A stretch of DNA of 64,000 nt from Streptomyces katrae (GTDB lineage: Bacteria > Actinomycetota > Actinomycetes > Streptomycetales > Streptomycetaceae). How positions within the stretch are numbered: position 1 is the stretch's first letter; each line of letters starts with the position of its first letter. The translations under genes and the position numbers were made by a program. Under the pieces are notes generated by a model. It saw only the letters and a list, made by a program, of their open reading frames with translations. It searched no databases and was not told the origin of the DNA. Positions 1-64,000 of this stretch are shown here, piece after piece. The DNA lies in NCBI RefSeq assembly GCF_000717655.1, contig NZ_JNZY01000011.1, forward strand, positions 162,299-226,298. The letters are read 5' to 3'.

Positions 1-798
1 CAGGCCGGGCACCCGCTTCTTGAACACGAGCCGGGTCCCGTCGGGCGACAGCGACGGACATTCCAGGTTCTCGCGGAGGGTGGTCACGGTGCGTTCGACG
101 AGGTCACCCCGGACCAGGTAGGTCTGGCCGCCGGTGGCGAGCGTCGCGTAGAAGGTCCGCTCGTCGGCGGCGAAGGTCACGCCCCAGAAGTTGACGTCGG
201 CGTTGCGGTACGCCTTGCCGTCCTTGCGGACCGCGAAGTCCTCCAGCGAGGCCTCGAGCTTGCCGGTGCGCAGGTCGAGCAGCGAGGTGCGGGTGGAGAA
301 GTCCGTCCCGGCGTACGAGTCCCCGCCGACGAAGACCGTCCAGGCGACGAGGTGCCCGCCGGGCGAAACCCGGGCGCGGGTGGGTATGCCGGCCAGCGGG
401 TGTGCCGAGACCTCCTCGAGGCGGGCATCGAGGACGACGGCCCGGTAGCTCTCCTGGACCCCGCCCTTGTCGGCCCGGAGGCAGATCCCGGTGCCCGCCG
501 CCGCATGGAAACGCAGGCAGCTCACGCCGGAGGCGGTACGCGGGCCCTGGGGCGCGGCGACGGGGACGGTGGCGAGCTCGTCGCGGTGCGGGCCCCACGC
601 CATGTTCCGGAACACGATCCGCCGCTCGGCCCCGCCCGGGGCCAGGGACACCTCGCCCCGGCTGATCTGCGGGCCGCCCGCCCGGGTCTGGTTCTTCTCC
701 TCGGCCCGCGAGGAGGCCCGTACGACGGCGAGCACCCCCACCGCGGCGAGCAGTACGACGGCGGAGACGAGGATCAGGATCCGGCGTTGGAGGGTCAT
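1..798 (-). CDS. TolB/WD40-like membrane-anchored protein (C-terminus beyond window)
   Basis: The frame opens with ATG at 798 and stays open to the window edge, so about 266 codons are visible and the stop is missing. Residues 6-28 form one hydrophobic segment (LILVSAVVLLAAVGVLAVV), giving an N-terminal anchor or uncleaved signal. The rest has beta-propeller-like repeats such as 'VSPGGHLVAWTVF' and 'SLSPDGTRLVF', typical of TolB/WD40-like extracytoplasmic proteins in Streptomyces. It lies 49 bp downstream of the MFS gene on the same strand. No catalytic motif is visible and the ligand is unknown. The propeller reading rests on the SPDG-type repeats only. Confidence 0.7.
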   Translation of the reverse strand, partial: MTLQRRILILVSAVVLLAAVGVLAVVRASSRAEEKNQTRAGGPQISRGEVSLAPGGAERRIVFRNMAWGPHRDELATVPVAAPQGPRTASGVSCLRFHAAAGTGICLRADKGGVQESYRAVVLDARLEEVSAHPLAGIPTRARVSPGGHLVAWTVFVGGDSYAGTDFSTRTSLLDLRTGKLEASLEDFAVRKDGKAYRNADVNFWGVTFAADERTFYATLATGGQTYLVRGDLVERTVTTLRENLECPSLSPDGTRLVFKKRVPGL

Positions 799-846
799 GG
801 GGGCCTTTCGGGGATGTGGGAGAACTTCGGAGGCGGCTGAGGGGGC

Positions 847-2157
847 TCAGCCGGCCCGCGCCTCGGCGGCGGACTCGGCGGCCGTCGCGTCCGCCGGCCG
901 GAGCCAGGCGCAGGCGCCGGCCGCGGCCGCCAGCAGCACGCCCGCGACCGCGAGGGCCGGGCGCGGGCCCCAGACGGTCCAGGCGGCGCCGAATCCCAGC
1001 GAGGCGGCGAACCGGGCGAGGGCCTGGCCGGTCTGGACGAGGGCGAGGCCGCCGCCGCGGTGCTCCTCGGGCACGGCTCCGGCGGCCGCGGCCATCAGGA
1101 CGCCGTCGGTGGCCGCGTAGAAGCCGCCGTGCAGCAGGAGCACGGCGTACGGCAGGACCATGCCGTAGGCGTGGCCCGCGCCGCCCGCCAGCAGGAGTCC
1201 GTACGCGAAGAGCAGCGCGAGGTGGCCGCCGAGGAAGACGCGCCAACGGCCGATCCGGTCGGCGAGCCGGCCGAGCGGCAGCGCGAGCAGGAAGAACGCG
1301 GCGGCGGTGCCCAGCGGCAGCAGCGCGAACCAGCGGTCGGCGATCCCGGTGGCGCGCTGGAGCAGCAGGAATGCGAAGGCGTCGCTGACGGTGCACAGCC
1401 CGAGCAGCAGCGCGCACAGGGTGATCCGGCGCAGGTCCCGGCGGCCCAGCAGCCCGAGGGCGGCGCGCAGTGAGACGGGCTCCGCGCCGGGGGCGGGCCC
1501 GGTGCGGCGGCCGGGGACGAAGAGGACGAGGACGAGCACGCCGAGGGCGGCGACGCAGGCGCTGACCGTGAAGACGGCGTCGTAGCCGTCGGCGGCGCCG
1601 CGCAGGATCAGGAAGGCGAGGATCGGACCGATCAGCGCGCCGGCGGTGTCCATCGCCCGGTGGACCCCGAAGGCCCGGCCGCGGTCCTCGGGGGCGGCGG
1701 CCAGGGAGATCAGCGCGTCGCGCGGGGCGGTGCGCAGGCCCTTGCCGGTGCGGTCGAGGGCGAGCACCGCGCCGATGGCGGGCAGGGTGTGGGCGAGCAG
1801 CAGCAGCGGTTTGCACAGGGCCGACAGGCCGTAACCGAGGCCGGCGAGGGCCTTGTGGCGGCCGAAGCGGTCGCCGAGGTGGCCTCCGGTGAGCCGGACC
1901 AGCGCGCTGATGCCGTTGTAGAGCCCGTCGAGCAGCCCGAAGCCGAGCGGGGAGAGGCCGAGGCCTGCGACGAGGTAGAGGGGGAGCACGGCCGTGACCA
2001 TCTCGGAGGAGACGTCGGTGATCAGGCTGACCGTGCCGAGGGCGAGCACCGTGGGGGCGAGCGCGGCCCGCCGCCCCCGGGTGGTGCCCGGGGCGGCGGC
2101 CTGCGGCTCGGGGGTCACGGCGGGCGCGGGCGTACCGCGACTGTCCGCAACGTACAT
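847..2157 (-). CDS. MFS transporter
   Basis: A 436-residue polytopic membrane protein with about 12 hydrophobic segments. Between TM2 and TM3 it has the MFS loop motif 'GGHLGDRFGRHKAL', with a weaker copy 'LGRLADRIGRWRV' in the second half, as expected for the two six-helix bundles. I chose the ATG at 2157 because it begins just before the N-terminal 'GRRAALAPTVLALGTVSLITDVSSEM' region. It starts 2 bp after the stop of the upstream phosphoesterase, so the two are probably co-transcribed. The family exports drugs or metabolites by proton antiport. Substrate unknown. Confidence 0.85.
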   Translation of the reverse strand: MYVADSRGTPAPAVTPEPQAAAPGTTRGRRAALAPTVLALGTVSLITDVSSEMVTAVLPLYLVAGLGLSPLGFGLLDGLYNGISALVRLTGGHLGDRFGRHKALAGLGYGLSALCKPLLLLAHTLPAIGAVLALDRTGKGLRTAPRDALISLAAAPEDRGRAFGVHRAMDTAGALIGPILAFLILRGAADGYDAVFTVSACVAALGVLVLVLFVPGRRTGPAPGAEPVSLRAALGLLGRRDLRRITLCALLLGLCTVSDAFAFLLLQRATGIADRWFALLPLGTAAAFFLLALPLGRLADRIGRWRVFLGGHLALLFAYGLLLAGGAGHAYGMVLPYAVLLLHGGFYAATDGVLMAAAAGAVPEEHRGGGLALVQTGQALARFAASLGFGAAWTVWGPRPALAVAGVLLAAAAGACAWLRPADATAAESAAEARAG

Positions 2158-2159
2158 GC

Positions 2160-3050
2160 TCAGGAAGCCCAGATACCCGTGATGTCCTTGGCGGTGGCCG
2201 CGTTCCCCGCGTGGGTGGTCAGGCCGGCCAGGCCTTCCAGGGTGCGCAGCATGTCGTAGTGGTTGTACGTGGTGCCCGACGTGCTGCCGGGGGTGACGGG
2301 CTGGCCGTAGAGGACGGTCGGGATCTTGTTGCCGGCGAGCCGGTTGTCCTCGTCGAAGGTGACGACGAGCAGGCTGTTGTGGGTCTTGGCCCAGTCCGCG
2401 TAGGCCTTGAGGTTGTTCTTGAGCCAGGTGTCGCCGGTGCCGACGGAGCAGTCGTGCATGTCGTTGCACAGGTTCGGGACGACGAAGGACACCTTGGGGA
2501 GGGTGGTGTGGTCCGTCGGGAACTGGGTCATGGTCTTGGCCGTGCTGGTGGGCACGTTGGAGAAGGCGAACCAGGGGTTGTGCTTGCGGGCGTACTTGCC
2601 GCTGCTGCACGTCGTGGAGCCCTGGCTGGGGAGGGTCTCGTTGTAGCTGGCCCAGGTCTTGCCGGCGGCCAGCAGCTCGGAGGCCAGGTTGGGCGCGGAG
2701 CTGAAGCCCGGCGTGTAGCAGCTGTCGCCGGTGACACCTTGGTGGGAGCCGGAGAACAGCTGGAGGTAGTTGGGCTGGCTGGGGTGGGTGATGCCGTACG
2801 ACTGCGTGAGGTTGGCGCCACCGCTCTTGAGGGAGTTGATGTACGGGGCGCTGGAGCTGCCGATGACCTGGCTGTAGGCGTGGTTCTCGAAGACCACGAC
2901 GACGACGTGGTCGGGGGCCGGCAGTCCGGCCGCGTGCGCGGGCTGGGCGGAGCCGATGCCGGCCCACAGGGCGGTACCGGCGGCGGTGAGGCCGAAGGCG
3001 GTGGCGAGGGCGGTCTTGCGGCGGGACCGTGATGAGGGCATGCCAAACAC
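2160..3050 (-). CDS. exported phosphoesterase / acid phosphatase (PF04185-like)
   Basis: A 296-residue secreted protein. The GTG at 3050 is preferred because GGAGG lies 8 nt upstream; an internal ATG at 3041 is too far from it. Residues 1-41 form a signal peptide (SRRKTALATAFG..., cleavage likely after AQPAHA). The mature protein begins with 'PDHVVVVVFENHAYSQV' (residues 46-62), the metal-binding start of the phosphoesterase/phospholipase C-type superfamily. Further motifs are 'THPSQPNY' near 88 and 'VTFDEDN' near 230. Such enzymes hydrolyse phosphomonoesters or phospholipid head groups outside the cell. It shares a transcript with the MFS gene and is divergent from the esterase at 3300. Confidence 0.85.
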   Translation of the reverse strand: MFGMPSSRSRRKTALATAFGLTAAGTALWAGIGSAQPAHAAGLPAPDHVVVVVFENHAYSQVIGSSSAPYINSLKSGGANLTQSYGITHPSQPNYLQLFSGSHQGVTGDSCYTPGFSSAPNLASELLAAGKTWASYNETLPSQGSTTCSSGKYARKHNPWFAFSNVPTSTAKTMTQFPTDHTTLPKVSFVVPNLCNDMHDCSVGTGDTWLKNNLKAYADWAKTHNSLLVVTFDEDNRLAGNKIPTVLYGQPVTPGSTSGTTYNHYDMLRTLEGLAGLTTHAGNAATAKDITGIWAS

Positions 3051-3299
3051 GGAAAATACCTCCGGGCAGGGGGTTTTGGTGGCGGCGCGGACGCACCATA
3101 CCCAGGGGCATGTGCATGGGCCAGGGACGTGCGGCGAACAGACCGGGAACTCCGGTGGCCTTCCGGGTGTTCGGCAACGACCAGCCCTCGGTCAACCCAA
3201 GAGCAGGGAAAAAGGGGAACCACGGAGCACGTAGGCTCATCCTTCGAACAGAAGAGACCACCCCCCGACGGGGCAGCACCAGCCGGAGAGCAACCGCAC
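3051..3299. other. divergent intergenic region between phosphoesterase and esterase
   Basis: About 250 bp separate the GTG of the exported phosphoesterase (-) from the ATG of the anchored esterase (+), so both promoters should lie here. I looked for tandem 11-bp PHO-box repeats because a phosphatase starts here and found no convincing array. No clear -10/-35 pair could be assigned. Confidence 0.4.
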
Positions 3300-4544
3300 A
3301 TGTCGTACTCACCCGACGGACAGCACCAGCCGTACCGGTCGGAAGGGCAGTACCAGCAGCAGCCCTACGGCACTTCGTACGCGCAGCCGTACGAACCCCC
3401 ACAGCACCACGAGCCCCCGTACGGGCCACCGCAGCCGCCGTACGGCGGGTACGAGGAGCCCGAGGACGACCGGCGGCGACCGCGCCGGGGCAGGCGTTGG
3501 CTGATCGCGGGTGTCTCCGTCCTCGCGCTCGCGGGCATAGCCGCCGGGGTGATGTACCACTTCGAGATACCCCCCTTCACCGACAAGGGCAAGGACATCT
3601 CCTTCGGCCAGCCGGCCGCGGGCGGCGGCCAGGCGGGCGGCGCCGACGGCACTGCGAAGCAGGCGGCCAACTCCAAGGCCCTGATGCCCACCGGCCCGAA
3701 GTCCGAGTTCAAGAACTCGATGACCCTGGCCGACGGCACGCACGTGGCCGTCACCACGCTGGACGGCAAGAAGTCCGGCTTCAAGGGCAAGGTGTGGGTC
3801 TGGGCGCCCAAGGAGTACAACGACCCGAAGTTCGCCAAGAGCGGCTTCCCGGTCATGATCGCCCTGCCCGGCGGCGCCGGCTACCCGAGCAACTACTGGA
3901 TGGGCACCGACCTGGGGCTCCAGACCAGCATCAGCAAGTGGTACGCCGAGGGCAAGAGCAAGCCGTTCATCCTCGCCATGCCGGTGCTGAACCCGGGCCC
4001 GGACGACAAGGGCATCTACTGGGACGGCTCCGACATCCCCGACCAGCCCAAGATGGGCACCTGGCTGACCGAGGACGTCCCGGACCTGATGAAGGCGAAC
4101 TTCCGCACCGTCAAGTCCCGTGACGGCTGGGCCTACATGGGCTCCTCCACCGGCGGCTTCGCGAGCCTGAAGGCGGTGCTCAAGCACCCGGACAAGTTCA
4201 AGGCCGCGATCTGCTCCGGCCCTGACATCGTGCCCGACTCCTCGCTGTGGAAGGGCCACGAGAAGGAGAAGGCCGAGAACAACCCGGAGTTGCTGGCGAA
4301 GGCCATGATCGACAAGAAGGGCGCTCCGGACGTCTACCTCGCCTTCCAGGTCGGCGACAACGAGAACAACAAGAAGACGTTGCCCGATGTGCAGAAGTTC
4401 GTCGCCACGTACGGCAAGGGGCCGATCCACACCAGCCTGAGGGTCATCCCCGGCGGCCAGCACAACGCCAAGACCTACGTGCCGAACATGGGCGAGGGCC
4501 CCATCCAGTTCATCAGCAAGGTCATGGAAGGACCGGTGGAGTAA
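3300..4544 (+). CDS. membrane-anchored alpha/beta-hydrolase esterase
   Basis: A 414-residue protein in three parts. Residues 1-60 are a Pro/Tyr/Gln-rich, probably disordered cytosolic tail. Residues 67-85 form one transmembrane helix after an Arg-rich stop-transfer (RRRPRRGRR). The remainder is an extracytoplasmic esterase of the PF00756 type. The nucleophile elbow is 'GSSTGG' (Ser283), with candidate Asp353 in 'QVGDNENN' and His388 in 'GGQHNAKT'. ATG 3300 is chosen because GGAGAG lies just upstream; the frame is open further 5' but without a ribosome site. The gene ends 23 bp inside the convergent carboxylesterase gene. The natural substrate is unknown; relatives act on acyl esters or siderophore esters. 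Confidence 0.85.
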   Translation: MSYSPDGQHQPYRSEGQYQQQPYGTSYAQPYEPPQHHEPPYGPPQPPYGGYEEPEDDRRRPRRGRRWLIAGVSVLALAGIAAGVMYHFEIPPFTDKGKDISFGQPAAGGGQAGGADGTAKQAANSKALMPTGPKSEFKNSMTLADGTHVAVTTLDGKKSGFKGKVWVWAPKEYNDPKFAKSGFPVMIALPGGAGYPSNYWMGTDLGLQTSISKWYAEGKSKPFILAMPVLNPGPDDKGIYWDGSDIPDQPKMGTWLTEDVPDLMKANFRTVKSRDGWAYMGSSTGGFASLKAVLKHPDKFKAAICSGPDIVPDSSLWKGHEKEKAENNPELLAKAMIDKKGAPDVYLAFQVGDNENNKKTLPDVQKFVATYGKGPIHTSLRVIPGGQHNAKTYVPNMGEGPIQFISKVMEGPVE

Positions 4545-5988
4545 CGGGCGGTGTAACCGCCGGTTCGACCGACTCCACGCGCTGCGGCCCGCCGAACACC
4601 ATCGGCGGGCCGTTGCCGTCCCAGGCCGCCCAGCCCGGGTTCCCGGTCAGGGCGAAGCGCACCCAGGCCGCGTGCATCCGGTCGGCCAGTTCCTGCGGGG
4701 CGTCCGGCCCGGCCAGCCAGGAGGCCTCCGGCACGTCGAGCGTGTCGAAGACGAAGCCCAGTTCCAGGGCGTGGCACGCGCCGAGCCCCGGCACGCCGGA
4801 GGGCCAGCCGAACTCGTACAGGAAGCTCGGGGCGGTCCGCCGCGCCCCGGCGAGCCGGCGCAGCGGGTCGCGCAGCAGCCGGTCGGTCAGCAGCTGCCCG
4901 GCGAGCTCGGCCGGGCCCGCGCCGGGCAGGGCGGCGCGCAGCGCCCGTACGGCGGCCCGGTCCTTGCCGCTGCGGGCGCGGGCCAGGGCCACGGTGAGCG
5001 GACCGAGCCGGTCCATGACCCGCAGCGCGCCGGTGGGGGCCAGCCAGAGCCGGTACTCCTCGGTGGTCCAGCCGAGCAGCAGCGGCACCTCCGTCGCCGC
5101 CGCGGCCCCGAGCGGGTCGCCCGGAAGCGTTTCCGGGTCGGTGACCAGGCCGAAGGCGGGTCCTCCGGTGAGCGGGCCGGAACGGCGCAGCACGGCGCCC
5201 TGCGCGGCGAGCAGGTCGGGCAGGGCGGTGGCGGCGAATGCCTTCGCGGTCGCCGGCACCTTCAGGAGGGAGGCCATCCGCCGGACCATCGTGCGCACCT
5301 TCTCGCGCGCCAGCACCTCGGGGGCGCCGCTCTGCAGGACGGCCCCGGCGAAGAGCCCGGCGGCCCGCGGGGCGCCGAGCAGGGCTCCGACGCTGATGGC
5401 TCCGGCGGATTCGCCGAAGACGGTGACGCGGCCGGGGTCCCCGCCGAAGGCCTCGATGTTCTCCCGGACCCAGGTCAGGGCGGCGATCTGGTCGAGCAGG
5501 CCGCGGTTGGCGGGGGCATCCGGGAAGAGCCCGTAGCCGAGGACGCCGAGGCGGTAGTTGACGGAGACGAGCACGACCCCGTCACGGGCGAAGGCCGCGC
5601 CGTCGTAGACGGGGACGGCTGAGGAGCCGCGGGTGAGCGCCCCGCCGTGCAGCCACACCATGACGGGCAGCCGGGCTCCGGGGGCCGGGGCCGGGGTCCA
5701 CACGTTGAGGTTCAGGCAGTCGTCCCCGGGGACCTCCGGGTCGGGCAGCAGCGCGGCGAACTTCGGCGGGTAGGGCACCTTGGGCGCGGTGGGCCCGAAC
5801 GCGCCGGCGTCGCGTACGCCGTCCCAGGCGGCCGGGGGCTCGGGCGCGGCGAAGCGGAGCGCGCCGACGGGCGGGGCGGCGTACGGGACGCCCCGGAAGG
5901 CGGCGATGCCGTCCGGCCCGGTCCGGCCCTCCACCACGCCGTACCCGGTCCTGACCCGGGGCCGGCCGCTGCCGCCCGCTGTGTTCAT
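4522..5988 (-). CDS. type B carboxylesterase
   Basis: A 488-residue member of the carboxylesterase/para-nitrobenzyl esterase family. It has the 'DCLNLNVWTP' signature (residues 90-99), the oxyanion-hole 'HGGALTRGS' (114-122) and the nucleophile elbow 'FGESAGA' with Ser194. No signal peptide is visible, so it should be cytosolic. The ATG at 5988 has GGAG upstream; an in-frame start 24 codons earlier lacks one. Family members hydrolyse a wide range of esters. The 3' end overlaps the convergent esterase gene by 23 bp. Confidence 0.9.
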   Translation of the reverse strand: MNTAGGSGRPRVRTGYGVVEGRTGPDGIAAFRGVPYAAPPVGALRFAAPEPPAAWDGVRDAGAFGPTAPKVPYPPKFAALLPDPEVPGDDCLNLNVWTPAPAPGARLPVMVWLHGGALTRGSSAVPVYDGAAFARDGVVLVSVNYRLGVLGYGLFPDAPANRGLLDQIAALTWVRENIEAFGGDPGRVTVFGESAGAISVGALLGAPRAAGLFAGAVLQSGAPEVLAREKVRTMVRRMASLLKVPATAKAFAATALPDLLAAQGAVLRRSGPLTGGPAFGLVTDPETLPGDPLGAAAATEVPLLLGWTTEEYRLWLAPTGALRVMDRLGPLTVALARARSGKDRAAVRALRAALPGAGPAELAGQLLTDRLLRDPLRRLAGARRTAPSFLYEFGWPSGVPGLGACHALELGFVFDTLDVPEASWLAGPDAPQELADRMHAAWVRFALTGNPGWAAWDGNGPPMVFGGPQRVESVEPAVTPPVTPPVLP

Positions 5989-6119
5989 CGGTCTCCGCTC
6001 CTCCACCGACTCCGGTGCATCCGCTGAATCCACCGTTCCGCCTACCGGGCACGGTCGCACAGGCCTGCGACGGGTGACAAGGCGTGACCCGGCCGGGGGC
6101 GGGCCGGGTTGGACCGGGC

Positions 6120-6470
6120 ATGCGATCCATGCGTATCCACCCCGGCGTCCGCGGCTTCACCCGGGCCGGCGCGGTCCCCCTGCTCCTGCTCGTGGCCGCG
6201 GGCACGGCGCAGGCCGCCGGACCCGACTTCCAGTACGTCGGCCAGGACGACAGGGTCCACGGGCTGACCGACCCGCAGGGCTGCGTCGGGGCCAAGGGCG
6301 GCGGTCAGAAGGCCGTCACCAACACCACCCGCAGCACCGCGACCCTCTACCGCGGGCCGGGCTGCACGGGTGACGTCGTGGCGGTCCTGCAGCCGGGTGC
6401 CGGCGGCCAGATCGAGCCGTATTTCGCCTCCGTGCGGTTTTCCTTCATCACCAAGGCCCAGCGGCCGTGA
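6120..6470 (+). CDS. small secreted protein of unknown function
   Basis: About 116 residues from ATG 6120 (alternative ATG at 6129; neither has a strong ribosome site). The N-terminus is a signal peptide, 'RAGAVPLLLLVAAGTAQAAG', with an AQA-A cleavage site. The mature part (about 85 residues) holds two Cys ('PQGCVGAKGG' and 'GPGCTGDVV') that could form a disulfide, and is rich in Gly and Val. It resembles small secreted beta-rich Streptomyces proteins, but I recognise no named family. It sits 82 bp upstream of the chaplin gene on the same strand, so a surface role is possible but unproven. Confidence 0.6.
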   Translation: MRSMRIHPGVRGFTRAGAVPLLLLVAAGTAQAAGPDFQYVGQDDRVHGLTDPQGCVGAKGGGQKAVTNTTRSTATLYRGPGCTGDVVAVLQPGAGGQIEPYFASVRFSFITKAQRP

Positions 6471-6552
6471 CCGTTGGGCTCCCGCTGCGTTGTATGCCAT
6501 GTCAAATGCCGCAGCTCGGGCTGTGGCACCCCCATCTCACGAGGAGATCTTG

Positions 6553-6831
6553 ATGTCGCGTATCGCGAAGGCAGTCGCCGTCACCGCTGTTGCCGGTAGC
6601 GCCCTGGCCGCCGGTGCCGGTCTGGCCGTCGCCGATGCCGGAGCGCACGGTGCGGCGGTCGGCTCCCCCGGTGTCCTGTCGGGCAACCTGCTCCAGGTTC
6701 CGGTGCACGTCCCGGTCAACGTCTGCGGCAACACCGTGAACGTGATCGCCCTGCTGAACCCCGCCTTCGGCAACACCTGCGTCAACGCGTCGGGCGGTGG
6801 CGAGCACCACACCGAGGGCTACGGCGGCTGA
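6553..6831 (+). CDS. short chaplin (hydrophobic surface amyloid protein)
   Basis: A 92-residue protein with a signal peptide (1-28, ending 'GLAVADA'). A single chaplin domain follows at about 37-80: 'GSPGVLSGNLLQVPVHVPVNVCGN' and 'NVIALLNPAFGNTCVN'. It has the two conserved Cys (in VCGN and NTCVN) that form the domain disulfide. There is one domain and no LAxTG sorting signal, which places it with the short chaplins that self-assemble into the amyloid coat of aerial hyphae. A His/Gly-rich tail (GGGEHHTEGYGG) follows. GAGGAG lies 6 nt before the ATG. A strong hairpin follows the stop. Confidence 0.92.
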   Translation: MSRIAKAVAVTAVAGSALAAGAGLAVADAGAHGAAVGSPGVLSGNLLQVPVHVPVNVCGNTVNVIALLNPAFGNTCVNASGGGEHHTEGYGG

Positions 6832-6876
6832 CCGCTGCGCCTGTCGGCCGGCTTGACCGGTAGGACCGAGGGCTGA

Positions 6877-6902
6877 GGGCCCCCGCCGTACGGCGGGGGC
6901 CC
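6877..6902 (+). terminator. Rho-independent-type hairpin after chaplin gene
   Basis: A perfect GC-rich dyad (gggcccccgccg / cggcgggggccc around a TA centre) lies 45 bp downstream of the chaplin stop, followed by a pyrimidine-rich 'cttctccc'. It separates the chaplin gene from the convergent tyrosinase operon. Confidence 0.7.
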
Positions 6903-6963
6903 TTCTCCCGTTCAGCCGTCCGGCTGGCGCATTTCTGTTTTCAGCTCTTCTGTTCAGCCGATC

Positions 6964-7827
6964 TCATTCGTAGCGGTAGATGCCCTGGTGGCTGAGCATG
7001 TCGCGCGGGGTGATGTTCCACGGCGGCATCGGCTCGTCGAGGGAGATCACCCGGCCCCGCTGGAGGTCTCCCAGTTCGAGCGGCGCCGCGGGCAGATAGC
7101 CGGAGGCGGGGTGCTTCAGCTGCCAGCGGTCCCAGAGCAGGTCCACGAAGGCGTGGTGCAGCCAGAACGCCGGGTCGTTGGGGGCCGTACCACCCGTCAT
7201 GTGGCCGCCGATCCACTGGTGCACCTTGTTGTGGTTGCGCCAGCGCTCGCTCTTCGGCGCGGCCCAGCCCTCCAGCTTGTTGCGGAAGCCGCCGCCCCTC
7301 GCCGTGGAGTCCCAGGGCGAGGTGTCGTACTCCGGGTCGTCGAGCGCCCACTGGAGCTCGGCCGCGGTGGGCAGGGCGATCGGGTTCTGCGGCCGTCCGA
7401 GGTTGCGGGTGAGGAAGCGGGCCTCCGTGACGCCCACGGTGATCTCCCAGTTGCCCTTCTCGTAGGCGAAGGGGCCGGTCATCACCCGGCGGTCCTTCTC
7501 ACGGCCGGTGCCGCCCAGGAAGTCCTCGGCCCACAGGGAGGAGACCGGGCTGCTGTCCGTGGTCCAGTCCCAGTACGGGACCGAAACGCCCGGGTCGACG
7601 CCCTGCAGCAGCCGCTCGAACTGGAGCAGGTAGCGCCGGTGCCAGGGGAAGAAGGACGGGGACATGTGCCCGACGCGGAGCTTGCTGTCCTTGTCCGGCA
7701 CGAAGTACTTGCCGTGGGTACGGACCAGTTCGTCGTACGCACCGTTGCGCTTGAGCTCCAGCACGGCCGCCGTGAAGCGCTTCTTCTGGGCGCTGTTCAG
7801 GTTCCTCTGGTTCTGCCGGGTGTACAT
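6964..7827 (-). CDS. melC2: tyrosinase
   Basis: A 287-residue type 3 copper enzyme that oxidises monophenols and diphenols to quinones, leading to melanin. The CuA ligands are His38 (THGK), His54 (VGHMSP) and His63 (PWHRR), the same positions as in the classical Streptomyces enzyme. The CuB ligands are His199, His203 (NHNKVHQW) and His225 (FWLHHAFVD). It has no signal of its own, as expected: secretion depends on the Tat-bearing MelC1 partner encoded 43 bp upstream. The ATG at 7827 follows GGGAGGAG. It is slightly longer than the usual ~273 residues because of an insertion before CuB. Confidence 0.95.
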   Translation of the reverse strand: MYTRQNQRNLNSAQKKRFTAAVLELKRNGAYDELVRTHGKYFVPDKDSKLRVGHMSPSFFPWHRRYLLQFERLLQGVDPGVSVPYWDWTTDSSPVSSLWAEDFLGGTGREKDRRVMTGPFAYEKGNWEITVGVTEARFLTRNLGRPQNPIALPTAAELQWALDDPEYDTSPWDSTARGGGFRNKLEGWAAPKSERWRNHNKVHQWIGGHMTGGTAPNDPAFWLHHAFVDLLWDRWQLKHPASGYLPAAPLELGDLQRGRVISLDEPMPPWNITPRDMLSHQGIYRYE

Positions 7828-7870
7828 GCGGGGCTCCTCCCGTTCCGTTCTGCGCTGTCCCGTCCGTCCG

Positions 7871-8236
7871 TCAGCCGTGTTGCGGGGCTGCGAGCGCGAG
7901 CTGGTTGGTGCCGAGCTCGTCGACGGCTGCGCGGGCGAGTTCCAGCGGGGTCTCGAAGGACTGGAAGTGGTTGATCTGGCTGAGGTAGCTGCCGTCTGCG
8001 CGGCGCATGACGTGCAGGGGGCGGCCGTCGATACGGACCCCGGCGAGGTCGACGGCGATGTGCCGGCCGCGGTACGTCTCCTCGGTGAGGGGCGCCGGGG
8101 TGACGGTCTGCCGGGGCCGGCGGGCACGCAGTACGGGCGCCAGGGCCGCGGCGGTGCCTGCGAGCACCGCCGCGGTGAAGGCCGTACGAAGAAACGTACG
8201 GCGGGACGGTGCTGCAGAGGCGGGTGTGGCGTACAT
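7871..8236 (-). CDS. melC1: tyrosinase cofactor / copper chaperone with Tat signal
   Basis: A 121-residue first gene of the melC operon. The N-terminus carries a twin-arginine signal (SRRTFLRTAFTAAVLAG, residues 11-27). The caddie domain follows, with 'RHIAVDLAGVRIDGRPLHVMRRADGSYLSQINHF'. The family delivers copper to apo-tyrosinase and exports it as a complex. The Tyr and His of 'MRRADGSYLSQINHFQSFETP' fit the segment that plugs the tyrosinase active site. The gene is followed by melC2 with a 43-bp gap. Confidence 0.93.
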   Translation of the reverse strand: MYATPASAAPSRRTFLRTAFTAAVLAGTAAALAPVLRARRPRQTVTPAPLTEETYRGRHIAVDLAGVRIDGRPLHVMRRADGSYLSQINHFQSFETPLELARAAVDELGTNQLALAAPQHG

Positions 8237-8295
8237 GCGGTCTCCCTCGCTCGGTGGTCCGCGCTACGGGGTCTAACGCGGCGCGGCGGGCGAGG

Positions 8296-8844
8296 TCACC
8301 TCGGCTGCTCAGGGTGCTTGTAGAAGAGGGTGGTGGGGTGCAGGCGGCCGGCCGGGTCGGTGGCGTAGTCGGGAATGGTGCCGGCCTCCGTCCACCCGGC
8401 GCCACGGTAGACCCGCTCGGCCCCGCTGCCGGTCTCGGTGTCGAGGAACAGCAGCACCACGCCGGCCCGGGCGGCCGCCTGTTCGGCTTCGGCAAGGAGC
8501 GCGCGGGCGGTGCCGCGGCCGCGTGCCTGCGGATGCACCATGAGCTTGCGCAGCTCGGCGCGGTGGCGGCCGTTGGGCTTGGACTCGCGGTACCAGCTGA
8601 CGGTGCCGTCGATCCGGCCGTCGCCGCCGTGGCCCGCGCCACTGCGGGAGACCCAGAGGGCGAGGGAGCCGTCCTCGATGGCGGGGGCGAGGGAATCCCA
8701 CCAGGCGGCCGCCTGCGCGTGATCGAGGTCGGCGAGGAAGCCGAGGGACGATCCGCCGCGGACCACGGCGAGCAGGAGGTCGGCGAGTTCGTCGCGGTGG
8801 GCGGCCAGTCGGGCGGCGTCGAGCCGGGTGATGACGGGGATCAT
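8296..8844 (-). CDS. GNAT family N-acetyltransferase
   Basis: A 182-residue GNAT protein. The acetyl-CoA pyrophosphate loop is seen as 'LMVHPQARGRGTARALLAEAEQ' (about 103-124), preceded by the beta-strand 'RIDGTVSWYRE' and followed by 'VLLFLDTETGSGAERVYRGAGWTEAG', the C-terminal helix-strand typical of the fold. It transfers acetyl from acetyl-CoA to an amine; the substrate cannot be read from sequence. It lies 61 bp after the P450 start region on the same strand and 59 bp before melC1, with no obvious link to either. Confidence 0.85.
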   Translation of the reverse strand: MIPVITRLDAARLAAHRDELADLLLAVVRGGSSLGFLADLDHAQAAAWWDSLAPAIEDGSLALWVSRSGAGHGGDGRIDGTVSWYRESKPNGRHRAELRKLMVHPQARGRGTARALLAEAEQAAARAGVVLLFLDTETGSGAERVYRGAGWTEAGTIPDYATDPAGRLHPTTLFYKHPEQPR

Positions 8845-8905
8845 GCGGCGAGGATAGGGATCAGCCGGCGGCCCTCTGCCGGCGGGGCAGGTGCGGGTCC
8901 CGGAG

Positions 8906-10147
8906 CTACGTTCCCCGGGACGGGTCGGGGCCGCCGGGGGTGAAGGTCACCGGCAGGCTCTGCGGGCCGCGCAGGCCGCCGGGGCGCCAGGGGATCTGCG
9001 CCGGCGGTACGGCGAGGGCGAGTCCGGGGAGGCGGCGCAGGGCGGTGCCGATGGCGATCTGCCCCTCCAGCCGGGCCAGTGGGGCACCCAGGCAGTAGTG
9101 GATGCCGTGCCCGAACGCGAGGTGGGCGTTGTCCTGCCGGGTGATGTCCAGCCGGTCGGGGTCGGGGAACCGTGCCGGGTCGCGGTCGGCGACGGCGGAG
9201 CCGATGAGCACGGTCGCGCCGCGCGGGACGGTCACGCCCGCGATCTCGACGTCCTCGCGCGCGAACCGCGCGATGCCGGGGCTGACCGGGCCGTCGTAGC
9301 GCAGGAACTCCTCGATCGCGCCCGGCAGCAGTTCCGGGTCGGACCGCAGCAGGTCGAGCTGGCCGGGGTGGGCGAGCAGCATCGCGATGCCGCCGCCGAT
9401 CAGGTTGACCGTGGTGATGTATCCGGCGGCCAGCAGCAGGAAAACCATGGCGACCAGCTCGTCCTCGGTCAGCTGCTGTTCCTCGTCGCGGGCGGTGATG
9501 AGGGCGCTGAGCAGGTCGTCGCCGGGGTCTGCCCGTTTGTCCCGGATGAGCTCGGTGACGTACGCGCGCATGTGCTGCCACGCCTCGTTCACCACGGCCG
9601 GATCCGGCAGCTCCGGGCCCCGCATGATCATGCGGTCGGTCCAGTGCTGGAATTCGTGCCGCTCGTCCACCGGCACCCCGAGCAGTTCGCTGATCACCGT
9701 GACCGGGAGCGGCAGCGCGAAGTCCGCGACGAGGTCGGCGTGGCCGGCCGGGACGACCGCGTCCAGCAGCCGGTCGGTGATCTCCTGGATCCGCGGCCGC
9801 ATCGCGGCCACGCGGTGGGCGGTGAACGCCTTGGAGACCAGCCGGCGCAGGCGGGTGTGGTCGGGCGGGTCGCTGCGGAGCATGTTGCTCAGCATCGACT
9901 CGCGCTCCGTTGCGGGCAGCTGGCGCAGGAGGCGGGTGTCCGAGGCGTCGCGTACGTCGCTGCTGAGCCGGGAGTCGGACAGGGCCGCGAGTCCGTCTTC
10001 GTAGCGGGTGACGAGCCAGGCCTCCAGGCCGCCCGCGATGACGGTGCGGCGCACGGGGCCGTCTTCGCGCAGTTTCCGGTACAGCGGGAAGGGGTCCGCG
10101 ACGAAGGCCGGGTCGGCATAGGGCAGAAGGACCGGCTGTTCGCTCAT
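8906..10147 (-). CDS. cytochrome P450
   Basis: A 413-residue soluble bacterial P450. The heme loop is 'FGHGIHYCLGAPLAR' with Cys352 as axial ligand. The ExxR of helix K is 'EEFLRY' (Glu280, Arg283). Other family marks are 'PPDHTRLRRLVSKAFT' (95-109) and 'DRDPARFPDPDRLDI'. The I-helix reads 'AAGYITTV' (241-247): the usual acid before the conserved Thr is Ile244. GGGAGG precedes the ATG. The gene lies 71 bp downstream of an FAD monooxygenase on the same strand, suggesting a shared oxidative pathway. No ferredoxin gene is adjacent. Substrate unknown. Confidence 0.92.
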   Translation of the reverse strand: MSEQPVLLPYADPAFVADPFPLYRKLREDGPVRRTVIAGGLEAWLVTRYEDGLAALSDSRLSSDVRDASDTRLLRQLPATERESMLSNMLRSDPPDHTRLRRLVSKAFTAHRVAAMRPRIQEITDRLLDAVVPAGHADLVADFALPLPVTVISELLGVPVDERHEFQHWTDRMIMRGPELPDPAVVNEAWQHMRAYVTELIRDKRADPGDDLLSALITARDEEQQLTEDELVAMVFLLLAAGYITTVNLIGGGIAMLLAHPGQLDLLRSDPELLPGAIEEFLRYDGPVSPGIARFAREDVEIAGVTVPRGATVLIGSAVADRDPARFPDPDRLDITRQDNAHLAFGHGIHYCLGAPLARLEGQIAIGTALRRLPGLALAVPPAQIPWRPGGLRGPQSLPVTFTPGGPDPSRGT

Positions 10148-10218
10148 GTCGCCTCCCGAAGCGAAACGTCCTCTCTACGGAGATTGAGCGTATATGTTCC
10201 GGTATCCGGGATGTCGTT

Positions 10219-11451
10219 TCACCGGAGCGATTCCTTCGGGGGGCGCTCGCGCAGCGCCCCGTACCCGATGAAGTAGGCCGGCACCCGGTTCAGCCACCGC
10301 GAGCCGGTGACGAGCTCGGTGAGCCGTTTGGCCCGCTGGGGACGGCCGAACGCGGTGCGGCCGGCCAGCAGCGGCTCGATGACCTGGGCGTGGGCCAGGC
10401 GCTGCATGCCCTGGGTCGCCACCGTCGTGGGCATGCGGCGGCGCTGTACGCGGCGTACGTCGTGTAGCCCCACGGTCCCCTCGAGCAGCGGGCCCACGAG
10501 GTAGCGGGCGGCGGCCACCGCGTCCTGCACGGCGAGGTTGATGCCGATGCCGAAGACCGGTGACATGGCGTGGGCGGCGTCGCCGATGCACAGCAGCCCC
10601 GGCCGGTGCCAGCGGCGCAGCCGGTCCAGCCGTACGTCGAGCAGCTTGACCTCGTCCCAGGAGGTGACGGCGTGGGCCCGGTCGGCCAGCCAGGGAACGG
10701 CGTCCGTGAACTGGGCCATGAAGCGGTCCAGGCCCTCGGCGCGGCGTTCGGCATCGGTCCCCTTGGGGATGAGCCCCGCGCACTGCCAGTAGTCACCGCG
10801 GTCGATGAGCGCGCTGAAGAACCGCTCGCCCAGGCCTCCCACGAGGCCGCTGGGGTCGTCCTCGTGGCGCGGCAGCCGGAACCACCAGGCGTCCATCGGG
10901 CACGGGAAGCCCTCCAGGCCGAGCTCGGGCAGCACCCTGGCGAAGGATCCGCGGCCGTCGCAGGCCACGGTCAGCGTGGCCCTGAGCTCACCCGTGGTGC
11001 CGTCCGCCGTGCGGTACCGCACGCCCGCGACCCTGCCGCGCTCCATCAGGAAGGACGTCGCCTCGGTGTCCATGCGCAGCCGGAAGGAAGGCTCCTTGCC
11101 CGCTTCGTCGGCGAGCAGGTCGAGCAGGTCCCACTGCGGCACCATCGCGATGTAGTTGTACTTCCCGTGCAGCGCCCCGATGTTGCCGACCGTGACGAGG
11201 GACCGGTCCGGCCCGATGGGCAGTTGCACGGAGGTCACCCGCCGCTGCGGCAGCCGGGCGAACCGTTCGGCGAGGCCGATGTCGTCCAGCAGCGACAGGG
11301 TGGACGGGTGCACGGTGTCGCCGCGGAAGTCGCGCAGGAAGTCGCCGTGTTTCTCCAGGACGGTCACCTCCACCCCGGCCCGGGCCAGCAGCAGGGCCAG
11401 CACCATCCCGGCGGGCCCGCCTCCCACCACACAGCAGGCCGTACGCTCCAC
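10219..11451 (-). CDS. FAD-dependent monooxygenase (PHBH/aromatic hydroxylase fold)
   Basis: About 410 residues. The Rossmann motif 'CCVVGGGPAGMVLALLLARAG' begins at residue 6, followed by 'EKHGDFLRDFRGDTVHPSTL' (the Arg/DTVHP segment of class A flavin monooxygenases) and 'GLLCIGDAAHAMSPVFGIGINLAVQDA' (the GD motif contacting FAD ribose). I chose the GTG at 11451 because AAGGGAG lies 8 nt upstream; an ATG at 11475 is in frame. The class hydroxylates aromatic or polyketide substrates with NAD(P)H and O2. It is first in a likely two-gene operon with the P450. Confidence 0.88.
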   Translation of the reverse strand: MERTACCVVGGGPAGMVLALLLARAGVEVTVLEKHGDFLRDFRGDTVHPSTLSLLDDIGLAERFARLPQRRVTSVQLPIGPDRSLVTVGNIGALHGKYNYIAMVPQWDLLDLLADEAGKEPSFRLRMDTEATSFLMERGRVAGVRYRTADGTTGELRATLTVACDGRGSFARVLPELGLEGFPCPMDAWWFRLPRHEDDPSGLVGGLGERFFSALIDRGDYWQCAGLIPKGTDAERRAEGLDRFMAQFTDAVPWLADRAHAVTSWDEVKLLDVRLDRLRRWHRPGLLCIGDAAHAMSPVFGIGINLAVQDAVAAARYLVGPLLEGTVGLHDVRRVQRRRMPTTVATQGMQRLAHAQVIEPLLAGRTAFGRPQRAKRLTELVTGSRWLNRVPAYFIGYGALRERPPKESLR

Positions 11452-11615
11452 GGCAACCACTCCCTTCGCCGGCATCGGGCAGGCCCCACAGGACGTATAC
11501 CGCACCCGCGGCGGCGGGGACGGCAACGACGGCGCCGCGCCGTGAGGCGCGGTCGCCGCTCCGCATCCCTCCCCACCCGGCCGCGGTACGAACCCGATCG
11601 CCCGGGAGACCGGCG

Positions 11616-12728
11616 CTAAGGAGACGGGAGTTCGGCGAAGTCCGCCACCAGGGCGTGGTGGTGGCCCGGAGTCCCCAGGGCCAGCGAATCGGCCTTGGCG
11701 CGCTTCAGGTACAGGTGCGCCGGGTGCTCCCAGGTCATGCCGATCCCGCCGTGCAGCTGTACGCACTCCTCGGCCGCGCGGACCGCGACCCCGGAGCAGT
11801 ACGCCTGGGCGACCGCCACCGTGAGCGGGGCGTCGGGGGCCCCGGTGGCCAGCGCGTCCGCGGCGGCGCGGGCAGCCGCCCGGGCCGACGCGACATCCAG
11901 CCAGAGCTGCGCCAGACGGTGCTTCAGCGCCTGGAAGGAGCCGACCGGCCGGTTGAACTGGTGGCGGCCGCGCACGTGCCGCACCGTCTCCGTCAGGCAC
12001 CATTCCGCGAGCCCGACCTGCTCGGAGGCCAGGAGTCCGGCACCCGACAGCAGTGCTCCGGCGATCGCCGCGCGGGCCGTCGCCGGGTCCGCGAGGCGGG
12101 TCCCCGCGGCCCCCTCCAGCGTCACCGTGGCGAGCGGGCGGGTCAGGTCCAGCGGGACGAGCGGGCTCAGCGCGGCCTCCGCGGCCGGGACCGCGTACAG
12201 CCCCGTGTCCGCGAGGACCAGCAGCACATCGGCGGCCACCGCGTCCGCCACCGAGCCGACGGTGCCCGTCAAGGCCCCGCCCCCGGTGTCCCGTACGGCG
12301 CCCGGCAGTGGCGCGCCCGGGGCCTGCGTCAGCGGAAGCGCCGGTGCGCACACCTGCCGGCCCGCGGCCAACTCGGCCAGCAGGTGCGCCACTTCCGGCG
12401 CCTCGCAGCCGAGCCCGAGCAGGATCTCCGTCGCCAGTACTGCGCTCGTCAGGTACGGCACCGGCGCCACGGCCCGCCCCAGCTCCTCCAGGACCACGGC
12501 CGCCTCCCGGTGGCCGGCGCCCTGGCCGCCGAGCTTCTCCGGTACGAGCAGCCCGGCGGTGCCGATCTCCGTGGCGAGCGTGTGCCACAGTTCCGGGTCG
12601 TGCGGCCGGCCGGTCTCCGCCCGGACGAGCACCTCCGCCGGTGCGCACCGGTCGGCGAGCAGTGCCCGTACGGCGGACCTGAGCTCTTCCTCCGTCTCGG
12701 AGTACAGCAGGTCGAAGGCATCGCTCAT
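11616..12728 (-). CDS. acyl-CoA dehydrogenase (third gene of operon)
   Basis: A 370-residue flavoprotein of the acyl-CoA dehydrogenase family. The N-terminal helical domain includes 'LADRCAPAEVLVRAE' and 'GLLVPEKLGGQGAGHREAAVVLEELGRAVAPVPY'. The C-terminal domain has 'HVRGRHQFNRPVGSFQALKHRLAQLWLDVASARAAARAAADAL' and 'VQLHGGIGMTWEHPAHLYLKRAK', typical FAD-contact segments. The ATG overlaps the stop of the preceding acyl-CoA dehydrogenase (ATGA), so translation is coupled. Paired divergent ACADs of this type often form heteromers acting on steroid side chains or branched acyl-CoAs. That role is inferred from pairing only. Confidence 0.9.
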   Translation of the reverse strand: MSDAFDLLYSETEEELRSAVRALLADRCAPAEVLVRAETGRPHDPELWHTLATEIGTAGLLVPEKLGGQGAGHREAAVVLEELGRAVAPVPYLTSAVLATEILLGLGCEAPEVAHLLAELAAGRQVCAPALPLTQAPGAPLPGAVRDTGGGALTGTVGSVADAVAADVLLVLADTGLYAVPAAEAALSPLVPLDLTRPLATVTLEGAAGTRLADPATARAAIAGALLSGAGLLASEQVGLAEWCLTETVRHVRGRHQFNRPVGSFQALKHRLAQLWLDVASARAAARAAADALATGAPDAPLTVAVAQAYCSGVAVRAAEECVQLHGGIGMTWEHPAHLYLKRAKADSLALGTPGHHHALVADFAELPSP

Positions 12729-13918
12729 CGGGCCAGGTCCTTCCAGGCGAGGTCCTTGTCGTCGCGCGGCTCGGGGGGCAGGCCGAGGACGCGTTCGGCG
12801 ACGATGTTGAGGAGGATTTCGCTGGTGCCGCCCTCGATGCTGTTGCCCTTGGCGCGCAGGTAGCGGTAGCCGGCGTCGCGGCCGGTGAAGTCGACGAGCT
12901 CGGGCCGTCGCATCGTCCAGTCCTCGTACAGCAGGCCCTCCTCGCCGAGGAGTTCCACCTCCAGGCCGCTGATCTCCTGGTTGAGGCGGGCGAAGGTGAG
13001 CTTCATGCCGGACCCCTCGGGGCCGGGCTGTCCGGCGGCGAGCTGCTGGCGCAGCCGCTCGGCGGTGAGCCGGGCCACCTCGGCCTGGACCCAGAGCTGG
13101 AGCAGCCGCTGGTGCAGTGCGTGGGTACGGAGGGCGGGCCGCTCGCGCCAGGCCGCGGCGACGGGCGCGATCATGCCGCCCTCGCGCGGGATCCGCATGC
13201 CGCCGATGGAGACGCGCTCGTTCATCAGGGTGGTGCGGGCGACCGCCCAGCCCTGGCCGACGGCGCCGAGCCGGTGGCTGTCGGGGATGCGGACGCCGGT
13301 CAGGAAGACCTCGTTGAACTCGGCCTCGCCGGTGATCTGGCGCAGCGGCCGGACCTCGACGCCGGGGGCGTGCATGTCGCACAGGAAGTAGGTGATGCCC
13401 TGGTGCTTGGGCAGCGCGGGATCGGTGCGGGCGATCAGGATGGCCCAGCGGGCGGTGTGGGCGCTGGAGGTCCACACCTTCTGTCCGTCGACGATCCAGT
13501 CGCCGGAGCCGCTCTCGCGGACCGCGCGGGTGCCGAGCGCAGCGAGGTCGGAGCCGGCGCCGGGCTCGCTGAAGAGCTGGCACCAGACCTCCTCGCCGAC
13601 CCACAGGGGGCGCAGGAAGCGCTGCTTCTGCTCGTCGGTGCCGTACGCGAGGATCGTGGGGGCGGCCATGCCGAGGCCGATGCCGATCCGGCGCGGGTCG
13701 TTGTCGGGGGCGCCGGCCGCCGCGAGTTCGGCGTCGACGGCGGCCTGGAGGGAGCGGGGCGCACCGAGTCCGCCGAGGCCCTCGGGGTAGTGCACCCAGG
13801 CGAGTCCGGCGTCGAAGCGGGCCCGCAGGAAGTCGGTGCGGTCGGTGTCGGCGGGCGGGTGCGCGGCGAGCAGGCCCCGGACGCGCGTCAGCAGGTGGTC
13901 GGCGGTGATCTCGGTCAT
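12725..13918 (-). CDS. acyl-CoA dehydrogenase (second gene of operon)
   Basis: A 397-residue acyl-CoA dehydrogenase. It shows 'YGTDEQKQRFLRPLWVGEEVWCQLFSEPGAGSDLAAL' (FAD/substrate domain), 'IVDGQKVWTSSAHTARW' and 'LRAKGNSIEGGTSEILLNIVAERVLGLP' at the C-terminus, the usual ACAD ending. Its start overlaps the stop of the quinone oxidoreductase gene and its stop overlaps the next ACAD start, so all three genes are translationally coupled. It should feed electrons from an acyl-CoA into ETF. The substrate is unknown; the partner ACAD suggests a heteromeric enzyme. Confidence 0.92.
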   Translation of the reverse strand: MTEITADHLLTRVRGLLAAHPPADTDRTDFLRARFDAGLAWVHYPEGLGGLGAPRSLQAAVDAELAAAGAPDNDPRRIGIGLGMAAPTILAYGTDEQKQRFLRPLWVGEEVWCQLFSEPGAGSDLAALGTRAVRESGSGDWIVDGQKVWTSSAHTARWAILIARTDPALPKHQGITYFLCDMHAPGVEVRPLRQITGEAEFNEVFLTGVRIPDSHRLGAVGQGWAVARTTLMNERVSIGGMRIPREGGMIAPVAAAWRERPALRTHALHQRLLQLWVQAEVARLTAERLRQQLAAGQPGPEGSGMKLTFARLNQEISGLEVELLGEEGLLYEDWTMRRPELVDFTGRDAGYRYLRAKGNSIEGGTSEILLNIVAERVLGLPPEPRDDKDLAWKDLAR

Positions 13919-14892
13919 CGGGCCACACCCGGCTGCCGGGGCATGGCCAGGACGACCCGGCCGGTGGTGGCGCCGTCGGCGAGGCGCTGCACGGCATCGG
14001 CCACGGCGGGGAGTGCGACGACTTCGCTGATCAGGGGCTTGATGGCGCCTTCGGCGGCGAGGCGGGTGAGTTCGGTGTGGCAGGCGAGGATCGCGGACGG
14101 GTCCTTGGCCGCGTAGAGGCCCCAGTGGAGGCCGAGGATCGAGTAGTTCTTGACGAGGGCGTGGTTCAGGGCGGGGGCGGGGATGTTGCCGCTCGCGAAG
14201 CCGACGACGACGATCCGGCCCTCGAAGGCCACGCACTTGGCGGAGGCGGTGTACGAGTCGCCGCCCACGGGGTCGTAGACCACGTCGGCTCCGCGCCCGC
14301 CGGTGAACTCCTTCACCCGGGAGACGACGTCCTCGGTCGTACGGTCGATCACCAGGTCGCAGCCGAGTTCCTCGGCGGTACGCGCCTTGGCCTTGCCCCC
14401 GACGACCCCGATGACGGTGGCCCCGGCGGCCTTGCCGAGCTGGACCGCGGCGCTGCCGACCCCGCCGGCGGCGGCGTGCACGAGCAGGGTCTCGCCGGCT
14501 TGGAGGCGGGCCCGTCGGTGCAGGCCGAACCAGCCGGTCTGGTAGCCGATGTGCAGGGCCGCGGCCTCGGCGTCGCCCAGGCTCTCCGGGGCCGGGAGCA
14601 GGTTCCGTTCGGACGCGATCACGTACTCGGCGAAGCCGCCGTGCGGCAGGCTCGGGGTGGCGATGACGCGGCGGCCGTCGTCGGTGAGGCCGCAGATCTC
14701 GACGCCGGGGGTGAAGGGCAGCGGCGGGCGGATCTGGTACTGGCCGCGGACGAGCAGCGCGTCGGGGAAGTTGAGGTTCGCCGCGAGGACCTGCAGTCGC
14801 ACCTCGCCCTCGCCGGGGACCGGTTCGGGAATCTCCTCGAGGCGCAGGGCCTCTCGGGGTTCGCCGGGGGTATGTACTCGCCATGCCTGCAT
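13915..14892 (-). CDS. NADPH:quinone oxidoreductase / zinc-independent MDR family
   Basis: A 325-residue medium-chain dehydrogenase/reductase. The Rossmann motif 'HAAAGGVGSAAVQLGKAAGATVIGVVG' lies near 139-165, and 'GADVVYDPVGG' is also typical. The catalytic-zinc Cys/His set of alcohol dehydrogenases is absent, which fits quinone reductase or enoyl reductase activity. It starts a three-gene coupled operon with two acyl-CoA dehydrogenases. A palindrome overlapping the probable promoter lies 46 bp upstream. A role as an enoyl-CoA or quinone reductase in acyl-CoA catabolism is a reasonable inference. Confidence 0.9.
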   Translation of the reverse strand: MQAWRVHTPGEPREALRLEEIPEPVPGEGEVRLQVLAANLNFPDALLVRGQYQIRPPLPFTPGVEICGLTDDGRRVIATPSLPHGGFAEYVIASERNLLPAPESLGDAEAAALHIGYQTGWFGLHRRARLQAGETLLVHAAAGGVGSAAVQLGKAAGATVIGVVGGKAKARTAEELGCDLVIDRTTEDVVSRVKEFTGGRGADVVYDPVGGDSYTASAKCVAFEGRIVVVGFASGNIPAPALNHALVKNYSILGLHWGLYAAKDPSAILACHTELTRLAAEGAIKPLISEVVALPAVADAVQRLADGATTGRVVLAMPRQPGVAR

Positions 14893-14928
14893 CCGGGGCC
14901 TCCAGCCGCCGTCGAGGAACCACGCTCC

Positions 14929-14956
14929 GCGGGCATACTAAGCGGTCGCTTGCCCG
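14929..14956. promoter_or_regulatory. palindromic operator upstream of the acyl-CoA dehydrogenase operon
   Basis: A perfect 12-bp dyad AAGCG-GT-CGCTT (14940-14951) sits about 48 bp before the quinone oxidoreductase start. It is enclosed by an outer cgggca/tgcccg pair. On the - strand the adjacent 'TAGTAT' could be a -10 element, so a bound repressor would occlude the promoter. TetR-family regulators of acyl-CoA catabolism use sites of this style, but no tetR gene is adjacent. Confidence 0.5.
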
Positions 14957-15087
14957 TCTGGGAACCGCCGGTGGAGCGGATTCGGGGCGGGACCGAAACA
15001 CCACGCGTCAATCCGGCCACTTCCGCCCCCGGTCGGGCAACATGTGGCGTGCACTCGTCACGAATTGAGTCCAGGGGGGACCACCGC

Positions 15088-16230
15088 ATGAGAAGAAGCA
15101 TGTCCGCGGCCGCTGCCGCCGTCGTTCTGGCCGGTCTGATCACGGCGGCCGCCCCGGCCGCGGCGGCCGGCGCCGCGTGCACGCCGGACGTCCTGCGGCT
15201 GCCGGCCCTCGCGGAGGGCCCCTCGCCGGCCCACGGGTCCGTACGGGCCTTCGGGGCCGGCGGCCTGGTGGCCGGCGAAAGCGTAGGACTGCCCGCGTAC
15301 TGGACGGCCGACCACGCGGTGCACGCCGTCCCGCTGCCCGAGGGCTTCGTGTCCGGCCAGGTCCTGGCGGTGAACGCCAAGGGCCTGATGGTCGGCACCC
15401 TCCGTCGCGCAGGCGACTTCGAGACCCCGTACGGGTTCACGTACCAGAAGGGTGCGGCGGCGGTCCGGCTGATCGGCGGCGGAAGCACTTCGAGCACGGT
15501 GACGGACGTCAACGACTCGGGCCGCTCCGTCGGCGTGGAGGGCGGCGTCGCCAAGGAATGGCTGAACGGTGCCGTGGTGCGCGAGCTGCCCGTGCCCGCG
15601 GACGCCCACCCGAGCACCAGGATCGTCTCGGTGAGCGGGATCAACGCGCGCGGGGACGTCGTCGGCACGGCGCAGACGTCCTACGAGGAGGACGACCAGC
15701 TCAGGGGGAAGACCTTCCCGGTCGTCTGGCCCGCCGGGGGCGGGTACCCGCCGTACAGCCTGCAGGTGTGGACCGAGGACGACCGGACGGTCCGGACGGC
15801 CGCGGCCGGCATCGACGACCGCGGCCGGGTCGTCGGCCACGAGGACCGCAGCTACCGCGACTGGCAGGAGCGCAAGCCGGCCGTCTGGAAGAAGCCCTAC
15901 GACGCCCTGCCGAACGACCCCGGCCGGGTCAAGGGCTACGACCACGTGACCCTCGACGGGCTCAGCCCGGCCACGAACGTGGCCGTCGGTTCGGCCGTCA
16001 CCTTCGTCGACGGATACCCCAACTTCCTCCGAGCCGCGTACTGGCCGGGCACGGGAGCCCCTCTGGCCCTCCCCCACCCCGCGGGCACCGGCCCGGACTC
16101 GCGCAGCTCTGCGTACGCGGCCTCGGACGACGACCGGGTGGGCGGCACGTTCTACGACTGGGAGACGATGAAGGGCAGCGCCGTGATCTGGACCTGTGCG
16201 AGCAGGCAGGCGTACGCGCCGCAGAGTTGA
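15088..16230 (+). CDS. secreted HAF-repeat protein
   Basis: A 380-residue exported protein: signal peptide 1-28 (ending 'AAPAAAAGA'), then a repeat domain. At least four copies of the pattern (V/I)(N/D)xxGxxVG are visible: 'VNAKGLMVGT', 'VNDSGRSVGV', 'INARGDVVGT', 'IDDRGRVVGH'. This is the HAF-repeat motif found in predicted beta-rich extracellular proteins. GGGGGA precedes the ATG. No catalytic residues are recognisable. It stands alone between the divergent catabolic operon and the SDR gene. Confidence 0.75.
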   Translation: MRRSMSAAAAAVVLAGLITAAAPAAAAGAACTPDVLRLPALAEGPSPAHGSVRAFGAGGLVAGESVGLPAYWTADHAVHAVPLPEGFVSGQVLAVNAKGLMVGTLRRAGDFETPYGFTYQKGAAAVRLIGGGSTSSTVTDVNDSGRSVGVEGGVAKEWLNGAVVRELPVPADAHPSTRIVSVSGINARGDVVGTAQTSYEEDDQLRGKTFPVVWPAGGGYPPYSLQVWTEDDRTVRTAAAGIDDRGRVVGHEDRSYRDWQERKPAVWKKPYDALPNDPGRVKGYDHVTLDGLSPATNVAVGSAVTFVDGYPNFLRAAYWPGTGAPLALPHPAGTGPDSRSSAYAASDDDRVGGTFYDWETMKGSAVIWTCASRQAYAPQS

Positions 16231-16280
16231 CCCCGTCGCGGGCATGGTGATCTCGGCGCCCGCGCGCTATCGATGCCCCC

Positions 16281-17180
16281 ATGACGGACGAGACCCCGCG
16301 CGGGCTGCCCGCGCCCCCGCCGCTCGGCACGGCCGCCCTGCCCCCCGGAACGTACGGGGGGCGGGGGGTCCTCGTGACCGGCGGCGGGACCGGGCTGGGC
16401 AAGGCCATCGCCGCCGAGTTCGCACGGCTCGGCGCGGACCTGGTGATCGCGGGCCGGCGTGCCGAGCAGCTGAAGGCGGCGCAGGAGGAACTGGCGGCCG
16501 TTCCCGGCGCGGGCCGGGTGACGGCCGCCGTCTGCGACATCCGGGACCCGGAACGGATCGCCGAGGTCTTCGACGCGGCGGAGGCGGCCCTCGGCCTGCC
16601 GGACGTCCTGGTCAACAACGCCGCCGCCAATTTCCCCTCCCCGGCGGAGGAGCTGTCCCCGGGCGCCTGGCGGGCGGTCGTCGACATCACCCTGACCGGC
16701 ACCTGGTTCATGACCCGCGAGTTCGGCCGCCGCCACCTCGCCGCCGCGACAGCCGGCTCCATCGTCAACATCGGCGCCTCGTACGCCTGGACCGGCGGAC
16801 CGGGCTTCGCCCACAGCGCGGCCGCAAAGGCGGGGGTCAAGAACCTGGTGGAGACGCTCGCCGTCGAGTGGGGCCCGTACGGCATCCAGGTCAACGGGCT
16901 GGTCCCCGGCCTGTTCCCGCACGCCGACATGACCGAGGACATACGCGACGGCCTGGAACGCGCCGCGCCCGACGACCACGGCTCCCGTCAGCCCGCCCTG
17001 CGCGTCGGCGCTCCGCGCGAACTCGGCTGGGCCGCCACCTTCCTGGCCTCCCCCTTCGCCCGGTTCATCACCGGCCACACGCTGGTGGTCGACGGCGCGA
17101 ACTGGCAGCGCCGCGCCCTGGTCAACCCCGAGGTGGTCCCGGTCCGCACCCAGCTGGGCCGCGGCCCGTTCACCCCCTGA
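16281..17180 (+). CDS. SDR oxidoreductase, 2,4-dienoyl-CoA reductase-like
   Basis: A 299-residue short-chain dehydrogenase. The cofactor motif 'VTGGGTGLGKAIAAEFARLG' lies near 32-51, with 'DVLVNNAAANF' near 107. At the place of the usual YxxxK it reads 'GFAHSAAAKAGVKNLVETLAVEWGPYGIQVNGLVPG': Lys is present but Tyr is replaced by His. The 'AVEWGPYGIQVN' block and the missing Tyr match the 2,4-dienoyl-CoA reductase branch, which removes double bonds of unsaturated fatty acyl-CoAs with NADPH. An enoyl-CoA hydratase gene nearby fits beta-oxidation. Confidence 0.85.
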   Translation: MTDETPRGLPAPPPLGTAALPPGTYGGRGVLVTGGGTGLGKAIAAEFARLGADLVIAGRRAEQLKAAQEELAAVPGAGRVTAAVCDIRDPERIAEVFDAAEAALGLPDVLVNNAAANFPSPAEELSPGAWRAVVDITLTGTWFMTREFGRRHLAAATAGSIVNIGASYAWTGGPGFAHSAAAKAGVKNLVETLAVEWGPYGIQVNGLVPGLFPHADMTEDIRDGLERAAPDDHGSRQPALRVGAPRELGWAATFLASPFARFITGHTLVVDGANWQRRALVNPEVVPVRTQLGRGPFTP

Positions 17181-17216
17181 GCGGTGGTTGTCAGTGGCTG
17201 CTGCGAGGATCCCTCC

Positions 17217-18014
17217 ATGTCTCTCGCCGATCTGACCTTTGCCTACTGGCGTACGCTCGGCCAGGCCGCCGCCGGGCGCATCGCCCAGGAGGCCGCCGCG
17301 CAGGCGGGCGGCCGGGTGGTGCTGCTCGACACCGTCGAACATCTGGGCGGGCCCCTGCACCGCGTACGCATCGAGCGCGAGGGGCGGGAGTTCGCCCTCA
17401 TACCCGGCGGAGCGGTGCGGCTCGGGTTCGATCTCGACGCCTGGGTGCCGACGCCCGCGCAGGCCGCCGACTACGAGGAGAGCCGGGCGGAGGGGTACGG
17501 GTACGAGCTCGAACTGAAGGACTATCTCGCCGAGGTGCTCAGCCCGGTCCGTACCGCGACACTGGCCACCGTGCTCATGGCCGTGGAGGACGAGGCCCTG
17601 ACCGAGTGCCCGGCCGGGACGCCGGCGGCGCTCGCGGTGCGCGGGCTGCGGATGCCGAGCGCCGACGAGTGGGAGCATGCGTGCGGGGCCGGGGCCGGCA
17701 CCCTGTTCCGGTGGGGGAACGAGTGCCCCCTGGACGAGCCGTCCTACGGTGGCGGCGGCCTGCGGCACGAACCCAACGCCTTCGGGCTGCACATCGCGTA
17801 CGACAGCTACGGCACGGAGCTGAGCACCGACCCGGCCGCGGCACACGGCGGTGACGGCGGCGAGGCCGTCTGCGGCGGATACGGCGACCTGCTCGCGTGG
17901 CTGCCACTGGCCACCGCCAACCGCAACCCGTCCATGGCCGAGTTCGCGTACGGACCGGACGGCGAGGGCATGTGCGGGGACTTCTCGACCCGGCCCGTGT
18001 TCAGCCTCCGCTGA
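17217..18014 (+). CDS. FGE-sulfatase-domain-like protein
   Basis: A 265-residue protein. The central block 'RGLRMPSADEWEHACGAGAGTLFRWGNECPLDEPSY' (about 142-177) matches the formylglycine-generating enzyme/SUMF1 signature (RLPTxxEWExA...FxWGD). The N-terminal half (residues 1-110) has no match that I recognise. Four Cys lie in the C-terminal half (HACG, NECP, AVCG, GMCG), but I cannot show they are the catalytic copper-binding pair. FGE-fold domains can be enzymes or binding modules. GAGG precedes the ATG. The 3' end overlaps the convergent enoyl-CoA hydratase gene by 14 bp. Confidence 0.75.
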   Translation: MSLADLTFAYWRTLGQAAAGRIAQEAAAQAGGRVVLLDTVEHLGGPLHRVRIEREGREFALIPGGAVRLGFDLDAWVPTPAQAADYEESRAEGYGYELELKDYLAEVLSPVRTATLATVLMAVEDEALTECPAGTPAALAVRGLRMPSADEWEHACGAGAGTLFRWGNECPLDEPSYGGGGLRHEPNAFGLHIAYDSYGTELSTDPAAAHGGDGGEAVCGGYGDLLAWLPLATANRNPSMAEFAYGPDGEGMCGDFSTRPVFSLR

Positions 18015-18834
18015 AGTGCGGCGGGCGGCGGGCCGCCTTGGCGGTGTACCCCTCGCGGCAGTCCTCGGAGGTGAGGGTGAGGGCCGCGGTCATCGCCACG
18101 CGGTCGAGCGCCGGGGCCAGGGCGGCGTCCGCGTAGGCGTCGATCGCGCGCTTGATGCCCTGGACGGCGAGGGGGGCGTTGGCCGCGATCTCGGCCGCGA
18201 GTGCACGGGCCGCGGCGTCCAGCTCGGCCGGGGGGACGAGCAGTTGGACCAGGTTCAGGCGGTGCGCCGTCGCGGCGTCGATGCGGCGGCCGGTCAGCGC
18301 CAGGAACTTGGCCCAGCCGGCGCCCGTCTCGCGGGCGATCCTCAGGTCACCGCCCGCGTCCACCGCCACGCCGAGCTGCGCCTCCGGCAGGGCGAAGACG
18401 GCGTCCTCGGCGGCGATGCGGAGGTCGGCCATCAGGGCCAGTTCGAAGCCGAAGCCGAGGCAGTAGCCCTGCACGGCGGCCACCACCGGCTGCGGGAGCC
18501 GCGAGAGCACGGCGAAGCGCTCGTGGACCCAGCGGATGCCCTCGTAGTAGTTGCGGGTCCGCTCGGCGGCCGTCGCCCCCGCGATGTCGCCGCCGGGGGC
18601 GGTCACGTCGATGCCCGCGCAGAACGCCCGGCCCTCGGCGCGCAGCAGGACCACCCGTACGGCCGGGTCGAAGCGGATCCGGTCCGCGAGGAGGCCCAGC
18701 TGGCGGGTGGCCTCCCAGCTCCAGCCGTTGAGCCGGTCGGGGCGGCAGAGGGTGAGGACCGCGATCCCGTCCGCGACCTCCAGACGGATGCGTTCCTCAC
18801 CCTCCGCGATGTCGTTGCCGATGGTGTCGATCAC
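18001..18834 (-). CDS. enoyl-CoA hydratase/isomerase family protein
   Basis: A 277-residue crotonase-fold protein. It has 'VLLRAEGRAFCAGIDVTAPGGD' (oxyanion-hole strand, about 62-83) and 'QPVVAAVQGYCLGFGFELALMADLRIAAEDAVFALPEAQLGVAVDAGG' (112-160), the family signature. Asp in place of one of the two catalytic Glu ('LGVAVDAGGD') suggests it may be an isomerase or another crotonase rather than a standard hydratase. A palindromic site (18860-18878) lies just upstream. It probably acts in fatty acyl-CoA breakdown with the nearby dienoyl-CoA-reductase-like SDR. Confidence 0.88.
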   Translation of the reverse strand: MIDTIGNDIAEGEERIRLEVADGIAVLTLCRPDRLNGWSWEATRQLGLLADRIRFDPAVRVVLLRAEGRAFCAGIDVTAPGGDIAGATAAERTRNYYEGIRWVHERFAVLSRLPQPVVAAVQGYCLGFGFELALMADLRIAAEDAVFALPEAQLGVAVDAGGDLRIARETGAGWAKFLALTGRRIDAATAHRLNLVQLLVPPAELDAAARALAAEIAANAPLAVQGIKRAIDAYADAALAPALDRVAMTAALTLTSEDCREGYTAKAARRPPHFSGG

Positions 18835-18859
18835 CGAGCCGGCCCGCCCCCCTGACGAG

Positions 18860-18878
18860 AACTGATGAGCCGTCAGTT
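18860..18878. promoter_or_regulatory. inverted-repeat operator upstream of enoyl-CoA hydratase gene
   Basis: AACTGA (18860-18865) and TCAGTT (18873-18878) are perfect 6-bp arms around a 7-bp centre, 26 bp upstream of the enoyl-CoA hydratase start. A further 'ctgacg' lies directly beside it. The form suits a TetR-type regulator. There is no local regulator gene to assign it to. Confidence 0.45.
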
Positions 18879-18891
18879 TAGGGGCGTGGGC

Positions 18892-19656
18892 TCAGCGCGA
18901 GAAGACCTCGAACGTCACCGCCGGGCGGCCGCCGAAGCGCACCGACGCCTGCTGGGCGAAGCCGGTGAGGAAGTTACGGCAGTACTCCTCCGGGTCCTGG
19001 TCGGTGAGCACCTCGATGTACGCCTTGTGCTCCATCAGCGACTTGATCGAGCGCTCCAGGCCGGGCCCCGCGTCCGCCGCGTGTGTCGGCGTCGAGGACC
19101 CGGCGACCGCGACCCAGCGCACCCCGTTCCAGGGCTCCAGGCCCTGCTCGGAGAGGAGCTCGGGGAAGATCCACCGGTTGCCGGCGTCGGCGGCGGCGTC
19201 CAGGGTGGCCCGGCCGACGGCCTTGTGGTCGGGGGTGTTCCAGTAGCCCCCGCCGCCCTGGCGGCCCCAGGTGTCGCGGTGGTTGAGGGTGATGAGCAGT
19301 TCGGGGCGGTGCCGGCGGATGGCGGCCGCGATGTCCCGGCGCAGGTCGAGGCCGTACTCGACGATGCCGTCGCGGTAGTCGAGGAACTCGACGGTGGAGA
19401 CCCCGACGACGGCGGCGCTCGCGCGCTGCTCGGCCTCGCGCAGAGGGGCGCACTCCTCGGGCGGGATCGTGTCGATGCCGGCCTCGCCGCGCGTGGCCAG
19501 GAGGTAGACGACCTCGCGGCCGCCGTCCGTCCAGTCGGCGATCGCCGCGGCGCCGCCGTACTCCAGATCGTCGGGGTGGGCGACCACCGCGAGGGCGCGC
19601 TGCCAGTCGGTGGGCATGGGCTCCAGGGGCGCGGGCTGATCCAGTTGTTCGGTCAT
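18892..19656 (-). CDS. PIG-L family deacetylase
   Basis: A 254-residue LmbE/PIG-L protein from ATG 19656 (a GTG three codons earlier is possible). The zinc site 'AVVAHPDDLEYGGAAAI' (residues 24-40, HPDD) and 'HRDTWGRQGGGGYWNTPDHKAVG', with a late metal His, are typical. Family members remove N-acetyl groups from GlcNAc-linked small molecules, including mycothiol precursors and antibiotics. It is not identifiable as MshB from sequence alone. A -10-like 'TCTATTGT' almost touches the start, so the mRNA may be leaderless. Confidence 0.88.
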   Translation of the reverse strand: MTEQLDQPAPLEPMPTDWQRALAVVAHPDDLEYGGAAAIADWTDGGREVVYLLATRGEAGIDTIPPEECAPLREAEQRASAAVVGVSTVEFLDYRDGIVEYGLDLRRDIAAAIRRHRPELLITLNHRDTWGRQGGGGYWNTPDHKAVGRATLDAAADAGNRWIFPELLSEQGLEPWNGVRWVAVAGSSTPTHAADAGPGLERSIKSLMEHKAYIEVLTDQDPEEYCRNFLTGFAQQASVRFGGRPAVTFEVFSR

Positions 19657-19698
19657 GCGTCGCACAATAGACGCACCCCGCGCGCCGGAAGCGGCGTT

Positions 19699-21009
19699 CT
19701 AGACCTCGTCGCGCACGAGGGCCAGGAGGCGGTCGAGGACGCGGGGGCCGCCGGCGCGGAGGCCGTCGTGCTCGAACTCGTCCGTCACCCAGGTGCGCAG
19801 GCCCCGGATGGCCCGCGCGGTCTGCAGCGAGTGCGCGGTGTCCACGTACATGTCGTCGTGGTAGACCGCGGCGGCCACCGGCACCTCGTTGGCCGCCAGT
19901 CGGGCCGGGTCGTACAGGGGCTGCCAGCCGGTACGGGCGGCCAGCAGCTCGGCGGTCTCGCGCAGCGGGGCCAGCGCGGGGTCGGCGGTGAAGTGCCAGG
20001 GGTGGATGGTCTCGCCGGTGAAGAGCAGGGGCCCGTCGCCCGCGAGGGCCTTCTCGGCGTCGAAACCGGGCCGGCCCGCGCGGACCCGTTCGGCGGCCCA
20101 GGCGGTGGGCGCGGCCGGGTCCTGGGCGTAGATCGGCTCGTGGAGCAGGGCGTAGAGGGGGTGCCCGGCGAAGGAGAGCAGTCCGCGGACGCCTTCCAGG
20201 AAGGCTTCGGAGAGGGCGGGGCCCGACACGGTCGGGACGAAGGCGTCCTCGAGGAGGTGGTGCAGCTGGTGGCTGCCGTCGCCGGTGCCGAGCAGGATGC
20301 CGAGGGACCGGAAGGCCGTGGCGGTGAGGCGGTAGCCGCCGGGGAGTTCGGCCGGGCGTTGCAGAAGGTGGTCGGCGATGCGGCGGGCGCGCTCGACGTC
20401 CATCGGGTAGCGGGCGTAGTGGGCCAGGTTCTTCCGCTCGATGCGGGGGTAGGCGGCCTCGTACACCTCGTCGGCGGTGGCGGTCAGGGACGGGAGACCG
20501 CCGGTGATCAGGGCGGCGGTCAGGCCCTCGGGGGCGGTGGAGAGGTAGTGGGTGGTGCAGAAGCCGCCGAAGCTCTGCCCGAGTACGGTCCAGGGCGCGC
20601 CGCCGGTGAGGCCGGGGCGGATGGCCTCGGCGTCGCGCACGATGGAGTCGGCGCGGAAGTGGGCGAGGTACTCCGCCTGCTGCTCGGGGGTGCCGCGCAG
20701 GGGCAGGGTCTGCCGGCTTGCGGGGGTGGAGCGGCCGGTGCCGCGCTGGTCGAGCAGGAGGACGCGGTACTCGGTGAGGGCCCGTTCCAGCCAGGCCTGC
20801 CGGCCGACGAAGCGGCGGGCGCCGAAGCCGGGGCCGCCCTCCAGGTAGAGCAGCCAGGGCAGGGTCTCCGGGTCCTTGCCGGTGGCGACGGCCTCGCGGG
20901 CGTACAGCTCGATGTGCTCGCCGTCCGGGCGGGCGTGGTCGAGCGGGACGGTGAAGCGGTGGTCGGTGAGGACGACACCGGGCTGGCGGTAACTGCGGTC
21001 GACGGTCAC
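19699..21009 (-). CDS. alpha/beta hydrolase, prolyl aminopeptidase (S33) family
   Basis: A 436-residue protein. It shows the S33 triad of motifs: 'YLEGGPGFGARRF' (oxyanion loop), 'VLLLDQRGTGRSTPAS' and 'WTVLGQSFGGFCTTHYL' (Ser nucleophile). A large cap domain follows, then a His-containing end ('DEFEHDGLRAGGPRVLDRLLAL'). The first lines 'TDHRFTVPLDHARPDGEHIELYAREAV' are typical of actinobacterial proline iminopeptidases. It should cleave N-terminal proline from peptides in the cytosol. It is downstream of, but separated by a repeat element from, the mycothiol-dependent dehydrogenase. Confidence 0.88.
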   Translation of the reverse strand: MTVDRSYRQPGVVLTDHRFTVPLDHARPDGEHIELYAREAVATGKDPETLPWLLYLEGGPGFGARRFVGRQAWLERALTEYRVLLLDQRGTGRSTPASRQTLPLRGTPEQQAEYLAHFRADSIVRDAEAIRPGLTGGAPWTVLGQSFGGFCTTHYLSTAPEGLTAALITGGLPSLTATADEVYEAAYPRIERKNLAHYARYPMDVERARRIADHLLQRPAELPGGYRLTATAFRSLGILLGTGDGSHQLHHLLEDAFVPTVSGPALSEAFLEGVRGLLSFAGHPLYALLHEPIYAQDPAAPTAWAAERVRAGRPGFDAEKALAGDGPLLFTGETIHPWHFTADPALAPLRETAELLAARTGWQPLYDPARLAANEVPVAAAVYHDDMYVDTAHSLQTARAIRGLRTWVTDEFEHDGLRAGGPRVLDRLLALVRDEV

Positions 21010-21223
21010 GAACGGCCCCTGGGTGTGCGGCTGCTGCCCCGGGCGGATCGCGACCGGGTCACGGGTGTGGCGGCCCGGCCGAGTGTAGTACGGACCTCCG
21101 GGCCGCCCCGCACCTTACCGGCGGCTGCGCGGCCGTAGGCGCGGGGCCTTGCAAACCGCCCGACGGCGCGGGCGGGGCCCGGCCCCGGTGTGCGGACATC
21201 GGGGCCGGGCCGGGCGGGTGCAG

Positions 21224-21446
21224 GGGGTGTCGTCGAAGTAGCGTCGTCCGCCCGTGAGGGCGGGGCCGGCGGGGTCTGGTACGGGTGATCGCAAGGCGGA
21301 GGTGGGGGTCCCCCCGCCGAAGGCAGGGGGAGGAGGCGACGCTCGCGTCGCCGACCGAAGACGACGCGGCGAGCACGCGTGCCGGGCCCCGCCGGCCCGG
21401 GGGAACCTCCCAGCGGTAGCCGGGGACGGGACTTTGACGACACCCC
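21224..21446. repeat. long imperfect palindromic intergenic repeat (MITE-like)
   Basis: The ends are inverted copies: ggggtgtcgtcgaagt (21224-21239) and actttgacgacacccc (21431-21446), with one mismatch in 16 bp. Further in, 'ggccggcggggtctggtacg' on the left pairs loosely with the complement of the right side near 21380-21400, so nearly the whole 223 bp can fold back. The middle contains the 'ggaggtgggggtcccccc...gaaggc...gggggagg' block that I recall as common between Streptomyces genes. No ORF of quality lies inside. The right end touches the stop codon of the formaldehyde dehydrogenase gene. Confidence 0.7.
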
Positions 21447-22531
21447 TAGAACTCGACCACCGAGCGGAGGACCTCGCCGCGCTCCATCCGGGCGAAGGCG
21501 GCTTCGACGCCGTCGAGCGGGATCGTCTCGGACACGAAGGCGTCGAGGTCGAGGCGGCCCTGGAGGTAGAGATCGATGAGGAGGGGGAAGTCGCGCTCGG
21601 GCAGGCAGTCCCCGTACCAGGAGGACTTGAGGGCGCCGCCGCGGCCGAAGACGTCGAGGAGCGGGAGTTCGAGCTTCATCTCCGGCGTCGGCACGCCGAC
21701 CAGGACCACGGTCCCGGCCAGGTCGCGGGCGTAGAAGGCCTGCTGGTAGGTCTCGGGGCGGCCCACGGCGTCGATGACCACGTCCGCGCCGTTCCCGCCG
21801 GTGAGCCCCTGGATGGCCTTGACCACGTCCTCGGTACGGCCGTTGACGGTGTGGGTGGCTCCGAGGCCCCGCGCCCACTCCAGCTTCCGGTCGTCGAGGT
21901 CGACGGCGATGATCCGGGCCGCGCCGGCGAGGCGGGCGCCGGCGACGGCCGCGTTCCCCACTCCCCCGCAGCCGATGACGGCGACGGAGTCGCCCCGTCC
22001 GACGTTGCCGGTGTTCAGGGCGGCGCCGAGGCCGGCCATCACCCCGCAGCCGAGGAGTCCGGCGGCGGCCGGCGCGGCGGCCGGGTCCACCTTGGTGCAC
22101 TGGCCGGCCGCGACCAGGGTCTTCTCGGCGAACGCGCCGATGCCGAGCGCCGGGGACAGCGGGGTGCCGTCCTCGAGGGTCATGGGCTGCGTGGCGTTGT
22201 GCGTGTTGAAGCAGTACCAGGGGCGGCCGCGCTTGCACGCGCGGCAGGTGCCGCAGACCGCACGCCAGTTGAGGATCACGAAGTCGCCGGGCGCGACGGA
22301 GGTGACGTCCGGACCGACGGATTCGACGATCCCGGCGGCCTCGTGGCCGAGCAGGAAGGGGAACTCGTCGTTGATGCCGCCCTCGCGGTAGTGGAGGTCG
22401 GTGTGGCAGACCCCGCAGGCCTGCACCTTGACCAGGGCCTCGCCGGGCCCGGGGTCGGGCACGAGGATCGTCGTCGTCTCCACCGGTGCGCCCTTGCTCC
22501 GGGCGATGACCCCTCGTACGCGATGCGTCAC
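21446..22531 (-). CDS. S-(hydroxymethyl)mycothiol dehydrogenase
   Basis: A 361-residue zinc alcohol dehydrogenase. The catalytic zinc Cys is in '[31 protein letters not shown]'; the structural zinc loop is '[15 protein letters not shown]'. The '[22 protein letters not shown]' stretch is characteristic of the mycothiol-dependent formaldehyde dehydrogenase (MscR-type), which also reduces S-nitrosomycothiol. I start at the GTG at 22531, since the family begins shortly before 'VRGVIA' and GGGG lies 5 nt upstream. It oxidises the mycothiol-formaldehyde adduct with NAD+. A beta-lactamase-type thioesterase often follows in relatives; here a repeat element follows instead. Confidence 0.93.
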
Positions 22532-22604
22532 GTCGTACCCCACTCTGATCGGATCTGTCTGGATCAACGAACGTACACGGACGCGGCGGCGGAGGGGAGT
22601 TGTG

Positions 22605-23573
22605 TCAAGCAGCGTGAGCCGGAGTGGCGAGTTCCGGTGGCACGGCGGCGCGAAGTGCCGCCCCGAAGGCGGCCACGGCCGGGTGGGCGGCGGCGCCGCT
22701 GCGGAAGGCGACCTTGGTGCGGCGCTCCATCAGGAGGCGCGTGAGGGAGACGGCCGGGTCGGCGGGCCCCATGACGCCGAGCTGCGGGACCACCGCGACG
22801 CCCTGGCCGGCCGCGACCAGGGCGAGCACGGTGGGGAACTCGTCGACCTGGTGGCGGATCCGCGGGGTGAAGCCGGCGGCCTGACAGGCCCGCAGGGCCA
22901 TGGCGTGGCAGAGGGTGCCGGGGGTGGCGGTGATCCAGGGTGCGTCGGCGTGGGCCCGCAGCACGGAACCCTGGTCGGGGCCCTGACGGGGGATCCGGTC
23001 GGGGCGCCCGTCGCCTGGGGCGGCATCCTCCTCCGTCGTTCCCGTCGGGGCGGCCAGGTACATCGCCTCCCGGTACAGCGGTTCGGTGGCGAGCCCCGGC
23101 TCCTTCTGCGCGGGGACGAAGTCGTACTCGTGGATCAGGGCCACGTCCAGGTCCCCGGCGCGCAGCGCGTGCGCGACCGCCGCCGGGTCGGTTTCCGACA
23201 CCATCGGCTCCAGCCCCGGATGGCGCCGGGCCAGCGTGACCAGGGCGGCCGGGACGATGGCCCGGATGGCGGTCGGGAAGGCCCCGATGCGCAGGGCACC
23301 GGCCAGGCCGCTGCGCGCCTCGGCGAGTTCGGCGTCGGCCTCTTCGAGCCGCTCCAGCACGGCCTCGGCGTGCCGGACCAGGTTCTGCCCGGCGGGCGTG
23401 AGCCGGACCCGGCGGCCGGTGCGTTCGAGCAGCGGCAGGCCCGCCTCGCGTTCGAGGACGCCGAGTTGCTGGGACACCGCCGAAGGGCTGAAGGCCAGGG
23501 CCTCGGCCACGGCGGCGATGGTTCCGCGGCGGGCGAGTTCGCGCAGCAGGCGCAGGCGTCGTACGTCGAGCAT
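22605..23573 (-). CDS. LysR family transcriptional regulator
   Basis: A 322-residue LysR protein: winged helix at 1-60 ('[56 protein letters not shown]'), then the linker helix and a type 2 periplasmic-binding-like effector domain. It is divergent from the DapA-family gene across 56 bp that contain a T-N11-A box. The usual arrangement makes it the regulator of that neighbour and of itself. Confidence 0.92.
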
Positions 23574-23581
23574 CGGCTCAG

Positions 23582-23598
23582 CTTACGCTTCGGGTAAG
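23582..23598. promoter_or_regulatory. LysR-type T-N11-A box
   Basis: CTTAC-gcttcgg-GTAAG is a perfect 5-bp dyad with a 7-bp centre, giving the T-N11-A spacing of LysR recognition sites. It lies between the lysR start (23573) and the DapA-like start (23630), so one site could serve both promoters. Confidence 0.6.
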
Positions 23599-23629
23599 AA
23601 ACGCGAACTGGATTTGATGCTCCGGGCAG

Positions 23630-24547
23630 ATGAAGCTCGTGGGCATGGCACAGGACCTCTCCCTCCACGGGATTCACGTACCGCTCGTCACCCCTTTCAC
23701 GCACGCCGGGGGCGTCGCCGCCGACGCCCTGGAGGCACTCGCCCACGCGGTGCTCGACGAGGGCGCCACCGGGATCGTCGCCCTCGGCACCACCGGCGAG
23801 CCCGCCGCCCTCGACGAGGCGGAGCGCGACCTCGTCACCGACGTCTGCGCCCGGGTCTGCCGGGAGCGCGGCGCGATGCTGACCGTGGGCGCCGGGGCGA
23901 GCGGCACCCGGGCCGCCGAGGCGGCGCTCGGCCGGCTGGCGAGGTGGCCCGAAGTGCGGGCGGCGCTGGTGACGGTGCCGTCGTTCGTGCGGCCCGCGGC
24001 GGCGGGGGTGCTGGCACATTTCACGCGACTGGCCGAGGTGAGCCCCGTACCGCTGGTCGTCTACCACATCCCGTACCGGACCGGGCAGCCGCTGGACGCG
24101 GCCGCGCTGCGGGCGCTCGGTGAGCTGCCCGGGGTGGCCGGGATGAAGTACGCGGGCGGCGGCATCGGCGAGGAGGCGGTGGTGCTGCTGGGAGGGCCGC
24201 CGGACGGGTTCTCGGTGCTGGCGGGCGACGACGTGTACCTGTCGCCGCTGCTGGCGCTGGGCGCGGCGGGCGGGATCCTGGCCTCGGCGCACGTGGCGAC
24301 GGCCCGGTACGCGGAGCTGATGGCGGCCTGGCAGGCCGGTGACGTGCCGCGGGCGCGGGCCCTGGGCCACGGCCTGGCCCGGCTGTCGACGGCGCTCTTC
24401 GCCGAGCCCAATCCGGCGGTGGTCAAGGCGGTGCTCCACGCCCGGGGCCGGATCCCCACGCCCGACGTACGGCTCCCGCTGCTGCCGGCGGGCGAGGAGG
24501 CGGTCGCGGCGGCGCTGGCACGGCTGACGGAGCTGACGGAGCTCTAG
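23630..24547 (+). CDS. dihydrodipicolinate synthase family aldolase (DapA/NanA fold)
   Basis: A 305-residue class I aldolase (ATG 23645, MAQDL..., is an alternative start). The motif 'GTTGEPAALDEAER' is the family phosphate/carboxylate loop; 'VVYHIPYRTG' supplies the catalytic Tyr and 'VAGMKYAGGG' the Schiff-base Lys. It could be a DapA paralogue, but its own LysR regulator and lone position suggest a catabolic role with a 2-oxo-acid. No strong ribosome site is seen, so a leaderless message is possible. Confidence 0.85.
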   Translation: MKLVGMAQDLSLHGIHVPLVTPFTHAGGVAADALEALAHAVLDEGATGIVALGTTGEPAALDEAERDLVTDVCARVCRERGAMLTVGAGASGTRAAEAALGRLARWPEVRAALVTVPSFVRPAAAGVLAHFTRLAEVSPVPLVVYHIPYRTGQPLDAAALRALGELPGVAGMKYAGGGIGEEAVVLLGGPPDGFSVLAGDDVYLSPLLALGAAGGILASAHVATARYAELMAAWQAGDVPRARALGHGLARLSTALFAEPNPAVVKAVLHARGRIPTPDVRLPLLPAGEEAVAAALARLTELTEL

Positions 24548-24939
24548 GAGCCCTCGGACCATGACGGGCATGCCGGGAACAGCCCGGCATGGGCGATTCA
24601 CAAACAACGGGCGAGATGCCCGAATCACACGCGGCTATGGGCGACTTGTCCGTTTTCCCGGAAGGCTTCGGGAGCTCGTGATGTGAGTCACTCGAATAGG
24701 GACAACATCATTTATCCGGAGGCGGCTATTCCCTTTTCCCGGAAAGGAATTTCACCATTCCCGGAAGGTGCCCCCAAGGTCATTTCCGACCCCGGCATGG
24801 GCAAGTCGATCACCCGGTGGAATTCAAGCCTTGTTCCGGCCCGGCAGGCTCGCTTACGGTCACGTCGTTCCCAGCGGGCAGCTTCCTAAACCGGTAGCCG
24901 CCAGGGATCCCCCGCACTCCGCACGTGAGGAATTCCGCC
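24548..24939 (+). promoter_or_regulatory. long leader/promoter region of LysM transglycosylase gene with TTCCCGGAA repeats
   Basis: Nearly 400 bp without a gene. It is less GC-rich than the surroundings and carries three exact copies of TTCCCGGAA (24655-24663, 24736-24744, 24758-24766). The last two are 22 bp apart, two helical turns. The 3' part (about 24770-24925) looks like a structured RNA leader with 'AAACCGGTAGCCG' before the ribosome site GAGG. Cell-wall hydrolase genes in Streptomyces often carry long regulated leaders, sometimes a c-di-AMP (ydaO) riboswitch. The key 'GGGGAACCC' and 'GGGGTGAATC' ydaO blocks are not seen here, so I leave the class open. Confidence 0.5.
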
Positions 24940-25704
24940 ATGCCCGGACTCGGAAAGCACCGTCGGCCGAAGCAGCGCCCGATCGCCCGCAAGCTGGCCT
25001 TCGCCGGCACCGGCGGCGCCGCCCTCGCCCTGCCCCTGATCAGCGCGACCACGGCCGGGGCGACCGTGGCGCAGCCGGCTTCGGCGCCCGCCGCGACCAC
25101 CCAGACGCTGCCCGCCGTCAAGCCGGCGGCGGAAAAGGCAGCGGCTCCGCTGACCTATTCGGTGACCGTCGGCGACACGCTTTCGAAGATCGCCGTCGAG
25201 CATTCCGTGAACGGCGGCTGGCAGGCCCTCTACGAGGCCAACCGGAACGCCATCGGCAGCAACCCCTCGATCATTCGCCCCGGGCTCAAGCTGAGCCTCG
25301 GCGCGGCGGCGAAGGCGGCCGTCGCCAAGGCGACGGCGGCGAAGGCGACGACCGCAGCGGCGGCCAAGCCCGCCACCACGTACGCGAACAACCTCGACGG
25401 CTGGATCCGCCAGTCGCTGGACATCATGGCCCAGCACGGAATCCCCGGCAGCTACAACGGAATTCACCGCAACGTGATGCGGGAGTCCTCCGGCAACCCG
25501 CTGGCCATCAACAACTGGGACTCCAACGCCGCGGCCGGCATCCCCTCCAAGGGCCTGCTCCAGGTCATCGACCCGACCTTCCGGGCCTACCACGTGCCCG
25601 GCACGTCCACCGACTCGTACGACCCGGTCGCCAACATCACGGCCGCCTGCAACTACGCGGCCGCCCGCTACGGCTCGATCGACAACGTCAACGGCCCGTA
25701 CTGA
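24940..25704 (+). CDS. secreted LysM-domain lytic transglycosylase
   Basis: A 254-residue exported protein from ATG 24940 with GAGG upstream. Residues 1-45 are a long signal peptide (KLAFAGTGGAALALPLISATTAGA). A LysM domain follows near 70-120 ('LTYSVTVGDTLSKIAVEH' ... 'NPSIIRPGLKLSL'). An Ala/Lys/Thr-rich linker leads to a C-terminal SLT-like domain (about 145-254) with the catalytic Glu in 'NVMRESSGNPLAINNWDSNAAAG' and 'SKGLLQVIDPTFRAYH'. It should bind and cleave peptidoglycan. The long leader suggests tight post-transcriptional control. Confidence 0.9.
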   Translation: MPGLGKHRRPKQRPIARKLAFAGTGGAALALPLISATTAGATVAQPASAPAATTQTLPAVKPAAEKAAAPLTYSVTVGDTLSKIAVEHSVNGGWQALYEANRNAIGSNPSIIRPGLKLSLGAAAKAAVAKATAAKATTAAAAKPATTYANNLDGWIRQSLDIMAQHGIPGSYNGIHRNVMRESSGNPLAINNWDSNAAAGIPSKGLLQVIDPTFRAYHVPGTSTDSYDPVANITAACNYAAARYGSIDNVNGPY

Positions 25705-25717
25705 CCCGTCAGCAGGC

Positions 25718-25751
25718 AGGGGCCGCCCCGCTCGGGAACCCCGCGGCCCCT
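25718..25751. terminator. hairpin between convergent transglycosylase and response-regulator genes
   Basis: A 9-bp GC-rich stem (aggggccgc / gcggcccct) with a 16-nt loop lies 14 bp after the transglycosylase stop. It can serve both strands. Confidence 0.6.
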
Positions 25752-25779
25752 CCGTAGGTCTCCCACCCCGTCCGCGCCG

Positions 25780-26385
25780 TCAGAGCCAGCCCTGGCGGCG
25801 GGCCGCGCGGACGGCCTCCATGCGGTTGCGGGTGCCGGTCTTCCCGATGGCCGAGGACAGGTAGTTCCGTACCGTCGACTCGGACAGGTGGACCCGGGCC
25901 GCGATGTCCGCCACGGTGGCCCCGTCGACCGCGGCGTTCAGCACGTCGACCTCGCGCGCGGTCAGCGGATTGGTGCCGGCGCTGAGCGCGGCGGCCGCGA
26001 GCGAGGGGTCGATCACGGTCTCCCCGGCGAGCACCCGGCGTACCGCGGCGGCCAGTTCCTCCACCGGTCCGTCCTTCACCAGGAACCCGGCGGCCCCCGC
26101 CTCCATCGCCCTCCGTAGATAGCCGGGGCGTCCGAAGGTGGTCAGGATCAGCACCCGGCAGTCGGGGCAGCGCGTGCGCAGCTCGGCGGCGGCGTCGAGC
26201 CCGCTGAGCCCCGGGAGTTCGATGTCGAGCAGGGCCACGTCCGGCCGCGTCGCGATCGCGGCGGGCACGATCTCGTCCCCGGCGCCGACCTGTGCCACGA
26301 CCTCGATGTCCTCCTCCAGGCCGAGCAGCAGCGCCAGCGCGCCCCGCATCATGCCCTGGTCCTCCGCGAGCAGGACCTTGATCAT
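25780..26385 (-). CDS. NarL/FixJ response regulator
   Basis: A 201-residue regulator: receiver domain 1-120 with phospho-acceptor Asp54 ('VALLDIELPGLSG'), switch Thr in 'ILTTFGRPGYL' and Lys in 'FLVKDGP'. It ends with a LuxR-type HTH at about 137-195 ('NPLTAREVDVLNAAVDGATVADIAARVHLSESTVRNYLSSAIGKTG'). Its ATG overlaps the stop of the sensor kinase gene (ATGA). The layout resembles DesK/DesR-type pairs linked to an ABC exporter, so the adjacent ABC genes are the probable target. Confidence 0.93.
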   Translation of the reverse strand: MIKVLLAEDQGMMRGALALLLGLEEDIEVVAQVGAGDEIVPAAIATRPDVALLDIELPGLSGLDAAAELRTRCPDCRVLILTTFGRPGYLRRAMEAGAAGFLVKDGPVEELAAAVRRVLAGETVIDPSLAAAALSAGTNPLTAREVDVLNAAVDGATVADIAARVHLSESTVRNYLSSAIGKTGTRNRMEAVRAARRQGWL

Positions 26386-27698
26386 CGACTCTCCTCGTTC
26401 TCCCGGATCTCCGGGCGCTCCGGGTGCTCCGGGTGCTCCGGGTGCGCTGCAGCCGGGTGCTCCGCGCTCCCCTCGCCCTGCGGTCCGGCCGGCTCCACCG
26501 GGAGTTCGGCGGTGACCCGGAAGCCGCGACGCGGGCCCGGGACCGGGCCGCCGACGAGGGTGCCGCCCGCCGCTGCGAGCCTTTCGGCCAGGCCGGTCAG
26601 TCCGCTGCCCGGCGGGGTCGAGCCTACGCCGTTCCCGTCATCGGTGATCACCAGGCCGACCCGTTCCACGGAGCTCCGTACCTCGATCTCGCAGGTCGTC
26701 GCGCCACTGTGCCGGATCGCGTTGGTGGCGGCCTCGCGGACCACCCAGCCGAGCAGGGCCGCCGCCTGCGGGGGCAGCGGGGGGCCGGACTGCCGTACGA
26801 CGGGCTCGATCCCGGCGGCGGTCAGCGCGCCGCGGGCCCGGTCGAGTTCGGCCGCGAGGCTGGCCTCGCGGTATCCGGTGACGGCCTCGCGGATCTCGGT
26901 GAGCGCCTGGCGCCCGACGGACTCGATGTCGGCGATCTGGCCGAGGGCCGCGTCCATGTCCCGGGGGGCGATCCGGCGGGCCGCCTCCGATTTCACGACG
27001 ATCACCGAGAGGGTGTGGCCGAGCAGGTCGTGCAGATCGCGGGAGAAGCGCAGCCGCTCCTGGTTCACGGCGGCCCGGGCCAGCTCCTGCCGTGTTTCGC
27101 GCAGTTCCTTGACCGTCTCGGACAGGGCGAGGATGGCCGCGGTGACCATGCCGGACACGAGCGTCCCGTAGGCGATGCCGAGGGTGTCCCAGCCCTCGTC
27201 CAGTCCCGCGATGGCCCCGGCGAGGGCGGTGACGACGAACATCACCGGGCCGAGCTTGCGGCCCCGGACCACCGCGCCGGTGGCCAGGCCCCACAGCGGG
27301 AAGAACAGCAGCCAGTTGCCCCCGTACCCCAGGGCGAGGGCGCAGGTGACCGCGCCGAGCGCGGCCAGGCACCAGCGGGTACCGGCCGCCTCCCGGGCCC
27401 GCCGGTCGAAGGCGCGGAACACCAGGGTGACGTACAGGGAGTTGAAGAGCAGCAGGCCGAGGGCGCCGATCCAGGGGTTGGGGGTTTCGCCCTTGATGAC
27501 GTTGGAGATGGCTCCCATGCCGAGCAGCAGCCACGGGAGCAGCGCGAAGGCGTTGGACGGAGCCATCGGGCCGCAGCCGTGGTCGGGGGCCTCGCCTCTC
27601 ACCTTGCGGCGCTTCTCCCGCGCCCGCCATTCGGCTTTGCGGACCGCCCGGTCCGCCTTCCAGGCCTCCCTGTTCCTGCGCCTGTCCTGCAGTTTCAT
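26382..27698 (-). CDS. NarL-type sensor histidine kinase
   Basis: About 438 residues from ATG 27698 (GGGGA 6 nt upstream). A very basic N-terminus (1-35) precedes five or six TM helices (48-190). The DHp helix has the phospho-accepting His223 ('RLRFSRDLHDLLGHTLSVIVVKSEAARR', HisKA_3 type). The ATPase domain has the N-box 'EAATNAIRHSGA' and the G-box 'DDGNGVGSTPPGSGLTGLAERL'. The C-terminal tail is Pro/His/Glu-rich, encoded by 9-bp repeats (ctccgggtg). It lies downstream of the ABC genes in one operon and overlaps the response regulator. Confidence 0.92.
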   Translation of the reverse strand: MKLQDRRRNREAWKADRAVRKAEWRAREKRRKVRGEAPDHGCGPMAPSNAFALLPWLLLGMGAISNVIKGETPNPWIGALGLLLFNSLYVTLVFRAFDRRAREAAGTRWCLAALGAVTCALALGYGGNWLLFFPLWGLATGAVVRGRKLGPVMFVVTALAGAIAGLDEGWDTLGIAYGTLVSGMVTAAILALSETVKELRETRQELARAAVNQERLRFSRDLHDLLGHTLSVIVVKSEAARRIAPRDMDAALGQIADIESVGRQALTEIREAVTGYREASLAAELDRARGALTAAGIEPVVRQSGPPLPPQAAALLGWVVREAATNAIRHSGATTCEIEVRSSVERVGLVITDDGNGVGSTPPGSGLTGLAERLAAAGGTLVGGPVPGPRRGFRVTAELPVEPAGPQGEGSAEHPAAAHPEHPEHPERPEIRENEESR

Positions 27699-27719
27699 GC
27701 TCGTTCCCCGCTTCATGCG

Positions 27720-28445
27720 TCACACCGTCCTCGCGGACCGACGGTACGAGAGCACCGCGTACGAGCCGAACAGCAGGACCCATACGGCGAGCACGGCGAC
27801 CGCGGCCGGGCCGGGGGCCGCCCCGGCCGCGAGGGACTGGCCGATCTCGGCGAACCGGCGCGTCGGGGTGAAGCCGGACAGAAAGCTCAGCCAGTCCGGG
27901 AACAGCTCGACCGGGAACCAGAGTCCGCCGACGACGGAGAGCGCGAGGCTGCACCCGACGTTGACCACGCCGGTGGTCTGGGCGGTGAGCCGGTAGCCGT
28001 TGCCGATGCCGAGCAGGGTGAAAGGGAGCGCACCGAGCCACAGGACGAGGGCGACGGCGCCCCACTGCCAGGCCTCGAGCCGCACTCCGTTGACGAACGC
28101 CCCGGCCGCGAGCACGGCGGCGATGGCCGGCAGCACGATCACCGAGCCGGTCAGGGTCCGGCCGGCCACCACCTGGCGCGGGGTCATCGGGGTGACCCGC
28201 AGCTGGCGCAGCCAGCCGATGCCCTTGTCCTCGGCGACGCCGTTCCCGGTCGACAGGGCCGCGCCCAGGGCCCCGTAGGCGGCCATGGCCACCATGGAGG
28301 CCGTCTTCCACTCGCCGGCGCCGTCGGCGGGGCCGAGGTTGGTGAAGAGCAGGTACATCAGCACCGGCATGCCGATGCCGAAGACGACGAAGCCGGTGTC
28401 GCGCAGGGTACGGCGGACTTCCAGGCGGACGTAGGCGGTGATCAT
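27720..28445 (-). CDS. ABC-2 type transporter permease
   Basis: A 241-residue membrane protein with six hydrophobic segments. The N-terminal 'YVRLEVRRTLRDTGFVVFGIGMPVLMYLLF' and the middle 'GWLRQLRVTPMTPRQVVAGRTLTG' are typical of ABC-2 exporters. The start overlaps the stop of the ATPase gene by 4 bp. With the ATPase it forms a half-transporter pair likely to export a lipid-active compound or a metabolite. It is co-transcribed with the two-component system. Confidence 0.9.
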   Translation of the reverse strand: MITAYVRLEVRRTLRDTGFVVFGIGMPVLMYLLFTNLGPADGAGEWKTASMVAMAAYGALGAALSTGNGVAEDKGIGWLRQLRVTPMTPRQVVAGRTLTGSVIVLPAIAAVLAAGAFVNGVRLEAWQWGAVALVLWLGALPFTLLGIGNGYRLTAQTTGVVNVGCSLALSVVGGLWFPVELFPDWLSFLSGFTPTRRFAEIGQSLAAGAAPGPAAVAVLAVWVLLFGSYAVLSYRRSARTV

Positions 28446-29428
28446 CGGGTGCTCCCGGCGGCGGCGGTGCGGATGGGCGTGGGGGTGTGGGTCTCGGTGA
28501 GGGCGAGGAAGGCGTCGTCGAGCGACGGCGCGGTGACCTCGATCCCGCGGACCGCGCCGAGGGCGGCGAGGGCGACGACCGTGGCGTCCGGGTCCTCCGT
28601 ACGCAGCCGCGCACGGTCTCCCCGTACCTCTACGGCAACCACCCCGGGCAGTTCGCCGAGGCCCTCGGCGGGGCGCCCGGCCAGGTCGACGGAGACCAGC
28701 GACCCGCCGGCGGCGCGGCGCAGCTGCTCCCCCGTGCCGTCGGCGACGATCCGGCCGCCGTCGACGACCACGACGCGGTCGGCGTGGGCGTCGGCCTCCT
28801 CCGGGTAGTGCGTGGAGAACAGGACGGTGTTGCCGCGCCGGGCATGGCTGCGCATGGACTCCCAGAAGGCGCGGCGTGCTTCCACGTCGAGCGCCGCGGT
28901 CGGCTCGTCGAGCACGATCAGCTCCGGGTTGCCGGCGAGGGCGACGGCGAAGCGGACGCGCTGGGCCTGGCCGCCGGAGAGCCGGTCGATGCGGCGCCCG
29001 GCGAGTTCCGTGAGCCCGGCGAGCTCCAGCGCCTCGGCCACGGGCAGGGGGGCCGGGTAGGTCCGCGCGACGAAGCCGATGAGCTCGCGCACGGTGATCC
29101 GCGATACGGCGCGCCCCTCCTGGAGCATCGCGCCCACCCGGCCGCCCTGCACCGCCTGCGCGGGGGTCTGTCCGAAGAGCCGGACGCTGCCCGCGTCGGG
29201 CTCGTTCAGGCCGAGCAGCAGGCTGATGGCGGTGGACTTCCCGGCGCCGTTGCGGCCGAGCAGGGCGACCGTCTCGCCGCGCCGGACATCGAGGTCGATG
29301 CCCGCCACGGCGTGGACGGTGCCGAAGGACTTGGCGGCGTGCCGAAAGCGGATCGCCGGCTCGGCGTTCGCCGGCTTCGCGGTCCGTGTCGGCGGCGTCG
29401 GCTCTGGGGTGGGCGTCGTCTGCGTCAT
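28442..29428 (-). CDS. ABC transporter ATP-binding protein
   Basis: A 328-residue ATPase with Walker A 'LLGRNGAGKSTAISLLLGL', Q-loop 'AMLQEGRAVSR', signature 'LSGGQAQRVRFAVALAGNPELIVLDEPTAALD' (Walker B) and H-loop 'VLFSTHYPEEADAHADRVVVVDGG'. A C-terminal regulatory domain follows, as in DrrA/NatA-like exporters. I use the ATG at 29428; a GTG three codons upstream is possible. It heads the four-gene operon ATPase-permease-kinase-regulator. Confidence 0.92.
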   Translation of the reverse strand: MTQTTPTPEPTPPTRTAKPANAEPAIRFRHAAKSFGTVHAVAGIDLDVRRGETVALLGRNGAGKSTAISLLLGLNEPDAGSVRLFGQTPAQAVQGGRVGAMLQEGRAVSRITVRELIGFVARTYPAPLPVAEALELAGLTELAGRRIDRLSGGQAQRVRFAVALAGNPELIVLDEPTAALDVEARRAFWESMRSHARRGNTVLFSTHYPEEADAHADRVVVVDGGRIVADGTGEQLRRAAGGSLVSVDLAGRPAEGLGELPGVVAVEVRGDRARLRTEDPDATVVALAALGAVRGIEVTAPSLDDAFLALTETHTPTPIRTAAAGSTR

Positions 29429-29526
29429 GCCCCTCACGCTAGGGAGCGGGCGGGGTCCCCCGGCAGATGCGCATGTACGGACCCCACCAGTACAAATGTC
29501 CCGACCGGGTGACCGCGGACCGCACC

Positions 29527-29632
29527 CCTAAGGGCTGTCCCGCAATCCCCGGCGGGCGCACGACGCCGGCTACGCCGCCTCGCCGCGTTGTCGGAACGCC
29601 CGAATACGCCCAGTATGCGGACGCCGGATCAG
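29527..29632. repeat. half of a long palindromic Streptomyces intergenic repeat
   Basis: 'aagggctgtcccgcaatccc' followed by 'cggcgggcgcacgac' and, at the centre, 'gaatacgcccagtatgcg' matches my memory of a common Streptomyces palindromic intergenic repeat that begins and ends with aagggctgtcccg. Only the left arm and apex are recognisable; the right arm is replaced by coding sequence. The phytoene-synthase-like gene ends inside it, so its last codons come from the repeat. The family assignment is from memory, not from a search. Confidence 0.45.
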
Positions 29633-30505
29633 GGTGCGGACGGGGGCCACCAGGCCGTAGCCGACGTCCTTGCGCAGGGCCCGGACGCCGGCCCGTTCCA
29701 CGGCGGTCAGCTGGTGCCCCATGAGTTCGGTCATGGTGGCGATCACCGGGCGCAGGCCCGGCTCGACCAGGTCGAGGATGCCGTCGGTGGCGTCCAGGGC
29801 GGCCCTGGCGAGCCGGGTTTCGGCGGCGAGGAGCGCGCGTACGGCCGGGGTGTCGCGGGCCTGTTCGAGGTCGGCCCGGGTGACGGAGTGCTCGGCGAGG
29901 CGGGCCCGCGGGAGGCAGAGCCGGCCCTCCGCGAGGTCTCCGGCGAGGTCGGCGAGGAAGTCGACCCGCTGGGCGGCGTCGACGAACCGCCGCCACGCGG
30001 CGGCCTGTTCGTCGTCGGGGCCGCCCTGGTACTGGAGTCCGGTGAAGACCAGCACCCCCGGCCAGGCGTAGGCGTCGAGGTAGGCCTGGAAGTCCTCGTC
30101 GGTCTCGAAGCCGTCGAAGCGGGCCTCGGCGGTGGCGGCGCCCGCCAGGAACCGCGAGACCCAGTGCTCGGGCAGGCCGCGGGACGCGACGGCGTGGGCG
30201 TACGCGCGCAGCAGCGGGTCGGGGCCGTCGCCGGTGTGCAGGGCCGCCTCCACCTGCCCTGCGAGCGCGGCCAGACCGGCGGATCGTTCCTGCGGGGTGC
30301 CGGTCTCCGCCACGTCGTCGACGAGGTTCATGAAGCCCACCCCCGCCGCCAGCCAGGGCACCAGCGGCGGCGCGGCGAGCAGGCGCAGCGTCAGATACGG
30401 GGCCGGCTCGCGGCGCAGGACCCGGCGGGCGACGTACGTGTAGTCGTCGCGCAGCCGGGGGTCCTGGATTCCGGCCGCCGTCAGGGTGGTGCGCCAGCTG
30501 GGCAT
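29570..30505 (-). CDS. phytoene/squalene synthase family protein
   Basis: A 311-residue all-alpha isoprenyl synthase-like protein. The two Asp-rich sites are 'MNLVDDVAETGT' (first, about 79) and 'RVDFLADLAGDLAEGRLCLPRARL' (second, about 194), corresponding to the DxxxD and DxxxDxxxGRxYxP patterns of squalene/phytoene synthases. GAGGAG lies upstream of ATG 30505. No carotenoid or hopanoid genes are nearby, so the product is unknown. The last dozen residues (GRIRAFRQRGEAA) come from a repeat element. Confidence 0.85.
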   Translation of the reverse strand: MPSWRTTLTAAGIQDPRLRDDYTYVARRVLRREPAPYLTLRLLAAPPLVPWLAAGVGFMNLVDDVAETGTPQERSAGLAALAGQVEAALHTGDGPDPLLRAYAHAVASRGLPEHWVSRFLAGAATAEARFDGFETDEDFQAYLDAYAWPGVLVFTGLQYQGGPDDEQAAAWRRFVDAAQRVDFLADLAGDLAEGRLCLPRARLAEHSVTRADLEQARDTPAVRALLAAETRLARAALDATDGILDLVEPGLRPVIATMTELMGHQLTAVERAGVRALRKDVGYGLVAPVRTLIRRPHTGRIRAFRQRGEAA

Positions 30506-30571
30506 GGTGGTCGTACTCCTCGAACCGTGAAGGGCCGTACGCAGGTGGGGCATGCGTACGGGTACACGATG

Positions 30572-32269
30572 TCAGGAGCGGTAGACCTTCTTCACGTTGC
30601 CCTGGGTGTCGGCGTACACGTAGCCGCCCTGCCCGTACTCGTCGCTGAGGTAGGGCCGCATGGACGGGCTCTGGTCGAAGAGCCAGGGCTCGACGATGAC
30701 GTAGCGGGAGGTCGGTTTGGCCACGCCGAGCTCCTGCTTGGCCCGGTCGAGGAGGCCGGGCAGGGCGTCCCAGTTGACGGCCGCCATGTCGATCAGCGGC
30801 TCGTCCGGCTTGACGGTGCCGCCGGGGCCGGTGCGCTTCGCCTCGCCGTCCCGGTACTGGTAGCGGTCGTAGGTCTTGGCTCCCGGGCCGGTGGGGACGG
30901 AGGCGAGCACGTACTCCTCGTAGACCGTCATCTCCACGAACTCGGTCGTGCCGGACTTCTGCTTGAGGGCCTCGAGCGCGGTGCGCACGTTGGCGGGGGT
31001 GAGCAGGCTGCCCTTGGGGGCGGCGACCGGGCTGCCGACCGACTTGGGGAGGCTCGCCTTGGGGCTGGCGGCGGTGGAGGGGCCCGTACTGGCGACGGCG
31101 TCACCGCCCTTCGCGGAGCCGCTGCCGCCTTCGCCGTCGGGGAGCCACTTGACGAGCCCGATCACGCCGCCTGCCAGGACCAGCGCGAGGAGGCCGCCGA
31201 GCAGTACCGGGCGGCGGCGCGGGGCGTGTGCCGCCGGGACGGGCGCGGTGACCGAGTACGGGGACCCGCCCCCGGGGGTGAAGGGCGCCGCCGGCGCGTA
31301 GGGCTGCGGGATCTGCGGTTGCACGGGCCGGGCCGGACCGGTGCCGATCCCCGGCTGCGGGCTCGGCGGCCCGAACTGGCCCAGAGCCGTGGGCGAAGCG
31401 ACCGGCGAGGCACCGCCGGCGAGAGCAGTGCTCGCGTCCCGGAGCAGTTGTTCCAGCTGCGCCGCGTCGGGCCGTACGGACAGGTCCCGTACGAGGAGCC
31501 GTTCCAGTACGGGCCCCAGCGGGCCGGAGCGCACCGGAGCCGGGATCGGCTCGTCGAGCACGGCGACGACCGTGGCCAGGGTGGTGGCCCGGCGCAGCGG
31601 GTGGGCCCCTTCCGCGGCGACGTAGAGCAGCATGCCGAGCGACCACAGGTCGGAGGCGGCCAGGCCCTCCTCGCCGCGGGCCCGCTCCGGGGCGATGTAC
31701 TCCGGCGAGCCGATGAGGACACCGGTGGAGGTGAGGGCGGTCGAACCGTGCAGGGCGGCGATGCCGAAGTCGGTCAGCACGGCCGAGCCGTCGGGGCGCA
31801 GCAGCACGTTGGCCGGCTTCACATCGCGGTGGAGCACCCCTTCGGCGTGGGCGGCCCGCAGCGCGGACAGCACGTCGAGGCCGAGCCGCAGCACGTCGGC
31901 GACGGGCATCGGTCCCGACTCCAGCTTGTCGTGCAGGGAGCCGCCCTTGACCAGCTCCATCACGATCCACGGGTGCCCGTCCGTACCGGCCGCGGGCTCG
32001 ACGATGTGGTGGATCGTCACCACGTGCGGGTGCGCCAGCCGGGCGAGCGCCCGGGCCTCGCGGATGGCGCGCTCGCGCAGCTGGACGGTGAGTCCGGGCT
32101 GGGCGGCGGCGGTCGCCGGGTCCGGCGGGCGCACCTCTTTCAGGGCGACGTCGCGGTGCAGTGCGATGTCGTGGGCGCGCCACACCGTGCCCATACCGCC
32201 GGCGCCCAGCGGCGCGATCAGTTCGAAGCGGCCGTCGACCAGCTGTCTGCCGGCCTCACTCATGTCCAT
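30572..32269 (-). CDS. membrane-bound Ser/Thr protein kinase
   Basis: A 565-residue Hanks-type kinase. Residues 1-260 hold the kinase domain: glycine loop 'PLGAGGMGTVW', Lys44 (VALKEV), catalytic 'HRDVKPANVLL' (Asp149), 'DFGIA' (167-171) and 'GSPEYIAPERARG'. A Pro/Gly-rich linker leads to one TM helix (about 352-374). The C-terminal 190 residues are outside the cell and not PASTA repeats: they form a lipoprotein-like sensor region of unknown ligand ('TTEFVEMTVYEEYVLASVPTGPGAKTYDRYQY'). The start could also be the second Met (32263). Confidence 0.93.
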   Translation of the reverse strand: MDMSEAGRQLVDGRFELIAPLGAGGMGTVWRAHDIALHRDVALKEVRPPDPATAAAQPGLTVQLRERAIREARALARLAHPHVVTIHHIVEPAAGTDGHPWIVMELVKGGSLHDKLESGPMPVADVLRLGLDVLSALRAAHAEGVLHRDVKPANVLLRPDGSAVLTDFGIAALHGSTALTSTGVLIGSPEYIAPERARGEEGLAASDLWSLGMLLYVAAEGAHPLRRATTLATVVAVLDEPIPAPVRSGPLGPVLERLLVRDLSVRPDAAQLEQLLRDASTALAGGASPVASPTALGQFGPPSPQPGIGTGPARPVQPQIPQPYAPAAPFTPGGGSPYSVTAPVPAAHAPRRRPVLLGGLLALVLAGGVIGLVKWLPDGEGGSGSAKGGDAVASTGPSTAASPKASLPKSVGSPVAAPKGSLLTPANVRTALEALKQKSGTTEFVEMTVYEEYVLASVPTGPGAKTYDRYQYRDGEAKRTGPGGTVKPDEPLIDMAAVNWDALPGLLDRAKQELGVAKPTSRYVIVEPWLFDQSPSMRPYLSDEYGQGGYVYADTQGNVKKVYRS

Positions 32270-32296
32270 GGCCGGTCATCGTAGGGGCAGCCGGTG

Positions 32297-34024
32297 TCAG
32301 CAGCGTCGGCGGTCCACCGTCACCGTGCCCTGGACGGTGGTCAGCGTGCGGTCGTAGCAGCCGCGTCCGGTGTCCGCCCCGTACAGCTGGTAGCGCTCGG
32401 AGCTGGTGCCGACCGCGTGCCGCTGCTCGCGGGGGACGTTCGCGGTGTAGCCGGCGTCGCCCGTGTACCGGTCGTCGAGCCGGGTCCGGTCCACGGTCCG
32501 GCCGCCGCGCAGGGTGGTCGTCTCGGCGCGGTCGCCGAGTGCGATGACGGTGCGCAGCCGGTCCCCGGCGCCGAGGGTGGTCTCGCCGTCCATCGAGTAC
32601 GTGCGTGCGGTGCGGACGGTGGTGGATCCGCGGGTGACGCTCTCCTCGTCGGTCCACGTGGCGGTCAGCGCGTCCTGGTTCTCGCCCTCCGTCCAGCGGT
32701 GCACGGAGGTGTTGTGGACGGCGCGGGTGACGGTGGTGGTGACCCGGCCGTGGGAGGTGTCGAGCCGGCCGGCGACGGTGAGGCGGTGGCCGCCGTCGGT
32801 GTCGAGTCGGTGCTGGGCAGCCGGGGTTCCGGGGGTGGCGGGCGTCCAGCGGGTGGAGTTGGCCGGCTCGCCCTCCTCGTGCCGGGTGAGGGAGCCGGTG
32901 ACGACGGTGCGCCCTTCGTCCTGCCACAGCAGGAGGTTCACCGGGGTGCTCCAGCCGCTCTGCCCGGCCGGGACGCCGGCGACGGACACCTCGATCCGGT
33001 GCGGGCGGCCGTCGTTGAGGAGGGCGGCGTACGGGGTGAGGTCGTAGACGATCGGCTGGACGTCGAAGGCGCGGGGCGCGGGCGTGACGTACCAGAGGAA
33101 GGGGTTCGACCAGCCCCCGGTCCACACGGTCGGGAAGGGGGCCGCGAGGCCGGCGAGCTGTCCGTCGACGGAGATCCGGACCTCGCGGTAGGGGCCGTCG
33201 GCGGCCTTGCAGGAGTACGGGGCGGCGTCGGGGGTGGTCATGTACCAGTACTCCTCGCAGCCGCCGCCGGAGCCGGTGGCGTACACCTCGGCGAGGAGCC
33301 GCTCGGTGTTGCGCGGGGTGGTGACGGAGGGGGTGGTGAGCGGGAGGACGCGGTCGGGGGTGTCGGGGGCGGGGGTGTGCCGGTCCCCGTCGGCGGCGTA
33401 GAAGGTGAGTGTGACCTTGACGTCGATGACGCCGGTGTAGGTGTCGTTGACGACGTTGCCGATCAGCATCTCGACGGGCTGCGGCCGGCTGAGGGTGTCG
33501 CGGTAGCGGGTGACGTCCTTCTCGACGGACCAGGTGATGCCGTCGGGCGAGGGCTCGGGGGTGGAGGTGCGCAGGATCTCGGTGCCGCCGAGGGAGAGGT
33601 GGCCGAGGCGGTCGTACTGGCGGCCCTTGACCTTGCCGTCGAGGCGCAGGACGACTTTGGCCCAGGCGCCGCTGCCGCAAGCGGCCGGGGGCGTGTAGTT
33701 CCCCCGATAGGGCGTGTAGTCGCGGAACTGGGCCTCGGCGACGGTCACCTCGCAGGACCGGGTCGCGGGGCGGGCGACGGGCGGGGCGGCGGTGAGGGGG
33801 TCGTGCCAGTCGGTGCCGAACTCGGGGGGCGGCTCGGCGCCGGCGCCGGGTCGGGGCGCGGCCGGCCCGGCCGCCGGGTCCTCCGGGACCGCTTCGGTGG
33901 CGCGGGGGGCGCCGACCGCGCGTGCGGTGGTGCCGGCCGCGGCCGCGGGTCCCGCGGCGGCGGCCAGGGTGCCAGCGGCGAGCGCGAGTGCGCCGAGCAG
34001 GCCCATGATCCTGTGTCGTCTCAT
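32297..34024 (-). CDS. secreted PNGase A-like peptide:N-glycanase
   Basis: A 575-residue exported protein: signal peptide to about 31 ('AAAAGPAAAAG'). The body has two halves with 'CEVTVAEAQFRDYTPYRGNYTPPAACGSGAWAKVVLRLDGKVKGRQYDRLGHLSLGG' and 'WSVEKDVTRYRDTL', matching the peptide-N4-(N-acetyl-beta-glucosaminyl)asparagine amidase A (PF12222) family. The family removes N-glycans from glycopeptides. Cys-rich patches (CEEYWYM, YSCKAAD, RGCYDR, final RRRC) suggest disulfides. The ATG at 34024 has GGGG close by; an in-frame GTG at 34060 is an alternative. Confidence 0.85.
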   Translation of the reverse strand: MRRHRIMGLLGALALAAGTLAAAAGPAAAAGTTARAVGAPRATEAVPEDPAAGPAAPRPGAGAEPPPEFGTDWHDPLTAAPPVARPATRSCEVTVAEAQFRDYTPYRGNYTPPAACGSGAWAKVVLRLDGKVKGRQYDRLGHLSLGGTEILRTSTPEPSPDGITWSVEKDVTRYRDTLSRPQPVEMLIGNVVNDTYTGVIDVKVTLTFYAADGDRHTPAPDTPDRVLPLTTPSVTTPRNTERLLAEVYATGSGGGCEEYWYMTTPDAAPYSCKAADGPYREVRISVDGQLAGLAAPFPTVWTGGWSNPFLWYVTPAPRAFDVQPIVYDLTPYAALLNDGRPHRIEVSVAGVPAGQSGWSTPVNLLLWQDEGRTVVTGSLTRHEEGEPANSTRWTPATPGTPAAQHRLDTDGGHRLTVAGRLDTSHGRVTTTVTRAVHNTSVHRWTEGENQDALTATWTDEESVTRGSTTVRTARTYSMDGETTLGAGDRLRTVIALGDRAETTTLRGGRTVDRTRLDDRYTGDAGYTANVPREQRHAVGTSSERYQLYGADTGRGCYDRTLTTVQGTVTVDRRRC

Positions 34025-34117
34025 GGCCCCGCAGTGAATCCCGCCCGACCGGGTGGACACCAGGGCTCCTGCCCCGCCCCTGGCCGGATCTCGCCCCTGG
34101 GTACGGGCTGCGCGCGG

Positions 34118-34618
34118 TTACGAGGTGCGGAGGACGACCGTGCCGTCGTCGTCCGCGTGGACCGTGTCCCCCGGGCGGAACGTGGCTTCGCCGATCGTGA
34201 CCGGCTCGTCCACCGTGCCCGCGCCCGTCTTGCCGCTCTTGCGGGGGACCGTGCTCAGTGCCTTGATGCCGAGGTCGAGTCCGCCCAGGGCCACGCTGTC
34301 GCGGACTGCGCCGTTGATGATCAGGCCCGCCCAGCCGTTGCGCTGCGCGGCTCCGGCGATGAGGTCGCCGGTGAGGGCCGTGCGCAGGGATCCGCCGCCG
34401 TCCACGACGAGGACCGCGCCCTCGCCCGGGGTGTTGACCAGTTCGCGCAGCAGCGCGTTGTCCTCGTGACAGGTGACGGTCCGCACCGGGCCCGCGAAGA
34501 GCCGGCGCCCGCCGAACTGGCGGAACGGCGTGGTGCAGATGGCCAGGCTCTCGCCGTGCTCGTCGTACAGGTCGCTCGTGGGGACGGGCGTGATGGGAGT
34601 GTCGGGAGTGACGCTCAT
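34118..34618 (-). CDS. RraA family protein (HMG/CHA aldolase-like)
   Basis: A 166-residue RraA-fold protein. It retains 'VVDGGGSLRTALTGDLIAGAAQRNGWAGLIINGAVRDS', where Gly-Asp is followed after exactly 20 residues by Arg-Asp. This G-D-x20-R-D pattern marks 4-hydroxy-4-methyl-2-oxoglutarate/oxaloacetate aldolases in the family. It is therefore more likely an aldolase or oxaloacetate decarboxylase than a pure RNase E inhibitor. It stands alone. Confidence 0.88.
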   Translation of the reverse strand: MSVTPDTPITPVPTSDLYDEHGESLAICTTPFRQFGGRRLFAGPVRTVTCHEDNALLRELVNTPGEGAVLVVDGGGSLRTALTGDLIAGAAQRNGWAGLIINGAVRDSVALGGLDLGIKALSTVPRKSGKTGAGTVDEPVTIGEATFRPGDTVHADDDGTVVLRTS

Positions 34619-34690
34619 ATGACTCGGGGCTCCTCGCAGCTCGTACGTCGCGCCGTGCGGCCCCAGCCTAAGCAGTGCTCCCGGCCTCCC

Positions 34691-34957
34691 TCAGTCGCGG
34701 GAGTTGCCGAACAGGATCGGGTAGCCGATCAGCAGGACCAGCGAGCCCGCGATCGCGGAGCCCCAGGTGGCGGGGTCGTAGAACTCGTTGGCGATCGGCT
34801 TGTCCAGGAACTTCGCGGAGAGCCAGCCGCCGACGAAGGCTCCGGCGATGCCGATGAGGGTGGTCCCGATCAGGCCGCCGGGGTCGCGACCGGGCAGCAG
34901 GACCTTGGCTATGAAGCCGGCCAGCAGTCCCAGGACGATCCAGCTGACGATCCCCAT
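34691..34957 (-). CDS. GlsB/YeaQ/YmgE family membrane protein
   Basis: An 88-residue protein with three TM segments: 'GIVSWIVLGLLAGFIAKVL', 'GLIGTTLIGIAGAFVGGWLSAKFL' and 'TWGSAIAGSLVLLIGYPILFG', matching the transglycosylase-associated protein family. The start context is the usual 'MGIVSWIVLGLLAG'. Function is poorly known; relatives are stress-induced. A perfect 9-bp inverted repeat lies 30 bp upstream. Confidence 0.85.
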   Translation of the reverse strand: MGIVSWIVLGLLAGFIAKVLLPGRDPGGLIGTTLIGIAGAFVGGWLSAKFLDKPIANEFYDPATWGSAIAGSLVLLIGYPILFGNSRD

Positions 34958-34986
34958 GTGTGTTCACTCCGCTTCGTCGTGCGCGC

Positions 34987-35018
34987 GTGTTCGCGTTCAC
35001 GGGGGAGGACGCGAACAC
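34987..35018. terminator. inverted repeat between the DMT and GlsB-like genes
   Basis: GTGTTCGCG (34987-34995) and CGCGAACAC (35010-35018) are perfect arms around a 14-nt loop. It lies 43 bp past the DMT stop and 30 bp before the GlsB-like start, both on the - strand. It could terminate the PAP2-DMT transcript or act as an operator for the small membrane protein gene. Confidence 0.45.
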
Positions 35019-35060
35019 CGGCGAAACGGTTCTCGGCTGCGGCGGCCCCCTCCCTGTCCG

Positions 35061-35948
35061 TCATGCCGGCACGCGCGTGATCGACACGGCGGCGGCCGAT
35101 GCCGGTACGGGTGCGGGTACGGGTTCCGCGGTCGGGGCCGTCCGCGTCAGCAGCAGTACCCCGCGCGCCGCCGCGAGCGCGCCGGCGGTGGCGAGCAGGA
35201 TCCCCATGGCGCCGCCCTGGAGGTGTTCGCCCAGCAGGACCATTCCGATGGCGGCCGCGGCCAGCGGGTTGGCCAGGTTCACGACGGCGAGCGGCGCCCC
35301 GAGCCCGCCCCGGTAGGCCCGCTGGGACAAAAGCATCCCGCCGACCGCGAACACCACGACGAGCAGGGCCACGGTGACGACCCGCACGCTGAGCAGGGCC
35401 CCGCCGCGGCCGCCCGCGACGGCCACCGTCTGGGTCAGGGCGGAGGCCACGGCGGAGGCCAGCCCGGATGCCGTCGCGTGCCGCAGCCCCGAGCTCACGT
35501 CCCGGCGTGCGGTCAGCAGGACGATCGCGAAGGCGGTCGCCCCGGACACGGCGAGCGCCTCGGCCAGGGTGAGGGTGTCGTCGGGGGCCGGTCCGGAGGC
35601 CGGGAGCAGCAGCAGGCCGAGCCCGACGACGGTGGCCAGGGTGCCCCGCCACTCGGTGGCCGCGACCCGGCGGCCGGCTCCGCGGGCCCCGAGCGGGACG
35701 GCGGCGACGAGGGTCAGCGCGCCGAGCGGCTGGACCAGGGTGAGCGGGCCGTAGCGAAGGGCGGCCGCGTGCAGCAGCGCGGCGCCCGCGTTCAGCCCGG
35801 CCGACCACCACCACGCCCCGTTCCCGAACAGGGCGCCGGCGCTGCGGGCGACCGCGGCCCGGGCGAGCCGCTCCTGGGCCACGGCGGCGGAGGCGTAGGC
35901 CACGGCGGAGGCGAGGCAGAGCGCGACGGCGAGGACGGTGGCGTTCAC
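35061..35948 (-). CDS. DMT/EamA-like multidrug or metabolite transporter
   Basis: A 295-residue protein with about ten TM helices, starting at a GTG (35948) that overlaps the stop of the PAP2 gene (GTGA). Features include 'VALCLASAVAYASAAVAQERLARAA' and 'GPLTLVQPLGALTLVAAVPLGARGAG', the small-residue-rich helices of DMT-superfamily transporters, and a second repeat 'RAYRGGLGAPLAVVNLANPLAAAAIGMVLLGEHLQGG'. It is co-transcribed with the PAP2 protein under the tetR intergenic region. Substrate unknown. Confidence 0.85.
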   Translation of the reverse strand: MNATVLAVALCLASAVAYASAAVAQERLARAAVARSAGALFGNGAWWWSAGLNAGAALLHAAALRYGPLTLVQPLGALTLVAAVPLGARGAGRRVAATEWRGTLATVVGLGLLLLPASGPAPDDTLTLAEALAVSGATAFAIVLLTARRDVSSGLRHATASGLASAVASALTQTVAVAGGRGGALLSVRVVTVALLVVVFAVGGMLLSQRAYRGGLGAPLAVVNLANPLAAAAIGMVLLGEHLQGGAMGILLATAGALAAARGVLLLTRTAPTAEPVPAPVPASAAAVSITRVPA

Positions 35949-36847
35949 CGGCCGGCCCCCACGGCCTCGGAACCGGCCCCCACGGCTTCGGAACCGGCCC
36001 CCATGCCCTCGGAACCGGCCCCCACGGCCTCGGCCGAGGCCTCCTGGGACGTACCGTCCGCCGTCGCGGCGTTCCGCGGGCGCGGCAGGTGCCGTACGAC
36101 GGGCAGCGAGCCGGTGCGCACCTGCGGGCGCGGGACGACCAGCAGCGCCCCGCCGAGCAGCACGGTCGCGACGATCGCGTCGAGCCAGTAGTGGTTGGCG
36201 GTGCCGACGACCACGAGCAGCGTCAGCAGCGGGTGCAGCAGCCACAGCACGCGCCGGCGGGACCGGGTGGCGGCGATCATGCCGAGCGCCAGCATCAGCG
36301 CCCACCCGAAGTGCAGCGAGGGCATCGCGGCGAACTGGTTGGCCATGGTGTCGGCGGCGGGCGCGGCCCGGTAGACGGAGGGCCCGTAGACCTGCCCGGT
36401 GTCCACCAGGTGCGCGGCGCCGAGCATCCGCGGCGGCGCGAGCGGGAAGGCGAGGTGCAGCGCGAGGGCGGCGCCGGTCAGGACGGCGAGTACGCGCCGG
36501 GCCCACAGGTAGTGGCCGGGTCTGCGCAGGTACAGCCAGATCAGGAAGACGGCGGTCGCCGGGAAGTGCACGGCCGCGTAGTACGTGTTCGCGGTGTGCA
36601 CGAGGGCGTCGCCGTGCAGGAGCAGCCGCTGGACCGCGCCCTCGCCGGGCAGGTGCAGGCTGCGTTCGGCGTCCCAGATCCGGCCGGCGTTGCGGAAGGC
36701 CTCGTCGGTGCGGTCCGTGGAGAGCATCCGGCCCGCCTTGTAGACGGCGAACAGACCCGCGACGAGCAGCAGCTCACGTATGAGGCGTCGCCGCTGCCCG
36801 GTTGCCGGGCCGTCGGCCGGCCCGCCAGGTGTCGTGTGGGAGCTCAT
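35945..36847 (-). CDS. PAP2-family phosphatase / inositol phosphorylceramide synthase-like membrane protein
   Basis: A 300-residue integral membrane protein with six TM helices. The catalytic PAP2 motifs are 'FAAMPSLHFGWALML' and 'GTANHYWLDAIVA' (nucleophile His and partner Asp); the first half has 'LFPLAPPRML'-like lumenal loops. The C-terminus is low-complexity, made of 7-residue copies of GAGSEAV. The family acts on lipid phosphates such as phosphatidate or undecaprenyl phosphate. It starts the PAP2-DMT operon divergent from tetR. Confidence 0.85.
   Translation of the reverse strand: MSSHTTPGGPADGPATGQRRRLIRELLLVAGLFAVYKAGRMLSTDRTDEAFRNAGRIWDAERSLHLPGEGAVQRLLLHGDALVHTANTYYAAVHFPATAVFLIWLYLRRPGHYLWARRVLAVLTGAALALHLAFPLAPPRMLGAAHLVDTGQVYGPSVYRAAPAADTMANQFAAMPSLHFGWALMLALGMIAATRSRRRVLWLLHPLLTLLVVVGTANHYWLDAIVATVLLGGALLVVPRPQVRTGSLPVVRHLPRPRNAATADGTSQEASAEAVGAGSEGMGAGSEAVGAGSEAVGAGR
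35951..36036. repeat. 21-bp tandem repeat in the PAP2 3' end
   Basis: Four copies, the last partial, of a 21-bp unit (ggcccccacggcctcggaacc on the + strand) encode GAGSEGM/GAGSEAV repeats at the PAP2 C-terminus. One copy has two base changes. The copy number is probably variable between strains. Confidence 0.8.
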
Positions 36848-36968
36848 TCCCCCAACTCTCTCTTCCTGTACTCGCGCGCCGCTTGAACGCGGATGGTGCG
36901 GATGGTGACGCGCTGGTGCGCCGGTGTACGGCGGCCGGAGCCGGTCGCGAGCACATCGACACGCCAGT

Positions 36969-37010
36969 GTATCGATACATTCGCGTATCGATACGCCGGT
37001 GTACCGATAC
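36969..37010. promoter_or_regulatory. three palindromes at exact 16-bp spacing (tetR operator array)
   Basis: GTATCGATAC occurs at 36969-36978 and 36985-36994, and GTACCGATAC (one change) at 37001-37010. The centres are exactly 16 bp apart, so the sites lie on alternating helical faces with regular spacing. The middle site extends to CGTATCGATACG. The array lies between the PAP2 start (36847) and the tetR start (37078), so the TetR protein is the likely ligand and may control both directions. Confidence 0.7.
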
Positions 37011-37077
37011 GCTTGCGTTCCCGTACACTTTCTTACGGAACCACCCGCCGCGGAGCCCCCGAGGAGAGCCGCTCACC

Positions 37078-37710
37078 ATGACGTCGACGCTGCCCGCCGC
37101 GCGCCGCTCCAAGATCACCCCGGAGCGGGTGCAGGAGTTCTACGACGCCGTCCTGGAGCAGCTGCGCGAGCACGGGTACGAGGCCCTGACCATGGAGGGT
37201 GTCGCCGCCCGGGCCTGCTGCGGGAAGTCGACGCTCTACCGGCAGTGGAAGACCAAGCCCCAGCTGGTCGCGGCCGCCCTGCGCGCACACCGGCAGGGCA
37301 CGCTGGTCGCCGTGGACACCGGCACGCTCGCCGGCGACCTGCGCGAGGCGGCCCGGATCGCGGCCGGAAACTCGGGGCGCGACACCCGCCTCACCCAGGC
37401 CCTCGGGCATGCCGTGCTCAGCGACGAGGAGTTGCAGGCGGCTCTGCGCGAGGCGCTGGTCGAGCCGGAGCTCGCCGCGTTCGACGCGATGGTGGCGCGG
37501 GCCGTGGCGCGTGGCGAGGTCGCGGCGGACCATCCGGCCCTGGAGTTCCTGCCGGCCCAGCTGATGGGTGTGCTGCGGATCCGGCCGGTGCTGGAGGGGC
37601 GGTACGCCGACGCCGACTACCTGGTCCGGTTCGTCGACGGGGCCTTGTTGCCCGCCCTGGGCCTGGCCCCGATCCCCGTCCCGGACGGGAACCGGGCTCC
37701 GGCCCCCTGA
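37078..37710 (+). CDS. TetR family transcriptional regulator
   Basis: A 210-residue TetR protein. The HTH is at about 14-60 ('ERVQEFYDAVLEQLREHGYEALTMEGVAARACCGKSTLYRQWKTKPQLVAAALRAH'), with the canonical 'KSTLYRQW' recognition segment. The C-terminal ligand domain includes 'SDEELQAALREALVEPELAAFDAMVARAVARGEV' (TetR_C_11/16-like). GAGGAG precedes ATG 37078. It is divergent from the PAP2-DMT operon and very likely binds the three phased palindromes between them. Confidence 0.93.
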   Translation: MTSTLPAARRSKITPERVQEFYDAVLEQLREHGYEALTMEGVAARACCGKSTLYRQWKTKPQLVAAALRAHRQGTLVAVDTGTLAGDLREAARIAAGNSGRDTRLTQALGHAVLSDEELQAALREALVEPELAAFDAMVARAVARGEVAADHPALEFLPAQLMGVLRIRPVLEGRYADADYLVRFVDGALLPALGLAPIPVPDGNRAPAP

Positions 37711-37793
37711 ACCGGTGGGCCGCCGTCGCGATGACCTGACGGCGGTCCGCCCGCGCTGCCTCGTGGGGACGGCGGCAGCGCGCCACCCGGACG

Positions 37794-37831
37794 GGGCGGT
37801 GGTCACTCACTCGAGGGAGTGACCACCGCCC
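37794..37831. terminator. bidirectional terminator between tetR and terD-like gene
   Basis: A perfect 15-bp stem (gggcggtggtcactc / gagtgaccaccgccc) with an 8-nt loop lies between the convergent genes. It is one of the strongest hairpins in the window. Confidence 0.75.
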
Positions 37832-37902
37832 GGTCTGTGCGGCCTCACGTCAAAGCCGCAGGCCAAAGCCTCAGGCCCAAGCCACAGCGTCAACGCCGTA
37901 CG

Positions 37903-38460
37903 TCAGGACCGCAGGGCGCCCATGACCCGGGCGAACTCATCCGGGTCGGCGTCGAAGCCCCGTACGGCGGCGTCCAGCGACCAGACCCCCGAGGCGTCGC
38001 GCGTGAACTCCGCGACCGTGGCCGCGGTGGCCGCCGGGACCCCCGCGAAATCGGTCACCGCGAGATCGGTGTAGCCCTCCCGGATCCGGACCCCCGTACC
38101 GCCTATGACCGCGAAGGTCTTCGTACGGGCGCCGCGCGGGCCGGTCTCCTGGATGACCACGCCCACCACCACCCGCCCCAGCGCGGGCGCCATCCGGTTC
38201 AGTTCGAGGGTCATGACCTCATCGAACCCGAACCCCTGACCGGTGTGGCTGTCGCGGTTCAGCGTGATGGTGCCGTCGGGCGAACGGCTGCCGAAGTGCA
38301 CGAGGTGGACGGGCTCTCCGTGGGGGTCCGCGGCGCCGTACACCGCCGCGATGATGTCCAGGTCGTGGGCGGGCGTGCCCGAGGGGCTCGGATCCCACCG
38401 CAGGGCGATCTCCACCTTGGCCAGGCTCTTGCGCAATCCGCTCGTCGTCGACGTGCTCAC
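37903..38460 (-). CDS. TerD family protein
   Basis: A 185-residue TerD/CABP-type protein. It has the calcium-binding-type motifs 'VEIALRWDPSPSGTPAHDLDIIAAVYG' (DxDxxA) and 'VVHFGSRSPDGTITLNRDSHTGQGFGFDEVMTLELNRM', with the paired Asp loops of the family. The family is linked to tellurite resistance and general stress, and to calcium-dependent development in Streptomyces. It stands alone, without terB/terZ partners. Confidence 0.9.
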   Translation of the reverse strand: MSTSTTSGLRKSLAKVEIALRWDPSPSGTPAHDLDIIAAVYGAADPHGEPVHLVHFGSRSPDGTITLNRDSHTGQGFGFDEVMTLELNRMAPALGRVVVGVVIQETGPRGARTKTFAVIGGTGVRIREGYTDLAVTDFAGVPAATAATVAEFTRDASGVWSLDAAVRGFDADPDEFARVMGALRS

Positions 38461-38894
38461 CGAACTCCCCCTCCGCTCGCCGGGCGTTGCCCGGCCATGC
38501 TTTCATGCCGCGGCCCTGCCGGTCCGGACGAGCGTACGTTCCCGGCCAGTTGAGCCGGTCGCCCGATGGCCCGGGCCCGACGCGTACGACCTCCGGCCGC
38601 ACCGACGACTGCGGGGCATCCACCCCCGGCCCCCTCGATCACACTACGTGACCGACCCGCTCCGGACGCCGCACACAAGGGGCCCCGTTCATCCCGTTCG
38701 CAGCACAATGCCCCGCAGAAACGCCGGTCACGCCGGATCGTTACCTCAAGCTTTGCTCAATTCCAGTGACACCGCGCCCACCGTCTTCCTAGCTTCCTCG
38801 TACACGCGTCTTGACGCTTCGTACGTATCCGCGGTTCCACCCGCTGCCGGCGATCCCGCCGGCGGGTCCCGCGTACCCGAGGAAAGAGTGCAGC
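38461..38894. other. intergenic region upstream of the amino-acid binding lipoprotein
   Basis: About 434 bp between the divergent terD-like (-) and binding-protein (+) genes, presumably holding both promoters. AAGCTTTGCTC and TTGACGCTTCG occur but no confident -10/-35 pair could be set. A good ribosome site, GAGGAAAG, lies just before 38895. No convincing small gene was found. Confidence 0.4.
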
Positions 38895-39707
38895 ATGAAG
38901 GTTCCCCAGGCCGGTGCTTTGGCCGCAGTGATCGGCCTCGCCCTGACCGCCACAGGCTGCGGCGGTGACAGCGGCCCCAAGGGGAACCTCTCCATCGGCA
39001 TCAAGTTCGACCAGCCGGGTGTGGGGCTGCGCGAGCAGGGCGGGGTCTTCTCCGGCTTCGACGTGGACGTCTCGACGTACATCGCCAAGGAGCTGGGCTA
39101 CAAGCCCGAGCAGATCGAGTTCAAGAAGGTCGACAGCTCCGACCGCGAGCTGCTGCTCCAGTACAACGAGGTCGAGTTCGTCGCGGCCAGCTACTCGATC
39201 AACGACAAGCGCAAGGAGAAGGTCGACTTCGCCGGCCCCTACTTCCTCGCGCACCAGGACCTGCTGGTCCGCGCCGACGACACCACGATCACCAAGGCCG
39301 AGGACCTCAACAACAAGAAGCTCTGCTCGGTCATCGGCTCCACCTCGGCGCAGAACGTCAAGGAGAAGCTGGCTCCCAAGGCGAGCCTCCTGGAGCAAGA
39401 CGGCTACTCGGACTGCGTCATCGCGCTCCAGGACGGCGTGGTCGACGCCATGACCACCGACAACTCCATCCTGGCCGGCTACGCCGCACAGAAGATCAAC
39501 GCGGGCAAGTTCAAGCTGGTCGGGCTGAGCCTGAGCAACGAGAGCTACGGCATCGGCGTCAAGAAGGGCGACAAGGAGCTCCAGGGCAAGATCAACGCCG
39601 CCCTGAAGAAGATGGTCCAGGACGGGTCCTGGGAGGCGGCCGTGAAGAAGAACTTCGGCCCCAACTACAGGAACGAGCCCGCCCCCGTGATCACGACGGG
39701 CAGCTGA
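38895..39707 (+). CDS. amino-acid ABC transporter substrate-binding lipoprotein
   Basis: A 270-residue glutamate/polar amino-acid binding protein. The lipobox 'LALTATGCGGD' marks Cys22 as the lipidated residue. Type 3 solute-binding fold motifs are 'GFDVDVSTYIAKELGYKPEQIEFKKVDSSDREL' and 'YFLAHQDLLVRADD...AEDLNNKKLCSVIGSTSAQN'. No permease or ATPase gene is adjacent, so it is an orphan binding protein or serves a transporter elsewhere. The 3' end overlaps the convergent propeller gene by 17 bp. Confidence 0.9.
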   Translation: MKVPQAGALAAVIGLALTATGCGGDSGPKGNLSIGIKFDQPGVGLREQGGVFSGFDVDVSTYIAKELGYKPEQIEFKKVDSSDRELLLQYNEVEFVAASYSINDKRKEKVDFAGPYFLAHQDLLVRADDTTITKAEDLNNKKLCSVIGSTSAQNVKEKLAPKASLLEQDGYSDCVIALQDGVVDAMTTDNSILAGYAAQKINAGKFKLVGLSLSNESYGIGVKKGDKELQGKINAALKKMVQDGSWEAAVKKNFGPNYRNEPAPVITTGS

Positions 39708-40653
39708 CGATCGTCGACGCGGTGGCCGGATCCGACCAGTCGGAGTCGAAGGCGGCGTTCACCACGTAGAGGCGTCCGCCGTGGACCGCCGCCGTCGTCG
39801 GCTCGTCGAAGCGCGGATCGGTGATCTGCTTGACGAACCGGCCCCGGCGGCCGTCCGCGCTGAGCGTGAACACGTCGACGGCGTAGTCCCAGTTGCGGAC
39901 GACGTACAGCGTGCGCCCGTGGACCACGAGCCCGTCGCCGTTGGCCACCGATCCGCCCTCGAGCAGGACCTTGGCGGCGGCGCCGGTGCGCGGGTCGACA
40001 CGGAACAGTGCCTTCACGTTGTCGTTGACCACCAGCAGCGCCCGGCCGTCCGGGGTCCGCTCGATGCCGTTGGAGCCCCAGACCTGGCCGCCGGGCGGGG
40101 TCGGGGCCCAGTCACCCGTGAGCGCCACGGCACGGGGGGCACGGCCGGAACCGGAGCCTGAACCGGCGGGCAGGAAGTACAGCACGTCGTTGAAGGAGTC
40201 GGTGAACCAGGCTCCCCCGCAGCCGACGACGACGTCGTTGACGAAGGCGGTCCCGGTGGCCGCCTGGTGGGTGGCCAGTATCCGGCCGTCCCCGGCGTGC
40301 ACGACGCGGATCCGGCCGTCCGCACCGCCGGCGACGAGCAGCCGGCCCTGCCCGTCCAGCTTGAGTCCGACGGACATCGCACCCGGGCCCTGCCCCCCGG
40401 TCAGGATCCGCCCGGCCCCGGTGGCGAGGTCCACGCGGTAGATCGCACCGTCGATCAGCGACCCCGTGTAGGCGAGCCCGCCCGGCGAGACGGCGATGCC
40501 CTCGGGCTGGAATCCGGCCGGGGTGGGAAGGGTGTCCGGCCGGGACGCGGTGGGCCGGGCCCGGGCGAGCGGTGCGAGCGGCCCCACGAGCGCGGTGCCG
40601 CCGAGGGCTGCGGCCGCGCCGAGGAAACTGCGCCGGCCCAAGGGTCCAGTCAC
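39691..40653 (-). CDS. Tat-exported beta-propeller (SMP-30/NHL-like) protein
   Basis: A 320-residue exported protein from GTG 40653 with AAAGGA upstream. The Tat signal is 'GRRSFLGAAAALGGTALVG'. The mature part is a beta-propeller of repeated Gly/Asp-rich blades, 'EGIAVSPGGLAYTGSLIDGAIYRVDLATGAGRIL', 'DVVVGCGGAWFTDSFNDVLYFLP' and 'NGDGLVVHGRTLYVVRNWDYAVDVFTL'. This is the SMP-30/gluconolactonase-like or NHL fold. Substrate unknown. Confidence 0.82.
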   Translation of the reverse strand: MTGPLGRRSFLGAAAALGGTALVGPLAPLARARPTASRPDTLPTPAGFQPEGIAVSPGGLAYTGSLIDGAIYRVDLATGAGRILTGGQGPGAMSVGLKLDGQGRLLVAGGADGRIRVVHAGDGRILATHQAATGTAFVNDVVVGCGGAWFTDSFNDVLYFLPAGSGSGSGRAPRAVALTGDWAPTPPGGQVWGSNGIERTPDGRALLVVNDNVKALFRVDPRTGAAAKVLLEGGSVANGDGLVVHGRTLYVVRNWDYAVDVFTLSADGRRGRFVKQITDPRFDEPTTAAVHGGRLYVVNAAFDSDWSDPATASTIVSCPS

Positions 40654-40890
40654 GGTGGTGTCCTTTCGACCGCCCTGTGAACAGCGGTGGTTGCAACGCA
40701 TCGGCTGACCCTCCCACCTCAGCACACGACGGCCGCCCGGTCCGCCCCGGGCCCGGACCTTTCACAAGGGAATGGGGAGCCTCCTCTTCATCCGGCACGG
40801 CGGCCGGCAGGGGCAGAATCCGGCCTTCCGACACATGGATTTAACCTGAAGGGCACATGACAATGTAAATCTCTGCTTCGCCACCTGACG

Positions 40891-40913
40891 CCCCGCCAAC
40901 TGCCTTGGCGGGG
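40891..40913 (+). promoter_or_regulatory. hairpin in the 5' region of the endonuclease gene
   Basis: A perfect 9-bp stem (ccccgccaa / ttggcgggg) with a 5-nt loop lies 31 bp before the endonuclease start. It may act in mRNA leader control; no poly-U tract follows, so a terminator reading is weaker. Confidence 0.45.
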
Positions 40914-40944
40914 GCGGTGCCTGCCAAGAGGTATCCCCCACACC

Positions 40945-41766
40945 ATGAGAATCTCCCCACACGCCCCCTGGGTCGCCGGGCTCGCCGTAGCGGCCCTGGT
41001 CCTCGTTCCGGCCACTGCGTCGGCCGGCTCGCAGCGGACTGCGGCTCCCCACGCCGACGCGGCTGCCACCACCACGGCCTCGGTCGACTCGTACTACGCG
41101 GCCGCCGAGGGCAAGACCGGAGCCGCGCTGAAGACCGCGCTCCACGACATCATCAAGAACCAGTCCAAGGTGACCTACGACGGCGTGTGGAACGCGCTGA
41201 AGGTGACCGACCAGGACCCGGCGAACCCGAACAACGTCATCCTCGTCTACTCGGGCCGCTCCCAGTCCAAGTCCACCAACGGCGGCGGCGTCAACGACTG
41301 GAACCGCGAGCACGTGTGGGCCAAGAGCCACGGCGACTTCGGCACCGCGACCGGCCCGGGCACGGACCTGCACCACCTGCGCCCCGAGGACGTCACGGTC
41401 AACAGCACGCGCGGCAACAAGGACTTCGACATGGGCGGCAGCCCGGTCTCGGAGGCCTCCGGCAGCTTCACCGACTCCGACTCCTTCGAGCCGCGCGACG
41501 CGGTCAAGGGCGACGTCGCCCGCATGCTGCTCTACATGGCCGTGCGCTACGACGGCGGCGACGGCTTCGCGGACCTCGAGATGAACGACAAGGTCAACAA
41601 CGGCACCGCCCCGCTCTTCGGCCGCATCTCGCTGCTGAAGCAGTGGAACCAGCAGGACCCGCCGGACGCCTTCGAGCAGCGCCGCAACCAGGTCATATTC
41701 GACACGTTCCAGCACAACCGGAACCCGTTCATCGACCACCCGGAGTGGGTCAACTCCATCTGGTGA
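40945..41766 (+). CDS. secreted endonuclease I (EndA/NucM-like)
   Basis: A 273-residue exported nuclease. The signal peptide runs to about 28 (ending 'VPATASAG'). The His-Me finger core is 'NDWNREHVWAKSHGDFGTATGPGTDLHHLRPEDVTVNSTRGNKDFD' (about 112-157), with the catalytic His in 'REHVWAKSHG' and metal ligands in 'LHHLRPED...VNSTRGN'. The C-terminal block 'ARMLLYMAVRYDG' is typical of the endonuclease I family. It degrades extracellular DNA non-specifically. It has its own promoter region and a terminator-like hairpin downstream. Confidence 0.93.
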   Translation: MRISPHAPWVAGLAVAALVLVPATASAGSQRTAAPHADAAATTTASVDSYYAAAEGKTGAALKTALHDIIKNQSKVTYDGVWNALKVTDQDPANPNNVILVYSGRSQSKSTNGGGVNDWNREHVWAKSHGDFGTATGPGTDLHHLRPEDVTVNSTRGNKDFDMGGSPVSEASGSFTDSDSFEPRDAVKGDVARMLLYMAVRYDGGDGFADLEMNDKVNNGTAPLFGRISLLKQWNQQDPPDAFEQRRNQVIFDTFQHNRNPFIDHPEWVNSIW

Positions 41767-41805
41767 CCCTGACCGGGACCCGGGCCGGCAGCCGCCGCCC
41801 GACCG

Positions 41806-41834
41806 GGCGCGGCCTGCGAGGGTTGGGCCGCGCC
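41806..41834 (+). terminator. hairpin after endonuclease gene
   Basis: ggcgcggcc (41806-41814) and ggccgcgcc (41826-41834) form a perfect 9-bp stem with an 11-nt loop, 40 bp after the endonuclease stop. Confidence 0.55.
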
Positions 41835-41903
41835 AGGTCGGGTATTCGCAGGCCAGAGGCTGCGGTGCGCGCCGCCCGGCGACGGCAGCCGATGGAGGTC
41901 GTC

Positions 41904-42206
41904 ATGGACGGAGCCGGACTGTCCGACCGCGAGCGGCGCGCCCTCTCCGCGATCGAGGCCGATCTCAAGGGTGACCGCTCCCTCGTCCGGATCCTGCGCT
42001 CCGCACACACACGCCCGCGTCACCGCACCCTGGCCGCCTGCCTTCTCGGTGCGGTGACGCTGGCCCTGCTGGTCGCGGCCTCGGTCACCGTGTCACTACC
42101 GCTGATCTGGGGTTTCGCCGCGGCCTGGACCCTGACCGTGATCCTTGCCCTGCCGCTGCTCGGCCAGTGGATCCGGCGCCGCTGGCAGCGCACGGGCCGC
42201 CCGTAG
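41904..42206 (+). CDS. DUF3040 small membrane protein
   Basis: A 100-residue protein with GGAGGT 5 nt before the ATG. The N-terminal 'GAGLSDRERRALSAIEADLKGDRSLVRILRSAH' is the DUF3040 signature (LSxxERxxLxxIExxLxxxDP-like). Two TM helices follow ('TLAACLLGAVTLALLVAASVTV' and 'LIWGFAAAWTLTVILALPLLG') with basic ends. The family is actinobacterial and of unknown function. It is tandem with the endonuclease gene but has its own ribosome site. Confidence 0.82.
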   Translation: MDGAGLSDRERRALSAIEADLKGDRSLVRILRSAHTRPRHRTLAACLLGAVTLALLVAASVTVSLPLIWGFAAAWTLTVILALPLLGQWIRRRWQRTGRP

Positions 42207-42227
42207 CGGCGCCTGCGCCCGCACGGG

Positions 42228-43895
42228 TCACCCCGGAGGCTGGAGCCGGTCGGCGAGGGCCTTGAAGTCGGCCCAGGCGGGCTGCGGCGGGCGGCTGTCC
42301 CAGACCTTCTGGGACAGTGCCGCCAGGGGCAGCCGGATCCCCTCGGCGACCTGGGCCTGGGTCTGGGCGCCGGCCAGGTCGCACCACACGGCGAGCCGTG
42401 CGCCGAGTATCTGCGCCGCGTACCGGGCGGGCACCGCGGTGGTGCCGCGCAGGACGAGCGGGGTCCACTGCTCGTAGATCCGCTTGCCGGTGGGGTACGT
42501 GAACTGGTTGGGCTGGCCGAGCACGTAGTACAGGTACTCGTCGTTGAGGTTGACGACCTTGCGGCCCTCGCGCAGGTACTCCAGCGGCGGCCGGGCCCCG
42601 AGCTCCTTGCCCGTCCAGTACTCGACCTGGATGTCCTTGGCCGCCTGGACCACGCCTCCGGTGAAGAAGCCGTCGTTCCACGCCTTGGGCACCTTGCCGG
42701 CCGGACGCACCACGTCCGCCCGGTCGTTGAGCCATCCCTCCGCCAGGTCCTGGATGCGCGCCGAGGGGCCGTACTTCTGCTGCGCCGCCCGCGCGAGCTG
42801 CGGGAAGGAGGCCTGCGGGTCGCGGTAGACCAGCGCCTGGTACTCGTCGGCGCCCAGGTGCCAGAACGCGCCGGGGAACAACGGCAGGTACTCGCGGAGC
42901 AGCTCGTCGATGAGCTGGGCCGAGGCCGGGTTCGATATGTCCACGGCGCCCTTCACGGCCCGGCCCTGTACGTCGCGCAGCTGGAGGGCGGGGTAGGCGC
43001 GCAGCACGGCGCCCAGGTGGCCCGGGGAGTCGAGTTCGGGGACGACCGTGATGTGCAGGCGGGCGGCGAGGGCGTTGATCTGCCGGACCTGGGCCTTGGT
43101 GAGGTGGGGCGTGGAGACGATCTCGGGGTGGGTGTCGGACTGGATCCGGAAGGCCTGGTCGTCGGAGAAGTGCAGGCCGAGCTGGTTGAGCTTGAGGTCG
43201 GCCATCCGGCGCAGCTGGTCCTCGATCCAGCCCACGGTGAAGTTCTTGCGGGCTATGTCGAGGTTCAGGCCGCGCTGGGGCTTGGCGGGGGCGTCGCGCA
43301 CGGTGCCCTCGGGGGCCGAACCGGCGGACTTCACCGCTTGTTTGAGGGTGCGGGTGCCGTAGAAGACCCCGGCCTCGTCCGGTCCGGTGACCCGGACCCG
43401 GCCGCCCTGGACGGTGAGGGTGTACGACTCGGGCGCTCCGGAGTTCTTGGTGCCGAGGGCGAGTTCCACGTCGCCGGGGCGCGCATCCGCCGTCTCGGCG
43501 AAGCCCATGCGCAGCTCGCCGGCGAGTAGCCTCCCCTCGTCGGCGAGGGCCGCGGCGTTCGCCGGCGGTACGACGACCCGCGCGGCGGCGGCCGGCTTCC
43601 AGCCGGGGCCGCGGGCCGGGATGTGCTCCCGTACGGCCGGGATGGTGCGCGGGGCGGTGGACAGCGCGTACGAGGGGGTCGGCGAGGGGGCAGGGGCCGA
43701 GGTGGCCGGCACCGAGGCGGTGGCGGCACCGGCGGCGGAGCCCGTGGTGCCGTCGCCGGCGGGGGTGCGGGCCCCGTCGGAGGCGGCCGTGCAGCCGGGC
43801 ACGGCAAGGGAGACCAGCGCGGCGACGGCTGCCGTCACGAGGACGTGGCCTTTGCTGAGCTGCCTGGACCGGATCTGCCTGGACTGTCGCATCAT
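42228..43895 (-). CDS. beta-N-acetylhexosaminidase (GH20) lipoprotein
   Basis: A 555-residue exported GH20 enzyme. The signal region ends in 'AALVSLAVPGCTAASDG', a lipobox with Cys about 35, so it is probably lipid-anchored. The GH20b domain comes first, then the TIM-barrel with 'RGLNLDIARKNFTVGWIEDQLRRMADLKLNQLGLHFSDDQAFRI' and the catalytic Asp-Glu pair in 'FWHLGADEYQAL'. It cleaves terminal GlcNAc/GalNAc from glycans and chitooligosaccharides. ATG 43895 is followed at once by a second ATG. Confidence 0.92.
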   Translation of the reverse strand: MMRQSRQIRSRQLSKGHVLVTAAVAALVSLAVPGCTAASDGARTPAGDGTTGSAAGAATASVPATSAPAPSPTPSYALSTAPRTIPAVREHIPARGPGWKPAAAARVVVPPANAAALADEGRLLAGELRMGFAETADARPGDVELALGTKNSGAPESYTLTVQGGRVRVTGPDEAGVFYGTRTLKQAVKSAGSAPEGTVRDAPAKPQRGLNLDIARKNFTVGWIEDQLRRMADLKLNQLGLHFSDDQAFRIQSDTHPEIVSTPHLTKAQVRQINALAARLHITVVPELDSPGHLGAVLRAYPALQLRDVQGRAVKGAVDISNPASAQLIDELLREYLPLFPGAFWHLGADEYQALVYRDPQASFPQLARAAQQKYGPSARIQDLAEGWLNDRADVVRPAGKVPKAWNDGFFTGGVVQAAKDIQVEYWTGKELGARPPLEYLREGRKVVNLNDEYLYYVLGQPNQFTYPTGKRIYEQWTPLVLRGTTAVPARYAAQILGARLAVWCDLAGAQTQAQVAEGIRLPLAALSQKVWDSRPPQPAWADFKALADRLQPPG

Positions 43896-43967
43896 GCACC
43901 CCTGTCCCCCGTACCAACGTGGCACGGGGGACACGGGCGCGCGACCCGGAAGACCCGGGCGGGAGCG

Positions 43968-44405
43968 TCAGACCAGCGCGCCGAGGGCGGCCGCGGCGAA
44001 GGCGTGGTCCTGCCCGGGGGCGCCGCCGCCCACCCCGAGGGCGCCGATGAGCCGGCCGTCGCGGTGGACGGGCAGCCCGCCCGCGATGAACAGCAGCGGC
44101 CGGTCGAGGGCGGTCGGCAGGGTGTGGAACGGCCCGCCCGGCTGGACGGCGTCGACGAGGTCGGCGGTCGGGGCGTCGAGCTGGAGGGCGGTGAAGGCCT
44201 TGCGGGTGCTGGTCTCGCCCGAGATCAGCACGGCCCGGTCGTCGCGGCGGAAGGCGAGCAGGTGCCCGCCGGCGTCGAGGACGGTGACGCTGACCGTGAC
44301 CCCGGCCTGCTCGGCGGCGGTGCGGGCGGCAAAGACCAGGAGCTCGGCGTCCTCGGTGGTCAGCGGGGCGACGGCGGTACGGGTGGGGGCGGTGGCGCTG
44401 GACAT
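43968..44405 (-). CDS. GlcG/HbpS family heme-binding-like protein
   Basis: A 145-residue protein from ATG 44405 (AGGAGA upstream). The fold is clear from 'LDAGGHLLAFRRDDRAVLISGETSTRKAFTALQLDAPT' and 'PLLFIAGGLPVHRDGRLIGALGVGGG'. HbpS in Streptomyces senses heme and redox outside the cell with SenS/SenR; this copy has no signal peptide and no such partner, so it is a GlcG-like relative. It follows the MFS gene in a likely two-gene operon. Confidence 0.85.
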   Translation of the reverse strand: MSSATAPTRTAVAPLTTEDAELLVFAARTAAEQAGVTVSVTVLDAGGHLLAFRRDDRAVLISGETSTRKAFTALQLDAPTADLVDAVQPGGPFHTLPTALDRPLLFIAGGLPVHRDGRLIGALGVGGGAPGQDHAFAAAALGALV

Positions 44406-44454
44406 GCGGGGTTCTCCTGAGTCGGGGTGCACGGGGTACGGGGGGTGTCGTGGA

Positions 44455-45672
44455 TCAGTGGTGGGCGGGGACGGGTACGGCGGCCGGGGCTCCGGCCGCG
44501 ACGACCCGGCCGCCGTCGGGGCGGGCGGCCGTTCGCCGCTCCAGCGCGCCGGAGACGAGGGCGAGGAGCAGGGCGGAGGCGGCCAGGGCCGCGCCGACCC
44601 AGTTCGGGGCGGTCCAGCCGAACCCGGCGGCGATGACGAGCCCGCCGAGCCAGGCGGCGAGCGCGTTGCCGAGGTTGAAGGCGCCGATGTTGACGGCGGA
44701 GGCCAGGGTGGGGGCGCCGGCGGCCTGGTCGAGGACCCGTTTCTGCAGCGGCGGCACGGTCGCGAAGCCCAGCGCGCCGATCAGCACGATCGTGGCGGCG
44801 GCGCCGGTCTTGGTGTGGGCGGTGAGGGTGAAGACGGCCAGGACGACGGCCAGGGCGCCCAGGGAGACGTAGAGCATCGGCATCAGCGCGCGGTCGGCGA
44901 ACCGGCCGCCGATGAGGTTGCCGGCGACCATGCCGAGGCCGAACAGGACGAGGAGCCAGGTCACGGAGGTGTCGGCGAAGCCGGCGACCTCGGTCATCAT
45001 CGGCGTGATGTAGGTGATCGCGGCGAAGACTCCGCCGAAGCCGAGGACGGTCATGGCCATGGCGAGCAGCACCTGGACGTTGCGGAAGGCGGCCAGCTCG
45101 TGGCGGATGCGGACGCCCTCGGGCCGGGGCAGCTCGGGGACCAGCCTGGCGATGCCGAGCAGGCCGAGGACGCCGAGGGCGGCGACGATCAGGAAGGTGA
45201 TGCGCCAGCCGAGGGTCTGCCCGACGAGGGTGCCGAGCGGGACACCGACGACGTTGGCCACGGTCAGGCCGGTGAACATCATGGCGATCGCGCCGGCCTT
45301 CTTCTCGGGCGCGACCAGCCCGGCGGCGACCACGGAGCCGATGCCGAAGAAGGCGCCGTGGGCGAGGGAGGCGACGACACGGCCGGCGAGCATGACGCCG
45401 AAGGCGGGGGCGAGCGCGGAGAGCACGTTGCCCGCGATGAACAGGCCCATGAGCAGCATCAGCATGCGCTTGCGGGGGATGCGGGTGCCGAGGACGGTCA
45501 TGAGCGGGGCGCCGAGGACGACGCCGAGGGCGTATCCGGTGACCAGGAAGCCTGCGGTGGGGATCGAGACGCCGTAGTCGGCGGCGACCTCGGGGAGCAG
45601 ACCCATGATCACGAATTCGGTGGTGCCGATCCCGAAGGCCCCGATGGCCAGGGCGAGGAGTGCGAGAGGCAT
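44455..45672 (-). CDS. MFS exporter (DHA1/AraJ-like)
   Basis: A 405-residue 12-TM transporter. It starts 'MPLALLALAIGAFGIGTTEFVIMGLLPEVAADYGVSIPTAGFLVTGYALGVVLGAPLMTVLGTRIPRKRML', the hallmark of AraJ/Cmx-type DHA1 efflux pumps. It is divergent from a marR gene across about 210 bp that contain AT-rich repeats. The HbpS-like gene lies 49 bp downstream. It likely exports a drug or phenolic compound under MarR control. Confidence 0.9.
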   Translation of the reverse strand: MPLALLALAIGAFGIGTTEFVIMGLLPEVAADYGVSIPTAGFLVTGYALGVVLGAPLMTVLGTRIPRKRMLMLLMGLFIAGNVLSALAPAFGVMLAGRVVASLAHGAFFGIGSVVAAGLVAPEKKAGAIAMMFTGLTVANVVGVPLGTLVGQTLGWRITFLIVAALGVLGLLGIARLVPELPRPEGVRIRHELAAFRNVQVLLAMAMTVLGFGGVFAAITYITPMMTEVAGFADTSVTWLLVLFGLGMVAGNLIGGRFADRALMPMLYVSLGALAVVLAVFTLTAHTKTGAAATIVLIGALGFATVPPLQKRVLDQAAGAPTLASAVNIGAFNLGNALAAWLGGLVIAAGFGWTAPNWVGAALAASALLLALVSGALERRTAARPDGGRVVAAGAPAAVPVPAHH

Positions 45673-45762
45673 GAGGGTGCCCTTCAAGGAGGAGGGGGCG
45701 GAGCGGTGGTGCTGGTGCAGTCGGGGGTGGCGCTTGCCGTCGCTGCTTACATGCGCCCACAT

Positions 45763-45790
45763 TAATTGCAGACGCCGAATATTTGCAAGC
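45763..45790. promoter_or_regulatory. repeated AT-rich motif in the MFS/marR intergenic region
   Basis: TAATTGCAGA and TATTTGCAAG are direct copies about 18 bp apart, an unusually AT-rich spot in this window. They sit between the divergent MFS and marR starts and are the best candidate for the MarR operator. MarR sites are usually inverted repeats, so this assignment is tentative. Confidence 0.45.
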
Positions 45791-45882
45791 GCGGGCTATT
45801 GCGGCCGTGGCCTATCCTGGGAGGGCACCTGTGGGGACACAGGGAGTCCGGGCAACGGGGACACGGTTCGAAGGAGCAGCCC

Positions 45883-46341
45883 ATGACGGCCACCGACAGC
45901 GCACTGACCGGCCTCGCCCAGGGCTGGTGCGCCCTCTCCCTGCTGCACGGGCGGATCGAGGCGCACATCGAGCGTGCCCTGCAGGCCGGACACGGCCTGA
46001 GCGTGCGCGAGTACTCGCTGCTGGACGTCCTGAGCCGCCAGCACAGCGGCCCGGGCGGCCACCTGCGGATGCACCAGGTGGCCGACTCGGTGGTGCTCAG
46101 CCAGAGCGCGACGACCCGGCTGGTCAGCCGGCTCGAGGACCGCGGGCTGCTGAACCGCTACATCTGCGACACGGACCGGCGGGGCATCTACACCGACGTG
46201 AGCGAGGCCGGCCTGGCCCTGCTGGCCGCCGCCCGGCCGACCCACGACACGGCACTGCGCGAGGCGCTGGACGAGGCGGCGCGCAACCCCGAACTCGCCC
46301 AGCTGGTCGCAGCCGTGAAGAACACCCGGTCTAGCTCTTAG
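45883..46341 (+). CDS. MarR family transcriptional regulator
   Basis: A 152-residue winged-helix regulator. The HTH lies in 'REYSLLDVLSRQ...HLRMHQVADSVVLSQSATTRLVSRLEDRGLLNRYICDTDRRGIYTDVSEAGLALLAAAR', where 'DRRGIYTDVSE' is the wing. AAGGAG precedes ATG 45883. It is divergent from the MFS-HbpS operon and most likely represses it, released by a phenolic or oxidant ligand. Its 3' end overlaps the convergent sigma-partner gene by 11 bp. Confidence 0.9.
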   Translation: MTATDSALTGLAQGWCALSLLHGRIEAHIERALQAGHGLSVREYSLLDVLSRQHSGPGGHLRMHQVADSVVLSQSATTRLVSRLEDRGLLNRYICDTDRRGIYTDVSEAGLALLAAARPTHDTALREALDEAARNPELAQLVAAVKNTRSSS

Positions 46342-46849
46342 AGGGTCCCGCGCTCGGGGGCGGTGAGGACGGCACGGGCGAGGACGACGGCACGGCGGAC
46401 GGGGGCACGGACCTCGACGGCGGGGCCGCGGAACGCGCGCCCGAAGGGGTCGCAGTCGGCCCGGGCGGCTGCGCCGAGCGGGTCCCGGGGGCGCTGGACG
46501 GCCGAAGGGACGGCACCACCGACGGATGCGGACTGCCGGTTCCCGTACGGGAGTCCGGTGTCGGCCCGGGGCCGGTGATCTCGGGCGGCGAGGCCGGCGG
46601 CACCGGGCGGGGCGGGGCGGTGTCCGGGGCCAGTACGAGGTACACGGCCACGGCGGCGGCAGCCGCGGCCAGTCCCGCCAGCGGCAGCGCGAACCGGCGC
46701 AGGTTCAGCCGCAGCCGCGCGACCGGCAGCCGCCGCAGGTGCGGACCCGGCGGATCCGCGGGGCGCAGCTCGCGGACGGTGATCCCGCCCGCCCGGGCGT
46801 CGAGGGCCTGGCGCAGCCTGCGTTCGACGGGGCGTTCGCCGTGCGTCAT
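46331..46849 (-). CDS. sigma-factor-coupled membrane protein (possible anti-sigma)
   Basis: A 172-residue protein whose ATG overlaps the stop of the sigma factor gene (ATGA). It has a charged N-terminus ('ERPVERRLRQALDARAGGITVRELRPADPPGPHLRRL', about 1-40), one TM helix ('LPLAGLAAAAAAVAVYLVLAP') and a Pro/Ser-rich external tail of about 100 residues. No zinc-binding HxxxCxxC anti-sigma motif is seen. The coupling suggests it regulates the sigma factor, but this is inferred from position. Confidence 0.7.
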   Translation of the reverse strand: MTHGERPVERRLRQALDARAGGITVRELRPADPPGPHLRRLPVARLRLNLRRFALPLAGLAAAAAAVAVYLVLAPDTAPPRPVPPASPPEITGPGPTPDSRTGTGSPHPSVVPSLRPSSAPGTRSAQPPGPTATPSGARSAAPPSRSVPPSAVPSSSPVPSSPPPSAGPSKS

Positions 46850-47529
46850 ATCCGTCCCTCCAGAATCCGTTCCAGCGCGTCCAGGGCGCGGCTCGCGTTC
46901 GACTTCACCGCGCCCCGGCTGATCCCGAGGGTGGTCGCTATCTCGGCCTCGCTGAGCTCGGCCCAGTAGCGCAGTACGAGGACCTGCCGGCGGCGCGGGG
47001 TCAGCCGGCCGAGTGCGGCGAGCACCTCGCGGTGTGCCTCGTCGAGGACGACGTGGTCCTCCGCTGACGGGATGTCGGCCGCCGCGGGCGGGGTCCATGC
47101 GCGGGCCGTGCGTCTGCGGCGCAGGACCGACCGGGAGGTGTTGACGACGGCCGTGCGCAGATAGCCGAGCGCGTTGTCGACCTCGCTGATCTGCTCCCCG
47201 TGGCGCCGGTACAGGGCCGTGAAGGCGTCCTGGACCACGTCCTCGGCGGTGGCCAGATCATCGACGAGCAGCACGGCCAGCCGGACCATGCGCAGCCGGT
47301 GTGCGTGGTAGAGCTCGGAGACGGTGGGCTGCGGCGCATCCCCGCGCAGGGCGGGTTCGTACGCCGGCCCGGACCCGGTCCCGTGGTAGCCGGGAACGTG
47401 CGGCTGCGCCGGCGTCGGCGGGGTGGCGCGCTCGCGGCGCAGCAGCAACGACCACAAGCCCCGCCACGCCCGGCCGAGGCCGGGCGTGAGGGGGCGTGCG
47501 GACGGTACGGGTGGAGCGAGGTGGAGCAC
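46846..47529 (-). CDS. ECF-type RNA polymerase sigma factor (SigE family)
   Basis: A 227-residue sigma factor from GTG 47529. Region 2 is 'VSELYHAHRLRMVRLAVLLVDDLATAEDVVQDAFTALYRRHGEQ' and region 4 is 'LGRLTPRRRQVLVLRYWAELSEAEIATTLGISRGAVKSNASRALDALERIL'. The first 70 residues are Arg/Pro-rich and non-conserved. 'RGAVKSNASRAL' is typical of the SigE family of actinobacterial ECF factors. It is followed by the coupled membrane partner; the preceding gene encodes an LAxTG surface protein and may be a target. Confidence 0.9.
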   Translation of the reverse strand: MLHLAPPVPSARPLTPGLGRAWRGLWSLLLRRERATPPTPAQPHVPGYHGTGSGPAYEPALRGDAPQPTVSELYHAHRLRMVRLAVLLVDDLATAEDVVQDAFTALYRRHGEQISEVDNALGYLRTAVVNTSRSVLRRRRTARAWTPPAAADIPSAEDHVVLDEAHREVLAALGRLTPRRRQVLVLRYWAELSEAEIATTLGISRGAVKSNASRALDALERILEGRI

Positions 47530-47544
47530 GGTGTTCCCGGATTC

Positions 47545-47976
47545 CTAGCCGTTGGCGCGGCGGCGGACGGCGTAGAGGGTGCCGGCGCCGGCGGCGATGA
47601 GCGTGGCGGCACCGGCGCCGATGGCGGCGGTGGTGGCGGAGGAGCCGGTCTGCGCGAGCTCGTCCCCGGCCGGCGAGGGGGCCGCCGTGGGCACCGCGCT
47701 GGGCTGGGCCGTGGGCTGGACGCTCGGTGCGGACGTCGGCGGCAGGCTGCGCGACGGCGTCGGCCGGGCGCTCGGCGCCCCCGTCGGCGGGACGCTGCGC
47801 GAGGGGGTGGGCGCGGCGCTCGGCATCGCGCTCGACGGCGCGCCGGGGGCGGCCGACGGAGTGGCCGAAGCCCCCTGTGCGGCGAAGGCGGGCCCGGCGA
47901 GCGCGAGGACCGCCCCGGCGGCGGCAGCGGTGACGGCCGCCCGGCGGACGGTCAGGGGGACGCGCTTCAGGTTCAT
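47545..47976 (-). CDS. sortase-anchored surface protein (LAxTG)
   Basis: A 143-residue exported protein from ATG 47976 with GGAGA upstream. The signal peptide is 1-33 ('AAAGAVLALAGPAFAAQ'). The middle is Pro/Ser/Thr-rich with repeats such as 'PTPSRSVPPTGAPSARPTPSRSLPPT'. The end is 'ELAQTG' + hydrophobic helix 'ATTAAIGAGAATLIAAGAGTLYA' + 'VRRRANG', a complete LAxTG sorting signal for class E sortase. It has no enzyme domain, so it is a wall stalk or spacer protein. Confidence 0.87.
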   Translation of the reverse strand: MNLKRVPLTVRRAAVTAAAAGAVLALAGPAFAAQGASATPSAAPGAPSSAMPSAAPTPSRSVPPTGAPSARPTPSRSLPPTSAPSVQPTAQPSAVPTAAPSPAGDELAQTGSSATTAAIGAGAATLIAAGAGTLYAVRRRANG

Positions 47977-48101
47977 CACAGTGGTTCTCCACGGTCGGGT
48001 CACGGTCGGTGCGAGGACGCGGAATGCCGCCCTTCACCCCCGCACGACGCGCGACCCCCGGGGAGGTTGCCGCCGATTGAGAAAAACTTTCCTGCGGGCC
48101 G

Positions 48102-49700
48102 TCAGGCCGTGGGCAGCGGGATCCTGCGGACCACCTCGAAGCTGAGGTTCCCGTACGCGGTGAAGAAGGCGGCGGCCGCGAGTTCGGTGGCACCGCCCGG
48201 GTCGCGGGCGAGGACCTTGGCCCGGCGGGCCGTCCGGTCCAGCTCCGGCGCGTGCCGGCGGCCCAGCCGGACGGTGCGCGTGACCCCGTCGGCCCGCACG
48301 TTCAGGAAGCAGTCCCAGGTGCCCGGCGGGATCGGCCCGCCCCCGGCCACCGTGGTCAGGTCGAACTCCGCCAGGAAGCCGGCCATCGCCAGCTCCGGAT
48401 CCAGCTCCGTCAGCTCCGGCGCGGGGCGGGCCTGGACCGGGACGAGGTGCTCGCTGCCCGTCTCCCGCGCCCGCAGTACGAGCTCGCTCTCCATGCGGCC
48501 GGTCCCGAGCGTCTGGATGTAGGCGTGGCCGGTCAGCCGTACGCGGCCGCCCTGCCAGGTCAGCGAGGCCAGCCGGTGCAGTGTCCTGAGCTTCTCGGTC
48601 ACGTCGAAGAGCACGTCCGGCAGGCCCGCCGCCGGATCGCGGAACAGCGGGTAGCAGCGGTAGACGCGGCCGCCCTCGACGATCTCCTGCGGCGCCGGTT
48701 CCTTCGCCGGGTCGTACTCCATCAGCTGCTCGAAGGCGGCCAGCGGGCCGCAGGCGAACGCGTAGAGCCGGATCCAGTCGATCCGCGGCAGTTCGCCGCC
48801 CATGTCCGGCTTCCAGTACGTCTGCACCAGCGTCCGCGCCCGCTCGTACACCTCGGCCGTGAAGCGGGGGTTCTCGTGGCGGGCCTCGACGGCCGGCCGC
48901 AGCGCCGTGCGCAGCAGGCTGCGGAAATGCCGGCCGAGCATGCGGCGCCGTCCCACCGGGTCCTGCACCCGCTCGGCCACCAGGGCCATGACGCGCTCGA
49001 TGTGCGCCACAGTCTCGCCCGCGGTGCGGGCGCGGGCGGTGATGTTCTGCCCGTCGTCGCGCAGGCGCAGGAAGTAGCAGTCGTAGTCGCCGACGACCGA
49101 AATCTTCCCGGCGGCCAGGAACACCCCGGTCACGAAGACCTGGTCCTCGCCGTACCAGAGGTCGTCCGGGTAGCGCAGGTGCGCGTCCTCGATGACCTGG
49201 CGGCGTATCAGCTTGGCCGAGTGGAGCGAACGGTAGACCTCCGAGGTGTAGAGGTCGGCTTCCTCGGCGTGCCGGTGGGCCTTGTCCGACACCGTCCGGC
49301 CGAGTCCGACCTGCTTGGCGAGCACGACGTCGCTGCCCTGGGACTCGGCCATGTCCAGCAGCCGCTCGAGTGCCTCGGGGCCCAGGTAGTCGTCGGCGTC
49401 GAGGACGAAGACGTACCGGCCGCCGGCCAGGTCCAGGGCCCGGTTGCGGGGCCCGCCGGGGCCGCCGGAGTTCGGCTGGTGCAGGACGCGCAGCTGCGGG
49501 TACCGGGCGGCGTAGCGGTCCAGTTCGGCGCCGCTGCCGTCGGTGGAACCGTCGTCGACCGCGACGACCTCCAGGCGGTCGGCCCCCAGGGTCTGCCCGA
49601 GCACCGAGTCGAGGCACTCGTTCAGGTAAGGCATCGCGTTGTAGACGGCGATGATCACGGATATGTCGGGGACGGACGCGTGGTGCATGCACCCGAGCAT
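48102..49700 (-). CDS. family 2 glycosyltransferase
   Basis: A 532-residue cytosolic GT2. The catalytic domain (1-240) shows 'ISVIIAVYNAMPYLNECLDSVLGQTL', 'VAVDDGSTDGSG', 'GPGGPRNRALDLAGGRYVFVLDADDYLGPEAL' (the DxD-type site) and 'WYGEDQVFVTGVFLAAG' (the ED base). The C-terminal 290 residues hold repeats of extended beta-rich sequence resembling the domain that follows wall-teichoic-acid GTs such as TarS/TarP, but this is uncertain. ATG 49688 is an alternative start. It may decorate a cell-wall polymer. Confidence 0.88.
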   Translation of the reverse strand: MLGCMHHASVPDISVIIAVYNAMPYLNECLDSVLGQTLGADRLEVVAVDDGSTDGSGAELDRYAARYPQLRVLHQPNSGGPGGPRNRALDLAGGRYVFVLDADDYLGPEALERLLDMAESQGSDVVLAKQVGLGRTVSDKAHRHAEEADLYTSEVYRSLHSAKLIRRQVIEDAHLRYPDDLWYGEDQVFVTGVFLAAGKISVVGDYDCYFLRLRDDGQNITARARTAGETVAHIERVMALVAERVQDPVGRRRMLGRHFRSLLRTALRPAVEARHENPRFTAEVYERARTLVQTYWKPDMGGELPRIDWIRLYAFACGPLAAFEQLMEYDPAKEPAPQEIVEGGRVYRCYPLFRDPAAGLPDVLFDVTEKLRTLHRLASLTWQGGRVRLTGHAYIQTLGTGRMESELVLRARETGSEHLVPVQARPAPELTELDPELAMAGFLAEFDLTTVAGGGPIPPGTWDCFLNVRADGVTRTVRLGRRHAPELDRTARRAKVLARDPGGATELAAAAFFTAYGNLSFEVVRRIPLPTA

Positions 49701-49778
49701 AAAGTTCGCCCCCGGCGCCTCCGGAGGCGGTGTCCGCAGGAGGCCGGGCGGGAGGCCCCGCCACGCAGGAGGGGGTGC

Positions 49779-51335
49779 TCAGCGGAGCCGGCCGAGGGCC
49801 CGGCCGAGGAGGGCGACGCCCTCCTCCAGCTCGCCCGGCGGGCCCGCCGCATAGCCGAGGACCAGCCCCGGGGAGCCCGGCCGGACGCGGTGCCAGGACA
49901 GCGGGTGGGCCTTGACCCCGAGGGCCAGGGCCGCCGCCGCGAGGGCGGTGTCCTCGAAGGCCGCGCCGTCGAAGGTGACCATCAGGTGCAGGCCCGCCGC
50001 CGCGCCGTGGACCCGGGCGCCCGGCAGGTGCGCGTCGACCGCCCGGAGCATGGCGTCGCGTCGGCGGCGGTGGCGGCGCCGGACGAAGCGCAGATGGCGC
50101 TCCAGTTCGCCCGATTCCATCAGCCGGGCCAGCACCAGCTGGGCGAGGACCGGATTGCCGAGGTCGGCGTAGCGTTTCGCGGCGACCACGGCGTCGCGCA
50201 GGCGCGGCGGGACCAGCAGCCAGCCCAGGCGCAGCGCGGGGGCGAGCAGTTTGGACACGCTCCCGGCGTAGCAGACGCCTTCGGGGAGCAGGGCGCGCAG
50301 TGCGGGGACCGGTGCGCGGTCGTAGCGGTGCTCGGCGTCGTAGTCGTCCTCGATGACGAGTCCCCCGGCCGCCGCCCAGCCGAGCAGCTCCCGGCGGCGC
50401 TCCCCGTCGAGGACGACCCCGGTCGGGAACTGGTGCGCCGGGGTCAGCAGCACCGCACCGGCTCCGCTCGCCCGGAGCGCGGCGGTGTCGAGCCCGCTCC
50501 CGTCCACCGGTACGGGCACCGTCTCCAGCCGCCCGTACTCCAGCTGCTGCCGTGCGCCGAGCGAGCCGGGGTCCTCCACCGCGACGCGCCGTACGCCGTC
50601 CTCGCGCAGCACGTGTGCCAGCAGGCCCAGTGCCTGGGCGACTCCCGCGACGACGACGACCTCGTCGGGGTCGGCGCGAATCCCGCGGTTGCGGGCCAGC
50701 CAGCCGGTGACCGCCGCCCGGAGAGCCGGCGTGCCCTGCGGGTTGCCGTAGCCGAAGTCGGCGGAGGTCAGCCCGGCCAGCACGCGACGCTCCGCCTGGA
50801 GCCAGGCCGTACGCGGAAAGGCGGTGAGGTCGGGCACCCCGGGCGAGAGGTCGATCCGGCAGGGCACACCCCGCAGCGCATCGACGAGCGGCCCGTCGGC
50901 CTGCGGCCCGAACGGCCCGGGCGGCAGGCCGGTTCCGAGCCGGCCAGCGGACCCGAACGCTCCGGCCGGGGCGGACGGGCCCGTCGGGGCGGACGGATCC
51001 GGGGCGCGCCGGGCCGCCTTGGCCGGCGGGGCGGCGACCACGGTCGTGCCCGCGCGGCCGTGGCCGAGCACCTGGCCCGCGTCGGCCAGCCGCTGGTAGG
51101 CCTCGGTGACCAGGCCGCGGGAGACACCGAGCTCCGCCGCGAGCACGCGGCCCGCCGGGAGCCTGCTGCCCACCGGCAGCGTGCCGTCGGCGATGGCTGC
51201 GCGGATGCGGGCCGTCAGCCATGCGGTACGGCCGCCCGGCGGCGCCTGGCCGATGTCGAGCTGCAGGAAGTCCGAGCCGCCGGCGGACTCCGCCCTTTTG
51301 GACCCCTTGGATCGATGCACTTCGGCACTGTCCAT
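49779..51335 (-). CDS. MocR-type (GntR-aminotransferase) regulator
   Basis: A 518-residue fusion of a GntR winged helix (about 40-110: 'LTARIRAAIADGTLPVGSRLPAGRVLAAELGVSRGLVTEAYQRLADAGQVLG') and an aminotransferase-like domain. The PLP lysine is in 'VCYAGSVSKLLAPALRLGWLLVP'; other PLP contacts are 'GYGNPQGTPALRAAV' and 'IEDDYDAEHRYDR'. Such proteins bind PLP and often control PdxST or transporters. It is divergent from a DMT exporter gene across 29 bp, so it probably controls that gene. Confidence 0.92.
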   Translation of the reverse strand: MDSAEVHRSKGSKRAESAGGSDFLQLDIGQAPPGGRTAWLTARIRAAIADGTLPVGSRLPAGRVLAAELGVSRGLVTEAYQRLADAGQVLGHGRAGTTVVAAPPAKAARRAPDPSAPTGPSAPAGAFGSAGRLGTGLPPGPFGPQADGPLVDALRGVPCRIDLSPGVPDLTAFPRTAWLQAERRVLAGLTSADFGYGNPQGTPALRAAVTGWLARNRGIRADPDEVVVVAGVAQALGLLAHVLREDGVRRVAVEDPGSLGARQQLEYGRLETVPVPVDGSGLDTAALRASGAGAVLLTPAHQFPTGVVLDGERRRELLGWAAAGGLVIEDDYDAEHRYDRAPVPALRALLPEGVCYAGSVSKLLAPALRLGWLLVPPRLRDAVVAAKRYADLGNPVLAQLVLARLMESGELERHLRFVRRRHRRRRDAMLRAVDAHLPGARVHGAAAGLHLMVTFDGAAFEDTALAAAALALGVKAHPLSWHRVRPGSPGLVLGYAAGPPGELEEGVALLGRALGRLR

Positions 51336-51364
51336 GAGTCCAATGCTGGCAGAGCCTGGGCCGT

Positions 51365-52315
51365 GTGAACACCTCCCCCGGCGCGCCGCGTGACCTCGCC
51401 CCCGGCACCATCGGCATGGTGCTGGTCGGCAGCAGCGTCACCGTCTCGCGTTCCCTGGTCCACGCCCCGCTGTTCGCCACGCAGGCCGTCCGCTACGCGG
51501 CCGCCACCCTGCTCCTTCTCATGTTCGCCCGGGTCGCCCGGGTGCCGATCCTGCGGCCTCGCGGCCGTGAGTGGCTGTGGCTGGCCGGGATCGCGGCCAC
51601 CGGGCTCGTGCTGTTCAACGTGGCCGTCGTACGCGGCGTCGCGCATGCCGAACCGGCCGTGATCGCCGTCGCGGTGGCCTCCGTACCGGTCCTCCTCGGG
51701 CTGCTCGGCCCGCTGCTGGAGGGCCGTCGCCCCAGCCGAAGGATCCTGGTGGCGGCCGTGGTGGTCGTTGCCGGGGCCGTCCTCGTGGAGGGGACCGGCC
51801 GGACCGACGCCGCCGGGGTGGCCTGGGCCGCGCTCGCGCTCGCCTGCGAGGCCGCGTTCACCCTGCTCGCCGTACCCGTGCTGCGGCGGCACGGACCGTG
51901 GGGGGTGTCCGTGCACGCGGTGTGGCTGGGGGCCGTGATGCTGGGGGTGCTGACGCTGCTCACCGGACGTCCGGCCGGTCTGCCGGCCGTCGGTCCGGTC
52001 CAGTGGGCGGCGGTCGGGTACCTCGCCGTCATGGTGACCGCGGTGGCGTTCCTCCTCTGGTACCGCACCGTGGCCGCCGTCGGCGCAGGCCGGGCGGGGC
52101 TGCTGACCGGGGTCGCGCCTCTCGCCGCGGCCGCCATCGGCGCGCTCTCGGGCGGCGGGATGCCGGGGCTGCCGGTGTGGACCGGCCTGATCGTGGTGGT
52201 CGCCGGACTGGCGGGCGGACTCCACAGCCCGCAGCCGGGGCCGCCCGTACGCAAGGAGCCGCGGCCCGGGAGGGACACGCACCAGCCGAAGGGCCGGGCG
52301 CCCGCGTCCCCTTGA
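51365..52315 (+). CDS. EamA/DMT family transporter
   Basis: A 316-residue protein from GTG 51365 with ten TM helices and two EamA halves. The first has 'GMVLVGSSVTVSRSLVHAPLFATQAVRYAAATLLLLMFARVARV' and the second 'GWAALALACEAAFTLLAVPVLRRHGPWGVSVHAV'-like segments. The tail (about 275-316) is charged and Pro-rich. As the divergent neighbour of a MocR regulator it may export an amine or a vitamin B6-related compound. Substrate unproven. Confidence 0.88.
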   Translation: MNTSPGAPRDLAPGTIGMVLVGSSVTVSRSLVHAPLFATQAVRYAAATLLLLMFARVARVPILRPRGREWLWLAGIAATGLVLFNVAVVRGVAHAEPAVIAVAVASVPVLLGLLGPLLEGRRPSRRILVAAVVVVAGAVLVEGTGRTDAAGVAWAALALACEAAFTLLAVPVLRRHGPWGVSVHAVWLGAVMLGVLTLLTGRPAGLPAVGPVQWAAVGYLAVMVTAVAFLLWYRTVAAVGAGRAGLLTGVAPLAAAAIGALSGGGMPGLPVWTGLIVVVAGLAGGLHSPQPGPPVRKEPRPGRDTHQPKGRAPASP

Positions 52316-52347
52316 GGGCCCCCGGCCCGGTGGATCACAATCCGCAG

Positions 52348-53220
52348 ATGCCGACGCCCCTGCACCCCAGTGTCCCCTCCAGCAGCCCTCCGTACAGCAG
52401 TTGGATGCGGTACTTCTCCCCCACCGCCAACCACCGGCGGCTCGGCCTGGTCTGTCTCGGCGTCGGGATCCAGCAGGGCCTGCTTCCCGTGGTCGGACCG
52501 CGCGCCCTGGACCACCACGTCGCCGTGGTCGTCACGCGGGGGCGGGGCTGGTTCAGCCACGGCGGGCGCCCGCCGCAGCCGGTGTGCGCGCCCGCACTGC
52601 TGTGGCTGGTGCCGGGGGTGGAACACCACTACGGGCCCGATCCGCAGACCGGCTGGGACGAGTGCTTCGTGGACTTCGCGGGCCGCAGCGTGGAGGCGTA
52701 CACCGACCTCGGCTACGTCACCCCCGACCGCCCGCTGGTGCCGCTGAGCGGGACGGAGGGGGTACGGCACGTGGTCGACGGGATCGTCCGGGCGGCCCGG
52801 CGCGGCGGCCCGCTGCTGGAGGTGGAGGCCGCCGCGGCCGTGCACGGACTGCTCGTGGCGCTGCGCTACGCCCGCGCCGAGGTGTCCCGGCACGGGGACG
52901 CGGTGATGGACGCCCTGGCCCGGGACGCACTGCTGCCCATCTCGGTGGCCGAGCACGCGGCCCGTCTCGGGATCCCGCTGCCCGAACTGCGCGGGGCCGT
53001 ACGGCGCAGCACCGGGGAGGGGGTCAAGGAGTACCTCCTCGGGATCAGGCTGAGCCGGGCGAAGGAGCTGCTGGCCCGGACGGACCTGCCCGTCGCCGGG
53101 GTCGCGCGGCGGGTCGGTTACGAGGATCCGGCGTACTTCAGCAGGCTGTTCAGCCGCCGGGTGGGCATGGCTCCGGTCCGCTTCCGCGCCCAGCAGTCCG
53201 TGCGGGGCCCGGTCCGCTGA
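52348..53220 (+). CDS. AraC family transcriptional regulator
   Basis: A 290-residue regulator with an N-terminal cupin-like ligand domain ('HHVAVVVTRGRGWFSHGGRPPQPVCAPALLWLVPGVEHHYGPDPQTGWDECFVDFAG'). The C-terminal AraC HTH is at about 195-285, with 'GIPLPELRGAVRRSTGEGVKEYLLGIRLSRAKELLARTDLPVAGVARRVGYEDPAYFSRLFSRRVGMAPVRFR'. The cupin form suits a sugar ligand. It is convergent with the large GH101 gene, and control of that gene is plausible though not shown. Confidence 0.92.
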   Translation: MPTPLHPSVPSSSPPYSSWMRYFSPTANHRRLGLVCLGVGIQQGLLPVVGPRALDHHVAVVVTRGRGWFSHGGRPPQPVCAPALLWLVPGVEHHYGPDPQTGWDECFVDFAGRSVEAYTDLGYVTPDRPLVPLSGTEGVRHVVDGIVRAARRGGPLLEVEAAAAVHGLLVALRYARAEVSRHGDAVMDALARDALLPISVAEHAARLGIPLPELRGAVRRSTGEGVKEYLLGIRLSRAKELLARTDLPVAGVARRVGYEDPAYFSRLFSRRVGMAPVRFRAQQSVRGPVR

Positions 53221-53317
53221 CGCCGCGGGTTCACCCTGGAGCAGGACTTCCGGGTCCGCTTCGAACGCGAGGTGCAGGCGCCGCCCGCCGCGTGCAGGTA
53301 CAGGGTCCCGGCGTACC

Positions 53318-56300
53318 TCACCGAAGTGACGCCCTGGAAGCGGTGAACGACTGTGGCCGGTACCCCACGTTGAGCTCCGCGACCGACGTCCACGGGTTGC
53401 CGGCCACCTCGCTCGTGGCCTTGAGCCTCACGTAGCGCGCGGTGCGGGGCGTGAACGTGACGTCCTGCTGGGCCGTCGTGTTCGGGAAGGTCCCGGCGGC
53501 GGCCGCCGTCCCCCAGTTCACCCCGTCCGTGGACGTGAACACCTGGTAGCCGGCGATGCGGCCGTTGCTCTGCGTCTGCCGGGGCAGGCAGTGCAGAGCC
53601 GAGACGTCGTACGAGGCGCCCAGGTCGAGGGTGATCTCGTGCGGCATCGGCGCGGTGGCCGCGTACCACTGGGTGTGCCAGATGGTGGAGGCGTCGCCGT
53701 CCAGGACGTTGGCGGCGGCGCCGTTCTCGCCGGCGGTCTCCTGGCTGTCGACGGCCCTCACGCTCATCTGCGACTGGGGTACGAGGAGTTCACCTCCGCC
53801 TGCCGGTCCGAGGTCGTCCACCGTCAGGTCGTCGAGGACCAGGTCGGCCTCGTTGTGCGAGTCCTCCGGAGTCACCTTCCGTACGCCGATCCAGGCGTCG
53901 GCTCCGGCGGTGAACGTGGTGCCGAAGTCGGTGGGCGTACGGGCCTGGTCCAGCGCGGTGGCGGTCTCGGTGCTGCCGGAGCCGGTGACGAACCGGTAGT
54001 CCCCGCCGAAGCCGCTCTCGTAACGGAAGGCGACCTTGTACGCGTGCCCCGGGGTCAGCCGCAGCGTCTGGGGCAGGGTGCGGTAGACGAGTCCGGTCCG
54101 CTCCTCGTGTGACTTGAGGGAATTCTGCCCGCCGATCACGTCGTCGACGAGCTTCCCGTTCCAGCCGGCCTGCGTGTACGGGGCGTTGCGCTGGGCCAGG
54201 TGGGTGCGCGGGTCGGTGGCGGAGCCGCCCGCGCCGCCGAAGGCGAAGGGGCCCCAGCCGGCGTCGGCGTTCTCGAAGTCCTCGGCGAAGGTGTGGCCGC
54301 CGAGCGGGGTGCGGGCGGAGCGGACCACGCGTACGTCGTCCAGGTGGACGGTGCCGGACCCGGCCGCGGCGGAGAGCTTCAGGGTGGCGGTGGACTGGCC
54401 GGCCGGGACGTCGAAGAGCACCTTCATGCGCTGCATCCCCGTGCCGTTCTTCTCGCTGCCGCCCAGGTTGTTCACCAGGGGGGAGGAGTCGGCGTACTCG
54501 GAGGCCGCACCGCCCCCCGAGGGGGTGACGGTGAGGGTGGCGGCCCGGCCGGTCGGGGTGGAGACCCAGACGGAGGCGGCGTAGGTGCCGGGCATCAGGC
54601 CGGTGAGCTGCTGGGAGACGGCGGGTGCGGTCCCGGCGGCGAAGGTGAGCTCGTTCTGGCCCTGGGCGTTGCGGGCGACCGCGGCCCCGGTCCCGGCGAC
54701 CGTCCAGGCGTTCAGGTTGCCCGCGTAGAAGGAGGGGTCCTTGACCGGGGTGCCCTCGCCCCACTTCGGGTCGGCCTGGGCGGGCGCGGCGCCGTCGGTG
54801 ACCACGTAGGCGGTCTTCGCGGCGGCGTTGACGGTGATCTGGCCGCCGGTGACGGCGAGGTCGCCGACGAGCCGGCGACCGGTGTCGGTCAGCTGGTAGA
54901 GCTTGGGCGCGGACCAGCCTGCGGGCAGGGTCCAGGTCGTGGAGCCGCCCTTGTCGTTCCAGTGGTACAGCTTGCCGTCGCGCGGGAGCAGGTAGCTGCC
55001 GCCGCTGAGCACGGTGCGCCCGCCGGTGGTGATCTTCCGGGTGTTGCCGGTCGTGGTGGCGGTGGTGCCGTTCGCGAGGGTGACCGAGTTCGCGGTCCAC
55101 TTCACCACCGGGGATTCCTGGAGGTACTTGGTCGGCAGGTTGACGGCGAAGGTGGTGTTCAGGAAGGCGGTGTAGTCCTTCTTGCCCTGCCAGCCCTCGT
55201 ACGCGGTGAGTTCGGCGCCGCCGAGGAGCGGGTCCCCGGCGATCCAGTCGTCCTTGGCGTGGTTGGCGATGAACCGGGCGATGGTGGAGTTGATGCCCTT
55301 GAGACCGCTGCCGCCGTAGTCGACGTCGGCCGCCCAGTGGTGCCAGAGGGACTGCTCGGTCAGGGTGTTGGGGAACTCGGTGGCGAGCTGGAGGCCGAGC
55401 CCGCCGATCTCCCGCTGGAGTCTGCGCGACACGTACCCGTCCCCGTACCAGACGTCCACGTACAGGAAGTCGAGCCCCGGCGCGGCCGTCTTGAGGTCCT
55501 GCAGCCGCTTCAGCCGCTCGCCGGACTGGCCGTCCTTCCGCGTGTCCACGTAGTACGACTGGTCGAGCCAGTCCCAGCCGAGTCCGCCGCTCTGGTGGGC
55601 CGGGTCGAAGGTCGCGGAGACCGGGTACTCCTCGGTGGCGTTGATGTGGACGCCGAAGTCGGCGTTGTAGGCGTGGCCGGCGGTGGTGAGGGCGTTCAGG
55701 TCGGTGGCGCCGCCGAGCCTGGAGCCGATGTTCTTGTAGTCCATGTGCGCGGAGTCGTGGCCCTCCGAGGCGTACCCCTTGAGGAGGACGAACTGGCCGA
55801 GGCCGTCGGTGGCGAGGCCGACCCGCTTGGTCTCGTCGAGCGTCTCGGCGAAGGGGTGTGTGGCCTGGGAGGCGAAGTTGAAGGGGATGCGCTGTACGAC
55901 CCGGTCGGCGGTCTGCTGCCATCCGGTGGGCGGGGTCCAGATGTCGCGGTAGGCGACGGCGGCGTCCTGCCAGTCGACGGTCGCGTCGCCGTTGCGGTCC
56001 CCGGTGATCGCGATCCGCACGTACGGGAGCGGCTCGGTGTCGGTGTCGGCGGCGCCGGCGGCCCGGTAGAGCCAGGCTCCGCTCCACAGTCCGGCGCGGC
56101 GGTAGCCCCCCTTGTCGGTGACCCGTTTGCTGATCCGGCCGTTCTCCCGGGCAGTGCCGCCGGAGGGGGTGTCGTAGAGGGAGTTGGAGTCGATGGCCGC
56201 GGCGACCCTGGCGGTGCTGGCGAGCCCGTACATCACGGTCGTCGCGGCGGGGTCCACGGGGGTGCTCGCGGTGACGGGGGTGAAGGTGTCCCCGGTGCCG

Positions 56301-56797
56301 GTGGTGGCGGTGTGCATGTTCGCCGTGGCCAGCGCGGCGCCGGGCTGGTTGCTGCGGACGCTGACGAGGGTGTGGTCGGGGATGGCGAGACTGCGGACGC
56401 GCAGGGCGGGGGTGTCCTCGATCGCCGTGACCTTGAACTCGACGACCGAACCGGTCACCGAGAGCCGGGACCTGACGGTCACCCCGGAGAACGACAGCGC
56501 GTAGTCCACCGCGGAAGCGGACGGGGTGACGGTCACGGCCGGGGTGTACGCGGTGCCGTTGACCACGATCGTGGAGAGGGTGTCCTCGTTGCCGTTCAGC
56601 ACGTCCCCGGTGGCCCGTCGGGTGTAGCCGACGACCCGGGGGAAGGCGCTGTCCACGGTCACGGACAGCTCGCCCGAGCCGATCGTCACGGGTGCGGCGT
56701 CCGCCGCCGCGGCGGCGGGCGCGGGCACGGAGACGACCAGGGTGACGAGGAGACCGGCGACCGCGGCTGCTGCGGTCGGCCAGAGGGGGGTACGCAT
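53318..56797 (-). CDS. secreted GH101 endo-alpha-N-acetylgalactosaminidase
   Basis: A 1159-residue exported enzyme. The signal peptide is 1-30 (after GGAGG and ATG 56797). The first domain (about 35-280) is a beta-sandwich, followed by the TIM-barrel (about 290-560) with 'FGVHINATEEYPVSATFDPAH', 'LDFLYVDVWYGDGYVSRR' (Asp448, likely nucleophile) and nearby 'LATEFPNTLTEQSLWHHW' (Glu474 or Glu481, candidate acid/base). Further beta-sandwich domains end in a galactose-binding F5/8-type module (about 1030-1150, 'WHTQWYAATAPMPHEITLDLG'). It releases core-1 O-glycans from mucin-type glycoproteins. This is the largest gene in the window. Confidence 0.9.
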   Translation of the reverse strand: MRTPLWPTAAAAVAGLLVTLVVSVPAPAAAAADAAPVTIGSGELSVTVDSAFPRVVGYTRRATGDVLNGNEDTLSTIVVNGTAYTPAVTVTPSASAVDYALSFSGVTVRSRLSVTGSVVEFKVTAIEDTPALRVRSLAIPDHTLVSVRSNQPGAALATANMHTATTGTGDTFTPVTASTPVDPAATTVMYGLASTARVAAAIDSNSLYDTPSGGTARENGRISKRVTDKGGYRRAGLWSGAWLYRAAGAADTDTEPLPYVRIAITGDRNGDATVDWQDAAVAYRDIWTPPTGWQQTADRVVQRIPFNFASQATHPFAETLDETKRVGLATDGLGQFVLLKGYASEGHDSAHMDYKNIGSRLGGATDLNALTTAGHAYNADFGVHINATEEYPVSATFDPAHQSGGLGWDWLDQSYYVDTRKDGQSGERLKRLQDLKTAAPGLDFLYVDVWYGDGYVSRRLQREIGGLGLQLATEFPNTLTEQSLWHHWAADVDYGGSGLKGINSTIARFIANHAKDDWIAGDPLLGGAELTAYEGWQGKKDYTAFLNTTFAVNLPTKYLQESPVVKWTANSVTLANGTTATTTGNTRKITTGGRTVLSGGSYLLPRDGKLYHWNDKGGSTTWTLPAGWSAPKLYQLTDTGRRLVGDLAVTGGQITVNAAAKTAYVVTDGAAPAQADPKWGEGTPVKDPSFYAGNLNAWTVAGTGAAVARNAQGQNELTFAAGTAPAVSQQLTGLMPGTYAASVWVSTPTGRAATLTVTPSGGGAASEYADSSPLVNNLGGSEKNGTGMQRMKVLFDVPAGQSTATLKLSAAAGSGTVHLDDVRVVRSARTPLGGHTFAEDFENADAGWGPFAFGGAGGSATDPRTHLAQRNAPYTQAGWNGKLVDDVIGGQNSLKSHEERTGLVYRTLPQTLRLTPGHAYKVAFRYESGFGGDYRFVTGSGSTETATALDQARTPTDFGTTFTAGADAWIGVRKVTPEDSHNEADLVLDDLTVDDLGPAGGGELLVPQSQMSVRAVDSQETAGENGAAANVLDGDASTIWHTQWYAATAPMPHEITLDLGASYDVSALHCLPRQTQSNGRIAGYQVFTSTDGVNWGTAAAAGTFPNTTAQQDVTFTPRTARYVRLKATSEVAGNPWTSVAELNVGYRPQSFTASRASLR

Positions 56798-56949
56798 CGG
56801 GCCTCCGGGAGTCGGCGCTTCCTTGGCGGAAGACCGCACGGCACGGAGGCCCGCGGTCCGCTCACTGACCTGTCAGCTTGCGGACCGCACCGCCGCAGGC
56901 CCATGGACAAAGCAGAGCCCCGTCCTGGACTTACGTGGCGGATGAGATA

Positions 56950-57324
56950 TCAGGTGGAGGCGGGCGTGATCACGACGGCCGTCCCGTACGCACACACCTC
57001 GGTCCCGACGTCGGCGGCTTCGGTCACGTCGAAGCGCATCGTCAGGATCGCGTTCCCGCCGCGGGCCTTCGCTGCCTCCATGAGCCGCTCCATGGCCTGG
57101 TTGCGGGTCTCCACCAGGGTCTTGGTCAGGCCCTTGAGTTCGCCGCCGATCATCGACTTCAGGCCTGCGCCGATCTGGCTGCCGAGGTGGCGGGAGCGGA
57201 CGGTGAGGCCGAAGACCTCACCGATGACCTGCTCGACCCGGTAGCCGGGGACGTCGTTCGTCGTCACGACCAGGACGCCGGTCTGCTGGGCCGCCGGGCC
57301 GCCGCTGTAGTCATCGATACCCAT
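56950..57324 (-). CDS. YbjQ/UPF0145 family protein
   Basis: A 124-residue cytosolic protein. It has the YbjQ pattern: 'GVLVVTTNDVPGYRVEQVIGEVFGLTVRSRHLGSQIGAGLKSMIGGELKGLTKTLVETRNQAMERLMEAAKARGGNAILTMRFDVTE'. The family forms pentamers and binds metal or small ligands; function unclear. ATG 57324 is chosen from the family start 'MG(I/V)'. It lies alone upstream of the divergent DUF574 gene. Confidence 0.87.
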   Translation of the reverse strand: MGIDDYSGGPAAQQTGVLVVTTNDVPGYRVEQVIGEVFGLTVRSRHLGSQIGAGLKSMIGGELKGLTKTLVETRNQAMERLMEAAKARGGNAILTMRFDVTEAADVGTEVCAYGTAVVITPAST

Positions 57325-57518
57325 GGGACCCACTCTGGCGGCGTGCCCGGGCCCCCGCATCCGGAGGGGGTCCGATCCGGCCGACCCGCCGGCGACCGGG
57401 GTCAGGGCAGTCGGGCGACGAGGCCGGGCACGGCCCCGCGTGCGCCCGTACGGGTGGTGGCCTGCCCGCGGCCGACTGCCTACCATGGGCGGTCACCTCA
57501 GCCGGAGGGACAGCGCCC

Positions 57519-58361
57519 ATGGAGTCGTCGCAGAACCCGTCGGAACACCCGCCCGCACCCCCGCCGACCCCCCTCATCGACATGCACACCCCGAGCGTCG
57601 CCCGGATGTACGACTGGCTGCTGGGCGGGGTGGAGAACTACGCGAGCGACCGCGAGGCCTGCGCGCGGCTGCTGGAGATCGCCCCCAGCACCCAGCTCCT
57701 GGCCCGCAACAACCGGGCGTTCCTGCGGCGCGTCGTGCGCATCCTGGTCGAGCAGTACGGGATCCGGCAGTTCCTCGACCACGGCTCCGGGCTGCCCACG
57801 CAGGACAACGTGCACGAGGTGGCGCAGCGGGCCGATCCCGCCTGCAAGGTCGCGTACATCGACAACGACCCCATGGTCCTGGCGCACGCCCAGACGACCC
57901 TGCACGAGGACGGCCGCACGCTCGTCCTGTCCAAGGACCTGCGCCTGACCCGGCAGATCCGCCAGGACACGGACCGCTTCCTGGACTGGGACCGGCCCAT
58001 CGCGGCGCTGTTCGTCTCCGTGCTGCACTGCCTGCGGGACACGGACGACGAGAACGATCCCGCGGCGGTCGTACGGAACACCGCCGCGCAGCTGCCGCCG
58101 GGCAGCTTCATGGTGATCTGCCAGCTCGTGAGCGACGATCCGGTCGTCCGGCGCGACGTGACGCGGCTCATGGACGTGACCACGCACGGCACCTGGGGCC
58201 GGGTACGGGAGAGCCACGAGGTGCGCCGGTACTTCGACGGCCTGGAGATCCTCGGGCCGGGGCTCGTCGACGTGGTCGACTGGCGGCCCGACACCCCGCC
58301 GCCGCCCCCGGGGAACCGGCCGCGGGACTGGGTGGAGTGGGGCGGGGTCGGCCGCCTCTGA
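57519..58361 (+). CDS. DUF574 SAM-dependent methyltransferase (Methyltransf_19)
   Basis: A 280-residue protein with GGAGGG upstream. It has the family start 'MHTPSVARMYDWLLGGVENYASDREACARLLE', the SAM-binding 'FLDHGSGLPTQDNVHEVAQRADP...VAYIDNDPMVLAHA' (PF04672) and 'GSFMVICQLVSDD'. In Streptomyces this family is often found with XRE and DUF397 genes that control development. Here the XRE gene lies convergent just downstream and the DUF397 gene beyond it. Confidence 0.9.
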   Translation: MESSQNPSEHPPAPPPTPLIDMHTPSVARMYDWLLGGVENYASDREACARLLEIAPSTQLLARNNRAFLRRVVRILVEQYGIRQFLDHGSGLPTQDNVHEVAQRADPACKVAYIDNDPMVLAHAQTTLHEDGRTLVLSKDLRLTRQIRQDTDRFLDWDRPIAALFVSVLHCLRDTDDENDPAAVVRNTAAQLPPGSFMVICQLVSDDPVVRRDVTRLMDVTTHGTWGRVRESHEVRRYFDGLEILGPGLVDVVDWRPDTPPPPPGNRPRDWVEWGGVGRL

Positions 58362-58365
58362 GCCC

Positions 58366-58387
58366 GGCCGGCCTGCTCTTGCCGGCC
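58366..58387. terminator. hairpin between convergent DUF574 and XRE genes
   Basis: ggccggc / gccggcc form a perfect 7-bp stem with an 8-nt loop in the 28-bp gap between the two stops. Confidence 0.55.
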
Positions 58388-58389
58388 CC

Positions 58390-59316
58390 CTAGGGGGTGT
58401 CGCCGCCGTCGCTGAACTGACGCTTCGCCTCGAGGATCAGGCTGACGCTCTCGTCCTTGGAGGCGGCCACGTTCCGCAGGTTGCTGAGGGCGTTGCGGTG
58501 GTCGTCCAGGGCCCGCGGCCTCGTCACGTAGTTCGCGCCGTTGATGTGCTCCACGTACGCCAGCTCGGCGTGCTCCCCGTCGCGGAACTTCAGGTGTGTG
58601 ATCGGGTAGGGCGGTGTGGCCCCGTACTCACGGGTCATCCGGAGGATGCGGATGCCCACCTTGTCGGTGTCTCCGGCGCGCAGCAGGTGGTCCAGCTGCT
58701 CGTGCATCACGGCGGCGTTCCCGCAGCGGCGGTGCAGCACGCCTTCCTCGAGCAGGGCGGTCACCCGTGGCAGCGGGCCGTCCATCAGCCGCAGCTGCCG
58801 TTCAGCGCGCAACTCGACCACCCGTTCGACCTCCTCGGGGCCGGCGCTGGGCATGACCGCCCGGACCATGTACCGGGCGTAGTCGCGGGTCTGGAGGATG
58901 CCGGGGACGACGAGGTTCTCGTAGACGCAGATCTCCTCGGCGTCGCCCTCCAGCTGGATCAGGCGTTTGAGGAAGTCGGGGGTGACGTCGCTGAACTGCT
59001 CGTACCACTCGGCGTCCTGCGCGTGTTCCAGGAGCCGTTCGATCGCCCGCATCTCTTCGGCGTCGACGCCGTAGTACCGGGCGAGATCCCGTACGTCGCG
59101 CGGCTTCGGCGGGCTCTCGCCGCGCTCCAGCCGGCTGATCTTCGACACCGAGCTGCGGATGACCGGAGCGACCTGGCGCAGGGTCAGGCCGCGGGCCTCG
59201 CGGCACCTGCGCAGTTCCCGCCCCAGCAGGCGGTAGGCCGCCGCCCGGGCCGGATCGCTCCCCATCGGCAGGACGGGAGCGACCGGCTCGGGCAGCGGCT
59301 CAGGGAGGGCGGGCAT
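58390..59316 (-). CDS. XRE-family regulator with DUF5753 (WhiJ-type)
   Basis: A 308-residue DNA-binding protein. The HTH lies at about 28-80 ('AAYRLLGRELRRCREARGLTLRQVAPVIRSSVSKISRLERGESPPKPRDVRDLARYYGV'). The rest is the DUF5753 domain ('LIQLEGDAEEICVYENLVVPGILQTRDYARYMVRAVMP...ERQLRLMDGPLPRVTALLEEGVLHRR'). Such regulators pair with a small DUF397 protein, encoded immediately upstream here, and modulate aerial growth and antibiotic production in Streptomyces. Confidence 0.92.
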   Translation of the reverse strand: MPALPEPLPEPVAPVLPMGSDPARAAAYRLLGRELRRCREARGLTLRQVAPVIRSSVSKISRLERGESPPKPRDVRDLARYYGVDAEEMRAIERLLEHAQDAEWYEQFSDVTPDFLKRLIQLEGDAEEICVYENLVVPGILQTRDYARYMVRAVMPSAGPEEVERVVELRAERQLRLMDGPLPRVTALLEEGVLHRRCGNAAVMHEQLDHLLRAGDTDKVGIRILRMTREYGATPPYPITHLKFRDGEHAELAYVEHINGANYVTRPRALDDHRNALSNLRNVAASKDESVSLILEAKRQFSDGGDTP

Positions 59317-59402
59317 CAGGACTCCCTATGACTGGGGCAGTGGTCCGTCACAGCATGGGCCGCCCCCTTCCGCCCCTCAAGCCGTGGCCTCGGCCTGAGG
59401 CG

Positions 59403-59636
59403 TCAGCCGGTCAGATGGTCGAATTCCGCATGTTTGGCGCCGTCGACGAACGCCTCGATCTCGGCAGTCGTGAACACCAGGGCCGGACCGTCGGGGAAGC
59501 GCGAATTGCGCATCGCCACGGCGCCGCCCGCCAGGGCGGCGACCTCCACGCAGTTGCCGTTGCCCACGCTGGCACTGCTCTTCACCCATACCGCGCCGGA
59601 AATCTCGCTCGCCACCACGCCGTTTTCCACCTGCAT
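59403..59636 (-). CDS. DUF397 partner protein
   Basis: A 77-residue protein with GAGGAGGGG before ATG 59636. It has the DUF397 core 'VWVKSSASVGNGNCVEVAALAGGAVAMRNSRFPDGPALVFTTAEIEAFVDGAKHAEFDHL' (WxKSSxSxxxxxCVEVA...VRDSK-type). It lies 86 bp upstream of the XRE gene on the same strand and is probably co-transcribed. Proteins of this type act with the XRE regulator, possibly as an antagonist. Confidence 0.92.
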   Translation of the reverse strand: MQVENGVVASEISGAVWVKSSASVGNGNCVEVAALAGGAVAMRNSRFPDGPALVFTTAEIEAFVDGAKHAEFDHLTG

Positions 59637-59950
59637 GATCGGACCCCTCCTCGTCGGACGCGCCCGACCGTGCGAACCGTTGTGGGACCGCACGACGAGC
59701 ACTGACAGAAATGCTAGCCAGATGCAGGGGACACCGGAGTCCCTCGAACGGGTGCCTCGGCCGAGCGGCGCCCGGTGGTCCGACTCCGCGCCCCGAGGGG
59801 AACTGATTGGGCATTTCGGGCTAAACGGCGGTGCGTCACCGGGTCGGCACGACCCTCCCTCGCCATAGTCGACCGTGGCGACCGACTGGTTGCCGCCCCG
59901 GACCGCGGCAGACCGCGGCCGGGCGGATGTCTTCGTAGAGGAGCCTGCAC
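59637..59950. other. divergent intergenic region between DUF397 and SH3-protein genes
   Basis: About 314 bp that should contain the divergent promoters. No clear -10/-35 hexamers or operator were recognised; no ORF of coding quality lies inside. Confidence 0.4.
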
Positions 59951-60565
59951 ATGCAGAAGCCCACCAGGACCGTCCTCGCTCTCGCCGCCGGAAGCCTGGT
60001 GCTCGGCTTGGTCGGCGCGGGCGCCGCCGCCGCGGACGCGGGCCCGACGGCCGGCACGCCGTCGCACCAGGCCGTCCTTCTCGAGCCGATGAGCGACCAG
60101 TCCGGCACCTACAACGACAAGAAGTACACCGTCGGCAAGGTCATCTCACATGGCCCGCTGAAGATCCGCAGCAAGCCGAACACACGTTCCGAGGTCGTGG
60201 GCCACGCCAAGCCGGGCCACAAGGTCGCCATCGTGTGCAAGACGTACGGCGAGTCGGTCGACGGCAACAACATCTGGTACCTCCTTCACATCAAGGAGGA
60301 CCACGAGTCGCAGGACGGACACGACGAGGACGGCGGGCGCGACGAGGACAGCGGGCGCGACGAGGACGGCGGCCGCGATGAAGACGGCGGCCGCGATGAA
60401 GACGGCGGCCGCGATGAAGACAGCGGGCGCGGTGAGGACGACGGACAGCAGGACGGGCGGGGCGGGGACGACCGGCGCAGCGGGCAGGACGGCAAGGAGC
60501 ACAAGAAGGCCTGGATCACCGCCCGTTACGTCAAGAACCTGGACCACGTGAAGTGGTGCGACTGA
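59951..60565 (+). CDS. secreted SH3-like protein with an acidic repeat insertion
   Basis: A 204-residue exported protein. The signal peptide is 1-29 ('LAAGSLVLGLVGAGAAAADA'). A bacterial SH3 domain starts near 60 ('YTVGKVISHGPLKIRSKPNTRSEVVGHAKPGHKVAIVCKTYGESVDGNNIWYLLHI'). It should continue straight into 'KKAWITARYVKNLDHVKWC' but is interrupted by about 75 residues (115-185), mostly six copies of a DEDGGR-type unit. The final pieces fit the last SH3 strands, so the insertion sits in a loop. Cys96 and Cys203 could form a disulfide. Likely a wall-associated or cation-binding protein. Confidence 0.82.
   Translation: MQKPTRTVLALAAGSLVLGLVGAGAAAADAGPTAGTPSHQAVLLEPMSDQSGTYNDKKYTVGKVISHGPLKIRSKPNTRSEVVGHAKPGHKVAIVCKTYGESVDGNNIWYLLHIKEDHESQDGHDEDGGRDEDSGRDEDGGRDEDGGRDEDGGRDEDSGRGEDDGQQDGRGGDDRRSGQDGKEHKKAWITARYVKNLDHVKWCD
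60323..60430 (+). repeat. six tandem 18-bp repeats (DEDGGR units)
   Basis: Six 18-bp units encode DEDGGR, DEDSGR, DEDGGR x3 and DEDSGR (residues 125-160). Units 3-5 are almost identical at DNA level (gatgaagacggcggccgc type), which points to recent slippage or unequal crossover. The net charge is strongly negative, with Arg at each unit end. Confidence 0.85.
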
Positions 60566-60574
60566 CCCTTCCGG

Positions 60575-60940
60575 TCAGTCCGCCGGGCGTACGGCACGCG
60601 GCCCCACGCACTCCGCCCCGTACGCCCGGACCCGCTCGCGCAGTTCCCGGTCCGCCGTGACCACGACGCAGCCCCGTTCCGCGAAGGAGGCGGCCAGTTC
60701 CACGATCCGGTCGTCGCCGCTCCCCGGCGCCGGGTCCACCCGTACTCCGGGCACGGACTCGACGCCCCGGGCGGCGCCCTCGACGACGAGGACGATCTCC
60801 TCGACCGCCCCGACCCCCTCGACCGGGGCCCGCTCCGCGAGGCGGTCGCGCAGCCGCTCGGCGGCGCCCCGCCGGTCCCGCCACCAGCCGTCCGGTACGG
60901 AACCGACGACGTTCGCGGCGTCCACGATCAACACGCTCAT
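60575..60940 (-). CDS. NYN/PIN-like domain protein (YacP-type, putative RNase)
   Basis: A 121-residue protein from ATG 60940. It has the NYN pattern: 'VLIVDAANVVGSVPDGWWRDRRGAAERLRDRL' (Asp7, Asn10), 'VDPAPGSGDDRIVELAASFAERGCVVVTADRELRERVRAYGAECVG' (acidic residues near 76-77 and the Asp of TADREL). The fold is that of small metal-dependent RNases acting on structured RNA. It is 53 bp downstream of the kinase-phosphatase gene and on the same strand, so it likely belongs to the RNA-repair operon. Confidence 0.75.
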   Translation of the reverse strand: MSVLIVDAANVVGSVPDGWWRDRRGAAERLRDRLAERAPVEGVGAVEEIVLVVEGAARGVESVPGVRVDPAPGSGDDRIVELAASFAERGCVVVTADRELRERVRAYGAECVGPRAVRPAD

Positions 60941-60993
60941 GGCCCCAGTATGGGCGGGTCCGGCGATCGCCCGCACCGCCCGTGCGCCGGCGC

Positions 60994-61926
60994 CTAGAAG
61001 TCGCCGTAGTTGACCTGCCAGGTGGGAAGGCCCATCCGGCGCCAGACCGCGACCACGCGGTCCCGGTCGTCCAGTGACACCCGTACCGCGTACCGGTGGC
61101 GCACGTGCGCGTCGAACAGCTCCGCCTTCACCACGTCGTCGCGGCGCGTGTCGCCGAGCGGGCGCATCCACAGCTCGTCGTACGGCACGTGGTGCCGCTG
61201 CAGCCAGGCCTCCGTCTGCGGCCGGTGCTCCTCACCGCGCCCGGACAGCAGCACGATGGTGTCACCGTCGGCGCGCCGGAAGGCGTCCAGCGCGTACCGC
61301 ACCGGCTCGTTGAGCGCGTCGATCCCGCAGCGCGAGAAGTCGTACGGGCTGCGGTCGCCGGTCAGCGCGAGCGTGCCGTCGATGTCGCACATCACCGCCG
61401 GGGGCAGCGCCGGGTCGGCCACGTACGGCTCGACCGCCGGCTGGTCGTTCAGCCACTCCGCGGTGAGCCGCCAGCCGCCCTTCTTCGCGCTCATGTGCTT
61501 GTCGTTGAGTATCCGGATGATCTCCTCGCCGACCGGCCGCTCCCGCGCGGCGTCCCGGCGCAGGCACTCCTCCACCGGCACGTCGGTGAAGTCGTGCACG
61601 ACGAAGGTGGCCCGTCCGGCCACCGCCGCCTTGAGCCGCTTGGGGATGTGCGAGGTCAGGTGCGTGTTGTCGACGACCACGTCGAAGCCGTCGTCGACGG
61701 CCGCGCGCACCGCCGCGTCCTGGACGGCCAGGACGGTCTGCTCGTGCCGGTACGAGCGGCTGCGCTCCGGGTCGGGCAGGTCCAGCATGGCCCGCAGGTC
61801 GTCCAGGTTGACGCGGCGCATCCGGCCCGAGGCATCGGCCTGCAGGGCGCGCGCGGCCGTCGTCTTCCCCGAGGCCGGCAGCCCCGTCATGACGTGGACG
61901 ACGGGGCGGGCGGGGTCTTCGGACAC
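60994..61926 (-). CDS. T4 Pnkp-like polynucleotide 5'-kinase / 3'-phosphatase
   Basis: A 310-residue two-domain enzyme. The kinase half has the P-loop 'TGLPASGKTT' (Lys21) and 'VNLDDLRAML' (Asp42/43, the likely general base). The phosphatase half has 'VMCDIDGTLALTG' (Asp181, Asp183), 'IVLLSGRGEEH', 'GDTRRDDVVKAELF' and ends 'VSLDDRDRVVAVWRRMGLPTWQVNYGDF', closely following the end of T4 Pnkp (WQVASGDF). It should phosphorylate RNA 5'-OH and remove 3'-phosphate, preparing ends for ligation. The start is 4 nt after the ligase stop. Confidence 0.9.
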   Translation of the reverse strand: MSEDPARPVVHVMTGLPASGKTTAARALQADASGRMRRVNLDDLRAMLDLPDPERSRSYRHEQTVLAVQDAAVRAAVDDGFDVVVDNTHLTSHIPKRLKAAVAGRATFVVHDFTDVPVEECLRRDAARERPVGEEIIRILNDKHMSAKKGGWRLTAEWLNDQPAVEPYVADPALPPAVMCDIDGTLALTGDRSPYDFSRCGIDALNEPVRYALDAFRRADGDTIVLLSGRGEEHRPQTEAWLQRHHVPYDELWMRPLGDTRRDDVVKAELFDAHVRHRYAVRVSLDDRDRVVAVWRRMGLPTWQVNYGDF

Positions 61927-61929
61927 TGG

Positions 61930-63144
61930 TCAGTTCTCCTCATCGGTGGTGAAGGGGTCGGACGCTTCCGGCCGCACGTCCCGCCATACGACGAGCTCGG
62001 TGGACCGGCCGTCCAGGCGCAGGAACATCGCGGGACGGATCCGGCGGTCGGGCAGGGCCCGCACGGCGCGCGCGAACGCGCCCCGGTCACCGGCCAGCGG
62101 GGCGAGCCGTGCGAACGCCTCGTCGATGGCGCGCTCACGCTGAGCCGCCGCGTCCTCGAGGCGGGCGACCACCTCGCGCACCCAGCTGTCGAACTCGTCC
62201 GGCACCTGCTCCAGCAGTGCCTCGAGCGGCTTGCCGCCCGAGGCCTCGATGTCGGCGACGGTGCAGTGCAGGCCCTGCGCCAGCTCCTTGACGGGCAGGC
62301 GGGCGAACCGCTCGATGCCGTGGCTGCGCCAGATGTCCCGCTCGGTGACGCCGGTGACCAGCTTGTGGAGGCGTACGTACTCGGCCAGCTTGGCCTTGGC
62401 GCGCACGCCGGAGGCGAACCGCAGCACGAAGCCCTCGGCGTCGGTGCCGGCGGCGTTCTCACCACCGGGCAGCGTGTTCGACTCGGCCAGCGCCAGCAGC
62501 TCGGCGAGCGGCATGGCGGGCCAGACCCTGACGACGGATCCGATCCCCTGCCAGTGGACCGCGGCCTCGGCGAGCGGGACCTCGGTGCCGTCCAGGGCGA
62601 ACGCCGCGAGGAGCACCAGGTCCCGCCGGTCGCCGTAGTCGACGACGATACGGTTCTGCGGGTACAGGATCTCCGCGAGGTAGGTCACGCCGGGGACGAG
62701 GGCCGAGGTGTCGCGGCCGTCGAGGTGGCGCTGGCCCCAGGTGGCCTGGGTGCTGATGAAGGATCCCTTGGACGCGACGCGCCAGCTGCCCGCGTAGTGG
62801 AAGACCACGGCGAGGCTGCCGTCGACCTTGTCGTACACCTCGAACGGCTCGTCGGGCAAGGCCGGTGCGTACGGCTGGCCGGCCTCGTGCTCGCCGACGT
62901 TGAAGAACTTCGGCAGCGGCAGCGCGACGATCGCGCCGGTGGCGTCGTCGGCGACGAGTCCCCGGCAGCGCGTGGTCACCTGGTTCCAGACGCGCCCGTA
63001 CTGTGCCGTCCGCGTGTACGTGTAGATGGACAGCGGCAGTTCGGGGTGCGACTTGCGGGTGACGTGCCCGGCGTCGATGGCTGCCGCCAGCTCCTGCTGC
63101 GGCAGCAGGTCGTGCAGCGTCGGGTAGGCCTGGTTGTGGCCCAT
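61930..63144 (-). CDS. T4 Rnl1-like RNA ligase
   Basis: A 404-residue nucleotidyltransferase. The ligase Lys is in 'EVYDKVDGSLAVVF' (Lys106, motif I), with 'WRVASKGSFISTQA' (motif III-like), 'VTYLAEILYPQNRIVVDY' (IIIa-like), 'AEGFVLRFA' (motif IV) and 'VRAKAKLAEYVRLH' (motif V). The C-terminal helical domain contains 'ARLEDAAAQRERAIDEAFARLAPL'. It joins 3'-OH and 5'-phosphate RNA ends, matching the product of the Pnkp encoded just after it. GGGAGGA lies before ATG 63144. Confidence 0.9.
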   Translation of the reverse strand: MGHNQAYPTLHDLLPQQELAAAIDAGHVTRKSHPELPLSIYTYTRTAQYGRVWNQVTTRCRGLVADDATGAIVALPLPKFFNVGEHEAGQPYAPALPDEPFEVYDKVDGSLAVVFHYAGSWRVASKGSFISTQATWGQRHLDGRDTSALVPGVTYLAEILYPQNRIVVDYGDRRDLVLLAAFALDGTEVPLAEAAVHWQGIGSVVRVWPAMPLAELLALAESNTLPGGENAAGTDAEGFVLRFASGVRAKAKLAEYVRLHKLVTGVTERDIWRSHGIERFARLPVKELAQGLHCTVADIEASGGKPLEALLEQVPDEFDSWVREVVARLEDAAAQRERAIDEAFARLAPLAGDRGAFARAVRALPDRRIRPAMFLRLDGRSTELVVWRDVRPEASDPFTTDEEN

Positions 63145-63205
63145 GGGTTCCTCCCGGTTCGAGATGGTTCATTCTCACGTGCGGGAGGATGTGCCCGGTA
63201 GCGAA

Positions 63206-63892
63206 TTATCGCTGGTCCGGAGGGCTCTGGGCCAGGCGGTTGATGTCCTGGGGCCGCAGGATGCGGGTACGGACGTCGGCTCCGGGCCTCGCCACGTTGA
63301 TCATCGCGCGGCCCAGCGCCTCGGTGGTGGTGACGAGGTTCGGCGCGAAGCGGCGGAGCAGCGGGAAGAGCGGCGCGGTGACCAGGTAGGCGGCGCGGTA
63401 GAGGAGGGTCTTGGAGGGCATGTTGCGGACGGGCTGCACGAGGCCGGGGCGGAACATGTAGGCCTGGAACGGCAGCTGGAGCAGGTCGTTCTCCGTCTCC
63501 CCCTTGACGCGGGCCCACATGGAGCGGCTCTGCTCGGTGCTGTCCGTCCCCTCCCCGGAGACGTAGGCGAAGGTCAGCCGGGGGTTGGCGGCGGCGAGCG
63601 GGCGGGCCGCGGCGAGGGTGAGGTCGTGGGTGATGCGGCGGTAGTCCTGCTCCTTCATGCCGACGGCGGAGACGCCGAGGCAGAAGAAGCAGGCGTCGTA
63701 GGAGGCCAGGTCCAGGTCCGGCGCGGAGAGGTCGGACGGGTCGTCCTGGATGCGCTCGCGCAGCTTGGGGTGGGAGACACCGAGCGGGGTGCGGCCGACG
63801 GACAGGACGGCCGTGACGGTGTCGTCGCGCAGGCACTCACGCAGAACACCCCGGCCGAGCATTCCGGTTCCGCCGAAGAGGATGACGTTCAC
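63206..63892 (-). CDS. NAD(P)-binding atypical SDR protein
   Basis: A 228-residue Rossmann protein: 'MNVILFGGTGMLGRGVLRECLRD' is the nucleotide-binding start, with 'YDACFFCLGVSAVGMKEQDYRRITHDLT' and 'FAYVSGEGTDSTEQSRSMWARVKGETENDLL' further on. It resembles epimerase/HTATIP2-like proteins and lacks a clear YxxxK. The stop TAA (63206) lies 61 bp upstream of the RNA ligase start, so co-transcription is possible but not certain. Confidence 0.85.
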   Translation of the reverse strand: MNVILFGGTGMLGRGVLRECLRDDTVTAVLSVGRTPLGVSHPKLRERIQDDPSDLSAPDLDLASYDACFFCLGVSAVGMKEQDYRRITHDLTLAAARPLAAANPRLTFAYVSGEGTDSTEQSRSMWARVKGETENDLLQLPFQAYMFRPGLVQPVRNMPSKTLLYRAAYLVTAPLFPLLRRFAPNLVTTTEALGRAMINVARPGADVRTRILRPQDINRLAQSPPDQR

Positions 63893-63960
63893 GTGCGCAG
63901 CCTAGTAGTGCTTTGTTAGCCGGTCTTGTCATGTCGGGTGGTTGGTAGTTCGCTGGTTGT

Positions 63961-64000
63961 ATGAGGGCTGGGGAGCTTGCGGCGGTGCGGGTCCGGTTGG
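63961..64000 (+). CDS. start of a possible IS701-type transposase (truncated by window end)
   Basis: The last 40 bases open with ATG and translate MRAGELAAVRVRL, which resembles the beginning of Streptomyces IS701-like transposases in my memory. Upstream 'tagtgctttgttagccggt' could be the IS end. This rests on 13 residues, so it is only a suggestion. Confidence 0.4.
   Translation, partial: MRAGELAAVRVRL

What the first reader, a model, noticed from the sequence alone, without database searches (positions are those of the whole stretch)
60575..63144. Compact RNA-repair operon: Rnl1-like ligase, Pnkp-like kinase-phosphatase and NYN-domain protein
The ligase has a K-V-D-G nucleophile and motif IV/V signs. 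The next gene, 4 nt away, encodes a T4 Pnkp-like 5'-kinase with a DIDGT phosphatase domain and a near-T4 C-terminus. A small NYN-domain (putative RNase) gene follows 53 bp later on the same strand. The first two enzymes together reproduce the phage T4 tRNA-repair logic: heal 2',3'-ends, phosphorylate 5'-OH, ligate. The NYN protein could be the nuclease that creates the breaks, a processing partner, or a toxin-like enzyme. I know of no described three-part set of this make-up in Streptomyces.
Basis: partly seen in the sequence, partly recalled or inferred. Interest (0 to 1): 0.78.

Follow-up and report, generated by a model that had tools for sequence, protein, structure and literature searches.

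The report
Streptomyces RNA-repair ligase and kinase pair
Two neighbouring Streptomyces genes look like the phage T4 kit that mends cut RNA, and in some relatives they are welded into one protein; the small nuclease gene beside them is a late, dispensable arrival in one branch of the genus.

Summary
The three genes are real: an Rnl1-type RNA ligase (61930-63144), a T4-Pnkp-like kinase-phosphatase (60994-61926) and a small NYN nuclease (60575-60940), all minus strand. The ligase-kinase pair is a true unit: adjacent in 80 of 80 named loci examined, mostly end to end, and fused into one protein in 7 of those 80; a capped database search lists 58 fused proteins. The NYN gene is not part of that unit. 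It adjoins the pair in 11 of 31 ligase-bearing genomes and 26 of 80 named loci, all in one clade. There it moved once from a home site beside an amino-acid permease and dxs, and was later lost up to three times. Pair and NYN presence are unrelated across 150 genomes (p = 0.35). A PIN-fold nuclease should leave ends that need no Pnkp (recalled), so it is probably not the cutter. Best reading: an accessory T4-like RNA end-healing and sealing module whose ligase has relatives on phage-like contigs, probably mending ribotoxin cuts (inferred). Most open point: three lineages carry three different RNA-acting genes just downstream (NYN, RNase HI, DEAD-box helicase), which may be chance.

The parts
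61930..63144 (-). Rnl1-type ATP-dependent RNA ligase, 404 aa (nucleophile K106 in KVDGS; motif Ia SKGSF 125-129; motif III E158 and NRIV 164-167; motif IV E237-G238; motif V K250/K252; motif names recalled)
60994..61926 (-). T4-Pnkp-like bifunctional enzyme, 310 aa: P-loop kinase (GLPASGKT 15-22) and HAD phosphatase (DIDGT 181-185), C-terminal VNYGDF as in Pnkp1 4xrp
60575..60940 (-). Small YacP/Rae1-like NYN nuclease, 121 aa (acidic residues D7, D76, D77, D97 invariant in 22 aligned sequences); lineage-specific neighbour, not part of the conserved unit

Best explanation
The core is a two-enzyme RNA end-healing and sealing module of T4 type. Inferred mechanism: a ribotoxin or anticodon nuclease cuts a tRNA (or other RNA) and leaves a 2',3'-cyclic phosphate and a 5'-OH. 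The HAD domain of the Pnkp-like enzyme clears the 3' end and its P-loop kinase phosphorylates the 5' end. The ligase, adenylylated on K106, then joins the ends. The pair behaves as one unit (adjacent in all 80 named loci examined, mostly end to end, fused in some species into a ligase-linker-kinase-phosphatase protein). It is accessory, found in about a fifth of the sampled genus, and the ligase has relatives on phage-like contigs. The NYN gene is a widespread gene of the genus that was relocated once to the downstream side of the pair in the ancestor of one clade. It is not needed for the pair to persist and is probably not the nuclease whose breaks the pair mends. Shown here: gene content, motifs, predicted fold of NYN, adjacency, fusions, relocation. 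Inferred: activities, substrate, trigger.
For: Ligase-kinase adjacency in 80 of 80 named loci and in 30 of 31 ligase-bearing genomes out of 150 (G139 has no kinase match). In 59 of 80 loci the kinase start, extrapolated from the alignment, lies between 27 nt before and 13 nt after the end of the ligase gene; 7 of 80 are single-ORF fusions (L096, L097, L098, L112, L121, L123, L134), as are the unnamed-genome loci L006 and L007 (the printed part of L006 is identical to L096). Database search with a fused protein: 57 fused proteins of 753-801 aa plus one distant one, P0061 (only the 7993 candidates sharing most words were scored; domains rescanned for the query and P0061). Catalytic motifs invariant. 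Ligase profile finds T4 RNA ligase 1 first in the PDB (2c5u, E 3.6e-7). Kinase finds Pnkp1 4xrp (E 6.2e-42) and T4 PNK 1ltq (E 8.2e-30). NYN adjacency, with the three loci that lost NYN, is one side of a branch holding 30 rows (SH-aLRT 98), one gain and three losses (quick tree). The dxs-permease-LCP home site holds no NYN in 12 of 12 genomes with the clade's locus. NYN occurs in 26 of 31 genomes with and 107 of 119 without the ligase (Fisher p = 0.35, on counts). Phage-like contigs encode the ligase. T4 logic: passages of PMC3400036 and PMC4411300; phage RNA repair with kinases and ligases: passages of PMC7824862.
Against: No activity, substrate or expression evidence. No PrrC/RloC-type nuclease (PF13166) in 150 genus genomes (6 candidates per genome scored), so the classic trigger was not found resident. 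The ligase is far below the T4 RnlA equivalog cut-off (TIGR02308, 35.1 of 242.25 bits), phmmer with the single sequence finds no PDB chain, and its C-terminal part was modelled with low confidence. That PIN/NYN nucleases leave 5'-phosphate and 3'-OH ends is recalled, not read here. NYN stayed beside the pair in 26 of 29 clade loci, which a weak functional link would also give. In G119 ligase and kinase each fall into two matches, so that copy may be broken or misassembled.
Confidence: 0.75

Rival explanations
1. Three-part system: in this clade NYN works with the pair, as the cutting nuclease, a trimming partner or a quality-control nuclease.
For: Same strand, about 14-180 nt downstream of the kinase in 25 of 26 loci and 571 nt in L126; kept in 26 of 29 clade loci; acidic nuclease residues intact.
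Against: Adjacency is clade-bound with a single gain. The SH3 gene on the opposite strand is kept just as well (28 of 29 clade loci), so NYN is no more conserved than its surroundings. NYN is absent where the pair stayed (no match in G071 and the genomes of L092 and L102; outside the clade none in G004, G114, G143; all). A PIN-fold nuclease is expected to leave ends that need no Pnkp (recalled).
Confidence: 0.12
2. Third-slot recruitment: the pair repeatedly takes up an RNA-acting gene downstream (NYN nuclease, RNase HI or DEAD-box helicase, according to lineage), so a third RNA enzyme does matter but is interchangeable.
For: Of 80 named loci, 26 have NYN, 10 RNase HI and 10 a DEAD-box helicase directly downstream on the same strand (families), in separate parts of the tree. 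Of the unnamed-genome loci, L024-L026 have the RNase HI and L012, L022 the helicase. Other same-strand downstream genes seen within about 350 nt: a LuxR-like one (L131, L136), a VOC-like one (L149, L164) and an unidentified one (L158); these labels are my reading of the translations.
Against: Noticed after the fact, in three lineages only. DEAD-box genes are multi-copy (3-5 strong matches in each of 20 genomes). 31 of the 51 loci outside the NYN clade have none of the three; in 10 of these 31 my crude caller reported no downstream gene at all. The genus-wide distribution of the RNase HI was not obtained.
Confidence: 0.2
3. The pair serves regulated RNA processing (splicing, circularisation or end capping of a host RNA) or nucleic-acid repair at large rather than repair of ribotoxin damage.
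For: No PF13166 nuclease in the genus sample. Outside the NYN clade no neighbour family, apart from ORFs of the pair itself, recurs in more than 12 of 51 loci, so no partner toxin stands out; neighbours were not scanned for toxin families.
Against: Presence in only 31 of 150 genomes, varied surroundings and phage relatives suit a conflict-related accessory module better than a housekeeping role.
Confidence: 0.2

Closest known systems
Phage T4 tRNA-repair pair Pnkp and Rnl1 (passages of PMC3400036, and PMC4411300)
   Same: Same two enzyme types; kinase-phosphatase similar over nearly its full length (1ltq); ligase N-terminal part matches Rnl1 (2c5u).
   Different: Chromosomal, the two genes adjacent or fused; ligase far below the T4 RnlA equivalog score.
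Bacterial Pnkp1-Rnl-Hen1 complex (section 5 of PMC4411300)
   Same: Two-gene operon of a separate ligase and a T4-Pnkp homologue; Pnkp1 (4xrp) is the best PDB match of this kinase.
   Different: [quoted passage not shown] here it is of Rnl1 type. Hen1 was not searched for.
Trifunctional RNA ligase-kinase-phosphatase of baculovirus AcNPV (recalled; not in the listing) and the yeast/plant tRNA ligases (passages of PMC3400036)
   Same: One polypeptide with ligase and end-healing activities, as in the fused Streptomyces proteins.
   Different: The Streptomyces fusion presumably arose separately (inference); yeast/plant enzymes use a 2H phosphoesterase instead of a HAD phosphatase. The window's own genes are not fused.
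Rae1/YacP of B. subtilis (5mq9; named in passages of PMC11346440, and PMC6294520)
   Same: Predicted fold of the NYN protein and its acidic residues.
   Different: 121 aa against 159 residues in the 5mq9 chain; 23% identity in the fold alignment; ribosome-dependent cleavage not tested.

Membership tests
T4 Rnl1-type RNA ligase (PF09511) | Family profile score over cut-off | tested here: met
   56.9 bits against 28.3
T4 Rnl1-type RNA ligase (PF09511) | KxDG nucleophile and motifs Ia, III, IV, V (motif names recalled) | tested here: met
   Invariant in 13 aligned sequences
T4 Rnl1-type RNA ligase (PF09511) | Rnl1-specific helical C-terminal domain (recalled) | tested here: inconclusive
   Mostly helical prediction but mean pLDDT 65; Foldseek ranks T4 Rnl1 first (5tt6, E 2.6e-6) with TM only 0.36
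T4 RnlA equivalog (TIGR02308) | Curated equivalog score 242.25 | tested here: not met
   35.1 bits
T4-type Pnkp | P-loop 5'-kinase followed by DxDGT HAD 3'-phosphatase, in that order | tested here: met
   PF13671 and PF25109 over cut-off; matches 4xrp over residues 8-310 and 1ltq over 13-310
Pnkp1-Rnl-Hen1 repair system | Hen1 methyltransferase in the genome | not tested
   No Hen1 search was run
Pnkp1-Rnl-Hen1 repair system | Ligase of bacterial-Pnkp ligase-domain type | tested here: not met
   Family and structure searches give Rnl1 type; no direct comparison with that ligase was made
YacP/Rae1 NYN nucleases (PF05991) | Pfam gathering score | tested here: not met
   19.4 bits against 24.6; a home-type relative gave no Pfam match at E 0.001; a few close homologues carry a PF05991 label
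YacP/Rae1 NYN nucleases (PF05991) | NYN/PIN fold with acidic active site | tested here: met
   Rae1 5mq9 best fold match; D7, D76, D77, D97 invariant in 22 sequences
Three-part ligase-Pnkp-NYN system | NYN adjacent to the pair in most relatives | tested here: not met
   11 of 31 genomes, 26 of 80 named loci, one clade
T4-type RNA repair | Healing and sealing activity on cut tRNA | not testable with these tools
   Needs biochemistry

The most novel reading that the evidence does not exclude
The pair has an open third slot: in separate Streptomyces lineages it has taken in different RNA-acting enzymes (a Rae1-like NYN nuclease, an RNase HI, a DEAD-box helicase) as interchangeable helpers that expose or trim damaged RNA before healing and sealing. 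In one lineage ligase and kinase have also merged into a bacterial trifunctional tRNA-ligase-like protein.
Probability: 0.2. Interest if true: 0.55.

Novelty: new member of a known kind. Interest (0 to 1): 0.36.

Why it matters
A T4-like heal-and-seal pair, separate in most species and naturally fused in others, is a ready subject for asking why some Streptomyces keep an RNA-repair kit and what breaks the RNA. The fused form could be a single-protein RNA repair or ligation enzyme. It also shows how a conserved-looking three-gene order can come from one relocation event, which adjacency in a single genome cannot reveal. Database names (mostly 'NTP pyrophosphohydrolase' for the NYN protein; 'AAA family ATPase', 'RNA ligase' or 'phosphatase domain-containing protein' for the fused enzymes) hide all of this.

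Tried and rejected
Rejected: NYN as a core part. Rejected for lack of support: a tie to PrrC/RloC nucleases, 0 of 150 genomes with PF13166 (of 14 control genomes only E. coli rang; 6 candidates per genome scored). Rejected: reading the kinase's Zeta_toxin and BrxF hits as function; the two-domain match to Pnkp outranks them. Considered: any other widespread partner gene of the pair; none was seen in more than 12 of 51 loci outside the NYN clade. My gene caller is crude (GC3-based) and missed known genes in places, so neighbour lists are approximate; ligase, kinase, NYN, SDR, SH3, DEAD and RNase HI placements come from tblastn. In one search only the longest aligned piece of each enzyme was used per locus. 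Led nowhere: the phylum draw, ligase in 4 of 396 genomes and 1 of 236 genera (only 4 candidates per genome scored, so distant relatives may be missed); the low-confidence ligase model; phmmer of the ligase alone against the PDB. Paper searches showed nothing on the three-part set or on this pair in Streptomyces among the titles and abstract starts listed (20 of 35, 1 of 1, 20 of 21, 8 of 10, 15 of 187 and 10 of 36 papers). The 2016 survey of RNA-repair systems by Burroughs and Aravind, recalled as the likeliest place for such operons, is not held, so absence from print is not claimed.

Error of mine: one search used an out-of-frame reference for the RNase HI (start 8193 instead of 8200 in L167), and one entry had the same fault; both are disregarded. 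The gene was then read in frame (PF00075), but its genus-wide search failed.
Full report
What is there. The window holds three minus-strand genes at 60575-63144 as described: ligase 61930-63144, kinase-phosphatase 60994-61926, NYN 60575-60940. Spacers are 3 nt and 53 nt. A same-strand SDR-like gene (63206-63892; name from my reading, no Pfam match) ends 61 nt upstream of the ligase, so by spacing alone the operon could as well have four members. ARAGORN finds no tRNA gene in the window.

Identity. The ligase matches PF09511 RNA_lig_T4_1 (56.9 bits, cut-off 28.3) and the phage family phrog_562 (E 3.7e-48). A profile of 13 sequences finds T4 RNA ligase 1 first among solved structures (2c5u, E 3.6e-7), while the single sequence finds none. 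K106-V-D-G-S, S125-K-G-S-F, E158, N164-R-I-V, E237-G and K250/K252 are invariant in the 13; motif names are recalled. It is far below the T4 RnlA equivalog cut-off (35.1 of 242.25 bits). The structure model is weak (mean pLDDT 65), though Foldseek still ranks T4 Rnl1 first (TM 0.36). The kinase-phosphatase matches PF13671 and PF25109, Pnkp1 4xrp (E 6.2e-42) and T4 PNK 1ltq (E 8.2e-30) over nearly its whole length. The NYN protein is under the PF05991 cut-off, but its predicted fold (mean pLDDT 87.5) has Rae1/YacP as best match (5mq9, E 2.6e-6), and D7, D76, D77 and D97 are invariant in 22 aligned sequences.

The pair is a unit. Of 150 genus genomes, 31 have the ligase and 30 the kinase: the same genomes except G139, which has the ligase alone. 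In G119 both enzymes fall into two matches each, so that copy may be broken or misassembled. In 80 of 80 named loci the kinase follows the ligase on the same strand. In 59 of the 80 the kinase start, extrapolated from the alignment, lies from 27 nt before to 13 nt after the end of the ligase gene, and in 14 it lies 28-151 nt after it (start codons were not fixed). In the other 7 (L096, L097, L098, L112, L121, L123, L134), and in two unnamed-genome loci (L006, L007), one ORF of about 755-790 codons runs through both with a proline/alanine-rich linker (the printed part of L006 is identical to L096, so these may be one species). Searching the protein database with one fused protein, whose length excludes most separate enzymes, gave 68 hits among the 7993 candidates scored. 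Of these, 57 (P0001-P0057, 753-801 aa) bear both ligase and Pnkp-phosphatase domains, as does one distant metagenomic protein (P0061, 675 aa, 34% identity) (query and P0061 rescanned). On the ligase-kinase tree fusion needs three changes.

NYN is a late neighbour. It occurs in 133 of 150 genus genomes at E 1e-5, in 26 of 31 with and 107 of 119 without the ligase (Fisher p = 0.35). It adjoins the pair in 11 of the 31: G000 (the window), G134, G038, G078, G042, G054, G083, G039, G012, G046, G074. In the other 15 that have it, it is on another contig or at least 0.5 Mb away. In eight genomes fetched as examples it lies beside a conserved gene of unknown family (c1) and/or an LCP gene, in five of them (L069-L072, L076) also beside an amino-acid permease and near dxs. 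In 12 of 12 genomes with the clade's locus the dxs, permease and LCP genes are together with no NYN match in the fetched stretch. Among 80 named loci, 26 have NYN next to the pair. With the window, and with three loci that kept the neighbouring SH3 gene but not NYN, they are one side of a branch of 30 rows (SH-aLRT 98): one gain, three losses (quick search, rooted at the midpoint for drawing). Of the genomes of those three loci, two (L092, L102) have no NYN match and one (L152) only a short one (query residues 3-25) on another contig; G071, which has the clade's SH3 gene beside the pair, has none either. These are drafts. Outside the clade G004, G114 and G143 hold the pair with no NYN match, and G023 with only a weak one. 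Within the clade the opposite-strand SH3 gene is kept in 28 of 29 named loci and NYN in 26 of 29, so NYN adjacency is no stronger than background synteny.

Chemistry. T4 Pnkp turns a 2',3'-cyclic phosphate and a 5'-OH into ligatable ends before Rnl1 joins them (passages of PMC3400036; PMC4411300). NYN belongs to the metal-dependent PIN-like superfamily (passage of PMC11346440). Such nucleases are expected, from recall, to leave 5'-phosphate and 3'-OH ends, which need no Pnkp. So NYN is an unlikely source of the breaks.

Distribution and kin. The ligase profile was met in 4 of 396 phylum genomes, in 1 of 236 genera (4 candidates per genome scored). Of the best 80 named relatives (263 confirmed), 78 are labelled Streptomyces, one Microtetraspora, one only Actinobacteria. 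Of 61 viral contigs with a relative of the ligase, 23 have a kinase match in the stretch held. The nearest, L169-L183, have the ligase at 56-64% identity; only L169 shows the kinase beside it, and the stretch of L182 ends within the ligase match. L184, L185 and L186 have both enzymes on one strand, 15-384 nt apart, at 43-57% identity. Neighbours on such contigs look phage-like (my reading of the translations, not run through Pfam). 586 phage records, 133 of them named Streptomyces, match the ligase, all below 60% identity; 33 plasmid records match too. No PF13166 nuclease was found in 150 genomes.

The third position. Besides NYN (26 of 80), an RNase HI (10 of 80: L150, L156, L159, L161-L163, L165-L168; 58-81 nt away) and a DEAD-box helicase (10 of 80: L107, L109, L116, L118, L119, L124, L125, L140, L144, L148; 112-305 nt away) sit downstream on the same strand (Pfam), in their own parts of the tree: one change for RNase HI, three for the helicase (one of these, L133, is a stretch that ends just after the kinase). 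Among the 31 remaining loci outside the NYN clade, the same-strand genes seen within about 350 nt are LuxR-like (L131, L136), VOC-like (L149, L164) and unidentified (L158); in 10 of the 31 my caller reported nothing. The pattern was noticed after the fact and could be chance; DEAD-box genes are multi-copy.

Known or new. A ligase and Pnkp as a pair is known from T4, and a ligase plus T4-Pnkp-like two-gene operon from the Pnkp1-Rnl-Hen1 bacteria (section 5 of PMC4411300). A fused ligase-kinase-phosphatase is recalled from baculovirus. The Streptomyces pair is therefore a new member of a known kind, with a fused variant that I did not see described in the listings; one likely source is not held.

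Noticed in passing
L096, L097, L098, L112, L121, L123, L134 (named loci); P0001-P0057, P0061: Ligase and Pnkp-like enzyme fused in one protein (about 750-800 aa in Streptomyces, 675 aa in the distant P0061), with a Pro/Ala-rich linker in the loci read; database names include 'AAA family ATPase' and 'RNA ligase'.
   Followed up: yes
L150, L156, L159, L161-L163, L165-L168; L107, L109, L116, L118, L119, L124, L125, L140, L144, L148: RNase HI or DEAD-box helicase gene just downstream of the kinase in lineages without NYN there.
   Followed up: partly
P0059, P0065, P0068: RNA ligases of 711-805 aa bearing a LAGLIDADG domain (PF03161), possibly inteins in the ligase.
   Followed up: no
window 60575-60940: Most close homologues of the NYN protein that bear a name are called 'NTP pyrophosphohydrolase' (a few 'NYN domain-containing protein'); the predicted fold supports the latter.
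   Followed up: partly
window 60300-60440: The SH3-domain protein (59951-60565, plus) has an acidic GRDED-like repeat tract; the gene is conserved beside the pair in the NYN clade.
   Followed up: no
L148:6001-6198: A partial second ligase match (47% identity) lies just upstream of the full-length ligase in S. scabiei 87.22.
   Followed up: no
L169-L183: Phage-like contigs with the ligase at 56-64% identity; a kinase was found beside it only in L169.
   Followed up: partly
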